A stretch of 64,000 bases of DNA from Solobacterium sp. GTDB taxonomy: Bacteria > Bacillota_I > Bacilli_A > Erysipelotrichales > Erysipelotrichaceae. Where the stretch lies: assembly GCA_017469885.1 (NCBI GenBank), contig JAFUFO010000036.1, positions 1 through 64,000 on the forward strand, in the 5' to 3' direction. The notes below the pieces were generated by a model. It worked only from the letters and a program-made list of their open reading frames with translations, searched no databases and was not told the origin of the DNA. The position numbers were made by a program, and so were the translations under genes. Of the stretch, positions 1 to 64,000 are shown one piece after another; position 1 is the stretch's first letter, and each line of letters starts with the position of its first letter.

Positions 1-142
1 AAGCTCAAGAGCGAAGCTGCGCGTAAGGCAAGACGCCGCGGCAAGTAAGTCTTCAGGATAAGAAGTTCCGATCGGAACTTCTTATCCTGAAGACTTACTT
101 GCCGCGGCGTCTTGCCTTACGCGCAGCTTCGCTCTTGAGCTT
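1..142. repeat. Perfect 142-bp inverted repeat (71-bp arms) at the window edge
   Basis: Bases 1-71 are the exact reverse complement of 72-142, with no spacer. Bases 1-48 therefore encode, on the plus strand, the last 15 codons and stop of rpsU, while the complete rpsU lies on the minus strand from 277 to 95. The two copies meet tail to tail. A zero-loop perfect palindrome that includes coding sequence is more typical of a contig-end fold-back than of a biological terminator. The inner part (about 49-94) could include the real rpsU terminator, but no T-run is visible. Confidence 0.9.
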
Positions 143-277
143 GCGCTTGACACCCGGTTTAACGTAGTATTCTCTCTTACGCGCCTCAGCCAGCGTTCCG
201 CTGCGGGAGACCTGACGCTTAAAGCGACGCAGTGCATCGTCCAGACTTTCCATATCCTTGACTTCTACTCTCGGCAT
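95..277 (-). CDS. rpsU: 30S ribosomal protein S21
   Basis: A 60-residue basic protein of normal length for S21, a small-subunit protein near the mRNA exit and anti-Shine-Dalgarno region. It starts [11 protein letters not shown] and ends with the typical Arg/Lys-rich tail (KARRRGK). A G-rich ribosome-binding site lies just upstream of the ATG at about 281-290. It follows deoC and mtaB, an order common in Firmicutes (rsmE-mtaB-...-rpsU). It has its own promoter between 312 and 340. Its 3' half is duplicated in inverted orientation at bases 1-48, probably an assembly effect, so the true downstream neighbour (often yqeY) cannot be seen. Confidence 0.96.
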
Positions 278-311
278 TCATATCCCCCCTTTCTGAGTTG
301 ACAACACTAAG

Positions 312-340
312 ATAGTAACAAAACCGAATTGATTTTGCAA
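312..340 (-). promoter_or_regulatory. Promoter of rpsU
   Basis: Read on the minus strand, TTGCAA (335-340) and TACTAT (312-317) are separated by 17 bases, immediately upstream of rpsU and just after the deoC stop. This gives S21 independent transcription beyond any read-through from deoC. Confidence 0.65.
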
Positions 341-348
341 TGAGTTTT

Positions 349-996
349 TCACTTCAGTGCTTCGACAATCGCAGCACCGCTGCTGGTGCCGATCCGGCTC
401 GCTCCGGCATCCACCATTTTCCGGAAATCTTCTGCCGTACGAATGCCGCCGCTTGCCTTGACGCCCATGGTTTCGCCAACGGTTCTGCGCATCAGCACAA
501 CGGTATGTGCTTCCGCACCGCCGGTCGAAAAACCGGTCGAGGTTTTCACGAAATCAGCGCCTGCTTTCATACAGTCACGGCATGCCCGTACGATTTCCTC
601 TTCATTCAGAAGACACGTTTCCAGGATGACCTTCAGTGTGCGGGAACCGACTGCTTCCTTGACCGCTGCGATCTCATGGATCACGGCCGCATCATTGCCG
701 TCTTTGAGGAATCCGATATTGATGACCATGTCGACTTCCTGCGCACCACGTTTTACCGCATCCGCTGCTTCAAATACCTTAGCAGCCTCACTCATCGCAC
801 CAAGCGGAAATCCGATCACACAGCAGACTTTCACATCACTTCCCTTCAGGATTTCAGCTGCGGTTTCGATCCGGCATGGATTGACACAGACGCTTGCGAA
901 TCCATACTTCAGTGCTTCTTTGCACAGTGCTTCGACATCTTCTTTCCGCGCTGCCGGTTTCAGCAATGTATGATCAATATATTTTGCAGCATCCAT
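349..996 (-). CDS. deoC: Deoxyribose-phosphate aldolase
   Basis: A 215-residue TIM-barrel class I aldolase that cleaves 2-deoxyribose 5-phosphate to acetaldehyde and glyceraldehyde 3-phosphate in deoxynucleoside salvage. The family's catalytic residues are visible: Asp in EVDMV (about residue 89), the Schiff-base Lys in FVKTSTGF (about 151) and the second Lys in VKASGG (about 180). Length is normal. The ATG follows the murE stop by one base, and its GGAGGAG site lies within the murE end, so it is translated as part of the murE operon. No other deo genes are adjacent, and no DeoR operator was seen. Confidence 0.96.
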
Positions 997-997
997 C

Positions 998-2449
998 TCA
1001 GTTTTCTCCTCCGAAATAGAACTGTTTGATCACCTGTCTTGCGATCACATCATCCCCGTCATAGGGTTCGCGGCCGAACTCCCGGTAGATAAACCGTTCA
1101 TCGCCCTTTCCCATGATCACGATACAGTCGTTTTCAGAACACATCTCCACCGCCTGGCGGATTGCGTTGTAACGATCCTCGATGATGATATACGGGGTCT
1201 TCTCAATTCCCTTGGCAATCTCTTCGGCAATCTCAACCGGCTTCTCATTGCGCGGATCATCTTCCGTAAGAATGATCATGTCCGCATAGCGGTCAAGAAT
1301 CTTACCGAAGATCGGCCGCTTTGCGGTATCCCGCTTTCCGGCAGAACCGGTGATCGCAATGATCCGGTTTCCCTTCGGCGTAATTGCGCTGGCATACTGA
1401 CAGAGTTTCTCAATTCCGTCAGGGGTATGGGCAAAGTCAACGATCACATTGAACGGCTGTCCAAGATCGATGCGCTGCACACGGCCTTCGATCTGTGTAA
1501 CATTCCGCAGATACGGCAGCATCTGTGTGATGGAGATTCCATTCTGGTTCAGTGCCGCAATGGAAGCCACAAGATTGTAGAGGTTGAACTTTGCGACGAG
1601 ATTTGTTTCAATCTCATATTCCATGTTGTTGCAGCGGAGAGTAAAGATGGTCCGGTCCCGCTTGAGCTGATATCGGGTTACCTGATAATCCGCCTCATGG
1701 TCGATCGCATAAGTAACTACTTTGCATGGGCAGTCTTCTACGATCTTGAGACCGTACGGGTCATCCGCATTGGTGATTGCGACCGCTTCCGGCTTCAGGT
1801 TGTCGAAGAGTTTCTTCTTGGCCTGAAAATAGTTTTCCATCGTTCCGTGATAATCCAGATGGTCATGCGTCAGGTTTGTAAATACCGCTGTATCAAAATC
1901 AATCGCATCGACACGTCCCTGTTCAATACCAATGGAGGAAGCTTCCAGTGCACATGCCTCGATGCCGGAATCCACCATATCATGGAGAATACCATGCAGG
2001 TCATCAATGTCCGGGGTCGTCAGAAGCGGCGGAAGTTTTACGCTTCCGTATTCGATTGCAATCGTTCCGATATATCCCGTGGGGATGAAATGATTCAGCA
2101 CATCACGGATCACACAGGAAATCGTGCTCTTGCCGTTGGTACCGGTAACGCCGAACATCTTCAGATGATGGCTCGGATATCCGTAAAATGCATCCGCTAC
2201 CCGGTTATAGACCTGATTTACATTTTTTACCCTGATATAGGTGATATCGGGATTGATATCGGGAAGCGGCTCCGAATGAACGATCACCTTTGCACCGTTC
2301 TGGATTGCCTGCGGCACAAAACGATGTCCGTCATTCATCATTCCCTTTTCACAGAAAAAAATCGAATCCGGCCGTTTCTTCCGGCTGTCCGCCATCAGGC
2401 TTCTGATTTCAATATCACCGACTCCGTCAAACAGTTCACTCAGTTTCAA
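998..2449 (-). CDS. murE: UDP-N-acetylmuramoyl-L-alanyl-D-glutamate ligase (MurE-type)
   Basis: Mur ligase that adds the third residue of the peptidoglycan stem peptide in the cytoplasm. The ATP-binding GTNGKST is near residues 102-108 and the carbamylated-Lys region YFQAKKK near 207-213. The position that discriminates meso-DAP from L-Lys reads DDPR (about 397-400). That is neither the classic DNPR of DAP enzymes nor the DNPA-type of staphylococcal and streptococcal Lys enzymes, so the third amino acid is left open. I choose the TTG at 2447-2449 as start because AAGGAG sits 7 bases upstream of it and the product then begins KLSELF as in the family. An upstream in-frame ATG (2480-2482) has no such site. 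The TTG start overlaps the mtaB end by 14 bases. Confidence 0.93.
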
Positions 2450-3710
2450 AATCGTTCTCCTTCGCGTCCGCGATACCGTCATGGTATCCGGTAATTACCG
2501 CTTTAACCATACTCCCTTTTTCGCAGGGATGGTCCATGGTCACTTCAATATATTCACTTGTGTATCCCGTTTTCTCTGTTTCCATCAGGACTTCGACAGG
2601 TTTGCCGATCATGGAACACACATAGGCTTCATACAGTTTTTCCGATTCCGCAAGGCAGACGGCAGTCCGCTCTTTTTTCACGTCCGGTGCACAATGGTCT
2701 GGAAGCTGTTCTGCGGCGGTGCCTTTTCTGAGGCTGTACGGAAATACATGCAGGAACGAGAACCTGCATTTCTGCAGGAAATCAAGGGTTTCCTGGAATT
2801 CCTTATCCGTCTCCCCCGGGAATCCGACCATCAGATCGGTGGAAATCGAAATATCCGGAATCCGTTCCCGGATCTGTGTTATCACATTGTAATACCCGTC
2901 CGTAGTATACGGACGTCCCATGCGGGCAAGTACGGTATCACAGCCGGACTGCACCGGCACATGAAGATGCCGTGCAATTCTGGGTTCCGATACAAGCAGG
3001 TCGAGAAATTCATCACTCAGTTCCGTGACTTCGATGGATGAGATCCGAATCCGTCCCAGCTGCGGCACTTCCTTCAGAATACGTTTCAGAAGTCCCGTCA
3101 GGGTGATGCCGTATTCTTTTCCGTACCGTCCGGTATGGATACCGGCAAGAACGATCTCCTGATGCGATTTGCTGAGACAGGCAACTTCACGAATCACGGA
3201 ATCGGGATCGAGCGAACGCTCCCTTCCGCGGGCGTAAGGAATCACACAGTACGTGCAGAACTGATCACAGCCGTCCTGAATCTTCAGAAAGGCACGGGTC
3301 CGTTCCGCAAACCGTGAGGCATACATCGGCTCAAAGGAAATCCCGGAAAGATCCGTTACATCCTTCAGCGGTATGCGGTCCTGCAGGAACTGCCGGATAT
3401 ACTGCGGCAGAAGCGGTTTATGCGCACTTCCAATCAGGATATCCGCTTCCGCAAGCGCATCCGGGTCAATCTGTGCATAGCAGCCGGCGACCGCGATCAC
3501 GCCGTTCGGATTTGCTCTTCGGGCGCGGTGGATCTGTTTGCGGCTCTTTGCGGCAGCGGTATTGGTTACGGCACAGGTGAAGATCACGGTGACATCCGCA
3601 TCATTCATGGAATCCGTACGTTCAAATCCTTCCGCCTCCAGCATCTGGGCGGTGCTTTCGGTTTCATATGCATTTACCTTGCAGCCAAGGTTGATCAGAT
3701 GGCATTTCAT
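2436..3710 (-). CDS. mtaB: tRNA t6A37 methylthiotransferase MtaB
   Basis: Radical-SAM enzyme that converts t6A37 to ms2t6A37 in tRNAs reading ANN codons. The N-terminal UPF0004 domain starts with LGCKVNAYE. The radical-SAM CxxxCxxC is in DQFCTYCVIPYARGR. A TRAM domain forms the C-terminus. The start is the ATG at 3708-3710 (MKCHLINLGC), which overlaps the rsmE stop as ATGA with AGGAG 10 bases upstream. An in-frame start 27 bases earlier would add a non-conserved extension. The protein has 424 residues, normal for the family. It is translationally coupled to rsmE and murE. Confidence 0.95.
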   Translation of the reverse strand: MKCHLINLGCKVNAYETESTAQMLEAEGFERTDSMNDADVTVIFTCAVTNTAAAKSRKQIHRARRANPNGVIAVAGCYAQIDPDALAEADILIGSAHKPLLPQYIRQFLQDRIPLKDVTDLSGISFEPMYASRFAERTRAFLKIQDGCDQFCTYCVIPYARGRERSLDPDSVIREVACLSKSHQEIVLAGIHTGRYGKEYGITLTGLLKRILKEVPQLGRIRISSIEVTELSDEFLDLLVSEPRIARHLHVPVQSGCDTVLARMGRPYTTDGYYNVITQIRERIPDISISTDLMVGFPGETDKEFQETLDFLQKCRFSFLHVFPYSLRKGTAAEQLPDHCAPDVKKERTAVCLAESEKLYEAYVCSMIGKPVEVLMETEKTGYTSEYIEVTMDHPCEKGSMVKAVITGYHDGIADAKENDFETE

Positions 3711-4417
3711 TGGCAGAGTTCTCCTATTACGGAACAAAGGTAATATGCGGCTGTCTCCGCCCGCAGGATCCGATTGCCCAGGGTAACGGGCTGAAACCCG
3801 TCCTGACTCAGTTGTTCGATTTCCGTTTCCGAAAAACCGCCCTCCGGTCCGATCACTGCAGTGACGGACGATGCAGGAAGAACATCTTTCAGATGCAGTG
3901 CCGATTTCCCTGCTTTTTCATAGGCCGCAAGATTCACATCGGAACGGAAGCGGGACAGCTCACTCAGTTTTACCGGGTCGATGAGTTCGGGAATCCGGTT
4001 CCGCTTGCACTGTTCTGCGGCTTCCACGACAATTGCCCTTCTGCGTGCCATTACTTTCTCCGCCCGTTCCTGACGGTCCTTAGCGACACAGCGCGAAGAT
4101 ACAAACGGAACAATACGGGCAACACCGAGTTCAGTTGCTTTCTGAAGCACCAGCTCGAACTTTTCCCGCCGTATGAGAGCCATGCATAACGTGACATCTG
4201 CGGGAAGTTCATTGATATTGGGATCCTCGGAGAGAATCTTCGCAAGGCCGCGCTTTCCTTCCCGGTAAACCTCCGCAAAGTATGCGGTTCCATCGTATAC
4301 AAGGCGTACGGTTTCATGATGAAGCCGGAGCACATTGAATGCATGATGTGCTTTGTCCTCAGGGAGTTCAATGACGTCACCGACTGCCGCAGGATGTTCA
4401 ATAAAGTATTCCTGCAT
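3707..4417 (-). CDS. rsmE: 16S rRNA m3U1498 methyltransferase
   Basis: A 236-residue SPOUT methyltransferase that modifies U1498 of 16S rRNA in the 30S subunit. The N-terminal PUA-like domain is followed by the knotted SAM-binding domain, with the signature VIGPEGGFSETE and then LGNRILRAETA near the C-terminus. The start ATG shares its last base with the TGA of the upstream CNNM gene (TGATG), and the stop overlaps mtaB by ATGA. Adjacency of rsmE and mtaB is conserved in Firmicutes. Confidence 0.96.
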   Translation of the reverse strand: MQEYFIEHPAAVGDVIELPEDKAHHAFNVLRLHHETVRLVYDGTAYFAEVYREGKRGLAKILSEDPNINELPADVTLCMALIRREKFELVLQKATELGVARIVPFVSSRCVAKDRQERAEKVMARRRAIVVEAAEQCKRNRIPELIDPVKLSELSRFRSDVNLAAYEKAGKSALHLKDVLPASSVTAVIGPEGGFSETEIEQLSQDGFQPVTLGNRILRAETAAYYLCSVIGELCQ

Positions 4418-5679
4418 CAGTCTTCCTCTTCCGATTCCCTGATTTCAACCTGAATCTCATGAACGCGGCGCTGATCGGCGCGTGTTACCGTCACATGCAG
4501 GTTCTTGTAATCAAAGCTGTCGCCGACCTGCGGAATCCGGTCGAGTTCATGAATGACCCATCCGCTGACCGTGATGAAATCATATTCATCTTCATCATAT
4601 TCCACGCCGAAGCGCTCCATCATATCATCGATTTCTGCGGTGCACTTTACAAGGAAGGTATGATCATTGATCTGTTCATAGTATTCCTTTACGGTGTCGT
4701 GCTCATCGTAGATTTCACCGACCAGTTCCTCAATGATGTCTTCCATCGTGATGATGCCGGCAGTCCCGCCGTACTCATCCAGGACGACCGCAAGATGAAG
4801 CTTTGCCTTCTGAAGCTGTTTCAGAAGCGTGCTGATCTTTACATTTTCACTGGTATAGATAACGGGCTTGATGATACGACGCAGATAACGGCGTTCCTTG
4901 TCCGCGTAAAGCATACTGTAGAAATCCTTTTCGTGGATGACACCGACAATGTTGTCCACGGAGTTTTCATAGACCGGAAGACGGGAAAAGGAATTCAGGC
5001 GGAACTGCTTTTCCACTTCCTCAATCGACATGGTGATATTGATCGCCAGAACGTTGACGCGCGGGGTCAGAACATCCTTGACATCGAGATCATTGAACTC
5101 GATCGCAGCAGAAATGAGATCGGATTCATGCGCTTCCAGATCTCCCTCCTTCTCCGCTTCATCAACCATCGTGATCAGCTCATCGGAAATATCACTGTCA
5201 CTTTCCTCGACACGCACCACTTTGGAAACCAGCCACTGCCAGCCGCCGAACAGTTTTGTGAGCGGATAAAGAAGAATCTGACAGAATCGGACAATACCGA
5301 CGGTATGCACCGCAAAACTCTCCGGATTCTGCTTGGCAATCGTCTTCGGCGCAATCTCACCGAACAGAAGAACCAGGATCGTCAGCACAATCGTTGAAAT
5401 CAGAGCACCGTTGTCTTCACCGTAAAGGCGCGTAAAAAGAATCGTGCCGATCGTGGCAGACATGATATTAACGATATTATTTCCGATCAGGACCGTGGAA
5501 ATAAAACGGTCAAAATCTTCGAGTATTTCCAGAACCGCATTTGCGGCTTCATTATCCATCGCTTTCAGGCGTATCCGGCTCGCGCTGGAATAAGCAGTTT
5601 CAATCGCTGAAAACATCCCGGAGAGCAGGATCAGAATAACCATGAAAAGGATCAGAGTGGAATTCGATATGCCGGTCAT
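4417..5679 (-). CDS. CNNM/HlyC-CorC family membrane protein (DUF21-CBS-CorC)
   Basis: A 420-residue integral membrane protein of the hemolysin/CorC family, linked to Mg2+ (or other divalent cation) efflux or resistance. The DUF21 membrane domain covers about 1-180 and opens with a hydrophobic helix after MTGISNST. A CBS pair covers about 200-330 (DVLTPRVNV..., TAGIITMEDIIEELVGEIYDE). A C-terminal CorC/HlyC domain begins near 340. The RBS GGGAGG is 8 bases before ATG. It is the first gene of the rsmE-mtaB-murE-deoC run, behind a strong promoter at 5765-5794. The substrate cannot be assigned from sequence. Confidence 0.9.
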   Translation of the reverse strand: MTGISNSTLILFMVILILLSGMFSAIETAYSSASRIRLKAMDNEAANAVLEILEDFDRFISTVLIGNNIVNIMSATIGTILFTRLYGEDNGALISTIVLTILVLLFGEIAPKTIAKQNPESFAVHTVGIVRFCQILLYPLTKLFGGWQWLVSKVVRVEESDSDISDELITMVDEAEKEGDLEAHESDLISAAIEFNDLDVKDVLTPRVNVLAINITMSIEEVEKQFRLNSFSRLPVYENSVDNIVGVIHEKDFYSMLYADKERRYLRRIIKPVIYTSENVKISTLLKQLQKAKLHLAVVLDEYGGTAGIITMEDIIEELVGEIYDEHDTVKEYYEQINDHTFLVKCTAEIDDMMERFGVEYDEDEYDFITVSGWVIHELDRIPQVGDSFDYKNLHVTVTRADQRRVHEIQVEIRESEEED

Positions 5680-5764
5680 GACTCAGACCTCCCGCATTCT
5701 GCTGTGCATCGATGTACATCCTGACTGTTATCCAAACTGCATCCCTTCCTTTCGATAATGAAAA

Positions 5765-5794
5765 ATTATAGCATCGCCTGCATTCTGCGTGCAA
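5765..5794 (-). promoter_or_regulatory. Promoter of the CNNM-rsmE-mtaB-murE-deoC operon
   Basis: On the minus strand a consensus -10 TATAAT (5765-5770) is preceded by TTGCAC (5789-5794) with an 18-base spacer. It lies 86 bases upstream of the CNNM ATG in the divergent gap with the amidotransferase gene. Confidence 0.7.
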
Positions 5795-5839
5795 TGACCC
5801 ACCGTTTGCGGTACGATTCCACTGAGTGAGGAACCAATT

Positions 5840-6562
5840 ATGAACAAGCCCCTGCTGATCGGTATGACACCCCGGAAAACAGAAGTCTATCAGTCTGAAG
5901 CCAGTTATTTCATCAACTCCTATGTTGACTATCTGCGTGCCGCAGGCCTTCCGGTGCTTCCGGTGATGCTGCCGGTGTGCAGTAAAGCAGACGCCATGGA
6001 AGCGGCGGCTTCGATGGACGGCCTGCTGATTACCGGCGGCCAGGATGTTGCGCCGGAAATCTACGGACAGCATGACGAAGGAACATGTGACTGTGAACCG
6101 CAGGCATATGATGAGAGTGATATTTATCTGTATACCGCGTTCCGTGATGCAGGAAAGCCGATTTACGGAATCTGCCGCGGAATTCAGCTGATCAACGCAG
6201 CCGAAGGCGGTACGCTGCTCCAGGATATCCCAAGCACCCTGGATCAGGAACATAACCAGCGCAAAGCCGATCCAAACGAACTCATCGATGGTACACTTCA
6301 TACCGTTACCTGTGTTCCAGGCACAAAACTGCATGAATATCTTGGAACCATCACCCGTGTGAACAGTTTTCATCATCAGGCAGTGGATGAACCTGCGCCG
6401 GGATTTACCGTCAGCGCCTACGCACCGGACGGTGTCATTGAAGGCATAGAAAAAGACCGCATCACAGCGGTCCAATGGCATCCCGAACGGATGCTGGACG
6501 ACAGCGGTCAGATCCGCCTTGCGGCAGAATTTCTGAAGCAGTGTATCGCCTTACACAAATAA
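5840..6562 (+). CDS. Gamma-glutamyl-gamma-aminobutyrate hydrolase family protein (class I glutamine amidotransferase-like)
   Basis: A 240-residue peptidase C26/PuuD-type protein. The nucleophile elbow is GICRGIQLINAAEGG (Cys near residue 114), and the His and Glu of the triad are in VQWHPERM near the C-terminus. The family hydrolyses gamma-glutamyl amides. Bacterial members act in putrescine/GABA catabolism, but others have different gamma-glutamyl substrates, and no puu genes lie nearby, so the substrate is unknown. GAGGAAC precedes the ATG. The 3' end overlaps the convergent HAD gene by 12 bases. Confidence 0.88.
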   Translation: MNKPLLIGMTPRKTEVYQSEASYFINSYVDYLRAAGLPVLPVMLPVCSKADAMEAAASMDGLLITGGQDVAPEIYGQHDEGTCDCEPQAYDESDIYLYTAFRDAGKPIYGICRGIQLINAAEGGTLLQDIPSTLDQEHNQRKADPNELIDGTLHTVTCVPGTKLHEYLGTITRVNSFHHQAVDEPAPGFTVSAYAPDGVIEGIEKDRITAVQWHPERMLDDSGQIRLAAEFLKQCIALHK

Positions 6563-7309
6563 CCCTTTCAGGGAATCCACGACGTACGTCGGATGAATAT
6601 CACTTGCGCCAAGATCCTCATAACGGTTCTCGCCAAGTACATATACGGTGGAAACGCCTGCCGCATGTGCGGTGGCAATTTCTGTCTGAAGATTATCACT
6701 TACAAACAGTGCCTGTTCCGGTTCAATGCCAACATAGGTGAGAGATTTTTTTACCATGACCGGACTGGACCAGCCGGAAACAAGCGCTTCTGTACCGGAG
6801 GCATATTCCAGCATCATCGCAATCGACCCCGACCCAAGCTGAGCCTGGTTGCGCTGCCAGAGCACATGGGAATCACTGACAGAGATGATCACGGCACCGT
6901 TCATAACTGCCTGTAATGCCGCATTGTAATCACGGTAGGTCGCATCACGCTGTGTTCCGACAAACAGCCAGTGCGGCCGTTCTGAATCCATAAGAAAACC
7001 ACCCTTCTGAATCAGGCGCTTCATGGATTCTGAACCGATGACCCACGCACGGTTCCGTTCCGGATAGTTGGAACGTATTGCATCGACCGCGGCCATGGTT
7101 GATGTATAAAAGAGATCTTCGGAAAACAGCGGAAAACCGCATTCATACATGCGGTCAGCCATACGGTTTCTGGAATGAAGCGAACGATCACTGAGGATCA
7201 GAAACGGATGCTGATTCTTAGACAGATGCTTGATCAGTTCGATTGCCCCATCTGTCGGCATATCATCTTTTATAAGAACATCGTGAGAAAATAAATAAAT
7301 ATTCTTCAT
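6551..7309 (-). CDS. HAD-superfamily IIA (NagD/AraL-like) protein, probably catalytically altered
   Basis: A 252-residue protein with the NagD-type architecture (HAD core with C2 cap). The first motif, normally DxDG with the Asp nucleophile, reads YLFSHDVLIK: the nucleophile position is Ser and the Gly is absent, while the second Asp is kept. Motif II (ILSDRS), the motif III Lys (PVMVKK) and a weakened motif IV (VSDNLQTEI, normally GDxxxTDI) are recognisable. The overall fold is convincing, but phosphatase activity is doubtful. A TATAAT (7333-7338 read on the minus strand) lies 23 bases upstream of the ATG, and no clear Shine-Dalgarno is visible. It could have become a binding or regulatory protein. 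Confidence 0.8.
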   Translation of the reverse strand: MKNIYLFSHDVLIKDDMPTDGAIELIKHLSKNQHPFLILSDRSLHSRNRMADRMYECGFPLFSEDLFYTSTMAAVDAIRSNYPERNRAWVIGSESMKRLIQKGGFLMDSERPHWLFVGTQRDATYRDYNAALQAVMNGAVIISVSDSHVLWQRNQAQLGSGSIAMMLEYASGTEALVSGWSSPVMVKKSLTYVGIEPEQALFVSDNLQTEIATAHAAGVSTVYVLGENRYEDLGASDIHPTYVVDSLKGLFV

Positions 7310-7364
7310 ACAACCAACTTGTTATGCATTGTATTATATCATTAATGTTCAGGAGTCCAAAAAA

Positions 7365-8249
7365 ATGAAAACTGATAAGAAACGGATCCTAGTACATATA
7401 CTTTCAATCCTGCTGGCTATCAGCCTCTTTGGGCTGGCTTTGTATTTTGATGCATACAACACTGCACCGTCCCGTTTCCAGGTCCGCTATGAGACTCTGG
7501 ATTCAGTCTTCATCCCGTCCCAGATGGATGATGTGACGATCCTGTATTTCTCTGATCTTGACTACGGTACGTATATGGACCGTAAACGCATGGAAAAGCT
7601 GACCGGCATCATCAACGAGCTCAGTCCGGATATCATCCTCTTCGGCGGTGATCTCTTCGATCAGAATGCACGTATCTCAGAACAGGAACGCACAGACGTT
7701 ACGGAACTGCTCTCTTCCATGCATGCTCCGCTCGGAAAATTTGCGGTGCTCGGTGATTTTGACTACCGGACACCGGAACTGCCGGAGATCGTCCAATCGG
7801 TTCTCTTCGACAGTGATTTTGAACTGCTGGTCAACACCAGCGTCATTCTCCGCAACAACGGCAGTGAATCCATTACGCTTACCGGACTGGACAGCGGACT
7901 GTATGGACATCCTGATATCAATGCGGCATTTGCCAATATCGGCCGTGCCGGATACAACATTGTACTCTCCCATACACCGGATCTTGCGGAGGATGTGCCT
8001 TCTGATCTGGCAGATTACATGCTGAGCGGACACAGTCACGGCGGACAGGCTTACTGGGGATTCGGAGCGCTGTATACGCCGCCCCAGGCGGAGATGTTCT
8101 TCCGCGGAAAGCATGACATCAAAGGACTGTTCACTCTTGATATCACCAATGGCGTCGGAACTACAGAACAGGACGTACGGTTCCTTGCCAACGCCGAAGT
8201 TGATCTCTACCGTCTGAAACACCACAGCATGGAAACCGTCGGATCCTGA
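7365..8249 (+). CDS. Membrane-anchored calcineurin-like metallophosphoesterase-fold protein with degenerate motifs
   Basis: A 294-residue protein with an N-terminal transmembrane anchor (about 9-29) followed by an extracytoplasmic YkuE/YaeI-like phosphoesterase fold. Motifs in order: SDLDYG (family SDLHxG, so His replaced by Asp), GGDLFD (intact), LGDFDY (family GNHDY, so both Asn and His missing), SHTPD and GHSHGGQ (intact). Two of the usual metal or catalytic ligands are therefore absent. I choose the ATG at 7365 because AGGAG lies 9 bases upstream. A TTG 36 bases earlier has no site. A perfect hairpin terminator follows. Confidence 0.82.
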   Translation: MKTDKKRILVHILSILLAISLFGLALYFDAYNTAPSRFQVRYETLDSVFIPSQMDDVTILYFSDLDYGTYMDRKRMEKLTGIINELSPDIILFGGDLFDQNARISEQERTDVTELLSSMHAPLGKFAVLGDFDYRTPELPEIVQSVLFDSDFELLVNTSVILRNNGSESITLTGLDSGLYGHPDINAAFANIGRAGYNIVLSHTPDLAEDVPSDLADYMLSGHSHGGQAYWGFGALYTPPQAEMFFRGKHDIKGLFTLDITNGVGTTEQDVRFLANAEVDLYRLKHHSMETVGS

Positions 8250-8257
8250 TCATAAGC

Positions 8258-8284
8258 AAAAAAACCGCCGCGGCGGTTTTTTTT
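8258..8284. terminator. Bidirectional rho-independent terminator
   Basis: A perfect GC-rich palindrome (CCGCCG/CGGCGG) flanked by an A-run on one side and a T-run on the other, between the convergent phosphoesterase gene and the 82-residue ORF. Confidence 0.85.
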
Positions 8285-8308
8285 CATCCGTTATAAATAC
8301 TCATCTGA

Positions 8309-8557
8309 TCACTGCAGCATCCGTGTCAGACGCTTTGCATAACGTGCACGCTGTGAAGGCGCAACGTTTGCAATCATCGAAAGCAGTTCATAGATCTTAA
8401 GCTTTTCGTTGACCGTATAGCTGTCGTCTTTTACCACAGCTGTCGTAATCAGATTCAGACTGTCAAGAAATTCAGATTCTGTCTCGCGCTTTCCGAGTTC
8501 CATGACCTTTTCGAATGCTTCGGCAATGCCGTTGTTATGTTTATGAAACAGGCCCAT
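8309..8557 (-). CDS. Small hypothetical protein (82 aa)
   Basis: An 82-residue soluble protein, mostly helical in appearance, ending in a basic stretch (RARYAKRLTRMLQ). It is preceded by a strong AGGAGG site and starts 21 bases after the thiI stop, so it looks like the last gene of the ezrA-desulfurase-thiI operon. It has no Cys, no metal motif and no transmembrane segment. I do not recognise the family. The strong ribosome-binding site and operon position make it a real gene. Confidence 0.75.
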   Translation of the reverse strand: MGLFHKHNNGIAEAFEKVMELGKRETESEFLDSLNLITTAVVKDDSYTVNEKLKIYELLSMIANVAPSQRARYAKRLTRMLQ

Positions 8558-8577
8558 CGTTCAAACCTCCTGTATCT

Positions 8578-9765
8578 TCAGAGAAATGACTCTCTCTCCT
8601 GCGGATGCACAGTAATTACTTCTGCCGCCTCCGCCGCTTCCGCAATCATCTTATCATACGGGAAACGAGCTTCATAACCCTCAGCCTTCTTTACTGTCGG
8701 CTTGGTGACAGGGTTTTTCGGATCAAAGATCGTGCAGCAGTCTTCATAGGGAAGAATTGATGTCTCATAGGTGCCGATTCGGCGTGCAAGATCAATGATC
8801 TCTACCTTATCCATGCAGATAAGCGGACGAAGCACCGGAATCGATATAACCGAATTGATGCATGCAATACTTTCAAGGGTCTGGCTTGCGACCTGCCCAA
8901 GGCTCTCGCCGGTGCCGATTGCAAGACATCCGGATTCCCTTGCGATCTGTTCCGCAAGACGGACCATCATACGCCGCATCAGTGTGATTGCGTACGGGTC
9001 GCCTGCCGTCTTATAGATCTCCAGCTGCAGTGCGGTGAAGTTCACCATATGCACGCGCATTCTGCCCTGGTTATATTCACTCATCATCGACGCAAGGTCG
9101 AGAACCTTCTGTCTGGCATTTTCACTGGTGTACGGCGGACTGGCAAAATGAACTGCCTCGACATCAAGACCGCGTTTCATCAGTTCATATGCCGCAACCG
9201 GAGAGTCAATGCCTCCCGACAGCATCAGCAGTACTTTCCCGTTGATTCCGGACGGATAGCCGCCCGCCCCGGGAATCTTCTCACTCATGAGATAGGTATC
9301 GCCGGAATGCACTTCCACACGGAGTTCAAGTTCCGGATGATGCACATCCACTTTCATATCCGTGTTCTGAAGAATATATCCCGCAACCGCGCGGTTGATC
9401 CCATCGGAATTCATCGGAAACGTCTTGTCATGCCGGCGGGTAATCATCTTGAATGTCTGCTTTCCGGAATCCTTCGCAATCGCAAGGCACCGTTCTTTTA
9501 TTGCATCAAGATTGGAATCCACCCGTTCTGTAAAGGAGAAGGAAGAAATACCGAATACCTTCTTCAGTTTCTCTTTTACCGCTTCGGCATCTGCACCGTT
9601 AAGCCGGATATAAAACCGGTCATAACTGCGCCGGTACTCCAGTTGTGTAAACTCCCGGAGGATACCGCGGATATTGTTGTCGAGTTTCCGGATAAAATCC
9701 TTCCGGTTCTTTCCCTTCGTTGTAAGTTCTCCGTATCGGATCAATACGGTATCGTAATCAGCCAT
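8578..9765 (-). CDS. thiI: tRNA 4-thiouridine(8) synthase
   Basis: A 395-residue ThiI with an N-terminal ferredoxin-like/THUMP region (about 1-165) and a PP-loop adenylation domain (LMLSGGIDSPVAAYE near 180-194). It adenylates U8 of tRNA and transfers sulfur to give s4U. It lacks the C-terminal rhodanese domain of enterobacterial ThiI, as is usual in Firmicutes, where a dedicated cysteine desulfurase supplies sulfur directly. That desulfurase is encoded immediately upstream with an 8-base overlap, matching the nifZ-thiI pair of Bacillus. Confidence 0.96.
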   Translation of the reverse strand: MADYDTVLIRYGELTTKGKNRKDFIRKLDNNIRGILREFTQLEYRRSYDRFYIRLNGADAEAVKEKLKKVFGISSFSFTERVDSNLDAIKERCLAIAKDSGKQTFKMITRRHDKTFPMNSDGINRAVAGYILQNTDMKVDVHHPELELRVEVHSGDTYLMSEKIPGAGGYPSGINGKVLLMLSGGIDSPVAAYELMKRGLDVEAVHFASPPYTSENARQKVLDLASMMSEYNQGRMRVHMVNFTALQLEIYKTAGDPYAITLMRRMMVRLAEQIARESGCLAIGTGESLGQVASQTLESIACINSVISIPVLRPLICMDKVEIIDLARRIGTYETSILPYEDCCTIFDPKNPVTKPTVKKAEGYEARFPYDKMIAEAAEAAEVITVHPQERESFL

Positions 9766-10888
9766 ATTGTTCTGTCATCTCCTTTACTGCCTGTACAAAT
9801 GCATCGATCTCTTCTTCCGTATTCTCCATCGAAAGTGAGACACGGATTGAACAGGATGCGCGCCGCTGTGAACAGCCCATCGCAAGAAGTACATAACTCG
9901 GATTGTTGGAATGCGCTTCACAGGTGCTGCGGGCACTGATCATGAATCCCCTGCGGTTCAGCTCATTCTGCATGACTTCACTCGGAATCCGCTCAAATGA
10001 GAAATTCAGGACTGCGGGCAGTCCGTCCGCGGGAGAATTGATCACAATGCCATCAATCTCAGAAAGACCCTTCACGAGCCGGTCATGAAGCTTGCGGGTA
10101 TGTGCCGCAAAGGCATTCTGACGTTCCAGCGCAAGCCGCAGGGTCTTGGCAAATACCATATCTGCCGCCGCATTTGCGGTTCCGCCCCGAAAACCGAATT
10201 CCTGTTCACCGCCGGAAATCAGCGGTTCCATCGGCACATAGGTTTTCTTTACAAGGATGCCGCTTCCCTTAAGGCCATGAATCTTATGTGCGGATATAGA
10301 CGCCAGATCGATATCCGTAAATGACATCGGAATCTTGCCGGCAGCCTGTGTCATATCACAATGGAAGAATGCATGACTCTCCTTCCGGACGATTGTTTTG
10401 ATTTCATCGATCGGATTCAGGGCGCCAGTCTCATTGTTTACATACATGACAGAAACAAGAATCGTATCCGGACGCAATGCGGCACGGACATCCTCTGCCC
10501 TGACCGAACCATCTTCATAGACCGGAAGCCAGGTGATGTCATATCCGAACAGACGTTCCATCTGACGGCATGCGTTCAGTACACTGCTGTGTTCAATCGG
10601 TGTGGTGATGATATGCTTTCTTGTCGGATCCGCAAAACAGACTCCTTTGATAGCCGTACTGTTGGATTCACAGCTGCCCGATGTGAAGATCACTTCATCT
10701 GCCGAAACACCTAAAAGCCCGGCAGCGGCGCTGCGGGCTTTTTCCATCATACGGTGTACTTCGCTTCCCTCATCATAGAGAGATTCGCTGTTGGCGTAAT
10801 GCGTTTCCAGCAATGAGATATAGGTCTTCAGTACTTCCGGATCCGGACGGGTCGTACCTGCACTGTCGAGATAGATTCTACGCTTCAC
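9758..10888 (-). CDS. Cysteine desulfurase (NifS/NifZ-like), sulfur donor for ThiI
   Basis: A 376-residue PLP class V aminotransferase-fold enzyme. The PLP Lys is in ISAHKIHG and the persulfide-forming Cys in RSTCEAHSNN near residue 320. It opens YLDSAGTT as in the NifS group. It overlaps both ezrA (11 bases) and thiI (8 bases), so translation is coupled, and the context indicates sulfur delivery for tRNA thiolation rather than general Fe-S assembly. SufS at 46-47 kb serves the latter. Confidence 0.94.
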   Translation of the reverse strand: MKRRIYLDSAGTTRPDPEVLKTYISLLETHYANSESLYDEGSEVHRMMEKARSAAAGLLGVSADEVIFTSGSCESNSTAIKGVCFADPTRKHIITTPIEHSSVLNACRQMERLFGYDITWLPVYEDGSVRAEDVRAALRPDTILVSVMYVNNETGALNPIDEIKTIVRKESHAFFHCDMTQAAGKIPMSFTDIDLASISAHKIHGLKGSGILVKKTYVPMEPLISGGEQEFGFRGGTANAAADMVFAKTLRLALERQNAFAAHTRKLHDRLVKGLSEIDGIVINSPADGLPAVLNFSFERIPSEVMQNELNRRGFMISARSTCEAHSNNPSYVLLAMGCSQRRASCSIRVSLSMENTEEEIDAFVQAVKEMTEQYG

Positions 10889-12605
10889 TCGAATTCTCCC
10901 GGATCATGCTTTCATAATTTCCCGGATGAATCTTTTCAATCGTAGCGATTGCGATCGAAAGCGCCTGGGTATAGTCTCCGTTGCGGAAACAGAGTTCACT
11001 GCGGGTCAGCTCACTGTCGATATCCGCATAGGTACTGCGGTAACGGTTGCCGAATACGATCGTATTTTCAACCATCATGACAGTAGCGACGACATTGTTG
11101 ACATTGTTATAGAGGCGGTAGATGAAGTCGATCGCCTCTTTCAGGGTGCTGTTGAGCAGCTGAACATTCAGCGGAACCGCATTGATCAGATCATTAAGCC
11201 GTGTCAGATACGCATTTGCCTTGCGCATATCCGCATCATACTGCTTGGAGATGGAAGGAAGCTTGTACTTGGCAATCTTGACCTGCATCTGATTCATGAT
11301 GACCTGCAGTTTCAGCAGCTGCTTTCTTGCCCGTTCCTCGCCTCCGGCTGCGCTGTCAATTTCAGCACGGACACCGGAAATCGATTCGTTGAGCGCGGTA
11401 AGGTCCTGATTCAGTTCCTTCATGGAGCCGACAAGACCGGACGCCGGATTCTGATTTTCCTGAACCAGCGTATAGATCTTCGGCATACGGGAAGCGATTC
11501 CGGCAAGTTCCTGTTTCAGGTTGTTCAGACGGCTGTCCATTCCATCAAGACCAAAGCGGCCGGAGAGACGGGAGTACTGGCTGTCGAGATAATTCATATT
11601 CTTCTCGGCTTCCTTGTACATGGATACGTTGTCGTTTGCCAGTGCATGCATCTGATCGAATGCATCGCACTCCCGGCGGATCTGTTCGCCAAGCTGTGTC
11701 AGGCGTTCCTTATAGTCATCCAGATTCTCACGGACACCGTTGGAATCACCGCTCTTCAGCTGTTCGAGATCATTGCGCAGACCGTTTGTGATAACGGTGA
11801 GGTTCTGTTCAACCTGAAGGTGTTTGAGGTAGACATTCCGGTTATATGCCTCGGTGTAATCGTGATGTACGACTTCCGCCATCTTGGGAACCACACCGCG
11901 GGCATCTTCCAGAAGTGAAGGAACCGCATTGAGGATAGCCTCAAACCGATGCAGGGACTGATCGATGTTTGCGAGTTCTGCATTCGCCTTTTCAAAATCC
12001 GATGCATACATCCAGTCCTCACAGTTGGAGAACATACGCTCGGTTTCGGAAATAACCTGTTCGATCGTTTCCCATGCTCCGCTGAGCTGTCCGCGATTCG
12101 CATTGGCACGTTCCTTGAGTTCGCGGAACCGGTTCTTGTATTCGTTGGCTTCCTGACGCTGTGCTTCTTCCTTTTCCAGAATGGAATCAAGGAACTCGTC
12201 CAGAGTGGCAACCTGCTGTTCCCCAAGAGCAACACTTGCCTCGAGGTCTTCAAGGTCCATCTTCGCCTTCTTCAGTTTGCCGGCGATAATCTCATCTTCC
12301 GCATCCGCAAGCGCCTGTCCGATCTGCTTGAGGTTTGCCTCAGCCTTGTCAAAGTCATCCTTCATATTAGTGACTTTTGCCATGGCATCCGGTACAATAC
12401 GGCTGATTGCGACAGCCTTGTTCAGCTTAAAGGAAAGCGGTACTTTCTTGATGGTGTTGTACCGGTCTTCCAGGTCTTCCAGCTGTCTGCGCGCTTTACT
12501 GCTTCTGATCCTCTGAACTATTAGTAAAATCATGATCAGGACGATCAGTGCAGCAAGTCCGATCACGACACGGATATCTGACAGATATTTCAAAATCACA
12601 CTCAT
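10878..12605 (-). CDS. ezrA: Septation ring formation regulator EzrA
   Basis: A 575-residue protein with one N-terminal transmembrane helix (about 12-30, out-to-in) and a long cytoplasmic coiled-coil/spectrin-like region. EzrA restrains Z-ring assembly away from midcell and links FtsZ to cell-wall synthesis. Length and topology are standard for the family. AAGGCGG precedes the ATG. The ezrA-desulfurase-thiI order next to rpsD is also seen in Bacillus, which strengthens the call. ftsA-ftsZ lies elsewhere in the window (23.5-25.9 kb). Confidence 0.93.
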   Translation of the reverse strand: MSVILKYLSDIRVVIGLAALIVLIMILLIVQRIRSSKARRQLEDLEDRYNTIKKVPLSFKLNKAVAISRIVPDAMAKVTNMKDDFDKAEANLKQIGQALADAEDEIIAGKLKKAKMDLEDLEASVALGEQQVATLDEFLDSILEKEEAQRQEANEYKNRFRELKERANANRGQLSGAWETIEQVISETERMFSNCEDWMYASDFEKANAELANIDQSLHRFEAILNAVPSLLEDARGVVPKMAEVVHHDYTEAYNRNVYLKHLQVEQNLTVITNGLRNDLEQLKSGDSNGVRENLDDYKERLTQLGEQIRRECDAFDQMHALANDNVSMYKEAEKNMNYLDSQYSRLSGRFGLDGMDSRLNNLKQELAGIASRMPKIYTLVQENQNPASGLVGSMKELNQDLTALNESISGVRAEIDSAAGGEERARKQLLKLQVIMNQMQVKIAKYKLPSISKQYDADMRKANAYLTRLNDLINAVPLNVQLLNSTLKEAIDFIYRLYNNVNNVVATVMMVENTIVFGNRYRSTYADIDSELTRSELCFRNGDYTQALSIAIATIEKIHPGNYESMIRENSSEA

Positions 12606-12912
12606 AAAATGAATACCGCCTTTTCAAACACTATATATATTATCACAAGACCCTCCCTGCAATAGAATGAAACAGGAAAAAAGAATGAAATCATTACGAG
12701 AGGCTTGTTGACAGGTGATGCGCGCTCTCATATAATATTCGTTGCGTCAAATAATAGCAGCATGCGGAGTCATGCGAAAATGCGTTGTTAACAGTAATCT
12801 GTCACCGGAGTACCTTAGCTGCAATAAGTGAAACGGATAATAACAACACACCGCATCGATGATCTGCACCTGTTGTTGTTTCGCCAAACGTGATGAGGAG
12901 GAACAATTAAAC
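12606..12912 (+). promoter_or_regulatory. rpsD promoter and structured 5' leader (candidate S4 autoregulatory RNA)
   Basis: A perfect-consensus promoter, TTGACA (12708-12713), 17 bases, TATAAT (12731-12736), drives rpsD. The predicted transcript has a leader of about 170 nt. It contains a small hairpin near 12761-12776 (GCATG/CATGC). The segment 12841-12848 (TAACAACA) can pair either with GTTGTTA at 12784-12790 or with TGTTGTT at 12871-12877, giving mutually exclusive helices. S4 represses its own mRNA through the leader in Bacillus; equivalence here is inferred. The 12606-12700 part carries AT-rich elements that probably serve ezrA on the other strand. Confidence 0.6.
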
Positions 12913-13515
12913 ATGGCACGTTACACAGGTCCGGTATGGAAGAAGTCCAGACGTCTCAGCTTCTCCGTTCTTGAAACCGGCGAGGAACTCAGAAAGAGAC
13001 AGTATGCCCCGGGTCAGCATGGTCCTACAAAGCGGATCAAGCTGAGCGGCTACGGCACACAGCTTCGTGAGAAGCAGCGCGTACGCAACATGTACGGAGT
13101 AAACGAGCGTCAGTTCTACAACACTTTTGCAAAGGCACAGAAGATGAGCGGTATGGCCGGCTACAACTTCCTGGTACTTCTCGAAAGCAGACTCGACAAC
13201 CTCGTATACCGTATGGGATTCGCTGTTACCCGTAAGGCTGCCCGTCAGCTCGTCAACCACGGACACATTGAAGTCAACGGCAAGAAGTGCGACATCCCTT
13301 CCGCGCAGATCAAACCGGGCAGCGTGATCGCTGTTCGTGAAGAAGCTCGGAACATGAAGCCGATCAATGAAGCTCTTGAGAGCACCTATGCAGCTCCTGC
13401 ATTCGTCAATGTCGACAAGGAAGCCAAGAAAGGCGAATATGTCCGCATTCCGGAGCGCAGCGAACTGAACCAGGAAATCAACGAAGCACTGATCGTTGAA
13501 TTCTACAACCGTTAA
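12913..13515 (+). CDS. rpsD: 30S ribosomal protein S4
   Basis: A 200-residue primary rRNA-binding protein of the small subunit. It starts [14 protein letters not shown] and has the S4 RNA-binding domain near residues 91-155 ([27 protein letters not shown]). Start chosen at 12913 because GAGGAGGA lies about 10 bases upstream. An in-frame ATG at 12859 would add a Cys-rich non-S4 extension. It lacks the four N-terminal zinc-ligand cysteines, so it is the zinc-free form. A good terminator follows. Confidence 0.97.
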
Positions 13516-13526
13516 TCAGACGGATA

Positions 13527-13562
13527 AACAGGATCTTCTTGCAGATAAGATCCTGTTTTTTA
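13527..13562 (+). terminator. Terminator of rpsD
   Basis: An 11-bp stem (AACAGGATCTT with AAGATCCTGTT), 9-base loop, then a T-rich tail. Confidence 0.9.
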
Positions 13563-13571
13563 TTGCATAAG

Positions 13572-13603
13572 CAAAAATGAAAGGCTGCTTTACGGCAGCC
13601 TTT
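13572..13603 (-). terminator. Terminator of gmk
   Basis: A 9-bp stem AAAGGCTGC/GCAGCCTTT at 13580-13603. On the minus strand it is followed by a T-rich stretch (plus-strand A-run 13573-13577). Confidence 0.75.
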
Positions 13604-13626
13604 CCCTCTACTGGCGTCGAACGGAA

Positions 13627-14202
13627 TCAGAAATCCCGTTCCATGTGATGTCGGATAATAACACGGATGATATCCGCCGCGAGCTGAATATCATCATTAC
13701 ATACAACATACCGGTATTGGCCGGTCATTTCAAGTTCCTTGCTGGCTTTCGCAAGCCGCTGCTGAACAATTTCTTCCGCTTCCGTGCGGCGGCCGCGGAT
13801 CCGGTTTTCCAGTTCCTTCAGAGAAGGCGGTACGATAAAAATCGTCAGGGCATCCGGCACTTTTTCCTTCACCTGCCGGCATCCTTCCACTTCGATCTCA
13901 AGCAGTGCATTCTTTCCTTCACTGCGAAGACGCTCTATTTCAGAAAGCGGTGTTCCGTAATAATTGCCGACAAACTCGGTCCATTCCAGAAGTCCGCCTT
14001 CGTCTCTTGTCTTTTCAAACTGTTCACGGCTCACATAGTAATAATTGACACCTTCCTGCTCTCCTTCCCGCTTTTCACGGGTTGTCATGGAGACAGAATA
14101 GGAAAGATTCAGTTCAGAATCCTTCATAACTTCCTTGATTACTGTTCCTTTACCAACACCGGAAGGTCCGCTGATGACAATAAGCAGCCCATTTTTCTTC
14201 AT
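13627..14202 (-). CDS. gmk: Guanylate kinase
   Basis: A 191-residue P-loop kinase that phosphorylates GMP/dGMP to GDP/dGDP. The Walker A motif is ISGPSGVGKGT near residues 10-20. The GMP-binding region includes SVSMTTREKREGE and the Tyr pair VNYYYVSREQF. Length is normal. AAGGAG is present upstream. It is divergent from rqcH and separated from it by 80 bases. No rpoZ or priA neighbour is present, unlike many Firmicutes. Confidence 0.97.
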   Translation of the reverse strand: MKKNGLLIVISGPSGVGKGTVIKEVMKDSELNLSYSVSMTTREKREGEQEGVNYYYVSREQFEKTRDEGGLLEWTEFVGNYYGTPLSEIERLRSEGKNALLEIEVEGCRQVKEKVPDALTIFIVPPSLKELENRIRGRRTEAEEIVQQRLAKASKELEMTGQYRYVVCNDDIQLAADIIRVIIRHHMERDF

Positions 14203-14269
14203 AGTTGCTCGGTCTCCTTATGGCTCTACGTTACCGCAAACCTTTCCGTTCCGTCAATGAAACATCTGC

Positions 14270-14285
14270 TATAATTTTTCATATG
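14270..14285 (+). promoter_or_regulatory. Extended -10 promoter placed 7 bases before the rqcH ATG (predicted leaderless mRNA)
   Basis: TGC-TATAAT (extended -10; hexamer 14270-14275) ends 7 bases before the ATG at 14283. No Shine-Dalgarno is visible. A start site at the usual distance would coincide with the initiation codon. Confidence 0.5.
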
Positions 14286-15926
14286 CCTTTAGATGGAATT
14301 CTGCTTCACAAACTGATGCCGGAAATCGAGTCCTCACTCCCTGCACGGATTCAGAAAATTTATCAGATTGCACCGTATGAGGTGCAGTTTCAGCTTCACG
14401 GATCCCAGGGAAAACAGCAGCTTCTGATTTCCTGTCACACCCGATACAACCGTATCCTGTTCACAAAACGCAGTTATCCGACCCCGAATGAGCCAGGGAA
14501 TTTTGTGATGCTGCTTAGGAAATATCTCGAAGGCGGTATGCTTATTCACGCAGTGCAGGCAGGACTTGACCGCTGGTGCACTCTGGAAATACGCCGCCGC
14601 AATGAACTGGGCGACCCCGAAACCGTACAGCTGGTCGCAGAACTGATGGGCAACTATGCGAATCTTCTGCTCGTCCGTGACGGTACGATCATTGATGCGA
14701 TGAAACGCATTCCGCCATTTGAAAACAACAAGCGGATGATTCTTCCCAATGCCCCGTTCCGGCCGATTCCGCCGCAGAACAAAAAGGATCCGTTTACCGA
14801 TCAGACCATCGATCCTTCCAGGACACTCACCCAGCAGTTCTCCGGGTTTTCTCCGTTTCTTTCTGCTGAGGTGGAGTATCGAATGTCGCGCGGGCAGTCG
14901 TTTTCGTCCATCATGAAGGAAATCGAGGATTCCCGTTCGATCTATATTGCCTCACGCAACCAGGAAGCGGTCTTTCACTGCATCGAACTGCATGCGGACG
15001 GCAAATGCCGTTCCTATCCCCTGTTTGAGGGATTTGATATCCTGTATTATCACCGCGAAGAAAAGGAACGCATCAAGGAAATCTCCGGTGATGTGTTTCA
15101 TACCGTCCGCCGGGAACTGAAACATCAGAAACAGAAACTTCCCCGGCTTCTCAAGGAATACGATGAAGCGCTCGACTGCGACCGCTGGAAAACATACGGC
15201 GACCTGCTCTATATCCATCAGGTCGGGGATACCCGCGGAACGACAGAAATTCAGCTGGAAGACTATGAAACCGGCAGACCGGTCACCGTACCGCTCGATC
15301 CGAAACTGGATGGAACGCACAATGCACAGCGCTGTTACAGCCGTTACCAGAAGTATCGCAAGGGTCAGGTCTACCTGAAGGAACAGATCCGTATCTGTGA
15401 AGCTGAGATCATCTATTTCGAAGGTCTTCTGGAACAATTGGAACAGGCAGATTTCAGTGTTGCGGAAGGCATCCGGGATGAACTTGTCAAAGGCGGGTAT
15501 CTTTCGGAACAGACCGGAAAGAAGCGCCGCCGCAAAAAGCAGCAGGATGGTCCGCAGCCGTTTGAGACCGAATATGCGGGCATCAAAATCAGTTATGGAA
15601 GAAACAATCTTCAGAATGAAGCACTTACCTTCCGCCGAAGCCGTAAGAATGATCTCTGGTTTCATGCCAAGGATTATCATGGGTCCCATGTCGTTGTGCA
15701 TGACCCTGCCCCTTCCGAAGAAGTCATCCGCTTTGCGGCAGGACTTGCGGCCTACTACTCCAAGGGGCGTGATTCCTCGAGTGTGCCGGTCAATTACTGC
15801 CCTGTCTCGCAGCTGAAAAAAATCCCCGGCGCAAAACCGGGGATGGTACAGCTTGGAAACTATCATACGATTTATATCGACCCGGATCCGGATATCCTCC
15901 GGGCCAACGGAATCGCTGTAGATTAG
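14283..15926 (+). CDS. rqcH: Ribosome-associated quality control protein RqcH (NFACT family)
   Basis: A 547-residue NFACT protein that binds stalled 50S-peptidyl-tRNA complexes and directs C-terminal alanine tailing. The NFACT-N domain contains the conserved Asp-Arg (GLDRWCTLEI) and LVAELMGNYANLLLV. A central coiled coil lies near 290-430, and the C-terminal NFACT-R domain has RRSRKNDLWFHAKDYHGSHVV. The start MPLDGILLHKL at 14283 matches family N-termini. Earlier in-frame codons (14205, 14220) lie upstream of the apparent -10 box. Older annotations call this a fibronectin-binding protein. The stop overlaps the convergent ParB-like gene by 4 bases. Confidence 0.94.
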   Translation: MPLDGILLHKLMPEIESSLPARIQKIYQIAPYEVQFQLHGSQGKQQLLISCHTRYNRILFTKRSYPTPNEPGNFVMLLRKYLEGGMLIHAVQAGLDRWCTLEIRRRNELGDPETVQLVAELMGNYANLLLVRDGTIIDAMKRIPPFENNKRMILPNAPFRPIPPQNKKDPFTDQTIDPSRTLTQQFSGFSPFLSAEVEYRMSRGQSFSSIMKEIEDSRSIYIASRNQEAVFHCIELHADGKCRSYPLFEGFDILYYHREEKERIKEISGDVFHTVRRELKHQKQKLPRLLKEYDEALDCDRWKTYGDLLYIHQVGDTRGTTEIQLEDYETGRPVTVPLDPKLDGTHNAQRCYSRYQKYRKGQVYLKEQIRICEAEIIYFEGLLEQLEQADFSVAEGIRDELVKGGYLSEQTGKKRRRKKQQDGPQPFETEYAGIKISYGRNNLQNEALTFRRSRKNDLWFHAKDYHGSHVVVHDPAPSEEVIRFAAGLAAYYSKGRDSSSVPVNYCPVSQLKKIPGAKPGMVQLGNYHTIYIDPDPDILRANGIAVD

Positions 15927-16195
15927 TGGTGATTCTTCGGACCCCAGAACGCATTGCCTGCCTTCGAGTAGTCCCCTTTAATGAATACCGGAACCCGGTC
16001 AATACCGGGTTTTTCATTTCGCAGGATCCGGCATGCGGTCAGCCGCTTCCGGCCGTCCGCACACTGATAGCGGTCACCGTTCCGATATACATGAACCGGT
16101 ATGGCAATCCCGCGGATACGAATCGACTCCAGCAGATCGCCGGGATCTTCTTCGTCAAAATCGATCAGATCAAGACTTACGGTCGTGTTGATCAT
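15923..16195 (-). CDS. Small ParB-like (ParB/Srx-fold) domain protein
   Basis: A 90-residue protein consisting of little more than a ParB N-terminal domain: VSLDLI, then LLESIRIRGIAIPVHVY, then the signature-like CADGRKRLTACRIL, then VPVFI. There is no helix-turn-helix, so it is not a full ParB/Noc. Start at 16195 (MINTTVSL), with GGAG 9 bases upstream. It begins 26 bases inside the end of the upstream glucosaminidase gene and is probably co-translated with it. Single ParB-like domains can bind or hydrolyse nucleotides; the function here is unknown. Confidence 0.75.
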   Translation of the reverse strand: MINTTVSLDLIDFDEEDPGDLLESIRIRGIAIPVHVYRNGDRYQCADGRKRLTACRILRNEKPGIDRVPVFIKGDYSKAGNAFWGPKNHH

Positions 16196-19115
16196 TCTTA
16201 TCAGCTCCGTTCTGATTTTCTTTCGCCTTGCGGATCTCATCAAGACGGATCATCTCGGTATTCAGTATCTCAAGTGCCTGAGTAACTTCCAGGTTTTCAC
16301 TGTCGATCTTGTACTGTTCCTTCTTGACCTCATGGCGTTCAGTATGCTTCCTGCGCCGACGCTTGCCGAGAACATACATCGCTGTAAACACGATGATTAC
16401 AAGCAGGAGTGCGCCGAGTGCCACGTTGGCAATGATGGCACGGATATCCGCGCTGTTGGATTCCTGGGTCAGTGTTTCCACAGGGTCTTCTCCCATGTAC
16501 TGATTGCTGGTGTTGATGCTCATCAGCATAAACTCACCGGTTCCCTCCGTCATGAAGGAAATCGTATTGGTGGTCTGACGCGTGTAGCACTGCACGACAT
16601 CGCCGTCCTCGGTATAGTTCAGTACGAGGAACACATCACCGCCCGCAGAATTGGCCGGTCGTGTCACCGTGCAGAGCAGCGGTCCTTTCATTGGCATGAC
16701 TTCCATGTTCTTTGCCATGGAAATCGTGAATGACTCCAGCACTGTCTCGCCAAGATAATCCGCGTACTTTGTCATCGCGGTCTCAGCGTCTTTACTGATG
16801 CCCTTATCAATCGAAATACGATAGGAATCTTCATCAGCTTCCTTACGGTCAAGCTGTCCCTCTTCCAGCGGAATGGATACCGAGAGACCCGATACCGCAA
16901 GTCCATAAGGGTTATCCGCAACGACATAGTTGATCTTGTCACGGTATGCGCCGCGCAGGATCGTATCAAATGCACGCAGGTCCGGCTGAGTCAGATACGG
17001 CTGAACCGTTGCGTCCATTTCCTTCTTCACTTCAAGAATCTGGTTCACCTGATCATCCGTATACTTTGTACGGCCGGCATAATAACCGATCATTCCCAGA
17101 ATCTTGTCTTTGATCTTTGCACGCTGGGCGTCCTTTTCTTCACTGATATTGATGGTAAAGGATTCCTGCTTTCCGTCAGACGTGACGGTAACATCCTGAT
17201 CTCCGCTGACCGACATATCATAGCCGCTCACGTTGCTGGTAGTAAGCTGACGGATCTGTTCCGTGCCGTCTTCGTAACGGACGAGCACCTGACCATTCCG
17301 AAGATCGATGCGGTCATTGAGTTCATATTCCGTTTTCGGAAGTGACGCGAATTCCATCGACGCAACATTGCGGTACTGTGCGGTATATTCGATATCCGAA
17401 TCGACTGCCGCAAGATCCATATCAAATCCGTCAGACGAGATATTTTCACCGCGCGGTTCTGTAATGGACGCATCTCTGCCGACCGGAAGTTCATAATGAA
17501 CCGTCTGTTCGCCGCCCGCAAACGCACCGTCTCCTGCCTGGAATGTGACTTCTGCATATTCCGGTGTTTCCTGCCGGTTTCCGATCAGAAGCTGAACTGC
17601 ATCCGCCTTGATATAGGCACGGTCATTTTTCCAGCTGTAGTAGTAGGACAGATCAACACTGCCTTCTTCATCGAGCGTGGCATCACTCTGAATCTGATAC
17701 CATTTGCCTTCGTCATTTTCAATTTCATCCAGAATGACAAATGCCATATCCGGCATCTCTCCGGTGGTATAGATCGGAATGGAAGTATTTGGCTCACGGT
17801 ATACGATCGCTTCATTTTCAACGGTACGGATACCGATCTGAACCGAATCGCCGTCCTCGGTTCCCATCATTTCATCAAGATTCCGGTATGCGGAAGCCAT
17901 CTTCTCTCCCCAGTAGGGATCAGAGCTGTAAAGCACATTCATGCCGGCTGCGAGATTGCCGAAAAAGCCGCCGTTGTACTGTTCCTTCATCGGACTCAGA
18001 TAACTGCCGGAAAGATAGTATTTTGCAGGGGATATGACAGAAGAACGGATATCGTTGTATCTTCCCCGCTCTGCTTCTTCCGTATTGTCATAGGCCGCAT
18101 GGGAGAACAGATTGTTGCGGGTATAGCTGAGCGAGCTTCTGCCGGAACCCGATTCACTCTGCGATACTGCAAGCATCATCAGTGCATTAGCGCCGAATTC
18201 GTACTGTGCCTGCATGAAGGTATCCTGCATGCCGTACAGCTGTGACTGATTCAGAATATCGCCGATGCCGTCCTTGTCGTTGTCATAGTATGTGGTCATC
18301 GGTCCGGTGATGCCCATGGTCTCTTCAAAATACTGGCGCATCCCCTCTTCCGTCACATGGGACAATGTGCGGTGGGATACAAACTGGTACCAGTCATACC
18401 ACGGATTTCCCGGATTGACGCTGCCATCACGGATGCCGTTGCGGTAGTCATCCAGCATCTCGTACAGTTTGTCATCCGCATAGAAATAATGGCCGTCATA
18501 GCTGTAATAGGCTTTGCCTTCTTCAAGATATTCCGGTTTCGGTCCAAGATCGATGATATAGGCGAAATAGTCATCATCCATTTCCCCTTTGATCATGTGA
18601 TACAGATCTCCGTCACGGACAGTGAACATCGACAGATTTACAAAGATATTCTGAAGCGGGACAACCGTTACATCACTGACTTTTGCCTGAGCCGTAACAC
18701 CGCTGGACGCAAAGGTGACATACTTGCCGCTGTCATCCGTATACAGATAAGCCGCATCGTCTCCGTAACAGCCGTTGATGGTTCCGGTGGTGCCGTCACT
18801 GGTGTTGGTGTATTCCACTTCAAAATCACAGGCATCATTGACGTGAAACAGCGCAAGCGCGTATTCCGCTTCAAACGTCTGTCCATCCTTTACGATGCCG
18901 AGATTAACGTAGGATTCCTTTACGTTGTTATATACATTCTTTGCCTGCTGAAATGACTCATATGCGCCTTCCAGAATCTCACCCGTCTCAAAGTCTACAA
19001 GATGAAAATAACCATCCGCAGGGACGTCAGTTGGTTCCAGTGCATGTATCGGTGTCAGGGCTGCGGGGAGCGCAAGCAAAAAGGCCATCAGCCCTGCTGT
19101 AATCTTTTTAAACAT
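16170..19115 (-). CDS. Secreted, C-terminally membrane-anchored glucosaminidase (GH73-like) with Ig-like region
   Basis: A 981-residue envelope protein. It has an N-terminal signal peptide (MFKKITAGLMAFLLALPAAL) and an N-terminal region of unknown fold. A glucosaminidase domain covers about 285-440 (AQYEFGANALMMLAVSQSESGSG, Glu as candidate catalytic acid). An SH3-like segment follows near 445-530, then a bacterial Ig-like/Big_3 segment near 600-670 (VRYEDGTEQIRQL). One transmembrane helix near 895-917 precedes a basic stop-transfer run (KRRRRKH) and a charged cytoplasmic tail of about 55 residues. Likely role: peptidoglycan cleavage at N-acetylglucosamine bonds while staying bound to the membrane. 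It appears to have its own promoter. Confidence 0.82.
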   Translation of the reverse strand: MFKKITAGLMAFLLALPAALTPIHALEPTDVPADGYFHLVDFETGEILEGAYESFQQAKNVYNNVKESYVNLGIVKDGQTFEAEYALALFHVNDACDFEVEYTNTSDGTTGTINGCYGDDAAYLYTDDSGKYVTFASSGVTAQAKVSDVTVVPLQNIFVNLSMFTVRDGDLYHMIKGEMDDDYFAYIIDLGPKPEYLEEGKAYYSYDGHYFYADDKLYEMLDDYRNGIRDGSVNPGNPWYDWYQFVSHRTLSHVTEEGMRQYFEETMGITGPMTTYYDNDKDGIGDILNQSQLYGMQDTFMQAQYEFGANALMMLAVSQSESGSGRSSLSYTRNNLFSHAAYDNTEEAERGRYNDIRSSVISPAKYYLSGSYLSPMKEQYNGGFFGNLAAGMNVLYSSDPYWGEKMASAYRNLDEMMGTEDGDSVQIGIRTVENEAIVYREPNTSIPIYTTGEMPDMAFVILDEIENDEGKWYQIQSDATLDEEGSVDLSYYYSWKNDRAYIKADAVQLLIGNRQETPEYAEVTFQAGDGAFAGGEQTVHYELPVGRDASITEPRGENISSDGFDMDLAAVDSDIEYTAQYRNVASMEFASLPKTEYELNDRIDLRNGQVLVRYEDGTEQIRQLTTSNVSGYDMSVSGDQDVTVTSDGKQESFTINISEEKDAQRAKIKDKILGMIGYYAGRTKYTDDQVNQILEVKKEMDATVQPYLTQPDLRAFDTILRGAYRDKINYVVADNPYGLAVSGLSVSIPLEEGQLDRKEADEDSYRISIDKGISKDAETAMTKYADYLGETVLESFTISMAKNMEVMPMKGPLLCTVTRPANSAGGDVFLVLNYTEDGDVVQCYTRQTTNTISFMTEGTGEFMLMSINTSNQYMGEDPVETLTQESNSADIRAIIANVALGALLLVIIVFTAMYVLGKRRRRKHTERHEVKKEQYKIDSENLEVTQALEILNTEMIRLDEIRKAKENQNGADKNDQHDRKS

Positions 19116-19122
19116 ACAGATT

Positions 19123-19150
19123 ATTTTACTATATTTTTAAGAACGTTCAA
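19123..19150 (-). promoter_or_regulatory. Promoter placed 7 bases before the glucosaminidase ATG (predicted leaderless mRNA)
   Basis: On the minus strand TTGAAC (19145-19150), 16 bases, TAAAAT (19123-19128), then 7 bases to the ATG at 19115. No Shine-Dalgarno is present. The -35 box lies inside the 3' end of the upstream gene. Confidence 0.5.
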
Positions 19151-20012
19151 CGTACAGCAGCATTACTTTTATGCCCTTTGCGTAGGTTGAAAGAAACTCA
19201 TCGATTGTGATGCGGTGACGGTTCTTTCCGTAGACCGCATTAAACAGATAAATACTGCCGTCATGGCGGATCCGGTACGAACAGTAATGGGATCCCCGTT
19301 TCTGTGAATAGAGAAGAATTCCGTTCCGGCTCATTGCCATTGCCTTGCGTACAGCACGCCGTCCGATGGCGGCTTTGACCGGAAGATCACGGCGGCGCAG
19401 ATAGAAGAACAGCTTGAAATAATTCTCTCCGAACAGTTCACCGGACGGATCAAGACGGGAAAGACCGCGGGCGGTCTCTTCCATCGTCTGTTCCCTGCCG
19501 TTGAGTTTCAGAATGTTATACGCTGCGATCCAGCCGCACCCCTTGTCCCGCGTGGAAAACCATCCAAACGGAAGACCGTTCATCTGTCCCTGATTGATCA
19601 GGAACCCCTCGCGGTCAAAACAGCTGTCGGGAATCCGATAACGCCACGGTTCAACTGTGCGTTTATAGATCGTTCCCTTTGGATAAAACAGATTCCGCGG
19701 AAATACGGTCTTCATTCTTGCGTCATCGGAGTAGCTGTACAGCATGAAAGGATGCAGGGAGCGGATCGCATCATTCGCCGCAACCGCGAATGCATGATGC
19801 AGAAGCTCTGTATCGATATCTTCGCTGAATTCCGTAACGATCAGCACATTCCCCCGCTCATCCGAGTAAAAGGATGCCTTTCCGATCTGCCGCTGGTTTT
19901 CAAATACCGTAAGTGTGCGGACCGGTTCCCGATTAGAGAATATTAAAAGCTTCGCGGGCATACGCTGAGCGCGAAGCATTTCTTCGGATGTCGCTTTCCG
20001 AAGCAGGATCAT
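19137..20012 (-). CDS. C39-like papain-fold cysteine peptidase family protein
   Basis: A 291-residue soluble protein. The C-terminal half carries a papain-like Cys-His-Asn arrangement: Cys in KGCGWIAAYNIL (near 164), His in GSHYCSYRI (near 242), Asn in LFNAVYGK. The N-terminal 120 residues (KASFYSDERGNVLIV...) may be a degenerate acetyltransferase-like domain, but this is weak. No signal peptide is seen. It starts 2 bases after the NUDIX stop and ends 21 bases before the glucosaminidase ATG. The substrate is unknown; it might act on a peptide or as a transglutaminase-like enzyme. Confidence 0.65.
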   Translation of the reverse strand: MILLRKATSEEMLRAQRMPAKLLIFSNREPVRTLTVFENQRQIGKASFYSDERGNVLIVTEFSEDIDTELLHHAFAVAANDAIRSLHPFMLYSYSDDARMKTVFPRNLFYPKGTIYKRTVEPWRYRIPDSCFDREGFLINQGQMNGLPFGWFSTRDKGCGWIAAYNILKLNGREQTMEETARGLSRLDPSGELFGENYFKLFFYLRRRDLPVKAAIGRRAVRKAMAMSRNGILLYSQKRGSHYCSYRIRHDGSIYLFNAVYGKNRHRITIDEFLSTYAKGIKVMLLYVERS

Positions 20013-20014
20013 GA

Positions 20015-20440
20015 TCAGAAATCTCCGTCATCCAGTTCGCGGATAAAACGAACCGCTTTACGGAATAACTGCTTGTCATTCTCATAGGTAAGAAGTGCAG
20101 CCGCATCGATCCGATTCGCCCAGAGGATCTCCGCAACTTCTTCTTTCTGCCGGTGCAGTTCATCACTGGCAGGTGATGCAAGGAACCATACAACATCCTT
20201 CTCAACACCTTCGCGCGGACTGTAATGTGTCTCTTCACGGAATCCGCCGAGAAAACGGATATCAAGACCGGTCTCTTCTTTGACTTCCCGTCTTGCGGTC
20301 TCCATCTCGTCTTCCGTTCTTTCCACATGTCCCTTCGGGAAGCACCAGTGCCCCTGATTCTGACGGATAATCAGAACCTCAAGTTCCGGCGCATGACGGA
20401 AAATCACAGCGCCGCAGGACTTTTCATACTTCTCTTTCAT
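20015..20440 (-). CDS. NUDIX hydrolase (bis(5'-nucleosyl)-tetraphosphatase-like)
   Basis: A 141-residue NUDIX protein with a complete NUDIX box, from the Gly of GHVERTEDE through ARREVKEETGLDI (about 36-58). The KSCGAVIFR start and the WCFPKGH segment resemble asymmetric Ap4A hydrolases, so cleavage of Ap4A or a related nucleotide is likely but not proven. Start at 20440 because AGGGG lies about 8 bases before the ATG. The in-frame start at 20467 would sit inside a palindromic operator-like site. It heads the NUDIX-peptidase pair. Confidence 0.85.
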   Translation of the reverse strand: MKEKYEKSCGAVIFRHAPELEVLIIRQNQGHWCFPKGHVERTEDEMETARREVKEETGLDIRFLGGFREETHYSPREGVEKDVVWFLASPASDELHRQKEEVAEILWANRIDAAALLTYENDKQLFRKAVRFIRELDDGDF

Positions 20441-20459
20441 AGCTGACCCCTCTAACAGT

Positions 20460-20487
20460 TCGGACAATGTCCGACTTCTTTAGTATA
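20460..20487 (-). promoter_or_regulatory. Promoter -10 with a perfect palindrome at the predicted start site
   Basis: On the minus strand TATACT (20482-20487) lies about 7 bases before a 15-bp perfect palindrome TCGGACA-A-TGTCCGA (20460-20474). The palindrome covers the expected transcription start of the NUDIX gene, a good position for a repressor operator. No matching regulator is recognised in the window. Confidence 0.45.
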
Positions 20488-20505
20488 CCGAATTCCCGTC
20501 GGAAC

Positions 20506-20550
20506 CAAAAGAAAAACCGTCCTGCCGGAAGAAGTGCCGACAGAACGGTT
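20506..20550 (-). terminator. Terminator of metNIQ
   Basis: Long stem (AACCGT/ACGGTT plus an inner CTGCCGG/CCGACAG with one mismatch). On the minus strand it is followed by a T-rich run, just after the metQ stop. Confidence 0.85.
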
Positions 20551-20559
20551 TCAGCGTCC

Positions 20560-21423
20560 TTATTTCGTTGCCGGAATAACGGAGCCGTCACTCCACTGCG
20601 AAGTGATGAACTTGACGATATCATCCGACTGCAGAACTTCCACAAGCGCCTTGATCTTGGCATCATTCTCATGGCCTTCCTGGCAGGCTACGATATTTAC
20701 GTAAGGATTGTCCTGGTCTGCCTGTTCAAGCAGGAGCGCATCTGTGCTCGGCTTGAGACCTGCGCCGATGGCGTAGTTTCCGTTGATTGCGACAAGGTCA
20801 GCCTGGGCATCGTCCAGCGCATTGGTGAGCTGTTCCGGATTGACTTCGATGGAGAAATCAAAGTTGTGCGGGTTGTCGATAATGTCTTCCTTTGTGGCGC
20901 TCAGAGAATCGACACCGTCTTTCAGCGTGATGAGACCTGCCTTGGCAAGGATCTCAAGTACGCGGCCATGGTCCGCAACGGAGTTGGATGTGATGATATG
21001 GGCACCGTCAGGGAGTTCCTCGAGACTGGTGTACTTTTTGGAATAGAAGCCGAACGGTTCAATATGAATACCGCCGACATTGGAGATCTTATAACCGTTT
21101 TCTGCTTTTTCATTATCGAAGAACGGAACATGCTGGAAGAAGTTGGCATCCGCATCACCGTCGGAAACCGCACGGTTCGGTGTGTAGTAATCTTCCGTTT
21201 CAATGATCTCAAGCTCGACGTTGTACTTCTCGAGAAGAATCGGCTTTGCCTCATTCAGAATCACTTCATGCGGGTTTGCGGTTGCGATAACCGTAAGTTT
21301 TTCCGGCGCAGCTGCACCGCCCTCTGCGGGTGCTGCTGTTGCGGAAGAAGAACTGCCGCAGGCGGTCAGAGAAAGCGCAAGTACAGCCGCTGAAAGTGTT
21401 TTGAATACATTAATGGTTTTCAT
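20560..21423 (-). CDS. metQ: Methionine ABC transporter substrate-binding lipoprotein
   Basis: A 287-residue NlpA/MetQ lipoprotein. The lipobox is LTAC (Cys near residue 22), followed by a Ser/Ala linker and a periplasmic-binding fold that would capture methionine. Start chosen at 21423 (MKTINVFK) with AAGGGG 8 bases upstream. An in-frame start at 21492 would bury the signal peptide behind 23 extra residues. It is last in metN-metI-metQ. The methionine assignment rests on the complete operon and the methionine T-box. Confidence 0.94.
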   Translation of the reverse strand: MKTINVFKTLSAAVLALSLTACGSSSSATAAPAEGGAAAPEKLTVIATANPHEVILNEAKPILLEKYNVELEIIETEDYYTPNRAVSDGDADANFFQHVPFFDNEKAENGYKISNVGGIHIEPFGFYSKKYTSLEELPDGAHIITSNSVADHGRVLEILAKAGLITLKDGVDSLSATKEDIIDNPHNFDFSIEVNPEQLTNALDDAQADLVAINGNYAIGAGLKPSTDALLLEQADQDNPYVNIVACQEGHENDAKIKALVEVLQSDDIVKFITSQWSDGSVIPATK

Positions 21424-21439
21424 TTTATTTTCCCCTTTT

Positions 21440-22096
21440 CTATCGTTTATCAATCTTTTTGACAATCGCATCACCGACCCACTGAATCGCAAATACGATC
21501 AGGACGATGATAACGGTGGATGTATAAAGAACTGCATCATTCCGTCTTGCAAAACCGTACATGTATGCAAGATTGCCGAGACCGCCGGCACCGATCGCAC
21601 CTGCCATTGCCGTATAACCGACAAGTGAGATGCCGGTGACCGCAATGCCGGATACGATGGCCGGAAGCGCTTCGGGAAGCAGTACTTTACGGATAATCTG
21701 CCCGTTGGAAGCACCCATTGCCTTGGACGCTTCAATCGTTCCCTTATCGACTTCCTGGAACGCGATCACACACATTCTGGCGTAGAACGGTGTGGATGCG
21801 GCGATCAGCGGCGGTAAGGCCGCCTTGGCGCCGAGCATGGAGCCGACAAGTGCACGGGTCAGAGGGATCAGCAGGATCAGCAGGATCAGAAACGGAATGG
21901 CACGGAGTACGTTGACGATCACATCCGTGATCCGGTTGACGATCCGGTTCTGAAACAGCCCCCCGCTCTGTGTGCAGTAAAGCAGAATGCCGATCATGAG
22001 TCCGAATACGGACGCAAAGAACAGGGAAACAAATGTCATGAATACCGTTTCCCAGACCGCTGTAAGCAGCTGGTCAAAATTCAGTGTTGTGCCCAT
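21440..22096 (-). CDS. metI: Methionine ABC transporter permease
   Basis: A 218-residue BPD-type permease with about five membrane helices. The EAA loop (IEASKAMGASNGQIIRKVLLPEALP near residues 135-155) contacts the ATPase. Its ATG follows the metN stop by two bases, with GGAGG in the metN end. It forms the channel for methionine import with MetN and MetQ. Confidence 0.94.
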   Translation of the reverse strand: MGTTLNFDQLLTAVWETVFMTFVSLFFASVFGLMIGILLYCTQSGGLFQNRIVNRITDVIVNVLRAIPFLILLILLIPLTRALVGSMLGAKAALPPLIAASTPFYARMCVIAFQEVDKGTIEASKAMGASNGQIIRKVLLPEALPAIVSGIAVTGISLVGYTAMAGAIGAGGLGNLAYMYGFARRNDAVLYTSTVIIVLIVFAIQWVGDAIVKKIDKR

Positions 22097-22098
22097 AC

Positions 22099-23118
22099 TC
22101 AGAGAACCTCCGCTTTTACGCCTTCCTGCACAAGTGTTTCAACAAACACGTTATATTCTTCATCCCTTCCGTGGTAGAGATGAAGATAAGTCACGCCATA
22201 CGCACCATCAGCCGAGTCCGTGATATTGGATTCGATGATGCTGACAGGGAATGACACCTTCCGGATGGCATTGGCAATGAGTGCGTCATCGGTGTTGTTT
22301 CCGGTGAAGGTAAGCCGCAGAAGCTGACCGTCCGGATATTTGTTTTTCAGTTTTTCCGCCAGTTCTTCAATCGGTGTCTGATCATCGACGTTCTGGACAA
22401 ACCGCTTTGTGATTTCGTGACGTGGATGTTCAAAGAGATCCCTGACCATGCCCTCTTCGACGATTTTTCCGTCACTCATGACGGCCATCCTGGAACATAC
22501 ACGCTGGACGACTTCCATCTGATGCGTGATCATGACGATCGTGATTCCAAACTCTTCGTTGATTTTCTTCAGAAGATCAAGAATCTGTTCGGTCGTATCC
22601 GGATCCAGTGCGGAAGTTGCCTCATCGCAAAGCAGGATCCGCGGATTGTTTGCCAGTGCACGGGCAATGCCCACACGCTGTTTCTGTCCGCCGGAGAGCT
22701 CACTCGGATACGCGTTCTCCCTTCCGTCAAGACCAACGAGATGAATCAGTTCCGCAGAACGTTTTCTGCGCTCCGCTTTCGGTACGCCCGCAAATTCCAG
22801 CGGAAGTTCGATATTCATGCGGACTGTCCGCGACCACAGCAGATTGAAGTGCTGGAAGATCATTCCGATATTCTGCCGTTCGCTGTTCAGTTCCTTCTTA
22901 GTCAGTGTCTGCATCGTGCGGCCGTCGATGATCACATCGCCGGCACTCTGTCGCTCGAGCTGATTGATAATCCGTACCAGCGTACTCTTGCCGGCGCCGG
23001 AATAACCGATAATACCGAAGATCTCGCCGTCCTCAATCGTCAGGCTGACTCCGTTTACCGCATGAATCTGATCATCCTTGGTATCAAATACCTTGGTGAT
23101 ATTCTTCAGTTCAATCAT
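22099..23118 (-). CDS. metN: Methionine ABC transporter ATP-binding protein
   Basis: A 339-residue ABC ATPase. Walker A is GYSGAGKST, the signature is LSGGQKQRVGIARAL and Walker B is ILLCDEATSALD. The C-terminal NIL domain (about 260-339) senses methionine and gives trans-inhibition in the family. Start at 23118 (MIELKN) because AAGGAG lies 7 bases upstream. The in-frame start at 23157 falls inside the T-box terminator hairpin. First gene of metNIQ and controlled by the T-box leader. Confidence 0.95.
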   Translation of the reverse strand: MIELKNITKVFDTKDDQIHAVNGVSLTIEDGEIFGIIGYSGAGKSTLVRIINQLERQSAGDVIIDGRTMQTLTKKELNSERQNIGMIFQHFNLLWSRTVRMNIELPLEFAGVPKAERRKRSAELIHLVGLDGRENAYPSELSGGQKQRVGIARALANNPRILLCDEATSALDPDTTEQILDLLKKINEEFGITIVMITHQMEVVQRVCSRMAVMSDGKIVEEGMVRDLFEHPRHEITKRFVQNVDDQTPIEELAEKLKNKYPDGQLLRLTFTGNNTDDALIANAIRKVSFPVSIIESNITDSADGAYGVTYLHLYHGRDEEYNVFVETLVQEGVKAEVL

Positions 23119-23427
23119 GGCTCTCTCCTTTCCTGAAAATAAAATCCCGTCCTGCACTGCAGGGACGGGATCAATAATCTCGTGTTACCACCTTGCTTCA
23201 CAGATACATCACTGCATCTGCCTCACTGAGTACTGTCATACTCGCTTCCGTTAACGGGGAATTCCGTCAGGCCCTACATTTCGGACCTGCAGCTCCAAGA
23301 CCATGTTCATGCACTTATTGCCGATCCCTTTTCAGCACCCGGGACTCTCTTCTGCGGCAAACCCTGCATTACTCTTCTTTTCGCAGCCTTTATGATAAGA
23401 GTTTACATCAAAACATCTGAAAGTCAA
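23119..23427 (-). promoter_or_regulatory. Methionine-specific T-box leader of metNIQ with promoter and terminator
   Basis: All signs of a T-box are present on the minus strand. The promoter is TTGACT (23422-23427), 16 bases, TAAACT (23400-23405). The stem I AGAGTA-type motif follows. A specifier codon ATG lies at 23302-23304 in GAACATGGTC. The CCGTTA motif lies near 23249-23254, and the T-box proper AAGGTGGTAACACG at 23181-23194. A terminator hairpin at 23144-23171 is followed by a T-run. The TGGT bulge fits the A73-CCA end of tRNA-Met. Uncharged tRNA-Met should switch metNIQ on. This explains the 391-base gap before ftsZ. Confidence 0.92.
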
Positions 23428-23463
23428 TTCACGTTTTTTCCAATCGCAGTTCTTTTATGCATA

Positions 23464-23493
23464 AGAAAAGCCGGAGCAAATGTCTCCGGCTTG
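23464..23493 (-). terminator. Terminator of ftsAZ
   Basis: A 9-bp stem AAGCCGGAG/CTCCGGCTT with a 7-base loop and a T-rich tail on the minus strand. Confidence 0.88.
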
Positions 23494-23509
23494 TTTATTG
23501 ATTGATTGA

Positions 23510-24598
23510 TTAACTGCGATGGAAGAATGCAGGAATTCCGTCATCGTCATCATCGATGGCAGAGATGGATCCGAATCCAAGACCGTCATCGCTGGAGAGC
23601 GATACACCGCTCATCGGGCTTGCAGCGATTGCCGGTCCGTCGCTCGGAATGAGATCCGGTTTCGGAAGATCGAATCCGGTTGCGATAACCGTAACAATAA
23701 TCGCTTCACCGATCTTGTCATTGATCGCGACACCGAAGATGATGTCGATATCCGAACCAGCCGCATCACGGATGTAATCGACTGCTTCCTGTGCATCATA
23801 AGCACTCATGGAAACGCCGCCGGTAACATTGACGATTGCGGACTTCGCACCGGAGATCTGTGCTTCAAGCAGCGGCGACTGAATTGCCTTCTCGGCAGCT
23901 TCCTGTGCCTTGTTTTCGCCCTGTGCCATACCGATACCGATCAGCGCACTGCCCTGGCCTTCCATGACAGACTTGATATCCGCGAAGTCGAGGTTGATGA
24001 TGGCAGGAACTGCGATCAGGTCTGTAATGGTCTGAACACCCTGACGGAGAATATTGTCAGCTTCCTTGAATGCATCTTCAAACGGAATATGTCCGATGAC
24101 TTCCAGCACCTTGTTGTTGGAGATGATGATCAGGGAGTCAACATATTCCTTCAGCTGTTCCAGACCCTGTTCTGCCTGGATCATACGCTTCTTTCCTTCA
24201 AAGTTGAACGGCTTCGTAACGATACCTACCGTAAGGCAGCCCAGTTCCTTCGCGATTTTCGCGAACATCGGGGAAGCTCCGGTACCGGTTCCTCCGCCAA
24301 GACCTGCAGTAAGGAATACCATATCGGTGCCTTCCATTGCCTTGCGGATTTCCTCTTCACTCTCAACCGCGGCTTTACGTCCGTTGTCCGGATTGCCGCC
24401 GGCTCCGAGGCCGGATTTTCCAAGCTGAATTTTGTTCTGAACCGGAGAAACATCCAGTGCCTGAAGGTCCGTATTGGCAATGTAGAACTCTACGCCCTGC
24501 ACGCCTTCCTGAACCATTCGGTTAACTGCATTTCCACCGGCGCCGCCGATTCCGAAAACCTTTATTCTAGCTACCTGGTTATACATCAAATCTGCCAT
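23510..24598 (-). CDS. ftsZ: Cell division protein FtsZ
   Basis: A 362-residue tubulin-like GTPase that polymerises into the Z-ring. The GTP-binding signature is GLGGGTGTGASP near residues 103-114. The linker after about residue 320 is short and acidic (DDDDD), and the C-terminal peptide GIPAFFHRS matches the conserved FtsA/EzrA/SepF-binding tail. GAGAGG precedes the ATG. It follows ftsA by 15 bases; no ftsQ, murC or other dcw genes are adjacent here. Confidence 0.98.
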   Translation of the reverse strand: MADLMYNQVARIKVFGIGGAGGNAVNRMVQEGVQGVEFYIANTDLQALDVSPVQNKIQLGKSGLGAGGNPDNGRKAAVESEEEIRKAMEGTDMVFLTAGLGGGTGTGASPMFAKIAKELGCLTVGIVTKPFNFEGKKRMIQAEQGLEQLKEYVDSLIIISNNKVLEVIGHIPFEDAFKEADNILRQGVQTITDLIAVPAIINLDFADIKSVMEGQGSALIGIGMAQGENKAQEAAEKAIQSPLLEAQISGAKSAIVNVTGGVSMSAYDAQEAVDYIRDAAGSDIDIIFGVAINDKIGEAIIVTVIATGFDLPKPDLIPSDGPAIAASPMSGVSLSSDDGLGFGSISAIDDDDDGIPAFFHRS

Positions 24599-24613
24599 AC
24601 AATGGTACCTCTC

Positions 24614-25876
24614 TTATTTCTTCGCATCGAAGAGAATTCCTCTTAACTTCTTCGCGAGGGTGTCTTCTGTATTTCCGTTATCCGTACGTTCACGATACGA
24701 TACAGACTTTATGAACGCTTCCATGTCGAGACTGTTATCGGTATATCCGGTAATCGGCTGTCTGTCCTTATAAGCGTAGAAAAGCCCGAGGCAAGCGGAT
24801 AACCCTGCGTTACGTCCGCCAAGCGTTTCGGGAATATAGTCCTTAACCTCGCATTTGAGAGCATCTGCCAAAAGTGCAGAAAAACCCTGCATTTCTCCGC
24901 CCTCGCCTGTAATAATAACAGTAGTCTTCCCTGCTTGCAAGATTGGCCGACACAATTTCTCAATCGAAGCGACCCATCCCGCGGCCATCGGACGCAGTGT
25001 CATACACAGTTCCTTTTCAGTGATTTTCTTTGTTTCCTCGCCATCCTGCCAGATATAGACCGGATTGTCGCTGTATTCTTTCTTGCCGAGCTGTGCACTG
25101 TATTTGACCAGTTCACATGCATCCGTGGCATTGAGTCCGTATTTTTTGGTAAGCGCACCGGCAATCGTCCCAAGACCGGAGTCCAGGATCATTGCGGAAT
25201 TCACACGGCCGCGCGTAATCAGGCCAAGCGTTGTCATGGCACGTTCCATCTTCAGCACAATGACATTCTGATCCACGGCCTGTTCAAACAGTGCCGCTTC
25301 TTTTGCGACCGCAAAGATGTCAAGATACAGATCCATAACCTGGAGATTGGACTGCTCCACACAGGTAACAAGATCAAAACTCATCTTACGGTCTGCACAG
25401 AGCAGATCGATATCGATGGTAAGATCGGTTGCCCGTTCCCCGATCGGGATACGGCGGCTGGAAATGCCGTTTACTGTATACTTTACGCATACGGTCTGAA
25501 TCAGTGCATAGTTCTTGCCGATATTCACCTGTTCGGCACGCTTGATCGCGTTGCGTACATCCTGAATCGTAACGGTGTTGTCAATTCCTTCAATACGGAC
25601 GGTAGACTTCAGGGAATACCGCTTCATATTGAAACTCGGCATGCCGAGAATGACGCGCTCGATCCGTGCGCCGATCATCTTCTCCGCATCTGCGCATGCC
25701 TTCTGAATGGCATTGATGATCGCAACCGGATCGGTAACGGCATTGCCGCTGATTCCGCTGCACGGAATACGTTCTACTTTGATAATATTAAAACGCGTAT
25801 TAAAAAACTCACCGACGATGAGCCGGACTTCATGATCCGAAATTTCTAACGCTGCATAAATCTGCTTGTCATTCAT
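24614..25876 (-). CDS. ftsA: Cell division protein FtsA
   Basis: A 420-residue actin-like ATPase that tethers FtsZ to the membrane. The ATPase fold starts IYAALEISDHEVR, with the SHS2/1C domain about 85-160. The phosphate-2-type motif is DSGLGTIAG and the adenosine motif ITGEGGEMQG. The C-terminal amphipathic membrane-targeting helix (LAKKLRGILFDAKK) is preserved. Start at 25876 (MNDKQIY) with AAGGAG 11 bases upstream. An in-frame start at 25918 lacks support. It forms a two-gene operon with ftsZ. Confidence 0.96.
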   Translation of the reverse strand: MNDKQIYAALEISDHEVRLIVGEFFNTRFNIIKVERIPCSGISGNAVTDPVAIINAIQKACADAEKMIGARIERVILGMPSFNMKRYSLKSTVRIEGIDNTVTIQDVRNAIKRAEQVNIGKNYALIQTVCVKYTVNGISSRRIPIGERATDLTIDIDLLCADRKMSFDLVTCVEQSNLQVMDLYLDIFAVAKEAALFEQAVDQNVIVLKMERAMTTLGLITRGRVNSAMILDSGLGTIAGALTKKYGLNATDACELVKYSAQLGKKEYSDNPVYIWQDGEETKKITEKELCMTLRPMAAGWVASIEKLCRPILQAGKTTVIITGEGGEMQGFSALLADALKCEVKDYIPETLGGRNAGLSACLGLFYAYKDRQPITGYTDNSLDMEAFIKSVSYRERTDNGNTEDTLAKKLRGILFDAKK

Positions 25877-25992
25877 CGATGTTAAAACTCCTTGCATCAA
25901 CGTAGAATATTTTAACACAACATATTTTTCAGAGATACCTCAAAACATCGGTTTTGCGTAAATCCGTCTGTAAAATGCCCGGATTTTCCTTG

Positions 25993-26021
25993 TTGCAATT
26001 CATTTTCAATCATGATATTCT
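25993..26021 (+). promoter_or_regulatory. Promoter of rpmB
   Basis: TTGCAA (25993-25998), 17 bases, TATTCT (26016-26021), followed by a 32-base untranslated region with GGAGGTG before the ATG at 26054. Confidence 0.7.
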
Positions 26022-26053
26022 ATTCAAGCATTGTCAGGAATGGAGGTGTGGTC

Positions 26054-26269
26054 ATGTCCAGAGTATGTCAGGTATCCGGAAAGAAACCGATGTCGGGAAA
26101 TAGACGTTCACATTCCCTGCGCGCTACTCGCCGTAAGTGGAATGTCAACCTGCAGAAGGTTCATGTTGTGATTGACGGCAAGCCTCAGACCATCAAGGTC
26201 TCGGCGCGTGCGTTAAAGACGCTGAAAGGCGGCACAAAGAAGAAGACTGCAGCCCCGACTGAAGCATAA
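26054..26269 (+). CDS. rpmB: 50S ribosomal protein L28
   Basis: A 71-residue L28. It starts [20 protein letters not shown] with the typical basic core [12 protein letters not shown]. Only the first Cys of the zinc-type pair is evident, so zinc binding is doubtful. Start at 26054 supported by GGAGGTG and homology. An in-frame ATG at 26012 overlaps the promoter. It is monocistronic, as is common in Firmicutes, and flanked on the 3' side by an IS110 element. Confidence 0.96.
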
Positions 26270-26279
26270 ACTTTCTCAG

Positions 26280-26311
26280 AAAAGGAACTACCGGCAAGGG
26301 GTTCTTTTTTC
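26280..26311 (+). terminator. Terminator of rpmB
   Basis: Imperfect stem (AAGGAAC.. with ..GTTCTT) followed by a T6 run, directly after rpmB. Confidence 0.65.
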
Positions 26312-26329
26312 TATTCTGAAATCAGGAAC

Positions 26330-26640
26330 GAACTGGTCCTGATCATAGTAGGAAGATAAATATCATCAAACATATGATTAAAGGGTCAGGAGCACCAGTG
26401 GTTCCTGGCCTTTCTGCTGTAGGCATACAGTCAGATCGGCCTGGGTAAAGTAAGGACGTGGTCTTTTTTAGACCCGGCAGTGCCGTGAGTCAGTCACAAA
26501 AAACGTTCTGCTTCCCTCCTGTGTCACAGGTCGATTTATCGGAATGAGCACGCAAAAGCAGTACACAGCGATGCCGGATTTAACCCAGAAAAATGATCTG
26601 ATACAGGGTGCGGGGAAGTCTTACCAAGGCTTTATGCATG
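26330..26640 (+). ncRNA. Candidate bridge RNA (seekRNA) region of the IS110 element
   Basis: The left non-coding end holds several stem-loops in order: GGTCAGGA/TTCCTGGCC (26383-26409); GCC-t-GGGT with ACCC-GGC (about 26438-26478) enclosing GGTC/GACC; and CTGCTT/AAGCAG (26509-26561) enclosing the perfect CCTGTG/CACAGG (26518-26530). The IS110 family encodes an RNA in this position whose internal loops pair with target and donor DNA. The identity as a bridge RNA is inferred from family knowledge and structure. This accounts for the 384-base stretch without a gene. Confidence 0.45.
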
Positions 26641-26653
26641 AAAGGAGGTTCCT

Positions 26654-27874
26654 ATGCAAGGACCAGTCATCACGGTGGATGTCTTCAAAGGCAGCTGCCA
26701 CTATCAGCCGTTCCTCGAGAAAGGTGCACCATTCCGCAAGCCAAAGGTACTGCACGATACCATCGAGGGGTTTGCGGATCTTGAAACGATCATCCAGAAA
26801 GTGAAAGAGAAGAGCGGGAGCGATACGGTACCGGTCGTATTTGAAGCTACAGGAGCTTATCACCGCTGTCTTCAGAAGTATCTGGAAGATCATGGAATGC
26901 CGTATTACATCATCTCCCCGTTACTGGCAGCCGCATACCGCAAAACAAGTCTTCACAGTAATAAGACCGACGATCTGGACTGTGCTCACATCGCGAAAGC
27001 TTACTACAACGAAGATAATCTTCTCCCGTTTCAGAAGCAGACAGATCTGTTCAACAGACTGCAGAAGCTGAATCGTTACTATGAAGCGGAACTGAACCAT
27101 CTGAGGATGTTCAAGATCACCTTCAGAAGTTACCTGGATATCATCTATCCCCGGATGGATAAGTGCTTCAAAGGACATTCCAGCCTGTATGATCCGGTCG
27201 CTATGGAGGTGCTGAAGAAGTATCCGCATCCATCACTTCTGCTCAAACACAAAGAAGAGACGATCGTTAAGGTGATCGGAAAGAAGACAGACCATAAAAC
27301 CGGCTTCATATCAGAAGTGGTCCATAAGATGTATGAATGCGCAAAGCACTGTTATTCCGGATGCGATGTCACTGAGATCGAAGTGATCAAGCTGCCGGAA
27401 CTCATTGAACAGCTTCAGAGCCAGATGGAACTCTGTGAGAATATCCTCAGCGAGATGGTCGAAGAAGCACGCACTGTACCGTATTTCGCAGGTATCCGGT
27501 CCATTGTCGGAATCGGAGACAATCTTGCGGCGAGAATAATCGCAGAACTGGGAGACATGAGCAGATTTACAAACAGACGTGCAATAACAGCATATGCAGG
27601 TCTAAATCCTAAGATCCTTCAGTCCGGAGATGTGGACGGCACACATTTACGGATATCAAAGAAAGGCAACCGGCATTTAAGATGCCTTCTGTACCTCGGG
27701 GCTTCGTGCAATTATCGGCTGAAGAAGAATGATCCGATATACCTGTTCAACAAAAAGAAAAGGCAGCAGTCCCAATGCCCATTGAGGTCCAAAGCTGCCA
27801 ATATCGCTGCGGCGCATAAGTTATTGATCGTAATCTATGCGCTTGCCAGGAACGGCGAAATATACCGTTCCTGA
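26654..27874 (+). CDS. IS110-family transposase (DEDD recombinase)
   Basis: A 406-residue RNA-guided-type recombinase. The N-terminal RuvC-like DEDD domain has Asp in ITVDVFKG (residue 9), Glu in VFEATGAYH (about 64) and the Asp pair in KTDDLDCAHIA (about 102-106). A coiled central region precedes the C-terminal Transposase_20 domain (IRSIVGIGDNLAARIIAELGD, AYAGLNPKILQSG with the candidate Ser nucleophile, ISKKGNRHLRCLLY). Length is normal and the reading frame intact. AAAGGAGG is 5 bases before the ATG. The copy looks recent and functional. Confidence 0.93.
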   Translation: MQGPVITVDVFKGSCHYQPFLEKGAPFRKPKVLHDTIEGFADLETIIQKVKEKSGSDTVPVVFEATGAYHRCLQKYLEDHGMPYYIISPLLAAAYRKTSLHSNKTDDLDCAHIAKAYYNEDNLLPFQKQTDLFNRLQKLNRYYEAELNHLRMFKITFRSYLDIIYPRMDKCFKGHSSLYDPVAMEVLKKYPHPSLLLKHKEETIVKVIGKKTDHKTGFISEVVHKMYECAKHCYSGCDVTEIEVIKLPELIEQLQSQMELCENILSEMVEEARTVPYFAGIRSIVGIGDNLAARIIAELGDMSRFTNRRAITAYAGLNPKILQSGDVDGTHLRISKKGNRHLRCLLYLGASCNYRLKKNDPIYLFNKKKRQQSQCPLRSKAANIAAAHKLLIVIYALARNGEIYRS

Positions 27875-28020
27875 TCGAATTATAGATCATTTCAAAATGA
27901 TTTGGGAGTAGCTCTCCTGTTTTCGTCATGCGCTTTTTGACGAAATATCATTTTTAAAAACTATGCCTAAAAGGGTTGACTTAAGTTATCGGATTTTTGT
28001 GCGTTCTCTCCTTCAGACAT

Positions 28021-28046
28021 TTAAAAAGGCACATCAGCTGTGCCTT
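28021..28046 (-). terminator. Terminator of the priA-to-thiN cluster
   Basis: An 8-bp perfect stem AAGGCACA/TGTGCCTT with loop TCAGC. The T-run is on the minus strand, immediately after thiN. Confidence 0.88.
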
Positions 28047-28050
28047 CTGA

Positions 28051-28659
28051 TCAGTCATTGGTCTGTACGGTAAGAACGCTTCCCCGATGGACATAGATTT
28101 CACCGGTCTTGCCGAGAATCTCATTGGACAGTCCGTACAGGTCCCGTTCCGTAATCACCCGGTGGTCCAGTTCATACTTGAATCCGTTCAGACTGATTTC
28201 GCATTCATTTTCCGCAAACAGCGACAGATACTGATAGTTGTTCTTGTTGATGCGGTGCGCTCCTTCACCAAGTGCGCGTGTGTAGTTTTTGTCATCGAAC
28301 AGGATGACCCGATCCGGATATTTCCAGCAAAGACGGATATTCACGATCTCATGGTCGAGACGGCCGCCTGTGGCTCCGACAATATAAATCCGGCGGTATC
28401 CGCGGCGGATTGATTCATCTACCGCTGCCTCACTGTCACTGTTGTTCTTCACCGGATTCAGGGCAATCACCTCATCGCTGTAGAGCTCAATCAGTCCCCG
28501 CTCATTTTCCGATACGGAATCGAAATCACCGATCGCAAATGCCATGCGGATTTTTTTGCGCGCCAGAAACAGCGCACCTTTATCCGCTCCGATATAATCC
28601 ACATCTTTTAAATCCGGCAGATGATCTGCCAGTTTCAGTACTACAACACAGTCACGCAA
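28051..28659 (-). CDS. thiN: Thiamine diphosphokinase
   Basis: A 202-residue ThiN that pyrophosphorylates thiamine to thiamine diphosphate using ATP. Typical motifs: YIGADKGALFL, AIGDFDSVSENE, NSDSEAAVDE and VGATGGRLDHEI. It overlaps rpe by 8 bases and is the last gene of the PrkC/RsgA cluster, as in most Firmicutes. The TPP-dependent pyruvate:ferredoxin oxidoreductase at 59.8 kb is one user of the product. Confidence 0.95.
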   Translation of the reverse strand: MRDCVVVLKLADHLPDLKDVDYIGADKGALFLARKKIRMAFAIGDFDSVSENERGLIELYSDEVIALNPVKNNSDSEAAVDESIRRGYRRIYIVGATGGRLDHEIVNIRLCWKYPDRVILFDDKNYTRALGEGAHRINKNNYQYLSLFAENECEISLNGFKYELDHRVITERDLYGLSNEILGKTGEIYVHRGSVLTVQTND

Positions 28660-29308
28660 GCTGCTTCACCGCCTCTCGAATATTCTGTTTGAACACAAAG
28701 GATCCTGCGACAAGGACATCTGCCCCGGCACTCCGCACCAGTTTTGCGGTCGTTTCATTGATACCGCCATCCACTTCGATATGCGTATTCAATCCTGCTT
28801 CATCGAGCCATCCCCGGAGGGTCCGGATCTTATCCAGGCTTTCCGGAATGAATTTCTGTCCGCCGAATCCCGGTTCTACCGACATGATGAGAAATACATC
28901 GAACAGATCGAGATATGGTTTCAGCACACTGACGGGTGTATCCGGCTTGATAGAGATTCCGACGGATTTTCCATGACTGCGGACCAGTCCGGCAATCCGG
29001 CGCAGTTCCTCTTCATCGGATACCGCTTCATAATGAAACGTATAATTATCCGCTCCTGCAGAGAGAAACTTTTCCGCAAAAAACAGCGGACGATCGATCA
29101 TGACATGGACATCAAGAAACAGATCGGATGCCTTGCGGAATCCTTTCAGGATATCCGGTCCGAATGTCAGATTCGGCACAAAGTGCCCGTCCATGACATC
29201 AAAGTGAAGCCATTCCGCATCACTCTCTTCAATCTCGTTAAGCTGTTCTGCCATCCGGCTGTAATCCATGGAAAGTACCGATGGCGCAATAATCATTTTA
29301 CGATCCAT
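28652..29308 (-). CDS. rpe: Ribulose-phosphate 3-epimerase
   Basis: A 218-residue TIM-barrel epimerase interconverting ribulose 5-phosphate and xylulose 5-phosphate in the pentose phosphate pathway. Metal and acid-base motifs: APSVLSMDY, HFDVMDGHFVPNL, LDVHVMI, SVEPGFGGQKF and IEVDGGIN. Its ATG overlaps the rsgA stop (TAATG). Position between rsgA and thiN is conserved in Firmicutes. Confidence 0.97.
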   Translation of the reverse strand: MDRKMIIAPSVLSMDYSRMAEQLNEIEESDAEWLHFDVMDGHFVPNLTFGPDILKGFRKASDLFLDVHVMIDRPLFFAEKFLSAGADNYTFHYEAVSDEEELRRIAGLVRSHGKSVGISIKPDTPVSVLKPYLDLFDVFLIMSVEPGFGGQKFIPESLDKIRTLRGWLDEAGLNTHIEVDGGINETTAKLVRSAGADVLVAGSFVFKQNIREAVKQLA

Positions 29309-30168
29309 TACCAGCTCTCCTTTCGGCTTCGGATCAGTTTCAGCATATCCAGATAGCTGCTGTAACGGGTCCGGCTGATCCTGCCGTCCTCCACAGCCTG
29401 CTTCACCGCACAGTCCGGCTCATTTTCATGTACACAGTCATTGAACCTGCACCTTCCGATATAAGGTGCAAAATCCGGGACTGCGTCATCGAGTTCCTCC
29501 GCCTGCATATGTGAAAAATCGAGCGAAGAGAATCCCGGCGTATCCGCAACGAGACCTCCAGCAACTTCATGAAGTTCGGAATGCCGTGTTGTATGTTTTC
29601 CCCGTCCGAGCGCCTTGGATATTTCCTGGGTCTCCAGACGGAATTCCGGATTGATTTCGTTGAGCAGTGTGCTCTTACCTGCACCGCTCTGTCCGGTCAG
29701 GACGGTGATCCTGTCCCGGAATACTTCCGCGACTTCGGGATTCAGCGAATCCTTTGCGGTACGCAGGACCTTCATGGGTCCGCGCTCATATTCCGCAATC
29801 CGCTCTGCGGTTTCTTCGGAAATGCCAAGATCACATTTTGTAATGCATAACAGCGGTGTGATTCCGGCGTGCGTGATCAGTACAGACAGCCGGTCGATCA
29901 GCGCCGGTGAAAAATCCGGATCCTTTACTGACATGACGATCAAGGCCTGGTCGACATTGGCACATGCCGGACGAATCAGGCAGTTGCGGCGCGGATAGAT
30001 CTTCTGAATCCCCCACGTTCCATGGAGAATTTCCGCCTCAACGAGATCACCGACAACCGGTGACTCGTTTTTCCGAAGTTTTCCCATGGCCACCGCAGTA
30101 ACACGGGTGCCGTCTTCCAGCAGTAACGTATAATCCTTGGACAGAATCCGTACAATGCGTGCGTTCAT
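29308..30168 (-). CDS. rsgA: Ribosome small subunit-dependent GTPase RsgA
   Basis: A 286-residue circularly permuted GTPase acting in late 30S maturation. An N-terminal OB-fold is followed by the permuted G domain: G4 TKCDLG, G1 GQSGAGKSTLLN, G2-like TTRHSELH, G3 DTPGFSS. The C-terminal zinc region has Cys/His ligands in CRFNDCVHENEPDCAVK. Length is standard. It is downstream of prkC with an 18-base gap; in Bacillus, RsgA (CpgA) is a PrkC substrate. Confidence 0.96.
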   Translation of the reverse strand: MNARIVRILSKDYTLLLEDGTRVTAVAMGKLRKNESPVVGDLVEAEILHGTWGIQKIYPRRNCLIRPACANVDQALIVMSVKDPDFSPALIDRLSVLITHAGITPLLCITKCDLGISEETAERIAEYERGPMKVLRTAKDSLNPEVAEVFRDRITVLTGQSGAGKSTLLNEINPEFRLETQEISKALGRGKHTTRHSELHEVAGGLVADTPGFSSLDFSHMQAEELDDAVPDFAPYIGRCRFNDCVHENEPDCAVKQAVEDGRISRTRYSSYLDMLKLIRSRKESW

Positions 30169-30186
30169 CGTACGCCTCCGGTGCGA

Positions 30187-32091
30187 TCAGTAGTAGTAAA
30201 GAACCACATAGTTATCTTCCCGCTGTGTATACTCACTTCCGGCTTCCGGATCCGAACGGATCACAACACCGGTATTGAGATTTGCGATTTCCTCTTCACT
30301 GAGTCCGGTCGTATCAAGTGTGGATGAGAATACTTCAACTCCCATCGCTTCCAGCATCTTGGATGCCTCCTCAACGGTCATTCCATTAATTTCATACGGG
30401 ATGACAACCGTCGGATAGCTTGCGTATACCAGAACAATTTCACTGACATTGTTCGGGTTAAACATTGTGCCGGGTTCAAGCAGTTCCTGACGGAGAATAC
30501 TTCCGGGTTCGGCGGTTTCATTCGCCTCTTCTTTTGTCGTGACTTTCAGGAAGTTGTATTCCGACAGTTCCTTGATCACCGCATTGATGTTCTTTCCGCG
30601 GTAATCCGCAATCTTTACACCGATACCGGAGGACACACTGACACTGATGCGGCTGCCCTTTTCTACTTCCGTACCGACTGCCGGATTACAGGATATGATC
30701 TGTCCTTTTTCGGTGGTTTCTGTCAGGGTGTATTCGACATTGGACGTATCCAGCACAAGACTGTTATCCGTGCAGATGGCCTTGGCATCGGTAAGGGTCT
30801 TACCGACCAGGTCCGGTACTTCCACCATCCTGCCGGCGCTGGCAATCGCGGAGATCTGGTTGAAGCCAAGAACCAGCAGACTGATTCCAAGCAATGTGAC
30901 AAGCATGATCAGAAGGAACTTTACGCCCTTGCTGGTCTTCGGTCCACGGGAAACCGCAGGTTTTACTCTTGTGCCGTCCGAACGGTTCCGGTCAATCATC
31001 TCCTGACGGACAGCGACCCGCTCCTTGATCGGAACCGGTGCAGGAGCCGCTTCATTCTGAACCGGTGCAGCAGCAGTCAGTTTCGGCCGGGTATTGGTTC
31101 CGGTAAGAGAATGTTTGCGTGCCGGCCGCTTCGGCATATAATCACTGCGCTTTTTCATATCGCGCGAAAGCTCAGGATCCACCTGCTGCATACGGCCGCC
31201 CTTTTTCTTGTTTCCCTTAATGGTTTCAACAAGCCGTGTGTTCTCATTTAGCAGAAGCTTCGCTTCGTTCTTGCGTTCCGGACGCAGACATGTGCGGAGA
31301 TCTTCCAGCATTTCATTGCAGGAAGCATAGCGCTTATTCGGATCCTTTGCGGTGGCACGGATCACGATATTCTCAACGGACTGCGGGATCTGCGGATTGA
31401 TGGAGCGAACTTCCGGCATATCGTTGTGCATGTGCATCAGCGCAACCTGTACCGCCTGATCTGCCTTGAACGGAACATCTCCTGTCAGCATTTCAAACAG
31501 ACAGATACCAAGCGCATAAATATCGGACTGCGGGCTGGCCGACTGTCCCTTGGCAAGTTCCGGCGCAAGGTAATGTACCGAACCCATGACATTGTTTGCC
31601 TGTGTCAGCTGCATCGAGCCTTTGGCAAGCGCAATGCCGAAATCCAGCATTTTGATGGAGCCGTCAGATTTGACGATGACATTCTGCGGTTTGATATCAC
31701 GATGAATAATACCGCGGCGATGTGCTTCCGCAGTAGCGCCGGTCAGCTGGATCATGATATCGATTGCCTCTTCCGTAAGCAGTGCACCGCGCTGCTGAAT
31801 CATCTTCTTCAGCGGCTTTCCGGAGACATACTCCATAACGATATAATGGTGTCCCTTATATTCGCCGACATCATAGATTTCCACGATGTTCGGATGGGAG
31901 AGTGCTGTAGCGGCCTGTGCTTCCCGTTCAAACCGGAGAACGGAAACCGCATCCGTGCAGAGTTCACTGCGCAGAATTTTGACCGCAACCTGACGGTTCA
32001 GAATCGTATCAACCGCAAGGAAAACATCTGCCATTCCACCCTGGCCGATATGCTGGAATACCTCGTAACGGTCTGCGATGAGATTATTGCT
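30187..32091 (-). CDS. prkC: Ser/Thr protein kinase with PASTA repeats
   Basis: A 634-residue membrane kinase. The cytoplasmic Hanks-type kinase domain covers about 10-270 (GQGGMADVF, VAVKIL, IIHRDIKPQN, MLDFGIA, YLAPE). A basic linker is followed by one transmembrane helix (KFLLIMLVTLLGISLLVLG), then three extracellular PASTA repeats (VEVPDLVGKTL..., KIADYRGKNI..., VIPYEINGMTV...) that bind muropeptides or lipid II. Start at 32091 (MSNNLIADRYEV) with AAGGAG 9 bases upstream. It overlaps prpC by 8 bases. It likely controls wall synthesis and division together with PrpC. Confidence 0.95.
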   Translation of the reverse strand, partial: SNNLIADRYEVFQHIGQGGMADVFLAVDTILNRQVAVKILRSELCTDAVSVLRFEREAQAATALSHPNIVEIYDVGEYKGHHYIVMEYVSGKPLKKMIQQRGALLTEEAIDIMIQLTGATAEAHRRGIIHRDIKPQNVIVKSDGSIKMLDFGIALAKGSMQLTQANNVMGSVHYLAPELAKGQSASPQSDIYALGICLFEMLTGDVPFKADQAVQVALMHMHNDMPEVRSINPQIPQSVENIVIRATAKDPNKRYASCNEMLEDLRTCLRPERKNEAKLLLNENTRLVETIKGNKKKGGRMQQVDPELSRDMKKRSDYMPKRPARKHSLTGTNTRPKLTAAAPVQNEAAPAPVPIKERVAVRQEMIDRNRSDGTRVKPAVSRGPKTSKGVKFLLIMLVTLLGISLLVLGFNQISAIASAGRMVEVPDLVGKTLTDAKAICTDNSLVLDTSNVEYTLTETTEKGQIISCNPAVGTEVEKGSRISVSVSSGIGVKIADYRGKNINAVIKELSEYNFLKVTTKEEANETAEPGSILRQELLEPGTMFNPNNVSEIVLVYASYPTVVIPYEINGMTVEEASKMLEAMGVEVFSSTLDTTGLSEEEIANLNTGVVIRSDPEAGSEYTQREDNYVVLYYY

Positions 32092-32839
32092 CATAACGCT
32101 CATCTCCTTCCATATCGATGAGGATCGCGGTGATGTTGTCATATCCTCCTGCGTTCATCGCTTCACTGTAAAGACGGCGGACCCGTATCGCCGGATCGAT
32201 TTCCCGGTTCAGAACGATTCCCCGGATGATTTCTTCGTCCACATAGCCATGCAGGCCATCGGAACAGACCAGATATCCATCAGCTTTCCGGTCCATGCGT
32301 TCCAGATCAAACCGCGCCTTTTCCCATACACCCAGTGCATTGGTCAGTACATTTTTACGCGGATAGTTTCTTGCCTCTTCCGGTGTCAGTTCGCCATGCC
32401 GCAGCATATCATTCACCAGTGTATGATCAACCGTCAGCTGTTCAAACGAGCCGTCGGGATAATAGCCATACGTTCGGCTGTCACCGACATTCACCACAAA
32501 GATGCCGACCGAAGTGATCATTACACCGGTCAGAGTCGTTCCCATTCCCTTCAGTTCTTCGGTACGTCGTCCCATGCGGTAGATCTCTTCATTTGCGGCA
32601 GGAATCTCAAGGCCGAGCCAGCGGCGCAGCTGAACTTCATCCGCAAATCCTTCGTTCTGTGAAAAGGCCATGGAAAAATGCGTGACTGCAAGACGGCTTG
32701 CAATATCGCCGCCCTTGCCGCCGCCGATGCCGTCACAGACAACGGCAAAAACATCACCCGCACGGTTGCTGGCGATGATGTAGCTGTCCTGATTTGATTT
32801 CCGCAGTTTCCCGCGGTCCGTCAGTCCAAAATACTTCAT
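32084..32839 (-). CDS. prpC: PP2C-type protein phosphatase, partner of PrkC
   Basis: A 251-residue PPM-family Ser/Thr phosphatase. Metal-binding motifs: GKLRKSNQDS near residue 10, VCDGIGGGKGGDIAS near 34-48, VNVGDSRTYG and YDNITAILID near the end. It reverses PrkC phosphorylation. ATGA overlap with the rlmN stop and 8-base overlap with prkC show coupled translation, as in other Firmicutes. Confidence 0.96.
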   Translation of the reverse strand: MKYFGLTDRGKLRKSNQDSYIIASNRAGDVFAVVCDGIGGGKGGDIASRLAVTHFSMAFSQNEGFADEVQLRRWLGLEIPAANEEIYRMGRRTEELKGMGTTLTGVMITSVGIFVVNVGDSRTYGYYPDGSFEQLTVDHTLVNDMLRHGELTPEEARNYPRKNVLTNALGVWEKARFDLERMDRKADGYLVCSDGLHGYVDEEIIRGIVLNREIDPAIRVRRLYSEAMNAGGYDNITAILIDMEGDERYEQ

Positions 32840-33888
32840 TGACGGTTCCTTTCATGACGTGCCCGCAGCTGACCGCATGCCGCATCAATGTCATCTCCGT
32901 GTTTGCTGCGGAGCGTTGCCTTGACGCCGTTTTTCATGATGACGTCATAAAAGCGAAGTGCGGCACGTTCATCCGTGGTTTTAAATCCGTTCTCATCCAC
33001 TTCGTTGTACGGAATGAGATTTACATATGCATTCATGCCCCGGATCAGATCCGCAAGCTGTTTTGCGTCTTCATCGGAATCATTGACGCCTTTCAGAAGA
33101 ATATATTCAAACGTAAGGCGGCGATGATTGTCTTCACTGTAATCCTTCAGCGCATCCATCAGTTCATTCAGCGGATACGCACGGTCAATCGGCATCAGCT
33201 CCCGGCGCAGTTCATCATTCGGCGCATGAAGCGAGATGGCAAGATTGTACTGGTAGTGTCCCTGCGCAAAGGCGCGGATCTTGGGAACCACACCGCAGGT
33301 GCTGATCGTGATATGCCTTGCGCCGATGGAAAGACCATGATCGCTGTTGATCACCGAACAGAAGTCAATCACATTGTCATAATTATCAAACGGTTCCCCG
33401 GTTCCCATGACTACGACGTTGTCGACGCGCTCTCCTGCCGCATCCACTTCTTTCTGAATATACATGATCTGACCGACCATCTCCCCGGCCGTAAGATCAC
33501 GCTGTTTTTTCAGCAGTCCGGAGGCGCAGAAGGCACAGCCCATGTTACAGCCGACCTGGGAAGAAACACAGACGGAATTCCCGAAATTAAAGCGCATTAA
33601 AACCGTCTCGATCGTCGCTCCGTCAGAGAGTTCAAACAGATATTTCGCAGTACGGTCCCTGGCAACCTGCTTATCCAGCAGGGTTACCGGCATAATGGAA
33701 TATTCACTGCTCAGTTCCTGAATGAGCGCAGCGGGAAGATCGCTCATCTCTTCAAATGACAGTACCCGTTTACGGTACAGCCAGCTATAAAGCTGCTTCG
33801 CACGGTAAGACTTCTGCCCGTGCCTTGCAAGCATTTCCTCCGCTTTCGCAAGAGAAAAATCATATATTGTTTGCATGTTACTTATCAT
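32836..33888 (-). CDS. rlmN: 23S rRNA m2A2503 / tRNA m2A37 methyltransferase
   Basis: A radical-SAM methyltransferase of about 350 residues. The CxxxCxxC cluster motif is in VGCNMGCAFCASG and the second-substrate Cys is in the C-terminal region (AACGQLR). The Gly-rich MGTGEPFDNYDNV and the EYILLKGVND segments are typical. The start is uncertain: ATG at 33888 has a weak AGGG upstream, ATG at 33876 (MQTIYDF) fits family N-termini equally well, and longer in-frame forms lack support. It lies downstream of a terminator (33936-33963), so it needs read-through or its own promoter, which I could not identify. Confidence 0.92.
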   Translation of the reverse strand: MISNMQTIYDFSLAKAEEMLARHGQKSYRAKQLYSWLYRKRVLSFEEMSDLPAALIQELSSEYSIMPVTLLDKQVARDRTAKYLFELSDGATIETVLMRFNFGNSVCVSSQVGCNMGCAFCASGLLKKQRDLTAGEMVGQIMYIQKEVDAAGERVDNVVVMGTGEPFDNYDNVIDFCSVINSDHGLSIGARHITISTCGVVPKIRAFAQGHYQYNLAISLHAPNDELRRELMPIDRAYPLNELMDALKDYSEDNHRRLTFEYILLKGVNDSDEDAKQLADLIRGMNAYVNLIPYNEVDENGFKTTDERAALRFYDVIMKNGVKATLRSKHGDDIDAACGQLRARHERNRQ

Positions 33889-33935
33889 ATCATAATCACC
33901 CTGTTTGAGACGGGTGAAAATCCACGCTTTCCGGC

Positions 33936-33963
33936 AAAAAAGAACCCGTGCGGACACGGGTTC
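33936..33963 (-). terminator. Terminator after pta-zinc-ribbon
   Basis: A 9-bp stem GAACCCGTG/CACGGGTTC with a 4-base loop. The T-run is on the minus strand. It separates pta from rlmN. Confidence 0.85.
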
Positions 33964-33969
33964 ATGGTG

Positions 33970-34119
33970 TTACTGTTTTCTGACTTTTTTAAGCAGATCC
34001 GTAACAGGTTTCAGGATCTTTTTCCCTTCCTGTTCCCATCCCTTCTGTGTACGTTTTCCGCAGTACGGACATTTGAAACTGAGTTCCGGGATGGATTTTC
34101 CGCACCGGGGACAGATCAT
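33970..34119 (-). CDS. Small zinc-ribbon protein (49 aa)
   Basis: A 49-codon gene beginning MICPRCGKSIPEL. It carries two CxxC knuckles (CPRC at residues 3-6, CPYC at 17-20), followed by a basic tail (KKILKPVTDLLKKVRKQ). It lies 2 bases after the pta stop and just before the terminator, so it is co-transcribed with pta. No clear Shine-Dalgarno; initiation by coupling to pta termination is likely. Four Cys ligands fit one zinc. Function unknown; zinc ribbons of this size often bind nucleic acid or a protein partner. Confidence 0.7.
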   Translation of the reverse strand: MICPRCGKSIPELSFKCPYCGKRTQKGWEQEGKKILKPVTDLLKKVRKQ

Positions 34120-34121
34120 GA

Positions 34122-35105
34122 TCAGCTGAGAGCGGCTGTGATGATCGCCATGGAGTAAACCTCAAGCGCGTTGCATCCGCGGGAGAGGTCATTGATCTGA
34201 GCATTCAGACCAAGCAGGATCGGTCCGTATGCTTCGAAGTTACCCATACGCTGTGCGATCTTGTATCCGATGTTACCGGCATTGATATCCGGGAAGATAA
34301 AGGTGTTCGCATAACCTGCGACAAGATTGTTCGGGCACTTTGTACGTGCAACGCGCGGGGATACCGCTGCGTCGAACTGGAGTTCGCCTTCGATCGGTGT
34401 TCCAGGGAACTTTGCCTTTGCCTTTGCGGCAGCGTTGCGCATCTTCTCAACATCTTCGCCCTTACCGGAGCCAAGTGTAGAGTAAGACAGGAATGCAACT
34501 TTCGGGTCAACGCCGAATACCTTCGCGCATTCGATGGTCTCACCGGCAATCTCTACGAGTTCGTCTTCAGACGGCTTGATATTGATTGCGCAGTCTGCCA
34601 TTGCAAGTACTTCGTTTTCACCTGTCGCAGACGGACGGACGAGAATGAAGCAGCTGCTGACGATCGTGTTGCCCGGTTTTGTCTTGATAATCTGAAGTGC
34701 CGGGCGGACAGTATCCGCTGTGCTGTAGGTTGCACCGCCGAGGAGGCAGTCCGCAATGCCCATCTTTACGAGCATTGTTCCGAAGTAGTTAGCGCCGGCC
34801 AGAACCTTCTTAGCCTGTTCCGGAGTCATTCCCTTGGACTTGCGGAGTTCGACAAACATGTCGACCATCTCATCGAAACGATCCCAGTTCTTCGGGTCGA
34901 TAATTTCCGCACCGCGGATGTTGAAACCGGATTCTTCTGCCGCAGCTGTAATATCATCCGGATTGCCGAGCAGAACCGGATGCAGGAAGGAACTTGCAAG
35001 CAGACGGCTTGCAGCTTCGAGAATACGCGGGTCAGAACCTTCTGTGAAGACAATCTTCTTCGGATTGCGCTTCAGTTTGCTGATCATATCACCAAAACCA
35101 AACAT
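34122..35105 (-). CDS. pta: Phosphate acetyltransferase
   Basis: A 327-residue single-domain PTA_PTB enzyme of the short Firmicutes type, converting acetyl-CoA and phosphate to acetyl phosphate. Motifs include TEGSDPRILEAA, VLAGANYFGTMLVKMG, SYSTLGSGKG and LPGTPIEGELQFDAA-like segments. Together with the pyruvate:ferredoxin oxidoreductase at 59.8 kb it would lead pyruvate to acetyl phosphate; ackA is not in the window. A cre-like site overlaps its promoter. It interrupts the usual rsmB-rlmN neighbourhood. Confidence 0.94.
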   Translation of the reverse strand: MFGFGDMISKLKRNPKKIVFTEGSDPRILEAASRLLASSFLHPVLLGNPDDITAAAEESGFNIRGAEIIDPKNWDRFDEMVDMFVELRKSKGMTPEQAKKVLAGANYFGTMLVKMGIADCLLGGATYSTADTVRPALQIIKTKPGNTIVSSCFILVRPSATGENEVLAMADCAINIKPSEDELVEIAGETIECAKVFGVDPKVAFLSYSTLGSGKGEDVEKMRNAAAKAKAKFPGTPIEGELQFDAAVSPRVARTKCPNNLVAGYANTFIFPDINAGNIGYKIAQRMGNFEAYGPILLGLNAQINDLSRGCNALEVYSMAIITAALS

Positions 35106-35137
35106 TGTATTTACCTCTTCTCCTTTAATTCACAGAC

Positions 35138-35160
35138 ATTATAAATGGAAAACGCTTTCA
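35138..35160 (-). promoter_or_regulatory. pta promoter -10 with a cre-like (CcpA) site
   Basis: On the minus strand TGAAAGCGTTTTCC (35147-35160) matches the cre consensus TGWAANCGNTNWCA in all but the last position. It lies 3 bases upstream of a perfect TATAAT (35138-35143), where the spacer should be. No good -35 is seen. CcpA control is inferred. Confidence 0.65.
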
Positions 35161-35185
35161 CTGCAGTCTTTTTTTCAGGACATTG

Positions 35186-36409
35186 TTATGCTTTACATAT
35201 GATTTTCGCAAAATAGAAGCCATCACTGTCTTCTTCAAACGGAAACAATGTACGTTCCTCCAGCAGTTCATAGTCCGGCTCTGCCGCAAGAAACTTTCTG
35301 ACCTGCCCTTCATTCTCCTTACGGTTCAGCGTACAGGTACTGTAGACAAGAATGCCTCCCGGTTTCAGACAGCGGGCACTTTCCTTCAGGATCGTTTCCT
35401 GGAGCGTTACGATTTCATCCAGCATCTGCGGGGTCACATGGAACCGGATCTCCGGCTTATGGGAAAGATCGCCAAGCCCGGAACACGGCACATCTGCCAG
35501 AACACGGTCATACGTTCCAATATCTTCCTCATGCGGCACTGCCGCGTCACGTACTGCCGCCTCCGCAATTGTGACACCGGTACGTTCCATCAGCTGATGG
35601 ATCAGACCAACCCGTTCCTCATAAACATCTCCTGCCTTGATCGATCCCTGATTCTGCATGGCGCAGGCAATCTGCTGTGTTTTCGTGCCGGGGGCTGCAC
35701 AGACGTCCAGTACTTTCATGCCGGGTTTTACATCCAGGCTGCGGATCACATGCTGGGACGTCCGGCTCTGGATCAGGATCGTTCCATCTTTCAGCCAGGG
35801 GGTAGTAACCAGATTTCCAGCATACGTAAAGCAATCCCCTTCCAGCATCGTAATCTCCGGACGACTGCGGATATCGGCATCCGTTTTCAGTGTGTTGATC
35901 CGTCCGTACACCTTCGGCCGGGTCTGATCATATACGACAATCTTCTCCGCAATATCTCTTCCGTACTGCTTCTCCCACATCCGAAGCAGAAATTCCGGAT
36001 GGGAATAAAGGATTGATTCCCGTTTGGGCCATTCCCCTTCGGGAATGATTTTTCCGCGCTTTGCGACATTCCGCAGCACGGCATTCACAAATCCGCGGTC
36101 GCGCTTTGCGGCGGTTTCCGCCGCTTCATTGATTACCGCATAGGACGGTATCCGGTCCATGTACTGAAGCTGATAGACCGACAGATTCAGCAGTACCGCC
36201 GTATTTCTCCGTACACGTCCATGCGCCAGATCCTTCCACTGATATTCAAGAAGCGAAAGATTCCGCAGCGTCCCGTATACGATTTCGGTAATCAGGGAAC
36301 GGTCTTCCGCAGAAAAGGAATCCGGCATTTTCCGCATCAGCAGACTGGCATATCCGCCTTCATAGATCACGCGATACAGTACATCGCATGCATAACTTCG
36401 TGCATTCAT
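35186..36409 (-). CDS. rsmB: 16S rRNA m5C967 methyltransferase
   Basis: A 407-residue protein with an N-terminal NusB-like RNA-binding domain (about 1-130) and a Rossmann methyltransferase domain. The SAM motif is VLDVCAAPGTKTQQIA. The catalytic cysteines are in DVPCSGLGDL and YSTCTLNRKENE. It starts 7 bases after priA ends, within the conserved priA-rsmB-rlmN-prpC-prkC cluster. Confidence 0.95.
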   Translation of the reverse strand: MNARSYACDVLYRVIYEGGYASLLMRKMPDSFSAEDRSLITEIVYGTLRNLSLLEYQWKDLAHGRVRRNTAVLLNLSVYQLQYMDRIPSYAVINEAAETAAKRDRGFVNAVLRNVAKRGKIIPEGEWPKRESILYSHPEFLLRMWEKQYGRDIAEKIVVYDQTRPKVYGRINTLKTDADIRSRPEITMLEGDCFTYAGNLVTTPWLKDGTILIQSRTSQHVIRSLDVKPGMKVLDVCAAPGTKTQQIACAMQNQGSIKAGDVYEERVGLIHQLMERTGVTIAEAAVRDAAVPHEEDIGTYDRVLADVPCSGLGDLSHKPEIRFHVTPQMLDEIVTLQETILKESARCLKPGGILVYSTCTLNRKENEGQVRKFLAAEPDYELLEERTLFPFEEDSDGFYFAKIICKA

Positions 36410-36416
36410 CGTTGTA

Positions 36417-38582
36417 TTACTCCAGCGTCATCGGATTGACATCAATCCGGATATCTTTCTTTCGAAGATCGGGCATGGTTTCAAACAGGCTGCGTACCGC
36501 CTCCCGCATGGCATCGAGATTCTGTCCTTTGAGAATCAGCCGGTTCCGGAAGCTGTCACGCCGCCGCGGCAGCGGAATCACACCGATCGTCCGGAACGGT
36601 CCCTGCAGCCCCTGCAGCATGGCATGTGCCGCTGCTTCACAGGATTCTTCCTGGCGGGAACTTACCGTCAGGGAAATCAGGTAAGTATACGGCGGCTGCA
36701 TTGCGGCATGACGATAGTTCATTTCCATCCGGAAGAACAGCTCATAGTCCTGTCTTGCGGCCGCAACGACCGCATAGTGATCCGGATCGAATACCTGCAG
36801 CACTACTTCACCTTTTGTATCCGCACGGCCGCTTCGGCCAGCCGCCTGCATCAGAAGATCAAAGGTTACTTCACAGGAACGGTAATCGGTCCGGCTGAGT
36901 CCTTCATCCCCGTTAAGGATTCCGACAAGCGTCACATCCGGATAGTCCAGTCCCTTGGCAATCATCTGTGTGCCCACAAGAATATCCGCCTCATGCCGTC
37001 CGAAGGCACTCAGGATCTTCTCATGCCCGTTTTTCACGCTGGTTGTATCGGCGTCCATGCGCAGCACCCTGGCGGACGGAAACCGGTCTCTGACTTCCTG
37101 TTCAAGTTTTTCGGTTCCGAATCCGTATGTCGCAAAGCCTTCCCGGCTGTGACAGGACGGGCATTCCCGCGGAATCGGAAACGAGGCACCGCAGGAATGG
37201 CAGACCATGGTTTTGGTCGCATGATGATAGGATAATGTGATATCACAATGCCGGCATTTGAGCGGCTCCTTGCAGGAACGGCACCGCAGCATCGTATGGT
37301 AGCCCCGCCGGTTCAGAAGCAGGATTGCCTGCTTTCCCTGCCGCAGGGTTTCTTCCAGTTTCTGCGCAAGCACATCGGTAATGATATAGGACTGTCCCTG
37401 CTTCATCGCATCCCGCAGCGGAACGATGGTCACTTCGGGTAAGGTGTTGTTTACACGGGTCTTCAGCGTCACCAGATGATAGACATTCTTCAGTGCACGG
37501 GCATAGGTTTCAAGACTCGGCGTAGCGGATCCGAGCACGAGTTTGCAGTGATGATATTCCGCCCGGAAGATTGCCGCATCCCGGCAGTGATAGGCCGGCT
37601 GGGAATCCTGTTTATAGGAAGGATCATGTTCTTCATCCATGACGATCAGGCCAAGGGATCGAAACGGCAGGAATACTGCACTGCGGGTTCCGACCACAAC
37701 CGCGGCCCTTCCGCTTTTCACCATCCGGTACTGCTCATATTTTTCCTGCGGATTGAGCCCGCTGTGGTAAATGGCAAGTTCCTCGCCGAAGCGCTCGGAA
37801 ACACGCGAGATCATCTGCGGCGTCAGAGCAATTTCGGGCACCAGAATCAGTACCTGTTTTTCCTGTTCCAATGCATGACTTGCAAGACGAAGGTAAACTT
37901 CCGTCTTTCCGCTTCCGGTCTGACCATGCAGTAAATAAACGGTATCAGTGCCGGTTTCGATTTCAGTTACCGCCGCCTGCTGTTCTGCATTCAGTTCCGG
38001 TCCTGCAGTAACGATTCCGGTCTTCACCGAAACAGCTTCCTTCTCCATGGAGTAGGTTTCCGCAGCTCCCTTGGTCACAAGTGCGCGTGCCTGATTCGGA
38101 TATTTCTGGCGCAGTTCGGCATATTTCATCGGCCCGCTGTCGCGCAGAAAGCAGTACGCATCCAGTTCCTTCGGGGTCAGACTGACTTCCGCATCCGTAA
38201 GACGGATCCATTTTTCTTCAATGATATGCTGGGAGGTGGTTTTGGGTTTCACCTTTGACGGCAGCATCACCTGATAACAGGAAATCATCGTGCTCAGCGT
38301 ATCCTGCTTCATCTGTTTTGCCAGATCGGCCAGTTCTTCGGTAATCAGCGGTTCCTGATCAAGAATCTGATCCACCGGCTTGATTTCACAGCCTAACCGC
38401 GCGCCTGCTTCCTCCGGAGTTTCATCCGTTTCGGCCGCCTGTTCCACAAAGCCGAGCACACTGCGATGATTAAAACTGACCATCACGCGGACGCCTGGGA
38501 CGGCAGGTTCTTCGGAATAATAGGTAAAGGTCTGATCGATGGACCGGACCGGATGTTCGATATAGCAGTCAAGCAGATACAT
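36417..38582 (-). CDS. priA: Primosomal protein N' (PriA helicase)
   Basis: A 721-residue 3'-to-5' superfamily 2 helicase that reloads the replisome at stalled forks. An N-terminal DNA-binding domain is followed by Walker A GQTGSGKTEVYL, DEEH box VMDEEHD, and a zinc-binding insert with paired CxxC motifs (CRSC, CRHC, CHSC, CPSC). Motifs V-VI include GTQMIAKGLDYPDVTLV and QAAGRSGR. Length is normal. No Shine-Dalgarno precedes the ATG; a TAAAAT box ends 6 bases upstream and overlaps a perfect palindrome. Confidence 0.96.
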   Translation of the reverse strand: MYLLDCYIEHPVRSIDQTFTYYSEEPAVPGVRVMVSFNHRSVLGFVEQAAETDETPEEAGARLGCEIKPVDQILDQEPLITEELADLAKQMKQDTLSTMISCYQVMLPSKVKPKTTSQHIIEEKWIRLTDAEVSLTPKELDAYCFLRDSGPMKYAELRQKYPNQARALVTKGAAETYSMEKEAVSVKTGIVTAGPELNAEQQAAVTEIETGTDTVYLLHGQTGSGKTEVYLRLASHALEQEKQVLILVPEIALTPQMISRVSERFGEELAIYHSGLNPQEKYEQYRMVKSGRAAVVVGTRSAVFLPFRSLGLIVMDEEHDPSYKQDSQPAYHCRDAAIFRAEYHHCKLVLGSATPSLETYARALKNVYHLVTLKTRVNNTLPEVTIVPLRDAMKQGQSYIITDVLAQKLEETLRQGKQAILLLNRRGYHTMLRCRSCKEPLKCRHCDITLSYHHATKTMVCHSCGASFPIPRECPSCHSREGFATYGFGTEKLEQEVRDRFPSARVLRMDADTTSVKNGHEKILSAFGRHEADILVGTQMIAKGLDYPDVTLVGILNGDEGLSRTDYRSCEVTFDLLMQAAGRSGRADTKGEVVLQVFDPDHYAVVAAARQDYELFFRMEMNYRHAAMQPPYTYLISLTVSSRQEESCEAAAHAMLQGLQGPFRTIGVIPLPRRRDSFRNRLILKGQNLDAMREAVRSLFETMPDLRKKDIRIDVNPMTLE

Positions 38583-38588
38583 GGCAAT

Positions 38589-38607
38589 ATTTTACCGCAT
38601 TGCGGTA
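38589..38607. promoter_or_regulatory. Palindrome in the divergent priA/proC promoter region
   Basis: TACCGCA-T-TGCGGTA (38593-38607) is a perfect 7+1+7 palindrome. It overlaps TAAAAT (38589-38594, minus strand), the likely -10 of priA. It could be an operator for either gene or a small hairpin. Confidence 0.4.
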
Positions 38608-38638
38608 CCATTAGAGAAACAGGAGGTTTTGCATTAAC

Positions 38639-39427
38639 ATGAAAAAACTCGGAATTATCGGCCTTGGCCATATGGGCATGGCAATCGCAAAAGGCGCTGC
38701 GTCTTCCATCGGAGCGGATGAAATCGCAGCCTGTGACCCCTCTTTGGAAAAGCAGAACGAAGGATCCGCGCTTGGCTTTACAATGACCGGCACTGTTGCG
38801 GAACTCTGCAGGATCGCACATATGATCCTTGTCGCAGTCCGCCCGCAGGACATCACCCCGCTGCTGGAGGATCTGGCGCAGACAAAACCGGAGTGCCTGC
38901 TTACGATCGCGGCCGGAATTCCGATGAAGCGCTTCACGGATGTGATGGGACCTCTTCCGATCATCCGTGCAATGCCGAACACCCCGCTTCAGCTTGGCGA
39001 AGGTGCAGTGGCACTCTGCCGGAATGAACTCTGCGGCGATGCGGATTTCAGCTTTGCAATGGACCTGTTCCGTACCATGGGGAAAGCCTGTGAAATCACG
39101 GAAGACCATATGTGCGATATCATTGCCGTCAACGGAAGCACCCCTGCCTATTTCTACTACCTTGTGGAATGTCTGCTTGAGGATGCGGTACGCCGCGGCA
39201 TTGATGAAGCGGATGCCCGGGAACTGATTGTGCAGACCATGATCGGAAGCGGAAAGATGCTGATGGCAGACAAAAACAAACCGATCAGTACGTTTGTGGA
39301 TGAAGTCTGCTCCAAAGGCGGCACTACCATCGAGGCAATCAACGTCATGAAGGCTGCCGGCTTCAATCAGATCATTCAGGACGCAGATACCGCCTGTATC
39401 CGCCGGGCAGAAGAACTCGGAAAATAA
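38639..39427 (+). CDS. proC: Pyrroline-5-carboxylate reductase
   Basis: A 262-residue NAD(P)-dependent reductase that makes proline from pyrroline-5-carboxylate. The Rossmann motif is IIGLGHMGMAIAKG at the start, RAMPNTPLQLGEG in the middle, and the C-terminal dimerisation domain contains VNGSTPAYFYYLVE and CSKGGTTIEAINVM. CAGGAGG precedes the ATG. Monocistronic and divergent from priA; proA/proB are not in the window. A bidirectional terminator follows. Confidence 0.96.
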   Translation: MKKLGIIGLGHMGMAIAKGAASSIGADEIAACDPSLEKQNEGSALGFTMTGTVAELCRIAHMILVAVRPQDITPLLEDLAQTKPECLLTIAAGIPMKRFTDVMGPLPIIRAMPNTPLQLGEGAVALCRNELCGDADFSFAMDLFRTMGKACEITEDHMCDIIAVNGSTPAYFYYLVECLLEDAVRRGIDEADARELIVQTMIGSGKMLMADKNKPISTFVDEVCSKGGTTIEAINVMKAAGFNQIIQDADTACIRRAEELGK

Positions 39428-39440
39428 CCTCACCATCATA

Positions 39441-39477
39441 AAACACGGCTGCCGGAACCATTCCGACAGCCGTTTTC
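39441..39477. terminator. Bidirectional terminator between proC and GH3 gene
   Basis: A 13-bp stem ACGGCTGCCGGAA/TTCCGACAGCCGT with one mismatch, with A/T runs on both sides. Confidence 0.85.
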
Positions 39478-39484
39478 ATATTCA

Positions 39485-41812
39485 TCAGTTTCTGCCGCGC
39501 AGGGTGCGGTAAACTTTCAGCACTGTACTTTTCCCGTTGAATACATCCGCAATCGCATCTACCGTATCCCAGGTCGCATGAGAGCTCACCCAGAAGATAC
39601 TGCGGACCGGGGCTTCAAGGATCATATCCTCACTGACTCCCTTGCCGGAAAGCCGTGACTGCGCAAAGGCAATTCCCTTTCGGATCAGCTTTCCCATTCC
39701 GCTTTCACTCAGTTCCGCAACTGAGGAGTTGCCGGTAAACGGTTTTGCCGGACGTACCGGCGGAATGGATCCGCCAAGGATGCTGGCAAAGGCTTCCCTG
39801 GAAAAGCGTTCCGATCCCTGCGTATCCGCCTTCAGATAATCCGATGGAATCATGGAATATGGATGCAGGGTTCCATCGAGAAACAGCACTGCCTCACAGC
39901 GGATATCCCTGCTCGAAGCACCGATCAGGATGCTGTACTGTCCTGCTTCAACGCTCCAGTCGTGTTTCTGCACATCGTAATAGGAAAAACTGCGTTCATC
40001 GAGCTGGAAGGAAACGGTTTTCGTCTCGCCGGGTTTCAGATTCACTTTTTCAAACCCCTTCAGTTCTTTTGTACAACGGGCAATCTGACTGCGGTCTTTG
40101 GCGACATACAGCTGAACGATCTCCTTTCCTTCCCGATTGCCGGTATTAGTGACCTGCACAGCCGCTGTGATCTTCTGCCCTTCGTTTCTGACGGTAAGGT
40201 CATGATATTCATAGGTCGTATAAGAACAGCCGTGCCCAAAAGCAAAGGCAGGTTCGATTCCGGACGCATCATAATAGCGATAACCGGTATAGATCGATTC
40301 CCGGTACTGTACCTGCAGAAGCGATTCCCGGAAACACTCCGCCGAGGGAACATCCGCAAGTGTTACCGGCCAGGTCTCCGCCAGTTTCCCGCATGGGTTC
40401 ACACTGCCGCTGAGCAGATTCCAGGCAGCCTCCCCGCTTCGGCATCCGGCAAGATACATGCATAACACAGCATTCACTTCATTCCGCCACGGCAGTTCCA
40501 CCGGTGCTCCGCATTGCAGAACCACGATGACATTTTTATTGATCCGGGCAAGCTTCTGAATCAGACGGTTCTGATTTTCCGGCAGCGCAATCCCTGTACG
40601 GTCATAGCCTTCCGCCTCATCGCCTTCCGGAAGTCCGGCCATCACGATGACTTTGGACGCACGCTCCGCAAGATTAAGCGCCTGTTCTTCGAGTGCGGTA
40701 TCCGGGTGATGATTCTTCACGGTATAGCCGGGCGCATATGAAAACATCGCGCGCTTTTCTTTCATCACCTCATACAGAGAGTCCTGCTGTGTCGCATTGA
40801 CCCTGGAACTTCCCGTCCCCTGAATCCGCGGATCATGCGCAAACGGACCGATCAGTGCGATCATGTCACGTGTTCCAACCGGAAGTGCTCCGTTATTCTT
40901 CATTAGGACAGCACTTTCCTGTGCTGCCTTCAGCGCGAACGCTTCATGATCATTCCCTGATTCTTCGCAATGCGGCTGTGCCGTCCGTTCTGCAAGCAGT
41001 CGGATCCGTTCTGTGCTTTCATCAAGAACTTCCGGATCGAGGTTCTGAAGCGTTACCGCATCAATGATACGTTCTGCACTCCCGTGATTTCCGCCCGGCA
41101 TTTCCAGATTCAGACCGGCACGTATGGACTTCACCGGGTCTGCGACCGCACCCCAATCTGAAAGAAAGACACCGTCAAATCCCCACCGGTCACGCGCAAG
41201 CGACATCAAGGGCCGGTTCTGACAACAGTACTCCCCGTTCAGGCGGTTATAGGCGCACATGACACTCCATGGACGGCTCTCCCGGATGACACGTTCAAAC
41301 TGCGCCAGATACAGTTCATGAAGTGCACGTTCATCGATGATGCTGTCTTCCACCATGCGTCCATATTCCCGGGAGTTGCCCGCAAAATGCTTGACGGAGA
41401 CGCCGACACCGCACGACTGCACCCCGTTTACATATGCCGCGCCAAGCTCTCCGCTGAGATACGGATCTTCACTGTAATATTCAAAGTTTCTGCCGCATCG
41501 CGGATCACGTTTATGATTGATTCCCGGCCCCAGCAGCACCTGAACGCCATCCCGGATACATTCCGCCGCAAGATGTTCCCCGAGCTCTTTCTGAAGCGCA
41601 CGGTCAAAGGAACATGCCGTAAGGGATGCGGTCGGATACGCGGTGGATGGATGGGATTCATTGAACCCGAACCCGGCAGTACGCTCTATGCGCAGGCCGT
41701 GCGGCCCGTCGCTGAACCGAATGGATGGGATTCCATCCGCGTCGTCTGCACGGCTGGTCCAGTTATCCGCTCCGGTAAACAGCTGAGCACGCTGACTGAT
41801 ACGTTCCGTCAT
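39485..41812 (-). CDS. Glycoside hydrolase family 3 (beta-glucosidase-like)
   Basis: A 775-residue cytoplasmic GH3 enzyme with no signal peptide. The N-terminal barrel includes KHFAGNS and the nucleophile Asp in GVFLSDWGAV (about residue 220). An alpha/beta sandwich follows, then a fibronectin-III-like domain (KELKGFEKVNLKPGETKTV) and a C-terminal extension of about 100 residues (RKGIAFAQSRLSGKG) with no recognised domain. The substrate is probably a beta-linked gluco- or xylo-oligosaccharide or steroid glycoside; it cannot be resolved. It overlaps the GT2 gene by ATGA, an unusual partnership of glycosidase and glycosyltransferase. Confidence 0.88.
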   Translation of the reverse strand: MTERISQRAQLFTGADNWTSRADDADGIPSIRFSDGPHGLRIERTAGFGFNESHPSTAYPTASLTACSFDRALQKELGEHLAAECIRDGVQVLLGPGINHKRDPRCGRNFEYYSEDPYLSGELGAAYVNGVQSCGVGVSVKHFAGNSREYGRMVEDSIIDERALHELYLAQFERVIRESRPWSVMCAYNRLNGEYCCQNRPLMSLARDRWGFDGVFLSDWGAVADPVKSIRAGLNLEMPGGNHGSAERIIDAVTLQNLDPEVLDESTERIRLLAERTAQPHCEESGNDHEAFALKAAQESAVLMKNNGALPVGTRDMIALIGPFAHDPRIQGTGSSRVNATQQDSLYEVMKEKRAMFSYAPGYTVKNHHPDTALEEQALNLAERASKVIVMAGLPEGDEAEGYDRTGIALPENQNRLIQKLARINKNVIVVLQCGAPVELPWRNEVNAVLCMYLAGCRSGEAAWNLLSGSVNPCGKLAETWPVTLADVPSAECFRESLLQVQYRESIYTGYRYYDASGIEPAFAFGHGCSYTTYEYHDLTVRNEGQKITAAVQVTNTGNREGKEIVQLYVAKDRSQIARCTKELKGFEKVNLKPGETKTVSFQLDERSFSYYDVQKHDWSVEAGQYSILIGASSRDIRCEAVLFLDGTLHPYSMIPSDYLKADTQGSERFSREAFASILGGSIPPVRPAKPFTGNSSVAELSESGMGKLIRKGIAFAQSRLSGKGVSEDMILEAPVRSIFWVSSHATWDTVDAIADVFNGKSTVLKVYRTLRGRN

Positions 41813-43104
41813 TGATGATTCCCTCTGTCCTGACTCACCTGATCTGCCGCATTGCGGAAGAACTTCCGGACCGCATTCTGTTCCTCGTCTGTCAGTTCCG
41901 CGAAACAGGCCGCCTCAAAATCGGTTTCCGCATGGTCAAGGTCATGAAGCAGACCGGCCCCGTGATCGGTCGCGATCGATGCCGCAAATGGAAGCAGTGT
42001 AAAACGGATCAGCCGCTTCGCCGCAAGCGTCTCAACTGAGGATATGACACTGGTTTCATTAACGCCGGAAAGATCAGACACCACTTTCAGAGAATCCGCG
42101 GATTTCAGTGCACGTACGGCAGAGAAAACCTTCACATCATTCAGGGTCAGACCGTTTTTCAGCGCTGCGGTATTCAGTGATCGTTCATAGAGTTTATTCA
42201 GATAATAGAGATCTCCGCCCAGACTGTTATGTTCCTTGCTGAAAACCGGCAGGACTTCCTCTCCGACCTTCTGTGTTCCGGGCGTATATGGAATAGCAAA
42301 TTCATCCGTCGCCCCGCTGATCAGAAAGGCAGAGATCTCGGCGCGTTCCTTGCGGTATTCTTCCTCACTCAGCACATCCCGGAAGAAGTCGTCATAATAC
42401 GGATAAACCGTTGTCTTCATTTCAATCAGCCGACGGACATTCATGTTCTGTGTCACAAGCGAACCTTCTGTTTTCACATAGTAATAGACCGGCAGCCGCA
42501 GCGGAGCGATCCGCTCACAATGGCGGACATATTCAAGATTGAATATGAAGTCTTCCGAGAAACTGATGGTTTTATCCATGCGGATATGGTGCCGGTTCAG
42601 AATGTCCCGGCGGTAGAGCTTATTCCAGATGACACCGTAATAATAATCAGCCGGTGAAGCCTTCATGTATTCCGCATACTCTTTCCGTGTGAGTACGCGG
42701 TCGGTATCGATGCTGCCCTTGCGGGAAAGATGTTCCCCGGCAACACGATAAAACTCGCCGACCACCAGATCTGCATCCCGCTCTTCAGCAGTGCGCACCA
42801 GCATCTTTGTCGAGTCTGTGGTAATCCAGTCATCCGCATCCAGGAACTGAATATACGTTCCCTGGGCTTTGTCGATTCCGGTATTGCGGGTATCGCTTAC
42901 CCCGCTGTTTGCCTTGTGGATCACAATAATGCGGTCATCCTCCGCAGCCCGCCGGTCGAGGATCTCTGGACTGCTGTCCTTCGACCCGTCGTCAATCAGA
43001 AGCAGTTCAAAATCCTGATATTCCTGATTCAGAATACTGTCGATGCAGCGTTCAATTGCATTCTCCGCATTGTATACCGGCACAATAATACTTACCTTTG
43101 GCAT
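41809..43104 (-). CDS. Family 2 glycosyltransferase with C-terminal MarR-like winged-helix domain
   Basis: A 431-residue protein. Residues 1-230 are a GT-A fold (VSIIVPVYNAENAIERC, LIDDGSKDSS, LDADDWI as the metal-binding DxD). About 240-300 is helical. Residues about 300-425 resemble a MarR regulator: LNDVKVFSAVRALKSADSLK, a helix-turn-helix-like SDLSGVNETSVISSVETLAAKRLI, then AELTDEEQNAVRKFF as in the MarR C-terminal helix. The fusion is continuous without a stop. The acceptor is unknown; with gtrA upstream, modification of a surface glycan or teichoic acid is likely. Four-base overlap with GH3. Confidence 0.8.
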   Translation of the reverse strand: MPKVSIIVPVYNAENAIERCIDSILNQEYQDFELLLIDDGSKDSSPEILDRRAAEDDRIIVIHKANSGVSDTRNTGIDKAQGTYIQFLDADDWITTDSTKMLVRTAEERDADLVVGEFYRVAGEHLSRKGSIDTDRVLTRKEYAEYMKASPADYYYGVIWNKLYRRDILNRHHIRMDKTISFSEDFIFNLEYVRHCERIAPLRLPVYYYVKTEGSLVTQNMNVRRLIEMKTTVYPYYDDFFRDVLSEEEYRKERAEISAFLISGATDEFAIPYTPGTQKVGEEVLPVFSKEHNSLGGDLYYLNKLYERSLNTAALKNGLTLNDVKVFSAVRALKSADSLKVVSDLSGVNETSVISSVETLAAKRLIRFTLLPFAASIATDHGAGLLHDLDHAETDFEAACFAELTDEEQNAVRKFFRNAADQVSQDRGNHQ

Positions 43105-43107
43105 AAA

Positions 43108-43614
43108 TTACTGTTCCTTCCTTTCTTTCAGAAGTACAAACTTTTCCAGCGGGAATACCACCGCAAACTGTATGAGTCCCGCAAGCAGTGCCGCAAGCGT
43201 CGGCGCAATCCCGGCATACTGCGGCGCATGCATGGTGATCAGATGCACGACCTTGCCCTGAAGCCAGGTGGAAAAGCATACCAGAACGGTTATGACCGCA
43301 AAAAAGATGATCACATTCTGTTTCGGAGAATCACTGTGAAATGTCGTTTTCCGGTTCTGAAAGTAGCCGTAAATATTCGCGATGACATTCGACAGGAAAA
43401 ACGGCAGTACATACCCCCAGTTGCTGTTGCCGGCACCGACGGACTGTTCGGAAAAGATATCCCGCAGAATTCCGGGAAGCGGCGCCTTCCATCCCTGCAT
43501 CAGCACAAAAAACACATTGACAAGCACCAGCTGGAGAATCGTAACCCCTGCCGATACCAGATTAAATTTCAGAAACTGGATAAGTCCCTTGTTTTTCAAT
43601 GTCTGTTTCTCCAT
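43108..43614 (-). CDS. GtrA family membrane protein
   Basis: A 168-residue protein with four hydrophobic helices (FLKFNLVSAGVTILQLVLVNV..., YVLPFFLSNVIANIYGYFQN, IIFFAVITVLVCFSTWL, LAALLAGLIQFAVVFPLEK). GtrA proteins are thought to flip polyprenyl-phosphate-linked sugars. Start chosen at 43614 (MEKQTLKN), preceded by AGGAACC and a TAGAAT box. It starts the gtrA-GT2-GH3 operon. Confidence 0.85.
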   Translation of the reverse strand: MEKQTLKNKGLIQFLKFNLVSAGVTILQLVLVNVFFVLMQGWKAPLPGILRDIFSEQSVGAGNSNWGYVLPFFLSNVIANIYGYFQNRKTTFHSDSPKQNVIIFFAVITVLVCFSTWLQGKVVHLITMHAPQYAGIAPTLAALLAGLIQFAVVFPLEKFVLLKERKEQ

Positions 43615-43708
43615 GGTTCCTATTCTAGCGCGATATGGCATTTCCGTGATATCCGCAGAATGAAAACCGATGCGTCCTTTGAAAAAAAGTAGTAATATAG
43701 AAAGGCAC

Positions 43709-43781
43709 GGAGGCTTAGCTCAGCTGGGAGAGCGCACCCTTCACAGGGGTGATGTCGCAGGTTCGAGTCCTGTAGCCTCCA
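43709..43781 (+). tRNA. tRNA-Val (anticodon CAC)
   Basis: A full cloverleaf. The acceptor stem is GGAGGCT/AGCCTCC and the D arm GCTCAGCTGGGAGAGC. The anticodon stem is CACCC/GGGTG with loop TTCACAG, anticodon CAC at 43742-43744. The T arm contains GGTTCGAGTCC. Discriminator A at 43781; CCA is not encoded (ACTT follows). It reads GTG valine codons. Confidence 0.93.
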
Positions 43782-43786
43782 CTTGA

Positions 43787-43823
43787 AAACACCGGTCTGT
43801 AAAACAGAAGCCGGTGTTTTTTT
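43787..43823. terminator. Terminator downstream of tRNA-Val, shared with the suf operon
   Basis: A 9-bp stem AAACACCGG/CCGGTGTTT with a T7 run on the plus strand and A-rich flank on the other, between convergent tRNA-Val and cyclo-ligase gene. Confidence 0.85.
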
Positions 43824-43828
43824 GATCT

Positions 43829-44359
43829 TCAGTCTGCGTTTGCGACAAGGATCTGATCCAGCGGCACATCCCATGGATCTGCATCAATGGAATCGACACG
43901 CTGTTCCGGATATGCAATTCCGACCTTATACATACCGGAAGTAAGCACCGAGTCATAATAGCCCCTGCCGTATCCGGTACGGTGATTCCTGCGGTCAAAC
44001 GATGACAGCGGCACAAACATCAGGTCGATATCCACGCTGTCCACCGCATGTTCTCCGGAAGGCTCCGGAACGCCGAACGTTCCCGGGTGAAGGTCGTTCA
44101 TGGATGTGATCCGGTGAAAGGTCAGTGTATTCCCCTCCACTAACGGAACCGCCACCGGTCTCTGCTGCTGGAAGCACCAGTCAAGAAACGCAAGCGTATC
44201 TGCTTCGTCCTTCATCGATACGTAACAGCCGATCATCATGCAGTTATCCGCAAGTTCCTTCATCTGCCGCAGAAGATCTGCGTCATACTGTGTTCTGCGG
44301 TCTGCAGGAATGCCTGCACGGGCCGACAGTCCGATACTGCGTGCGGTCTTCTTGTCCAT
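43829..44359 (-). CDS. 5-formyltetrahydrofolate cyclo-ligase
   Basis: A 176-residue MTHFS enzyme that returns 5-formyl-THF to the active folate pool as 5,10-methenyl-THF using ATP. The conserved RTGYGRGYYD is near the C-terminus and a MKDEADT segment in the N-terminal half. Its ATG shares its first base with the last base of the sufB stop, so it is part of the suf operon. No direct functional link to Fe-S assembly is known to me. Confidence 0.93.
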   Translation of the reverse strand: MDKKTARSIGLSARAGIPADRRTQYDADLLRQMKELADNCMMIGCYVSMKDEADTLAFLDWCFQQQRPVAVPLVEGNTLTFHRITSMNDLHPGTFGVPEPSGEHAVDSVDIDLMFVPLSSFDRRNHRTGYGRGYYDSVLTSGMYKVGIAYPEQRVDSIDADPWDVPLDQILVANAD

Positions 44360-45771
44360 CAGCCGATGGATCCGCTCATATCGATCTTGAGCAGCTGGTT
44401 CAGTTCAACCGCATATTCCATCGGAAGCTCACGGGTAAACGGCTCCAGGAAGCCCATGACGATCATTTCGGTCGCCTGTTCTTCACTCAGTCCCCGGCTC
44501 ATCAGATAGAAGAGTTCTTCTTCGGAAATCTTGGATACTTTCGCTTCATGTTCAATCACGGAAGTGTTGTTTTCATTGATATTCAGTGGAATCGTATCAG
44601 ACTTGGACCGGTCATCGAGAATCAGCGTATCGCATTCGATCTTGGCACGGGACCAGTCTGCCTTCGGGGTGAAGCGGATCCAGTCACGGAAGTTCGTTAC
44701 ACCGCCGTTGCGGGAAATCGACTTCGAAATGATGGAGCTGCTGGTATGCGGCGCCAGATGGATCATCTTTGCGCCGGTATCCTGGAACTGGTTCTGAGAA
44801 CCGACCGCAATGGAGATGCACATACCGTGGGCATATTCGCCCGCAAGGATACATGCCGGATACTTCATGGAGATGCGGGATCCGATGTTTCCGTCAATCC
44901 ACTCCATGGTTCCCCCTGCTTCAACGCGGGCACGTTTTGTGACAAGGTTGAGAATGTTGGAACTCCAGTTCTGAACACTGGAATACCGGCATTTTGCATT
45001 CTTGCCGACAAATACTTCGACGACTGCCGCATGCATGGAATCTTTGGAATACTGCGGTGCAGTGCAGCCTTCCACATAAGAGCACTCCGCACCGTCATCC
45101 ACGATGATGATGGAACGCTCAAACTGTCCCATCGATTCGGAGTTGATCCGGAAATAGGACTGGAGCGGCTTCTCGAGTTTTACGCCGGGCGGCACATAGA
45201 TGAAGCTTCCGCCGGACCATACAGCGGAGTTGAGTGCCGCAAGCTTGTTGTCGGATGCCGGCACAATCGTCGCAAAATACTTCCGGAAGATTTCCGGATA
45301 TTCCCGGAGTCCGCTGTCGATATCCAGGAAGATAACGCCTTTGGACTGCACTTCTTCCAGCATGTTGTGATAGACCGCTTCGGACTCGTACTGCGTCGTT
45401 ACACCTGCGAGATATTTCCGTTCCGCTTCAGGAATACCGAGTTTCTCAAAGGTATTCTTGACCTCTTCCGGGACATCGTCCCAGCTGCGTTCCGCTTCTT
45501 CACTGACGCGCTTGTAATAGGTAAAATCCTGGAAATCAATTTCGGAAAGATCCGGTCCCCATTCAGGCATCGGCATCTCCTCAAACTGATGATAGGATTT
45601 CACGCGGAATTCCGTCATCCATTCCGGTTCCTGTTTGATCTTGCTGATGGTACGGACAACGTCTTCATTGATACCCTTTCCGGTGTCAAAAATACTGATG
45701 TCCTTATCGGAGAAGCCGTACTTATATTCATCCTGGGCGGCAAGAATTTCACGGTTATTGGATTCACTCAT
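44359..45771 (-). CDS. sufB: Fe-S cluster assembly scaffold protein SufB
   Basis: A 470-residue beta-helix scaffold of the SufBCD complex on which Fe-S clusters are built. Typical features: [12 protein letters not shown]-terminus, the conserved [11 protein letters not shown] segment, [18 protein letters not shown], and the C-terminal [21 protein letters not shown]. Normal length. Overlaps sufU by 4 bases. The suf system is the only Fe-S machinery seen in the window. Confidence 0.97.
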
Positions 45772-46223
45772 TGTTCGCCCTCACTTTCCGCAATCATCTG
45801 TTTCATTGCATTCCATCCGATGGTGGCACACTTGATCCGGTTCGCCTGACGGTACACATTCTTCATGGCAACCGCCTCTTCCAGTTTTGCGGCGTCATAT
45901 TCCTTCCCGTCCACCATGTTCATATATTCATTGATCAGATCGGATGCTTCTTCGACGGTTTTGCCTTTCAGAAGATCGGACATGATCGATGTGCTGGCAG
46001 TAGAGATCGTGCATGCGACACCGTCAAACCGGATGTCTTTGATTACACCGTCTTCAATGTCCGCCTGCACAGTGATGTCATCGATGCAGCTTTCGCTGGA
46101 CATATGTGCCCTGCGGTAGCGCATATCATCCACAAGGCTGTGATTGTGCGGATATTTATAATGATCCATGATCAGTTCACGGAGAACCATCGGATCATCC
46201 AGCAGATTTTCATACTCACTCAT
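45768..46223 (-). CDS. sufU: Sulfur carrier SufU (IscU-like)
   Basis: A 151-residue zinc-dependent sulfurtransferase of Firmicutes that accepts persulfide from SufS. The three Cys ligands are in SSESCIDD (about 44), [10 protein letters not shown] (about 69) and RIKCATIGW (about 130). The insert between the second and third Cys is typical of SufU rather than IscU. Placed between sufS and sufB, as in Bacillus. Confidence 0.95.
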
Positions 46224-46238
46224 ATGTCTGTCATCTCC

Positions 46239-47459
46239 TCAGAAGAAAATACCGACCGCATTTTCCAGCGATATCTCGGAACATACCTTTACACAGCGGT
46301 CCACTTCTTCTTTTGTGTTGTAAAAATAAAGCGATGCACGGATCGTACTGTCCGTACCGATAATCTCATGCAGGATCTTTGCGCAGTGATTGCCGGAACG
46401 AACGGCAATATTCTTCGCCGCAAGATATCCTGCCGCATCCTGGGAGAACACTTCCCTGTCATTGAATGCCAGCGGACCGTATTCGTTGTCCGGATTGTAG
46501 ATCACGATATTTTCAAGCGCAGAAAGCTTCTCAAGGAAATACGCACGCAGTTCCTTTTCATACGCATGGATCTCATCCAGACCGATCTGCATCAGATAAT
46601 CACATGCGGCCGCAGCGCCGATGACGCCTTCAATGTTCGGTGTACCGGCCTCGAATTTGGTCGGCGCATGTTTCAGTTCATACGTGCAGGCCTTCTGAAA
46701 GCGTGCATTCATATCGCCGCCCATGAAGACCGGCTCCATACGCTCCAGAAGATCATACTTTCCATACAGGATTCCCACCCCGTCCGGGCCGCACATCTTA
46801 TGCGCGGAGAACGCAAGGAAATCAATATCGAGATCCTGTACATCGATCTTCATATGCGGGACTGCCTGTGCGCCGTCCGCAATAAACAGTGCACCATGCT
46901 TATGGGCCATGGCCGCAAGTTCTTTCACCGGAAGAATACTTCCAAGCACATTTGTCACAAGCGCAGCCGCAACCGCCTTGACCTCCGGGGTAAAGCAGGT
47001 TTCAGCTGCCTTCAGATCAAGATTTGCCTGTGCATCCATCGGAAGATAGCGCACTTCAATACCATAGTCTTCCTTCAGTCGGAACCACGGCAGAAGATTG
47101 CTGGCATGTTCTGCCTCCGTCGTCAGGATGACATCGCCCTTCTTCAGAAATCCATGCGCAAGGCCATAGGCGATCTGGTTCATGGATGCGGTCGCATTAT
47201 GCGTAAAGACAATCTCCTTCGGACTGCAGTTCAAAAGCTTCGCAAATGAACTGCGGGCACCGTCATACAGGCGGTCATTCTCTGCCGCAATCGCATAGTC
47301 CCCGCGGTGAACATTGGAGGTATGCCGTGTATAAAACGAGGTTACCGCATCAATGACACACTGGGGCTTCAATGTTGTAGCGCCGTTGTCAAAATAGACC
47401 AGGTCCGGATTTGCCTCAAAAAACGGAAAGTCTTTGCGTATCGCCTGTACATCGATCAT
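46239..47459 (-). CDS. sufS: Cysteine desulfurase SufS
   Basis: A 406-residue type II cysteine desulfurase. The PLP Lys is in FSAHKMCGPDGVG, the active Cys in RSGNHCAKIL (about 363). It mobilises sulfur from cysteine and passes it to SufU. The start overlaps sufD by 4 bases and the end precedes sufU by 15 bases. Confidence 0.96.
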   Translation of the reverse strand: MIDVQAIRKDFPFFEANPDLVYFDNGATTLKPQCVIDAVTSFYTRHTSNVHRGDYAIAAENDRLYDGARSSFAKLLNCSPKEIVFTHNATASMNQIAYGLAHGFLKKGDVILTTEAEHASNLLPWFRLKEDYGIEVRYLPMDAQANLDLKAAETCFTPEVKAVAAALVTNVLGSILPVKELAAMAHKHGALFIADGAQAVPHMKIDVQDLDIDFLAFSAHKMCGPDGVGILYGKYDLLERMEPVFMGGDMNARFQKACTYELKHAPTKFEAGTPNIEGVIGAAAACDYLMQIGLDEIHAYEKELRAYFLEKLSALENIVIYNPDNEYGPLAFNDREVFSQDAAGYLAAKNIAVRSGNHCAKILHEIIGTDSTIRASLYFYNTKEEVDRCVKVCSEISLENAVGIFF

Positions 47460-48253
47460 AGCGCGCTCAGCTTCCTTTCCAGTTCTTCCCGCAGGACGGT
47501 TCGAACCTCTTCGTTTTCAATGACATCCGCAACCGGCATCAGATAGCCGGAAGAAATCAGCGCAGTGACCTGCGGAAGCGTCAGACCGCGGCTCATCAGG
47601 TAATACAGCTGTTCATCATCAACACGGCCGATCGACATCGCATGGCTTGCCTCTACATCGTTTTCATCGATCAGAAGTTCCGGAAGAATCGTGGAACGCT
47701 GGCCATCCTCAAAACTGAGCGCACGGCTGGTCTGATGGTTCTTTGACTGCTTAGCGCCGTTGACGATGGATCCGATCGCATCGATCATCAGGCGGCCTTC
47801 TTTCATAACAACCGCAAAATTCCGCATTTCCCCAAGGGTATGCGGCGCGAAATTCACCATATTCATCCGATAGTTGATGTTCGAAGACGCAAGCGTTGCG
47901 GAAAGAATCTCACCATGCGCATTAGGTCTGCGCAGCGCAAAATAGATGCTGCGGTCAACTGCAGCACCGCCGCATTCGCCATACGCCGCAATCAGATGTG
48001 CATCTTCTCCGACTTCATAGGATTCATCACATTCCAGAGGCGCACTGCATTCATTCCAGAACAGCAGTGTCGCTTCACAGCCGTCTGCCGCATATCCGCG
48101 GATGCGCAGTGACTTTGCGCCGCGGATACGGAACAGTGCCTGGCAGTTCGTATCACACGTAACGGAAAGATCCAGTTTCCGGTCACTTTCGATCAGATAT
48201 TCCTGAAACCCGGACTCCAGACGGATATTCTGATTTACACGAATCTCCTTCAT
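47456..48253 (-). CDS. sufD: Short SufD-like scaffold protein
   Basis: A 265-residue SufD/SufB-family protein. The beta-helix core and C-terminal helix (SIGRVDDEQLYYLMSRGLTLPQVTALISSGYL) are clear. It is far shorter than the usual roughly 430-residue SufD; the missing part is the N-terminal domain and part of the early beta-helix. Operon position between sufC and sufS fixes its role as the SufB partner. The reading frame is intact, with no upstream remnant in the one-base gap to sufC, so this is a compact form, not a truncation. Confidence 0.88.
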   Translation of the reverse strand: MKEIRVNQNIRLESGFQEYLIESDRKLDLSVTCDTNCQALFRIRGAKSLRIRGYAADGCEATLLFWNECSAPLECDESYEVGEDAHLIAAYGECGGAAVDRSIYFALRRPNAHGEILSATLASSNINYRMNMVNFAPHTLGEMRNFAVVMKEGRLMIDAIGSIVNGAKQSKNHQTSRALSFEDGQRSTILPELLIDENDVEASHAMSIGRVDDEQLYYLMSRGLTLPQVTALISSGYLMPVADVIENEEVRTVLREELERKLSAL

Positions 48254-49084
48254 TTACTTTCCCTGTGCTTTCTGTGCCACCGCGCATGAGCCAAGGCTTA
48301 CCGGTGCTTTTCTGCGCTCTGCCTCACTTGCCGGCTGAACACCGTAATCACGGTAAATCCAGTCGTAGCCTTCTTCATCGATCCGCTTGGCAAGTGCAGC
48401 GTCTCCCTCGACAACAATCTTTCCATCAACAAGGACATGAACAAACTGCGGTTCAATCAGTTCATAGAACCGTTCATAATGTGAAACCACGATCAGGCTG
48501 AGCGGATATTCCTTCCGCATGTTGTTGATGGCGTTTGCGACAACATGGAGCGCATCAACGTCAAGTCCGGAATCCAGTTCATCCAGCATGGCAAGATCCG
48601 GTTTGAGAAGTTCCATCTGAACGATCTCATTCCGCTTCTTTTCACCGCCGGAAAAGCCTTCGTTCAGAAAACGATGGGCAAGGTCTTCCTTCATTTCAAG
48701 ATCCTTGATGGTCTTTTCCATTGCTTTGATAAACGTAAACAGCGGAACCGGGGATTCCCTGCGGACATTCATTGCGGCACGCATGAAGTCACTGTTGGTG
48801 ACACCCGGGATCTCCTGAGGGTACTGCATGGCCAGGAACAGGCCGGCGCGGCTTCGTGCATCGACCGGCATGGCGAGCACATCCTGTCCGTCGAAGGTAA
48901 TGGATCCTTCGGTCACAATGTATTTCGGATGACCCATGATTGCCGCAAGCAGCGTGGATTTTCCGTTGCCGTTCGGGCCCATCAGCGCATGTACCTCACC
49001 GCTGTTTACAGTGAGGTCTACCCCTTTCAGTATTTCTTTTCCTTCCACCGTAACGTGGAGATTTTCGATTACTAAACGTTTCAT
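48254..49084 (-). CDS. sufC: Fe-S assembly ATPase SufC
   Basis: A 276-residue ABC-type ATPase of the SufBCD complex. Walker A is GPNGNGKST, the signature is FSGGEKKR and Walker B LAMLDELDSGLD. The C-terminal 20-25 residues (RRKAPVSLGSCAVAQKAQGK) extend beyond the usual end. First gene of sufC-D-S-U-B-cyclo-ligase, behind an extended -10 promoter. Confidence 0.96.
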   Translation of the reverse strand: MKRLVIENLHVTVEGKEILKGVDLTVNSGEVHALMGPNGNGKSTLLAAIMGHPKYIVTEGSITFDGQDVLAMPVDARSRAGLFLAMQYPQEIPGVTNSDFMRAAMNVRRESPVPLFTFIKAMEKTIKDLEMKEDLAHRFLNEGFSGGEKKRNEIVQMELLKPDLAMLDELDSGLDVDALHVVANAINNMRKEYPLSLIVVSHYERFYELIEPQFVHVLVDGKIVVEGDAALAKRIDEEGYDWIYRDYGVQPASEAERRKAPVSLGSCAVAQKAQGK

Positions 49085-49115
49085 ATGTTGTCTTTTTTCC
49101 TTTTTGTCCTATCGG

Positions 49116-49124
49116 ATTATAACA
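49116..49124 (-). promoter_or_regulatory. Extended -10 promoter of the suf operon
   Basis: On the minus strand TGT-TATAAT (hexamer 49116-49121), 31 bases before the sufC ATG. No strong -35, consistent with an extended -10 type. No IscR or SufR box recognised. Confidence 0.6.
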
Positions 49125-49215
49125 CAGGGGTTCTGCCTCGTCTTGTTTTAAACCTTCTGGGGAGGAGTGAGGAAAAAGATTCAGATAAAATTCACACAGG
49201 AGAGGCCAAGGAAAA

Positions 49216-49243
49216 TTGCATTCAAAAAAGACTGGTATATAAT
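49216..49243 (+). promoter_or_regulatory. Promoter of the prsA-like pair
   Basis: TTGCAT (49216-49221), 16 bases, TATAAT (49238-49243), then AGGAGG (49259-49264) 5 bases before the ATG at 49270. Confidence 0.75.
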
Positions 49244-49269
49244 AGAAAAGCGTGTTTCAGGAGGAAGAA

Positions 49270-50277
49270 ATGAACAACTTTGTTAAGAAGAACTGGTTTG
49301 TCTGCCTTCTTATCGTACTGTTCGCGGGAATTTCCGTGTTCTACATCTACGATACCAACAAAGGCAAACTCAAAGGAAAGACAGCAAACGGCGAAGGCGT
49401 CGTTTACTCCGTCGGCGATACGGATGTAACCGCAACGGATTTCTACAATTCCATGTATGAATCCAACGGACCTGCGGCGCTGTTTCAGAAAATCGTCACT
49501 ACGGTCGCTGACAAGTCAGTTGAGACGACGGATACGATGAAGGAGAATGCCAAGACGCAGGCAGAAAGCGTAATCTCCAATTACGCCACCAACTATCCGA
49601 CAAACTACCGTGAAATGCTCGACAGTCAGCTGGTCTCCCTTGGCTATTCGGGAATGGATGGTCTGGAAGATTATCTGGTCAATGTGTTCAAGCAGACAGA
49701 ACTGACTGCCCAGTATGTCAAGGAGCACTTCGATGAACTCCAGGTCCGCAACATTTCCTACATTCTGGTCCGCTTCGAAAACGGCGATTCCGGTGAAGGA
49801 ACTCCGACCGAGGATGAACAGAACCGTATGGCTGCGGTTGACCACGGACTGGAAACCGGTACATTCGAGGATACCGCAAAGGCACTCTCGGAAGATCCGT
49901 CCAGCGCTCCCAACGGCGGTGTGCTTGGCACCCTTGATGCCAACACCACTTCACTGGACAGTGCATTCCAGGCAGCTGCGCTTGGCTTAAAGGAAGGCGA
50001 AGTATCAGAATGGGTATACTCTTCCAACTTCGGTTACTTCCGCATCAAGTGCAACGCATCCACGCATGAAGGAATGGTCAAGGCATATCGTGAACAGAAC
50101 AGCCTCACCGAAGACGTTGAAGTTACCGACGGTGAAATCTACAGCGATCTGCTGAATACCTATGACACAACCCTGACCAATAAGGTCATCTGGGAAAAGG
50201 CCGAAGAACTCGGACTCACCTTCCCGGATCCGGAAGTTGAAAAAGCAGTCCGCGCATATGCGGGAATGGAGGACTGA
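49270..50277 (+). CDS. PrsA-like foldase with parvulin domain, membrane-anchored
   Basis: A 335-residue extracytoplasmic peptidyl-prolyl isomerase. An uncleaved-looking N-terminal helix (WFVCLLIVLFAGISVFYIY) without a lipobox anchors it. A SurA/PrsA-type N-terminal helical domain follows. The parvulin domain covers about 160-265 (VRNISYILVRF, LSEDPSSAPNGGVLGTL, GEVSEWVYSSNFGYFRI), with a C-terminal helical region. It helps fold secreted proteins. Start at 49270 by its AGGAGG site. The second, lipoprotein paralogue follows by 2 bases. Confidence 0.87.
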   Translation: MNNFVKKNWFVCLLIVLFAGISVFYIYDTNKGKLKGKTANGEGVVYSVGDTDVTATDFYNSMYESNGPAALFQKIVTTVADKSVETTDTMKENAKTQAESVISNYATNYPTNYREMLDSQLVSLGYSGMDGLEDYLVNVFKQTELTAQYVKEHFDELQVRNISYILVRFENGDSGEGTPTEDEQNRMAAVDHGLETGTFEDTAKALSEDPSSAPNGGVLGTLDANTTSLDSAFQAAALGLKEGEVSEWVYSSNFGYFRIKCNASTHEGMVKAYREQNSLTEDVEVTDGEIYSDLLNTYDTTLTNKVIWEKAEELGLTFPDPEVEKAVRAYAGMED

Positions 50278-50279
50278 AC

Positions 50280-51185
50280 ATGAACAGTATGAAGAAACTG
50301 ATGTGTGCAGGTCTTGCACTTCTCATGCTTGCCGGCTGTAAGGATGCGACCGCTGCCCTTGCCAACAGTAAGGAAACCCTGATGACGGTCGGTGACACCA
50401 CCGTTACCAAGGGTGATCTCTACAACATGATGTTCGCATCTGTCGGCGCAAATACCGCCAATACCGATGTCATGAACCGGATTGCGGCACAGGAAATTGA
50501 AGTTACCGAGGAAATGAAGGAAGAAGCACTGAACCAGGTTCAGTTCTACACAATGATGTACGGTGATCAGTTCACCGAATTTCTGGATTCCATGGGACTC
50601 ACGGAAGACACCTATGCGGAGAAGTACATTCTCCCCAATACCCTTACCAGCAAGCTGGTCGAGAAATATACCGAAGAAAACTTCGACTCCCTCTGCGGCA
50701 GCTTTGATCCGCTGAAGGCAATCGTACTGAGCTTCACTACGGAAGACGATGCCTCTGCGGCACTCAGCGCACTCAAGGACGGAAGTGTTACACCGGCTGA
50801 AGCAGCCAAGGATAATAATTCTTCCAGTTCCGGCTCTGAAGAAGTCATCACGATGAATACAACATCGTATGATTCCGCTGCCCTCTCCGTACTGCGCTCC
50901 ATGTCTGTGGATGACGGCTGGACTGAGGTTCCCTCTTCTGACGGCGCAACCTTCTATGTTCTGAAGCTTGTCTCGCATGATCCGGCAGAGTTTAAGGAAG
51001 ACGCGGTCAAGGCGATTTCCGGAATCACTGCAGTCACAAATGAGAGTAATGAGTTCTACCTGCGGAAGTACAACTTCCATGTGTATGACATCAACCTCTA
51101 CAACGGACTCAAGGAACTCAATCCGGACATCCTGATTCAGGACAAACCGGCACCTACCCCGACACCGTCTGCCGAAGCAGAATAA
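50280..51185 (+). CDS. PrsA/SurA-like lipoprotein with divergent parvulin region
   Basis: A 301-residue lipoprotein with lipobox LAGC (Cys at 20) and the same opening as its neighbour (LMTVGDTTVTKGDLYNMMF). The segment where a parvulin domain should be (about 140-240) is poorly conserved, interrupted by a Ser-rich stretch (NNSSSSGSEE), and lacks the usual isomerase motifs. It is probably a chaperone without isomerase activity. It ends in a Pro/Thr-rich tail (PAPTPTPSAEAE). GGAGG precedes the ATG inside the upstream gene. Likely a tandem duplicate with split roles. Confidence 0.78.
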   Translation: MNSMKKLMCAGLALLMLAGCKDATAALANSKETLMTVGDTTVTKGDLYNMMFASVGANTANTDVMNRIAAQEIEVTEEMKEEALNQVQFYTMMYGDQFTEFLDSMGLTEDTYAEKYILPNTLTSKLVEKYTEENFDSLCGSFDPLKAIVLSFTTEDDASAALSALKDGSVTPAEAAKDNNSSSSGSEEVITMNTTSYDSAALSVLRSMSVDDGWTEVPSSDGATFYVLKLVSHDPAEFKEDAVKAISGITAVTNESNEFYLRKYNFHVYDINLYNGLKELNPDILIQDKPAPTPTPSAEAE

Positions 51186-51189
51186 ATCA

Positions 51190-51936
51190 TAACCACCCGT
51201 AAAACGGGTGGTTTGCTCTGAGGCTATAAGCCTCTGAATGCAAGCCAGCGTCTCAAGGCGCTGGCTTTTCCATACTCACGTATGTCGAAGCCACCTTTGT
51301 TATTACAACCGTGGCCGGCCGTAAACGGCCTTATTATCTTTTCCTGTTCGGATTCTCTTTTCTGATCTGCTTGTCTTCCCCGAACGGATCTTCATACTCT
51401 CTCACGCTCAGTTTGTCCTTCGCAATATCATCTTTTTCCTGATCCTGTATGTACTTTCTGACTGTCGCTTCATTCAGTCCGACCGTACTCACATAATATC
51501 CATCTGCCCAAAAGTGTCTGTTGCCAAATTTGTACTTTAAGTTCCCGTGTTTTTCGAAGATCATCATCGACAGCTTTCCCTTCAGATATCCCATGAAACT
51601 GCTTACCGAAATCTTCGGTGGTATCGACACCAGTATGTGCACATGGTCTGGCATCATATGCCCTTCGATTATCTCCACTCCCTTGTATGCACATAGTCTC
51701 TTGATGTACTCTGCGATATCTCTCCGCAGCTGATTGTAAATTATCTTTCTTCTGTACTTTGGAGTGAACACGATATGGTATCTTGTATAATACTTTGTGT
51801 GCCAATGAATCGTACTTCTTGGCCATATTAAACACCTCATCTTTCTATTCTGGTGACTTCGACACTCACCAGCTTAGTCAGATGGGGTGCTTCTTTCTAC
51901 AAGAAGCACCTGCCTTCCACCTGCCTAGCAGGTGGT
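51190..51936 (-). mobile_element. IS200/IS605-type insertion sequence (tnpA only; ends approximate)
   Basis: A Y1-HUH tnpA flanked by strong subterminal hairpins, as expected for this family, which transposes as single-stranded DNA. Right-end side (low coordinates): 51191-51213, 51220-51234, 51242-51267, 51317-51330. Left-end side: 51850-51872, 51886-51910, 51917-51935. No tnpB is present. The hairpin at 51191-51213 may instead be the terminator of the prsA-like pair. The element sits between that pair and the hit gene. Confidence 0.75.
51334..51826 (-). pseudogene. tnpA: IS200-type transposase TnpA, frameshifted near its N-terminus
   Basis: The minus-strand reading frame from ATG 51824-51826 gives the normal start MAKKYDSLAH, with AGGTG upstream. 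The rest (TKYYTRYHIVFTPKYRR...) is in a different frame. The break lies at a CACACA run (51796-51801): one more CA unit would restore MAKKYDSLAHTKYY. Downstream, the HUH motif (PDHVHIL) and the catalytic Tyr region (STVGLNEATVRKYIQDQE) are intact. An in-frame ATG at 51838-51840 could produce an altered N-terminus, so residual expression cannot be excluded. Confidence 0.75.
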
Positions 51937-52015
51937 TTTATTGTTTCGCGCAATTCACTCTTCCTTTTATTTGTTATCTCCAGCGTGCGCTCAACTGTCC
52001 ACCAGGACGAACAGG

Positions 52016-52044
52016 AACGCCGAAGAGATTCGGCGTTTTCTTTT
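52016..52044 (+). terminator. Plus-strand terminator upstream of hit
   Basis: A 9-bp stem AACGCCGAA/TTCGGCGTT followed by TTTTCTTTT. If the IS200-type element was inserted in the 3' region of the prsA-like pair, this may be that pair's original terminator. Confidence 0.75.
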
Positions 52045-52053
52045 GCGCAGCGG

Positions 52054-52059
52054 TATAAT
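52054..52059 (+). promoter_or_regulatory. -10 box of hit
   Basis: TATAAT at 52054-52059, followed by GGAGG (52066-52070) and the ATG at 52078. No convincing -35 is seen because the preceding bases belong to a terminator hairpin. Confidence 0.5.
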
Positions 52060-52077
52060 GAATCCGGAGGTAAAACC

Positions 52078-52473
52078 ATGTGCATTTTCTGCGATATCAT
52101 TGACCATAAGATTCCTTCATCCGTCGTCTATGAGGACGATCAGGTTCTTGCCATTCTGGACATCTCACAGGTTACGCGCGGTCATACGATCGTCATGCCG
52201 AAGCACCACACACCAAATGTTGTGGAGGCAGATGATGAAACTGTCCGTACAGTTTTTGCGGCAGCGGCGAAGGTTGCCCGTTTTCTGAAAGAAAAAACCG
52301 GCTGTGCCGGTGTAAATCTTCTCAATAACTGCGGAGAAGCAGCCGGTCAGACCGTCGATCATCTGCATGTTCATGTCATTCCGCGTTATGGAGAATCCGA
52401 TGCGATTCAGGTCGCATTCAACCCTTCAGAGCCGCAGGATCTTGCGGAAGTTCTGGCTTCCATCAAAGGCTGA
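52078..52473 (+). CDS. hit: HIT family nucleotide-binding hydrolase
   Basis: A 131-residue histidine-triad protein of the Fhit/HinT group, which hydrolyses nucleoside phosphoramidates or dinucleoside polyphosphates. It begins MCIFCDIIDHKIPSS and the triad is in DHLHVHVIPRY. The start at 52078 is supported by GGAGG 8 bases upstream; longer in-frame forms would read through the terminator at 52016-52044. Monocistronic. Confidence 0.94.
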   Translation: MCIFCDIIDHKIPSSVVYEDDQVLAILDISQVTRGHTIVMPKHHTPNVVEADDETVRTVFAAAAKVARFLKEKTGCAGVNLLNNCGEAAGQTVDHLHVHVIPRYGESDAIQVAFNPSEPQDLAEVLASIKG

Positions 52474-52479
52474 TTCAAT

Positions 52480-52518
52480 CAAAAAACAATCTGAGCTGTT
52501 ACTCAGATTGTTTTTTTA
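52480..52518. terminator. Bidirectional terminator between hit and gatD
   Basis: A 12-bp perfect stem AAACAATCTGAG/CTCAGATTGTTT with a 6-base loop, with T-runs in both directions. Confidence 0.9.
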
Positions 52519-53242
52519 TTCCCATTCTTCCCAGCATGGTTTCCCGGGCACGGGTTTCAAACGTATCGTCCAGTTCAGAGAGTGTCACAGTGCCGTAATT
52601 GCGCCGCAGTCCACGCATCAGTACGAGATCGGCGATACGCGGATTCTTTGGCAGCAGCGGACCATGCATATAGGTTGCGGCAACCTGATCGTTGACGAAT
52701 CCTTCAAAGGCACTCTGGTATTCATTTCCATGCCCTTTCAGGACCCTGCCGAGCGGTGTAGTCACTCCTCTTGTCTGACCGCCATGGTTTTCAAATCCTA
52801 CCGCATTGAATGTCTCGTGATCCATGGTCACTTCAATGGCAATATTGCCGATGCAGCGATGATCCCGATCAGAAGCTTCCGTATAGTAATCAAAGAAATC
52901 CAGGCATGGAACCGTCTTGCCGTCCTGATCTTTATAATATTTGCCGAACATCTGATAGCCGCCGCAGATCAGAAGAAATGCCGTGCCGCTTTTCATCGCC
53001 TGCTCGATACCAGCACGTCTCGAAAGCAGATCCTCAAAGATCAGACTCTGTTCACGGTCAGCGCCGCCGCCGAGGAAAAAGATATCGTAATCCTCAATCG
53101 TACGGGCTTCGCCGATGCCGCACGTATCGACTGTCACATCAATGCCGCGCTTCTCACAGCGGGTCTTCAGCACCTGGATATTGCCTTTGTCGCCATAGAG
53201 ATCCATCAGGTCGTGATACATCCATAATATGTTCAGTTTCAT
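52499..53242 (-). CDS. gatD: Lipid II isoglutaminyl synthase, glutaminase subunit GatD
   Basis: A 247-residue CobB/CobQ-like class I amidotransferase. The nucleophile Cys is in LLICGGYQMFG (about 94) and the His in TYMHGPLLPKNP (about 190). With MurT it amidates the alpha-carboxyl of D-Glu in lipid II to D-isoglutamine, supplying ammonia from glutamine. ATGA overlap with murT. It is last in the glycolipid-murT-gatD run. Confidence 0.94.
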   Translation of the reverse strand: MKLNILWMYHDLMDLYGDKGNIQVLKTRCEKRGIDVTVDTCGIGEARTIEDYDIFFLGGGADREQSLIFEDLLSRRAGIEQAMKSGTAFLLICGGYQMFGKYYKDQDGKTVPCLDFFDYYTEASDRDHRCIGNIAIEVTMDHETFNAVGFENHGGQTRGVTTPLGRVLKGHGNEYQSAFEGFVNDQVAATYMHGPLLPKNPRIADLVLMRGLRRNYGTVTLSELDDTFETRARETMLGRMGIKKQSE

Positions 53243-54558
53243 TTATGACGGCTCCCTTCCTGTTTTCTCAGAACGGCACGTGTGGAATGAAGCGCCGTAT
53301 AGGTGGAAATGACATGGCTTTCCAGATTCGCCTCATCAAGCCAGCGAATCGCATCCCGGGCATTCTCAATGACCATGACCCGATCTTCCAGACCTTCATA
53401 TTTCAGCCGGAGTGCCATATCATATGGCCGTGTTCCGGAACAGATGATGGTCTTTACCGAGGGATCATTCAGACGTTCAAAATGCGCATCCCAGATCCAC
53501 GATACATCATGTCCATCCTGGTCGTTGTCATTCAGAAAGATACAGATGTTTTTATCGCCGGGCTGCCCAAGAATGAATTTCATGACTTCATTGGCACCGG
53601 TCGGATTCTTGATCAGATTGATCGTGCAGGGCCGGCTCAGCTGGAACACTTCATTCCGTCCCTCCTTGAGCACATAATTCCGGAAGACCGTATCCGCTGC
53701 GGATACGTCTCTTCCCATCACATTCATGAGACAGAGTACAGAGGCGCAGTTATAAACACCATAGATCGAATTTACAAAGGAATGATAGGTCTTCCCCTGT
53801 GCTTCAAAGGATGCGTTGTCAAAGTCCACATTCGTCACCGTAAGATCCGGTTTGATTTCGCCGAATCCGTCATACGGACAGTGAAAGCGGCCGATATGGG
53901 AATACTGATAATAGGAATAACTGAGCGGTCTGCCGCAGCGCGGGCAGAATTTTCCTTCCCCTGCTTCATCGGAAATCGTGCGGGACCGCAGTGTCTCGTT
54001 CACCGAGAAGTAATGGACACGCGCTTTTTCCGCCGCATCGCCAAGACGGAGAACATTCGGATCATCTCCATTCAGAATCAGGTCTCCTTCAAAGTCTTTC
54101 ACCAGTTCGATCATCTTGCGGATAATGGTTTCCATCTCTCCGGCACGGTCGAGCTGATCGCGGAAGAAATTGGTGATCACGAGCGCAGTCGGATGAAGCG
54201 CATGAAACTGCCGGTACAGGGTCAGCTCATCAACTTCCAGAACCACCGCATCACCTATCACATGGAAGCGATCATCACAGTTTGCGGCAAGCGTCGTCGC
54301 AATGCCGACATTGAGATTATCCCCGCGGTGATTATTCACCACCTTCATTCCGGACTGACGCAGTGACTCTGCGATCAGATTGGATGTGGTCGTCTTGCCG
54401 TTGGTTCCGGATACGAGAATGACGTGCTCCGGCATCTGCATCTTTTCGATGAACTTTGGGTCCATCTTAAGCGCCAGTACACCGGGCAGCGAACCGCCGC
54501 GTCCTGCCCCGGCAAGAATGGAATGGATCCGTTTTACAAGTCTGAGACGGATATCCAT
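53239..54558 (-). CDS. murT: Lipid II isoglutaminyl synthase, Mur-ligase subunit MurT
   Basis: A 439-residue Mur-ligase-like protein. ATP motif SGTNGKTTTSNL near residues 48-59, then NHRGDNLNVGIATTL. The Cys4 zinc ribbon inserted in the central domain (CPRCGRPLSYSYYQYSH...CPYDG; last Cys pair partly changed, with CPYD in place of CPxC) is typical in position. The C-terminal DUF1727 domain carries the catalytic Asp in LNDNDQDGHDVSWIWD. It activates lipid II D-Glu for amidation by GatD. Confidence 0.94.
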   Translation of the reverse strand: MDIRLRLVKRIHSILAGAGRGGSLPGVLALKMDPKFIEKMQMPEHVILVSGTNGKTTTSNLIAESLRQSGMKVVNNHRGDNLNVGIATTLAANCDDRFHVIGDAVVLEVDELTLYRQFHALHPTALVITNFFRDQLDRAGEMETIIRKMIELVKDFEGDLILNGDDPNVLRLGDAAEKARVHYFSVNETLRSRTISDEAGEGKFCPRCGRPLSYSYYQYSHIGRFHCPYDGFGEIKPDLTVTNVDFDNASFEAQGKTYHSFVNSIYGVYNCASVLCLMNVMGRDVSAADTVFRNYVLKEGRNEVFQLSRPCTINLIKNPTGANEVMKFILGQPGDKNICIFLNDNDQDGHDVSWIWDAHFERLNDPSVKTIICSGTRPYDMALRLKYEGLEDRVMVIENARDAIRWLDEANLESHVISTYTALHSTRAVLRKQEGSRHK

Positions 54559-54560
54559 GA

Positions 54561-55496
54561 CTATTTCCCTGCCTTATAGAACTGCCGGTTCTCAAATGCG
54601 AACATCTTCGGGGTCCAGTTTCCGGGTTTCACCTGTGACAGTGCCTGGCTCAGGGAATTCATGCGTGCATCCATGTTGTCGATCAGGAACAGCGCTTCCG
54701 CTTCCGGAATGGCCGGAAGCACCGGAGAACCGAATTCATGCTTGCCGTGATGAGAAAGAATCATATGCCTCAGAAGCAGCGTTTCATTTTTATCACTGAG
54801 CCCAAGCTCCTGGGCAGTCTCCACAAGCCATCCGTGGCCGATGGAAATATGACCGGTCAGTTTGCCTTCCAGCGTATATTCATTCGATACAAGACCGCCG
54901 AGTTCAGCGATTTTGCCCATATCATGAACGAGCACGCCGGAGATTAACAGATCACGGTCGAGAACCGGATACTGGGCTGCGATATGTTCCGCAAGATTCG
55001 CCATCCCGACGGTATGTTCCGCAAGGCCTCCGAGATAGTTGTGATGAATCCGGGAAGCGGCCGGATAATCAAAGAATGTCTTTCCGACCTTTTTGTACAT
55101 TGCTTCCACAAGCGTGCGGAGTGTTTCGTTCTGAATGGAACGGACATAGCCGGCAATCTGTGCCTTCAGCTCGCTGACTGCCACCGGGCTTGCCATGACA
55201 AATTCGCTGAGATCAATGTCATTCTGATCAAGATCCCGGATGGAATTGATCCGAAGCTGAAGTGCGTTGTTGTAGTCGAGCACTTCAAACATGAGCTGTT
55301 CCACATGTCCGGGAACTGCGGCCGCAATATCTTCCGGAGAAGCATCCCAGAGTTTTCCGTCAATCGTGCCGGAATCATCCTGCAGAACGAGGCTGAGATA
55401 CGGGGAGCCCTTCTGTGTTACGCCCTTGAGCACATTCTTCACCAGAAGGTTCATCGTATACCGTTCTTTTTCCCGAAATTCCTTTACCTTTGTCAT
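54561..55496 (-). CDS. yhaM: 3'-5' exoribonuclease YhaM
   Basis: A 311-residue nuclease with an N-terminal OB-fold (about 15-95, GSPYLSLVLQDDSGTIDGKLWD) and an HD phosphohydrolase domain (HHNYLGGLAEHT, VHDMGKIAEL, SHHGKHEFGSP). It degrades RNA, and DNA in some species, from the 3' end. Start at 55496 (MTKVKEF) with GGAG 8 bases upstream; it overlaps the fusion gene stop by ATGA. A nuclease in a lipid/wall operon is unusual, but RecX-YhaM adjacency gives a nucleic-acid pair. Confidence 0.93.
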   Translation of the reverse strand: MTKVKEFREKERYTMNLLVKNVLKGVTQKGSPYLSLVLQDDSGTIDGKLWDASPEDIAAAVPGHVEQLMFEVLDYNNALQLRINSIRDLDQNDIDLSEFVMASPVAVSELKAQIAGYVRSIQNETLRTLVEAMYKKVGKTFFDYPAASRIHHNYLGGLAEHTVGMANLAEHIAAQYPVLDRDLLISGVLVHDMGKIAELGGLVSNEYTLEGKLTGHISIGHGWLVETAQELGLSDKNETLLLRHMILSHHGKHEFGSPVLPAIPEAEALFLIDNMDARMNSLSQALSQVKPGNWTPKMFAFENRQFYKAGK

Positions 55497-57487
55497 ACAT
55501 TCCACTCCATTTCATCGAGGATCACATAGATATCCTCCGCATTATATCCCTGTGCACTGCAGTAACGGTACACCGTATTGCGGAGCTTTGTGCCCTCGTA
55601 TTTCTTCTCATACCGCTTTTTGGCCTTTGCGGCGCATTTCCGGAGATTATCAAGTTCCTCTTTGTTGTCTTCACGGAAGTCAAACTCCGCAATCACCGCG
55701 TCTGCCACTTCACTGCTGTATCCCTTCGCAATCAGTCTGGCCTTGAGTTTGTTCTGTTTCATCCGCTGACTGGTATCCGGAAGTGTGCGCGCAGAACGTC
55801 TGGCGAATGCCATCGCATCTTCATATTCTGTATCCGGCTGTTCTTCCAGCATGGAATTGATCATCTCCAGCGGAATGCCTTTTTTCCGAAGTTCCCGGAT
55901 CATCCGCTCCTTGCCGAAGAGCGCCAGTTTCATCCGCGAGATGTTTTCAGCGCAATAGCGCTCATCGTCAATGTATCCCTTGAGTTCAAGCCGTTCAACG
56001 ATCTCATTGACCGTCTCGATATCACAGCTGGTATTGCGCGTCAGCCAGTCATAGATTTCCTTGCGGGTCCTGTCCTTGACCGCAATGCGTCGCATACAGC
56101 TTCGCCATGCACGTACCGCATCCTGTTTGCGGCGGATGCGTTCCACCGTGGATGCGGAAAGACGCATTCCCTTTCGGATTCCCTCGTTGTAGTAATCGTC
56201 CAGGGACATCATCAGACGGATATCTTCCCCGGCCCCATGTTTCATGTTTCCAAGATAGATCTGAACGATATCTTCCTTTACCTGTACGTCTTCCACGACA
56301 AGCATGTGCTCATACAGATCAATTGCACGTTCATATACATGCAATGCCCGTTCATAGAACACCTCGGAACTTAACGGCTGAACCTGTTTCAGCACCTGTT
56401 CTTTCATTTCGGATAGCTTTGTTTCCGGAAGCTGTTCCACTTTCAGAAGAATACGGCTCAGATCTTCCGCATCCTTAAAATAGTATCCCGTCTTCCCGTC
56501 GATCAGAAGTTCTTCCAAAACGACATCCTTACGGGCAAGCAGCGGCAGTCCTGCCGCCATCGCCTCGACAAATGTCATGCCCTGGGTTTCGGACAGACTT
56601 GCGCTCACGAAAAAGTCAGCACTGCGGTAATAGTCCGCAACTTCAGGAGCCGGCTTCGGTCCGGCAAACAGCACATTGGTAATCTGTTCTTTCTCTGCAT
56701 AGGCCTTCAGACGGTCAAGATCCGGTCCGCCTCCGACAATAAGCAGACGCAGGGAACAGCCCTTCTTCTTTGCGGCCGCAAAGCCATCGATCACAATGTC
56801 CAGCGCTTTCTCTTCAGCGATTCTTCCAAGATAGATGGCAAGCCGCTCATCCGGACGGACTCCAAATGCATTGCGGATCTCTGCGGTCCGTTCCGGCAGC
56901 TGTTTCTCCGGGGAAAACTGTTCAAGCTGAAGACCCGTCGGAACGACATGGATCTCTGACGTCACGTGATAGCATTCCAGCAGTTTCTTGGTCTTCTCAC
57001 TGGGCGCGATCACAGCGGCTGAACTGTCCGACATGAACTTGGAAAACCAGCCGACTGCTTTTTTCACCTGGGCATCAAACCGGTCGGAATTCAGCAGGTT
57101 GATGTAATGGGTGTAATCCTCATAGGAGGTATGATAGGTGCTCACCAGCGGAATGTTCAGCTGCTTGGCGCAGAACCGCGCAAAAATACCGACGCCGAAT
57201 TCGGTCTGTACATGAATGACATCGAGATCGAGTGCCCGGATCTCATTCAGTGCATTGATATGAAACGGAGTTGTGACCGCATAGCCGTACAGACGCTTTA
57301 CCGTAACACCGGCAAGCCGAAGCACATCATGGTCCTCATTCCACTTTGCCCATCCTGTACCCGGACGGGTTGCGACAACATAAACATCATGTCCATGTTT
57401 CTTCAATTCGCGGAAAAGAATGTAGGTGGAATTGGCAACGCCGTTGAGATCCGGCGGAAATGTATCTGAAAATAATCCGATTCTCAT
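55493..57487 (-). CDS. Fusion: GT4 diacylglycerol glucosyltransferase-like domain + RecX
   Basis: A 664-residue open frame with two complete proteins. Residues 1-395 form a GT-B family 4 enzyme of the alMGS/LafA/UgtP-like type that glucosylates diacylglycerol (LFSDTFPPDLNGVANST, STYHTSYEDYTHY, VPTGLQLEQFSP, and the E-x7-E pair in SLSETQGMTFVEAM, E300/E308). Residues about 396-664 are a full-length RecX, the RecA modulator, with three-helix repeats (LKGYIDDERYCAENISRMK, GKERMIRELRKKGIP, LIAKGYSSEVADAVI). No stop, no internal start with a good site at the joint. The gene lies between a LafC-like gene and yhaM, with ATGA overlaps on both sides. Confidence 0.9.
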   Translation of the reverse strand: MRIGLFSDTFPPDLNGVANSTYILFRELKKHGHDVYVVATRPGTGWAKWNEDHDVLRLAGVTVKRLYGYAVTTPFHINALNEIRALDLDVIHVQTEFGVGIFARFCAKQLNIPLVSTYHTSYEDYTHYINLLNSDRFDAQVKKAVGWFSKFMSDSSAAVIAPSEKTKKLLECYHVTSEIHVVPTGLQLEQFSPEKQLPERTAEIRNAFGVRPDERLAIYLGRIAEEKALDIVIDGFAAAKKKGCSLRLLIVGGGPDLDRLKAYAEKEQITNVLFAGPKPAPEVADYYRSADFFVSASLSETQGMTFVEAMAAGLPLLARKDVVLEELLIDGKTGYYFKDAEDLSRILLKVEQLPETKLSEMKEQVLKQVQPLSSEVFYERALHVYERAIDLYEHMLVVEDVQVKEDIVQIYLGNMKHGAGEDIRLMMSLDDYYNEGIRKGMRLSASTVERIRRKQDAVRAWRSCMRRIAVKDRTRKEIYDWLTRNTSCDIETVNEIVERLELKGYIDDERYCAENISRMKLALFGKERMIRELRKKGIPLEMINSMLEEQPDTEYEDAMAFARRSARTLPDTSQRMKQNKLKARLIAKGYSSEVADAVIAEFDFREDNKEELDNLRKCAAKAKKRYEKKYEGTKLRNTVYRYCSAQGYNAEDIYVILDEMEWNV

Positions 57488-58551
57488 CTTCTCTCCTTCT
57501 GCGCAAAAGCCTGATCCAGCGCCGCAGCACGGCGGACTTTGGAAATCAGATAAACGAGGCCGCCGGCGATCATATCAAAATAATACGTCATAAACCGCCA
57601 CAACAGCATCGTAGGACGTACATTCACACTGCCGAGTACTACGCGGAACATTACAAGGAAGGTTGCCTCAGTTCCGCCGCTGGCACCAGGGAGCGGGATA
57701 AATGCATTTATCATCGCTACAAATGACGCAAGCGTAAGCATATCAAGAAACATGGCCGGAGTAACCGGAAAATGCAGTGCCTTGGCGGACATATACGGCA
57801 CGGAATAAAACAGCATCAGACGTATGAAGTGTGTCAGACAGACCTTCGCCACCATCGGCTTATGATTGGAAAGCTGATCCACTTCCTTCTGAAAGCGGCT
57901 TAACTGTTCATCCAGTCCGTTCAGCACCTTTTCCCGGTCTTTGATCAGATGAAGCTTCGCGCCGATCTCAATCCCCTTTGTGGTAAGCCAGGTATAGACA
58001 CGCGGAAATTTGACAAACGCCCACAGGGATACGATCACCGCCGCATTTACGGCAAATCCAAGCAGAACGACCACAAGAAACTCACGGAATTTCACATAAA
58101 AATAGCTGAACTTGAGCAGAAGCAGCACAAAGACCGAGGCAACCATGGTGGACTGAAAGAGAATGAAATTCATCCACAGTACACCTGCCGATTCCGATAC
58201 CGGAACGCCCTGTCTTCGGAACAGGAATACCTGGGCAAACTGACCGCCGCTTGAACTCGGTGTGATCTGATTGAAAAAGCCTCCGACAAACGCATTTTCA
58301 ATTCCGTCCGCAAGCGAATACTCTGGACGGGAAAGGTTTGCCTCAAGCTTCAGCGCATAGCCGTTGAGAACACGGAACATCAGCATCGCCGCCATGATTA
58401 AAACAAGCCATAACTTGTCTGCATTCTTCAGCCGGTCAAATACTTCCGTGGGATTATCACGGACCGTAAGATACACGACCAGAAGCGAAAGACCGATGAT
58501 AAGCGCAATATTAAAAACGTAGTTTGAAAACAGACGCTTCAGTTTGTTCAT
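57484..58551 (-). CDS. Lysylphosphatidylglycerol synthase transmembrane-domain (LafC/flippase-like) protein
   Basis: A 355-residue polytopic membrane protein of the LPG_synthase_TM/UPF0104 family, with about eight hydrophobic helices. The conserved GGFFNQITPSSSGGQFAQVF and PLPGASGGTEATFLV motifs mark the family's flippase-like core. It lacks the cytosolic aminoacyl-transferase domain of MprF. Homologous genes accompany glycolipid and lipoteichoic-acid anchor glycosyltransferases (LafC in Listeria). It overlaps the fusion gene by 4 bases. Likely role: handling or flipping glycolipid. Confidence 0.85.
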   Translation of the reverse strand: MNKLKRLFSNYVFNIALIIGLSLLVVYLTVRDNPTEVFDRLKNADKLWLVLIMAAMLMFRVLNGYALKLEANLSRPEYSLADGIENAFVGGFFNQITPSSSGGQFAQVFLFRRQGVPVSESAGVLWMNFILFQSTMVASVFVLLLLKFSYFYVKFREFLVVVLLGFAVNAAVIVSLWAFVKFPRVYTWLTTKGIEIGAKLHLIKDREKVLNGLDEQLSRFQKEVDQLSNHKPMVAKVCLTHFIRLMLFYSVPYMSAKALHFPVTPAMFLDMLTLASFVAMINAFIPLPGASGGTEATFLVMFRVVLGSVNVRPTMLLWRFMTYYFDMIAGGLVYLISKVRRAAALDQAFAQKERR

Positions 58552-58584
58552 ACGCAGATAATTATACTATTAATCGTTGCTTTC

Positions 58585-59622
58585 TCAACACGACGCAAGC
58601 TGCTCGTCACTTACAGTTTCATCTTTCAGAACCGCCTCATAAACGCATTTCAGCTGCCGTCCGATCCGTTCGATGGAACGCGCTTCCGCCACGGCGTATC
58701 CCGCGTCTGCGGTGGATGGAATCCGGTGTTCTGCACAGTCTGAAATAAGCCTGACAAAGGAATCGTTATCCGTGCCTTTATAGCAGTTCACACCGTCAAT
58801 CAGCCATGGATCAAATGCGCCGATATCACGGACGATTACCTGCTGGCGGGAAGCCAGTGCCTCAAGAACAACGATTCCTTCTGTCTCTTCGTAAGACGGG
58901 AAAAAGAAGGCTGCCGCATCCTGAAATGCGCCCTGAATAATCGGGCCTTTTACATAGCCTGGAAACAGACAGTTATCCGGATGATGCTCGATCACTTCGT
59001 TGATCTTGTGCGGTACCGCCATCGGTGAGATTTCACCGAACCAGATGAACTGATAGTCCGGCATCCGCTCCGCCACCTCGACGAAATCAAGAATTCCCTT
59101 CCGCACAAACGGGAGACCAACCCCCAGAATGACCTTTTTTCCATCCTGGAGCCGGAAGTAATTGCGGAACGCTTTCACTTTCTCCGCATCCGGCGCAAAC
59201 AGCGACAGATCGATGCCGTTGGAGATCGCATAAATGGGACGTTCAATCCCGTAACCATGAATCAGTCTGCGGGAATACGGCGTCGGTGTGATGATCGCAT
59301 CTCCTTTCGAATACAGTGAAATCAGCCCGTGTTTTACCAGCGGCGAAAGAAGATTGGAAAAAATAAAACTGTTCCGGAAATCTTCTTCCGTACTGTGTGC
59401 ATGATAGATTACTTTTTTGCCGAGCTTGCGGGCGTGGGCAATGATGGAATCACTGTTGATTCCGCAGGTATTGATATGCAGAATATCATAGTCTTCATCC
59501 CACGGATCTGTCGTATATTCAATGCCCTGCGAAGTCAGTGCCGCTTTCTGATGTTCAAATGCCCTTCCGACACCCGAAGTCTGAATCAGGCTCTCGCTTT
59601 CAAAATATAACAGTATTTTCAT
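58585..59622 (-). CDS. CpoA/LafB-like family 4 glycosyltransferase (second sugar of glycolipid)
   Basis: A 345-residue GT-B enzyme. The start KILLYFESESLIQTSGVGRAFEHQ is very like streptococcal CpoA, which adds the second sugar to monoglucosyl-diacylglycerol. Conserved parts include HINTCGINS, YHAHSTEEDFRNSF, ISNGIDLSLFAPD and YEETEGIVVLEALAS. Start at 59622; no good Shine-Dalgarno, and an in-frame start at 59679 adds only a basic extension. It is probably the first gene of the operon with the LafC-like gene and the GT4-RecX fusion. Confidence 0.87.
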   Translation of the reverse strand: MKILLYFESESLIQTSGVGRAFEHQKAALTSQGIEYTTDPWDEDYDILHINTCGINSDSIIAHARKLGKKVIYHAHSTEEDFRNSFIFSNLLSPLVKHGLISLYSKGDAIITPTPYSRRLIHGYGIERPIYAISNGIDLSLFAPDAEKVKAFRNYFRLQDGKKVILGVGLPFVRKGILDFVEVAERMPDYQFIWFGEISPMAVPHKINEVIEHHPDNCLFPGYVKGPIIQGAFQDAAAFFFPSYEETEGIVVLEALASRQQVIVRDIGAFDPWLIDGVNCYKGTDNDSFVRLISDCAEHRIPSTADAGYAVAEARSIERIGRQLKCVYEAVLKDETVSDEQLASC

Positions 59623-59724
59623 ATGCAGTCTATGCGGCAGACAATGGATTCGCCGCAGTTCTATTCTACCGCGTTTCAATCTGTTTTGACTTCTTTACAG
59701 AGGCATGGAATCATCGAAATTCTA

Positions 59725-59754
59725 CAAAAAAACTCTCCCCGGTTACGGGGAGAG
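59725..59754 (-). terminator. Terminator of nifJ
   Basis: A 9-bp stem CTCTCCCCG/CGGGGAGAG with a 4-base loop. The T7 run is on the minus strand. Confidence 0.92.
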
Positions 59755-59781
59755 CTTTCTGCTTTGGTTAACCTGACTGAC

Positions 59782-62700
59782 TCAGCCTTCCTGAATCTTA
59801 GCCTTGTTAATGAGCTTGGTGTAGCGTGTCTTCGCATCAGACAGTGTCTTAGCGAAAGCAGCTTCCGCAGCTTCCTGACCCTTGAGCTTCGGCAGGTTGA
59901 AGTAACGAGCCTCGTTCATGAGGAAGTCATGGAACTTATCCCAGTTCGGCTCCTTGGAGTCGATCTGGAGCGGTTTCTCAAGACGCGGGTCATAACGGTA
60001 CAGTGTGACGTAGCCGCATTCAACAGCTGCCTTCTGTACGAGCGGTGCCTTGATGAGGCCGCCCTTGATACCCTGCTCAGCGCACGGGCAGTATGCGATG
60101 ACGATGGAAGGTCCGTCGTAGCTTTCCGCTTCCTTCAGAGCCTTGATTGTCTGCATCTGGTTTGCGCCCATGGATACGGATGCGACATAGCAGTGACCGT
60201 ATTCCATAACGATCTGACCGAGATCCTTCTTGGCGAGTGCCTTACCGCCTGCGGCGAACTTCGCGATGGAAGCAGCCTGCGAGGACTTGGAGGACTGTCC
60301 GCCGGTGTTGGAATAAACTTCGGTATCGAGAACGAGAACGTTGACATTCAGGTTGTTAGCCATGACATGATCAAGTCCGCCGTAGCCGATATCATAAGCC
60401 CAGCCGTCGCCGCCGACGATCCATACGGACTTGCCGACGAGGTCGCGCTCCATCTCGAGAAGGACTTTGACTTCCTCGACCTTGGAATCCTTGAGATCCT
60501 TGACGAGTTTGTCCTTGATTGCACGCTGTGCATCACGGTCATCCTTCGCAGCGATGTAAGCTTCGAAGTCTGCCTTGAGTTCCGGTTCAACCTTGTCCAT
60601 GTTGTCTTCCATGGTCTTGAGGATCTTGGAAGCCTTGAAGGACTGAGCGATTGCCATACCGAAGCCATACTCAGCGTTGTCTTCGAACAGGGAGTTCGCC
60701 CATGCGACACCATTGTTGTCCTTGTCGGTAACGAACGGTGTGGACGGTGTGGACGAGCAGTAGATCATGGTGCATCCGGTAGCGTTGGCAACGAGCATGT
60801 CCTTACCGAACAGCTGCGATGTCAGACGGTAGTACGGAGCTTCTCCGCATCCCGGGCAGCATCCGGATACTTCGAAGTACGGCATCATCAGAGATACGCC
60901 AGCTTCGGTATTCGGGTTGCCGTACTGCGGCTTGTACTCAGTTTCCTTGTACAGGTAATCAGCGACCTTGTCCTGGCTGAGCTGAGTGTTGACTTCCTGA
61001 GCTGTGAGAGCCTTTGCCGGGCAGACTGTGATACATACGCCGCAGCCTACGCAGTTCATCGGGGACAGCTGGATGCGGTACTTGAGACCTGCTTCCTTAG
61101 CGCCCTTGTATGCAGGAGTCGGATCCTTGACGGACCATTCAGCACCTTCCTTGGCAGCGATTGCGGAAGCGTTTGCCTCCTCTTCCGGTGTCAGAAGGAA
61201 CGGACGGATGGTTGCGTGCGGGCACGCGAATGCGCACTTGCCGCACTCGACACACTTCGCGGAATCCCATGCAGGAACCTGCGCAGCGATGTTTCTCTTT
61301 TCACGGAATGCAACATTCTCAGGAATGGATCCATCGAGAACGCCGTACTTCATGAAGCTGGAAACCGGCATGTCATAACCTTCGAGAGCGTTGATTCTCT
61401 GGAGGTTGTTGTCAAAGTATTCATCACCGGTCTTTGTGATGAGGCTCTTGTCATAAGTGAGGTCAGCCCACTCCGGCTTGACAGCTACTTCAACAAGACC
61501 TGTGGAACCTGCGTCGATCGCAGCGATGTTCGCATTGACGACATCCTCACCCTTACGAGCGTAAGTGTGACGTGCAGAATCCTTCATGAGTTCGAGGGAC
61601 TTCTCGAACGGCATGATCTGCGGGTTCAGCTTGAAGAATGCGGACTGCAGGATCGTGTTGGTATGACGGCCCATGTGGCATTCCATCGCAAGCTTGTTCG
61701 CATTGATGATGTAGAACTTCGCGTTCTTCTTCGCAAGTCCTGCCAGCATCCGGTTCGGCAGATGGTTTTCGATTTCCTCAGCCGGGAATGTGGTGTTCAG
61801 AAGGAATGTTCCGCCTTCCTTCAGGTTGCGGACCATATCGAACTTGAAGCAGTAGCTCTCGAGCGAGCAGGAGATGAAGTCTGCCTTGTCGATATAGTAC
61901 GGGCTGTGGATCGGGCTCTTTCCGAAACGCAGATGGCTGCGGGTTACGCCGCCGGCCTTCTTGGAGTCGTATGCGAAGTAAGCCTGGGAATAGAGATCGG
62001 TGTTGTTACCGATGATCTTAACTGTGCTCTTGTTCGCACCGACGGTACCGTCGGAACCGAGACCATAGAACAGGCAGCTTGTGTAGTCAGCGTCAACAGT
62101 GATGTCAACCGGTGCAAGGGACAGGTGTGTAACATCATCATCGATACCGATGGTGAACTCTTCTTTCGGATCATCCTTCTTGAGTTCTTCGTAAACTGCA
62201 TTGATGTGAGACGGGTTGGTATCCTTGGAGGACAGACCGTAACGGCCGCCAATGATTGTGAGATCCTTGTGCTTGCGGAGTGCATAGCATACATCAAGGA
62301 ACAGCGGTTCACGAGAGCCCTGCTCTTTTGCACGGTCAAGTACAGCAATCTTCTTGACGCTTGCCGGAAGAACAGCTTCGAGATACTTCTCGGAGAACGG
62401 ACGGTACAGATAAACCTTGATGAGACCGACCTTTTCGCCGCGTGCTACGAGTGTGTTGATTGTCTCTGTGATAGTGTCTGTGACAGAACCCATTGCGATG
62501 ATGATGCGCTCTGCATCCGGTGCGCCTACATAGGTGAACGGTGCATAGTTTCTTCCGGTGTGATCGGAGATCGCCTTGAAGTACTTGGCAGCGATATCAG
62601 GAACTGCAGCGAAGTGCTCGTTCTGTGCTTCCGCAGCCTGGAAGTAGATATCGTCGTTCTGGGAACCGCCGCGAGTGATTGCATTTCCGTGCGGGTTGAG

Positions 62701-63330
62701 TGCTCTTGCGCGGAATGCTTCAACCTTCTCCATCGGGAGCAGGCTCTTGAGGAAGTCATAATCCATGACCTCGATCTTGTCGATTTCATGAGATGTACGG
62801 AAACCGTCGAAGAAGTGCATGACAGGAACAGAACCGTCAATCGCGATCAGGTGTGCAGCACCTGCGAGATCCATACAGTCCTGAACGCTGTGAGAGCACA
62901 TCATGACGATACCGGTCTGACGGCACGCGTAAACATCCTGGTGATCACCGAAGATCGAAAGTGTGTGAGTTGCAAGTGATCTTGCCGCAACATGTACAAC
63001 GCCCGGGAGCAGTTCGCCCTTGAACTTGTACAGGTTCGGGATCATCAGAAGAAGGCCCTGGGAAGCGGTGAATGTAGCTGCGAGAGCTCCGCCCTGCAGT
63101 GCGCCGTGAACAGCACCTGCAGCGCCGCCTTCTGCCTGCATTTCAACGACCTTGACTTTGTCGCCGAATACGTTGGTACGGCCGGCTGTTGCCCAGTCGT
63201 CAACGTTCTCTGCCATCGGGGATGACGGAGTGATCGGATAGATGCCGGCTACTTCGGTAAACGCATATGCTGAATGCGCTGTAGCGGTATTTCCATCCAT
63301 TGCTTGGAAAACCTTTTTTTCTTGACTCAT
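59782..63330 (-). CDS. nifJ: Pyruvate:ferredoxin (flavodoxin) oxidoreductase
   Basis: A 1182-residue homodimer-type PFOR that oxidises pyruvate to acetyl-CoA and CO2, reducing ferredoxin or flavodoxin. Domains in order: the N-terminal pyrimidine-binding domain (AYAFTEVAGIYPITPSSPM), domains II-III, and an inserted 8Fe ferredoxin domain (CVECGKCAFACPH near 690, CVGCGVCITVCP near 745). The C-terminal TPP domain has GDGWAYDIGYGG and a VSGCCPGCGEAPY proximal cluster ligand set. AGGAGG precedes the ATG. The promoter carries a cre-like site. Oxygen-sensitive enzyme, indicating an anaerobe. Confidence 0.97.
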   Translation of the reverse strand: MSQEKKVFQAMDGNTATAHSAYAFTEVAGIYPITPSSPMAENVDDWATAGRTNVFGDKVKVVEMQAEGGAAGAVHGALQGGALAATFTASQGLLLMIPNLYKFKGELLPGVVHVAARSLATHTLSIFGDHQDVYACRQTGIVMMCSHSVQDCMDLAGAAHLIAIDGSVPVMHFFDGFRTSHEIDKIEVMDYDFLKSLLPMEKVEAFRARALNPHGNAITRGGSQNDDIYFQAAEAQNEHFAAVPDIAAKYFKAISDHTGRNYAPFTYVGAPDAERIIIAMGSVTDTITETINTLVARGEKVGLIKVYLYRPFSEKYLEAVLPASVKKIAVLDRAKEQGSREPLFLDVCYALRKHKDLTIIGGRYGLSSKDTNPSHINAVYEELKKDDPKEEFTIGIDDDVTHLSLAPVDITVDADYTSCLFYGLGSDGTVGANKSTVKIIGNNTDLYSQAYFAYDSKKAGGVTRSHLRFGKSPIHSPYYIDKADFISCSLESYCFKFDMVRNLKEGGTFLLNTTFPAEEIENHLPNRMLAGLAKKNAKFYIINANKLAMECHMGRHTNTILQSAFFKLNPQIMPFEKSLELMKDSARHTYARKGEDVVNANIAAIDAGSTGLVEVAVKPEWADLTYDKSLITKTGDEYFDNNLQRINALEGYDMPVSSFMKYGVLDGSIPENVAFREKRNIAAQVPAWDSAKCVECGKCAFACPHATIRPFLLTPEEEANASAIAAKEGAEWSVKDPTPAYKGAKEAGLKYRIQLSPMNCVGCGVCITVCPAKALTAQEVNTQLSQDKVADYLYKETEYKPQYGNPNTEAGVSLMMPYFEVSGCCPGCGEAPYYRLTSQLFGKDMLVANATGCTMIYCSSTPSTPFVTDKDNNGVAWANSLFEDNAEYGFGMAIAQSFKASKILKTMEDNMDKVEPELKADFEAYIAAKDDRDAQRAIKDKLVKDLKDSKVEEVKVLLEMERDLVGKSVWIVGGDGWAYDIGYGGLDHVMANNLNVNVLVLDTEVYSNTGGQSSKSSQAASIAKFAAGGKALAKKDLGQIVMEYGHCYVASVSMGANQMQTIKALKEAESYDGPSIVIAYCPCAEQGIKGGLIKAPLVQKAAVECGYVTLYRYDPRLEKPLQIDSKEPNWDKFHDFLMNEARYFNLPKLKGQEAAEAAFAKTLSDAKTRYTKLINKAKIQEG

Positions 63331-63356
63331 ATGTCCTCCTGTATTTCTACGGGCTA

Positions 63357-63383
63357 ATTATAAAACAAATGTAAGCGTTTTTC
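63357..63383 (-). promoter_or_regulatory. nifJ promoter -10 with a cre-like site
   Basis: On the minus strand TATAAT (63357-63362). The plus-strand motif TGTAAGCGTTTTTC (63370-63383) matches 12 of 14 positions of the CcpA cre consensus and covers the spacer and -35 region. No clear -35. Confidence 0.5.
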
Positions 63384-63412
63384 TCACCGGATTTCCGGTT
63401 TACAAAAGTTTA

Positions 63413-63438
63413 CAAAAAACCGGGCTGTTCACCCGGCT
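63413..63438 (-). terminator. Terminator of yneF
   Basis: Stem AACCGGG/CCCGGCT with a T6 run on the minus strand. Confidence 0.8.
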
Positions 63439-63443
63439 TCCTG

Positions 63444-63659
63444 TCAGTTTTGACCCATGGATTTCATGACTGCCTTGATCTGCGCTTCGCTCGGCTTTCT
63501 TCCCATCTGCATGAACATCGCGCGGATCTGCTTTTCCGTAATCGGAGGATTTTCCTTCAGCTGTTTTTCAAATGCTCTGCGCGTGAAATAGAAGCTGATT
63601 GCGGCTCCGACTACGCCGCCCAGTACGAACCACAGCAGAGATGACCAGAATTCTGTCAT
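63444..63659 (-). CDS. yneF: YneF family (UPF0154) small membrane protein
   Basis: A 71-residue protein with one N-terminal transmembrane helix (LLWFVLGGVVGAAISFYFTRRAF) and the strongly conserved tail NPPITEKQIRAMFMQMGRKPSEAQIKAVMKSM. This family is widespread in Firmicutes and Mollicutes and has no defined function. GGGAGG precedes the ATG. Monocistronic, with promoter and terminator. Confidence 0.94.
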   Translation of the reverse strand: MTEFWSSLLWFVLGGVVGAAISFYFTRRAFEKQLKENPPITEKQIRAMFMQMGRKPSEAQIKAVMKSMGQN

Positions 63660-63700
63660 AGTAATTAACCTCCCAGTTTTTAATCAATTCCGATGAGGCT

Positions 63701-63750
63701 ATTATAGACGCTCATTTATTTGAATTCAATGAAACAATCTTTGTTATAAT
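63701..63750. promoter_or_regulatory. Divergent promoters of yneF and the DD-carboxypeptidase gene
   Basis: yneF (minus): TTGAAT (63724-63729), 17 bases, TATAAT (63701-63706). Carboxypeptidase (plus): extended -10 TGT-TATAAT (hexamer 63745-63750) only 6 bases before the ATG at 63757. Both share the palindrome TTGAATTCAA (63720-63729) as -35 region, although the plus-strand spacing (19) is long. Confidence 0.6.
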
Positions 63751-63756
63751 CACGCT

Positions 63757-64000
63757 ATGCGATTACGACAGCTGTTAATAGTTTCCGCGGTGCTTCTCGG
63801 CAGTATGATCCGTCCGGTTCATGGCGAAGAGATGCCCTATCAGGAGGAAAATCATCCTCCCATCACCAGCGGGTATTTATATCTTGAAGATGTTTCCAAC
63901 GGACAGGTGCTCTGGACCGTCGAGGGGGATACCCGGATCTACCCTGCCTCCATGACGAAAGTCATGGCCGGGCTGATTCTGATTGAAAACAGTCCCGATC
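63757..64000 (+). CDS. D-alanyl-D-alanine carboxypeptidase (S11 family), 5' part
   Basis: The first 81 codons of a gene that runs off the window. A signal peptide (MRLRQLLIVSAVLLGSMIRPVHG) is followed by a mature start and the SxxK active-site motif SMTK in YPASMTKVMAGLILIE, with the preceding GYLYLEDVSNGQVLWT typical of DacA/DacF/DacB-type penicillin-binding proteins. It trims the terminal D-Ala of peptidoglycan stems. No Shine-Dalgarno; the -10 box suggests a leaderless mRNA. Specific dac paralogue not resolvable from the fragment. Confidence 0.85.
   Translation, partial: MRLRQLLIVSAVLLGSMIRPVHGEEMPYQEENHPPITSGYLYLEDVSNGQVLWTVEGDTRIYPASMTKVMAGLILIENSPD

Follow-up and report, generated by a model that had tools for sequence, protein, structure and literature searches.

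What could it mean for a cell when the regulator of its DNA-repair filament shares one open reading frame with an enzyme of membrane-lipid synthesis? RecX in other bacteria trims the RecA DNA-repair filament, and the GT4 enzymes known as alpha-monoglucosyldiacylglycerol synthases include Mgs of Acholeplasma, BgsB of Enterococcus and LafA of Listeria. In the 64,000-nucleotide stretch of Solobacterium DNA analysed here (the window), relatives of both are joined in a single gene, which we call mgs::recX. How did the two come to share a frame, and does it matter that they do?

A glycosyltransferase and a RecX in one open frame

The preliminary description of the locus had read this gene as a complete GT4 glycolipid glucosyltransferase with an E-x7-E motif, followed by a complete RecX with no stop between them, and domain searches bear this out (Table 1). 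The frame contains zero internal stops over its 664 codons. In the N-terminal half, Glyco_transf_4 (residues 14-188) and Glycos_transf_1 (residues 201-356), the expected pair, both score far above their cut-offs, and the best NCBIfam model over residues 1-389 is the alpha-monoglucosyl-DAG synthase NF049988; its 244.5 bits are under the 400-bit equivalog cut-off of that model, and this half is therefore filed as Mgs-like rather than as a proven Mgs. E300 and E308, the catalytic pair of the E-x7-E motif, are unchanged in an alignment of 18 orthologues. In the C-terminal half, RecX_HTH1 (38.9 bits) and RecX_HTH3 (39.5 bits) are both over the Pfam cut-off of 26, with RecX_HTH2 correctly positioned between them but under it (20.1 bits); the best NCBIfam model, RecX PRK14135, spans residues 434-660 with 122 bits against an equivalog cut-off of 240. 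Solved RecX structures are also matched: 3e3v with an E-value of 1.4e-12 over residues 442-608, and 3d5l with 1.4e-6.

An AlphaFold2 model of the fused protein (the window and three related loci) reached a mean pLDDT of 49 and a pTM of 0.35, for which reason it was dropped from fold search; the order of secondary structure in this low-confidence model, a GT-B part, then strands, then helices, would be compatible with the two-domain layout. Among named records, the closest matches are to Solobacterium MAGs recovered from the gut of reindeer, sheep and cattle (70-97% identity; Erysipelotrichaceae, Erysipelotrichales). A search for a stand-alone recX, which the preliminary description had proposed, detected no second copy with the RecX_HTH2 profile in the 2.66-Mb assembly (96% complete, 49 contigs), in which the single match is the fused gene itself.

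Table 1. Features of the mgs::recX locus (window coordinates) and the unfused gene pair of another order.
Feature	Position	Strand	Basis
gatD-like partner of murT (presumed)	52499..53242	(-)	ORF adjoining murT, 4-nt overlap
murT, lipid II isoglutaminyl synthase subunit	53239..54558	(-)	MurT_C PF08353
yhaM, 3'-5' exoribonuclease-like	54561..55496	(-)	NF010007 329 bits (cut-off 460) and HD domain
Fused gene stop / yhaM start, ATGA overlap	55493..55496	(-)	sequence
Fused gene mgs::recX, 664 aa	55493..57487	(-)	ORF, domain searches, open frame conserved in two families
RecX half, residues 396-664: N-terminal strand region and three three-helix domains	55496..56302	(-)	RecX_HTH1/2/3, PDB 3e3v
Joint, residues 385-403, YERAIDLYEHMLVVEDVQV, constant length	56279..56335	(-)	19 residues in 54/55 fused proteins
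GT4 half, residues 1-392, alpha-monoglucosyl-diacylglycerol-synthase-like	56312..57487	(-)	Pfam and NF049988
E300-x7-E308 motif of GT4 half	56564..56590	(-)	invariant in 18 orthologues
Flippase-like stop / fused gene start, ATGA overlap	57484..57487	(-)	sequence
Upstream LPG_synthase_TM / flippase-like membrane protein	57484..58551	(-)	PF03706 E 7e-36; TIGR00374 above cut-off
IagA/BgsA-type glycosyltransferase, LTA glycolipid anchor	58585..59622	(-)	NF053513 483 bits, cut-off 460
Overlapping mgs-recX pair, several families of another order	L086-L088, L146-L165		recX start 20 nt inside mgs end

Operon context

The genes of the window run in the order IagA/BgsA-type glycosyltransferase, LPG_synthase_TM flippase-like protein, mgs::recX, yhaM, murT and a last frame which we take to be gatD-like from its position beside murT. 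Overlaps of 4 nt (ATGA) tie the fused gene to both of its neighbours; the IagA/BgsA-type gene, two genes upstream, is a pathway neighbour, and the gene downstream is yhaM, as had been described. The locus looks like an LTA-glycolipid-anchor operon that continues into RNA and lipid II genes.

Elsewhere in the window, an IS200-like Y1 transposase ORF of 168 aa (51334-51840 (-), PF01797 E 4e-39) lies close to a HIT gene and PrsA-like genes. An open frame of 1118 aa (59623-62979 (+)) runs antisense to a pyruvate:ferredoxin oxidoreductase-like gene (59782-63330 (-)) and is probably an effect of codon usage rather than a gene.

Distribution of the fusion

When relatives were searched for the same architecture, as the preliminary description had suggested, the whole protein gave a full-length, single-frame match of ~660 aa in at least 145 of 196 Erysipelotrichaceae genomes, a lower bound counted from the matches listed. 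A second family of the order has the full fusion in 18 of the 20 genomes tested, and in one more it is interrupted by a contig end. Well over 150 genomes, each assembled separately, thus share the in-frame joint, and its presence in one open frame in two families likewise speaks against an error of assembly, which can be excluded. Nearly all of the 196 family genomes carry the RecX half once. Outside the order, 296 genomes sampled from the class and 295 from the phylum gave no full-length fusion among the matches listed, and the RecX ORFs listed there are about 150-345 aa long. The fusion is a trait of the order, not of one gene, and is the sole detected RecX of nearly all of this order of gut bacteria; its joint is old and conserved.

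Some family genomes are without a detectable RecX, with the glycosyltransferase present or absent (G006, G016, G034, G056, G157, G184). Two second-family genomes have an extra stand-alone Mgs-like glycosyltransferase beside the fused one (G200:C89:57440-58582 and G205:C130:31968-33131).

Overlapping mgs and recX genes in another order

Families f8, f19, f26 and f27, which belong to another order of the class, have mgs and recX as separate genes on the same strand, adjacent in most of the genomes that possess both; at four loci the order flippase-like gene, glycosyltransferase, recX, yhaM is seen as separate genes. The usual recX start here is a GTG in the +1 frame, exactly 20 nt ahead of the mgs stop, and a GAGGT Shine-Dalgarno sequence lies within the Glu-Val codons of the mgs C-terminus, EVYxRAIRKKW. 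At this embedded site, among the genes that have the motif, the Glu codon is GAG in 20/20 (against 4.4 predicted by the codon usage of each gene) and the Arg codon is CGT in 20/20 (4.9 predicted), in a test that counts related genomes as independent and whose 20 genes include a near-identical trio (L148-L150). Given this excess, the ribosome-binding site and the recX start embedded in mgs appear to be under codon selection, as translational coupling of the pair would predict. With such an overlap, a short indel would be enough to bring both genes into one frame.

Family f8 also has a different GT4 protein of 650 aa (L177 2147-4099 (-); L178 1992-3944 (-)), whose ~260 extra N-terminal residues weakly resemble an alpha/beta hydrolase, making it another fusion of an Mgs-like glycosyltransferase.

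Origin, splitting and loss

The glycosyltransferase and RecX trees are unrooted by themselves, and we infer that the change went from two genes to one. In the glycosyltransferase tree, the other order lies on one side of a 100/99 branch and every fused protein on the opposite side. The reverse course, an ancestral fusion undone in the other order, is less likely, since it would require the selected start site there to have evolved secondarily. Counted from a conserved VY to the first strand of RecX, the joint measures 19 residues in 54 of the 55 fused proteins, a length common to both families that argues for one fusion event; together with the glycosyltransferase tree, it makes independent fusions in each family a disfavoured account. 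Against a single origin, the free RecX tree, the weaker of the two, groups the other order with the window's family and keeps the two fused families apart; this grouping is not significant, and one RecX clade for the order is not rejected by the topology test (p-AU 0.445). Probably, then, a small indel joined the translationally coupled mgs and recX once.

The fused gene was not the end of the matter. Separate, adjacent mgs and recX ORFs are found at L109-L111, L119 and L122; in the glycosyltransferase tree these split members fall inside the fused group, well-supported branches force at least three changes, and at least three lineages have re-split the fused gene. Other loci have kept recX-yhaM, and the glycosyltransferase is gone (L106, L108, L114-L118, L120, L121, L125); in two, a degraded glycosyltransferase N-terminus remains in frame with an intact RecX (L107, 385 aa, 7264-8418 (-); L124, 457 aa, 7299-8669 (-)); at L144 the glycosyltransferase stands alone and RecX is absent. 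Since lineages with only the one or only the other exist, each half can do without its partner. As judged from substitution ratios, purifying selection is acting on both halves: dN/dS is low in each, mostly 0.01-0.2, with many dS values saturated and the ratios therefore rough.

What the fusion may do

The reading that we favour, with a probability of roughly 0.6, is that of a two-domain protein with separate jobs and a single origin near the base of the order, in which the fusion mainly fixes production at 1:1. The glycosyltransferase half would work at the inner membrane face on the first step towards the LTA-anchor glycolipid, from diacylglycerol to monoglucosyl-diacylglycerol, carrying at its C-terminus the sole detected RecX, which would trim RecA filaments; both activities are predicted from homology. 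Near the base of the order, a small indel would have merged an mgs and a recX that already belonged to one operon, overlapped and were coupled, and the main effect would have been to lock the production of both domains at 1:1, the domains themselves probably being independently active. The observed architecture, its conservation, the overlapping unfused relatives and the repeated splitting and loss are what this reading draws on. Three options had been raised in the preliminary description: that the fusion couples DNA-damage control to the membrane, that it places RecX there, or that it just fixes a co-expressed pair. The last is the best supported, by the overlapping, coupled relatives and by halves that are lost or split independently; the two membrane options keep a lesser standing, set out below. 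Besides the free RecX tree, two observations sit uneasily with the favoured reading: independent domains on a string have no need of a constant joint length, and the overlapping pair already gave co-production, if that alone mattered.

The joint is in fact the best hint that the arrangement of the domains matters, its constant length suggesting that they are held in a fixed arrangement. Functional coupling would take several forms: the glycosyltransferase half could anchor RecX at the inner membrane, RecA turnover could be membrane-tied or lipid-responsive, or engagement of RecA or DNA could alter glycolipid synthesis. Most of the order has retained the fusion although splitting is possible, the RecA storage structures and bundles of E. 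coli touch anionic phospholipids (PMC6363387), and E. faecalis BgsB, a relative of the glycosyltransferase half, resembles the Acholeplasma membrane lipid enzyme (PMC3083329). By analogy with such characterised relatives the glycosyltransferase half may be membrane-bound, which tethering needs, and a membrane-tethered RecX is then plausible. However, RecX of B. subtilis is dispersed and also gathers in nucleoid foci together with RecA threads (PMC3527212), so that a tethered RecX, while possible, would depart from that nucleoid mode; and some lineages split the protein, or lose the glycosyltransferase and keep RecX. On balance we regard functional coupling as doubtful. In its most far-reaching form, a whole order would disassemble its RecA filaments by means of a RecX permanently tethered to a membrane glycolipid synthase in a fixed geometry, with the shut-off of recombination and the SOS response tied to the membrane; this we think unlikely. 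If the fused protein does sit at the membrane, RecA control in these bacteria would be unlike the textbook account; otherwise, a membrane enzyme would be tolerated elsewhere in the cell.

Could the fused frame be incidental, with two proteins arising from an internal start or from cleavage at the joint? Unfused relatives do start recX inside mgs, and codon 395 of the window's gene is an ATG; but the methionine at this codon is unconserved, the length of the joint is constant, and across 55 fused genes a Shine-Dalgarno sequence plus start is no commoner in the joint than elsewhere (5/94 versus 67/1538). The efficient internal start that the preliminary description had seen as one danger to its interpretation thus leaves no such trace, and since there is no signal for a separate RecX, the product is taken as one protein of ~75 kDa. 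We infer that RecX is not made separately, and rate the production of two proteins as very unlikely.

Least probable of all is that the RecX half has lost its action on RecA and is now a tail that supports or regulates the glycosyltransferase: this half does fall under the curated cut-offs of the RecX_HTH2 and RecX equivalog models and diverges faster than its partner (mean identity 0.32 versus 0.48), but the free-standing RecX of the other order has a similarly low score (145 bits against the cut-off of 240). At matched glycosyltransferase distance the divergence of that RecX is at least as great (identity 0.27, versus 0.31 for fused RecX), so that the fused RecX half bears no sign of decay; moreover, it stays intact where the glycosyltransferase is lost, as a tail of that enzyme would not, and the same genome encodes one RecA (461 bits).

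Comparison with known systems

The preliminary description knew of no precedent for a RecX on a membrane-lipid enzyme, and we too found nothing relevant to an mgs::recX fusion in the open-access literature. Such sequences are very likely already in protein databases under the name of one half or the other. Both domains are known; it is their fused architecture that is widespread and undescribed in that literature.

The glycosyltransferase half is closest to Mgs, BgsB and LafA, with a full-length match over residues 1-389 and the E-x7-E motif kept; the known members stop at about 390-400 aa, without RecX, whereas the fused protein continues and scores below their equivalog cut-off. The neighbourhoods are also alike: BgsB of E. 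faecalis, the counterpart of this half, adjoins BgsA and is required for all glycolipids, and as bgsB lies beside bgsA in Enterococcus, so the fused gene lies near an IagA/BgsA-type second enzyme (PMC3083329). The RecX half resembles the RecX of Firmicutes (B. subtilis YfhG, 264 aa; PDB 3e3v) in its length of about 269 aa and its three three-helix domains; the B. subtilis protein is free-standing and nucleoid-associated (PMC3527212), whereas here RecX is the C-terminal half of a glycosyltransferase. Also close to the fused locus is the overlapping mgs-recX pair of the other order, which has the same operon order and homologous proteins, with recX directly after mgs, but in two frames that overlap by ~20 nt and with the Shine-Dalgarno sequence inside mgs, where mgs::recX has one frame. 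The unfused relatives also illustrate clearly how two overlapping, translationally coupled genes can merge into one protein and later separate.
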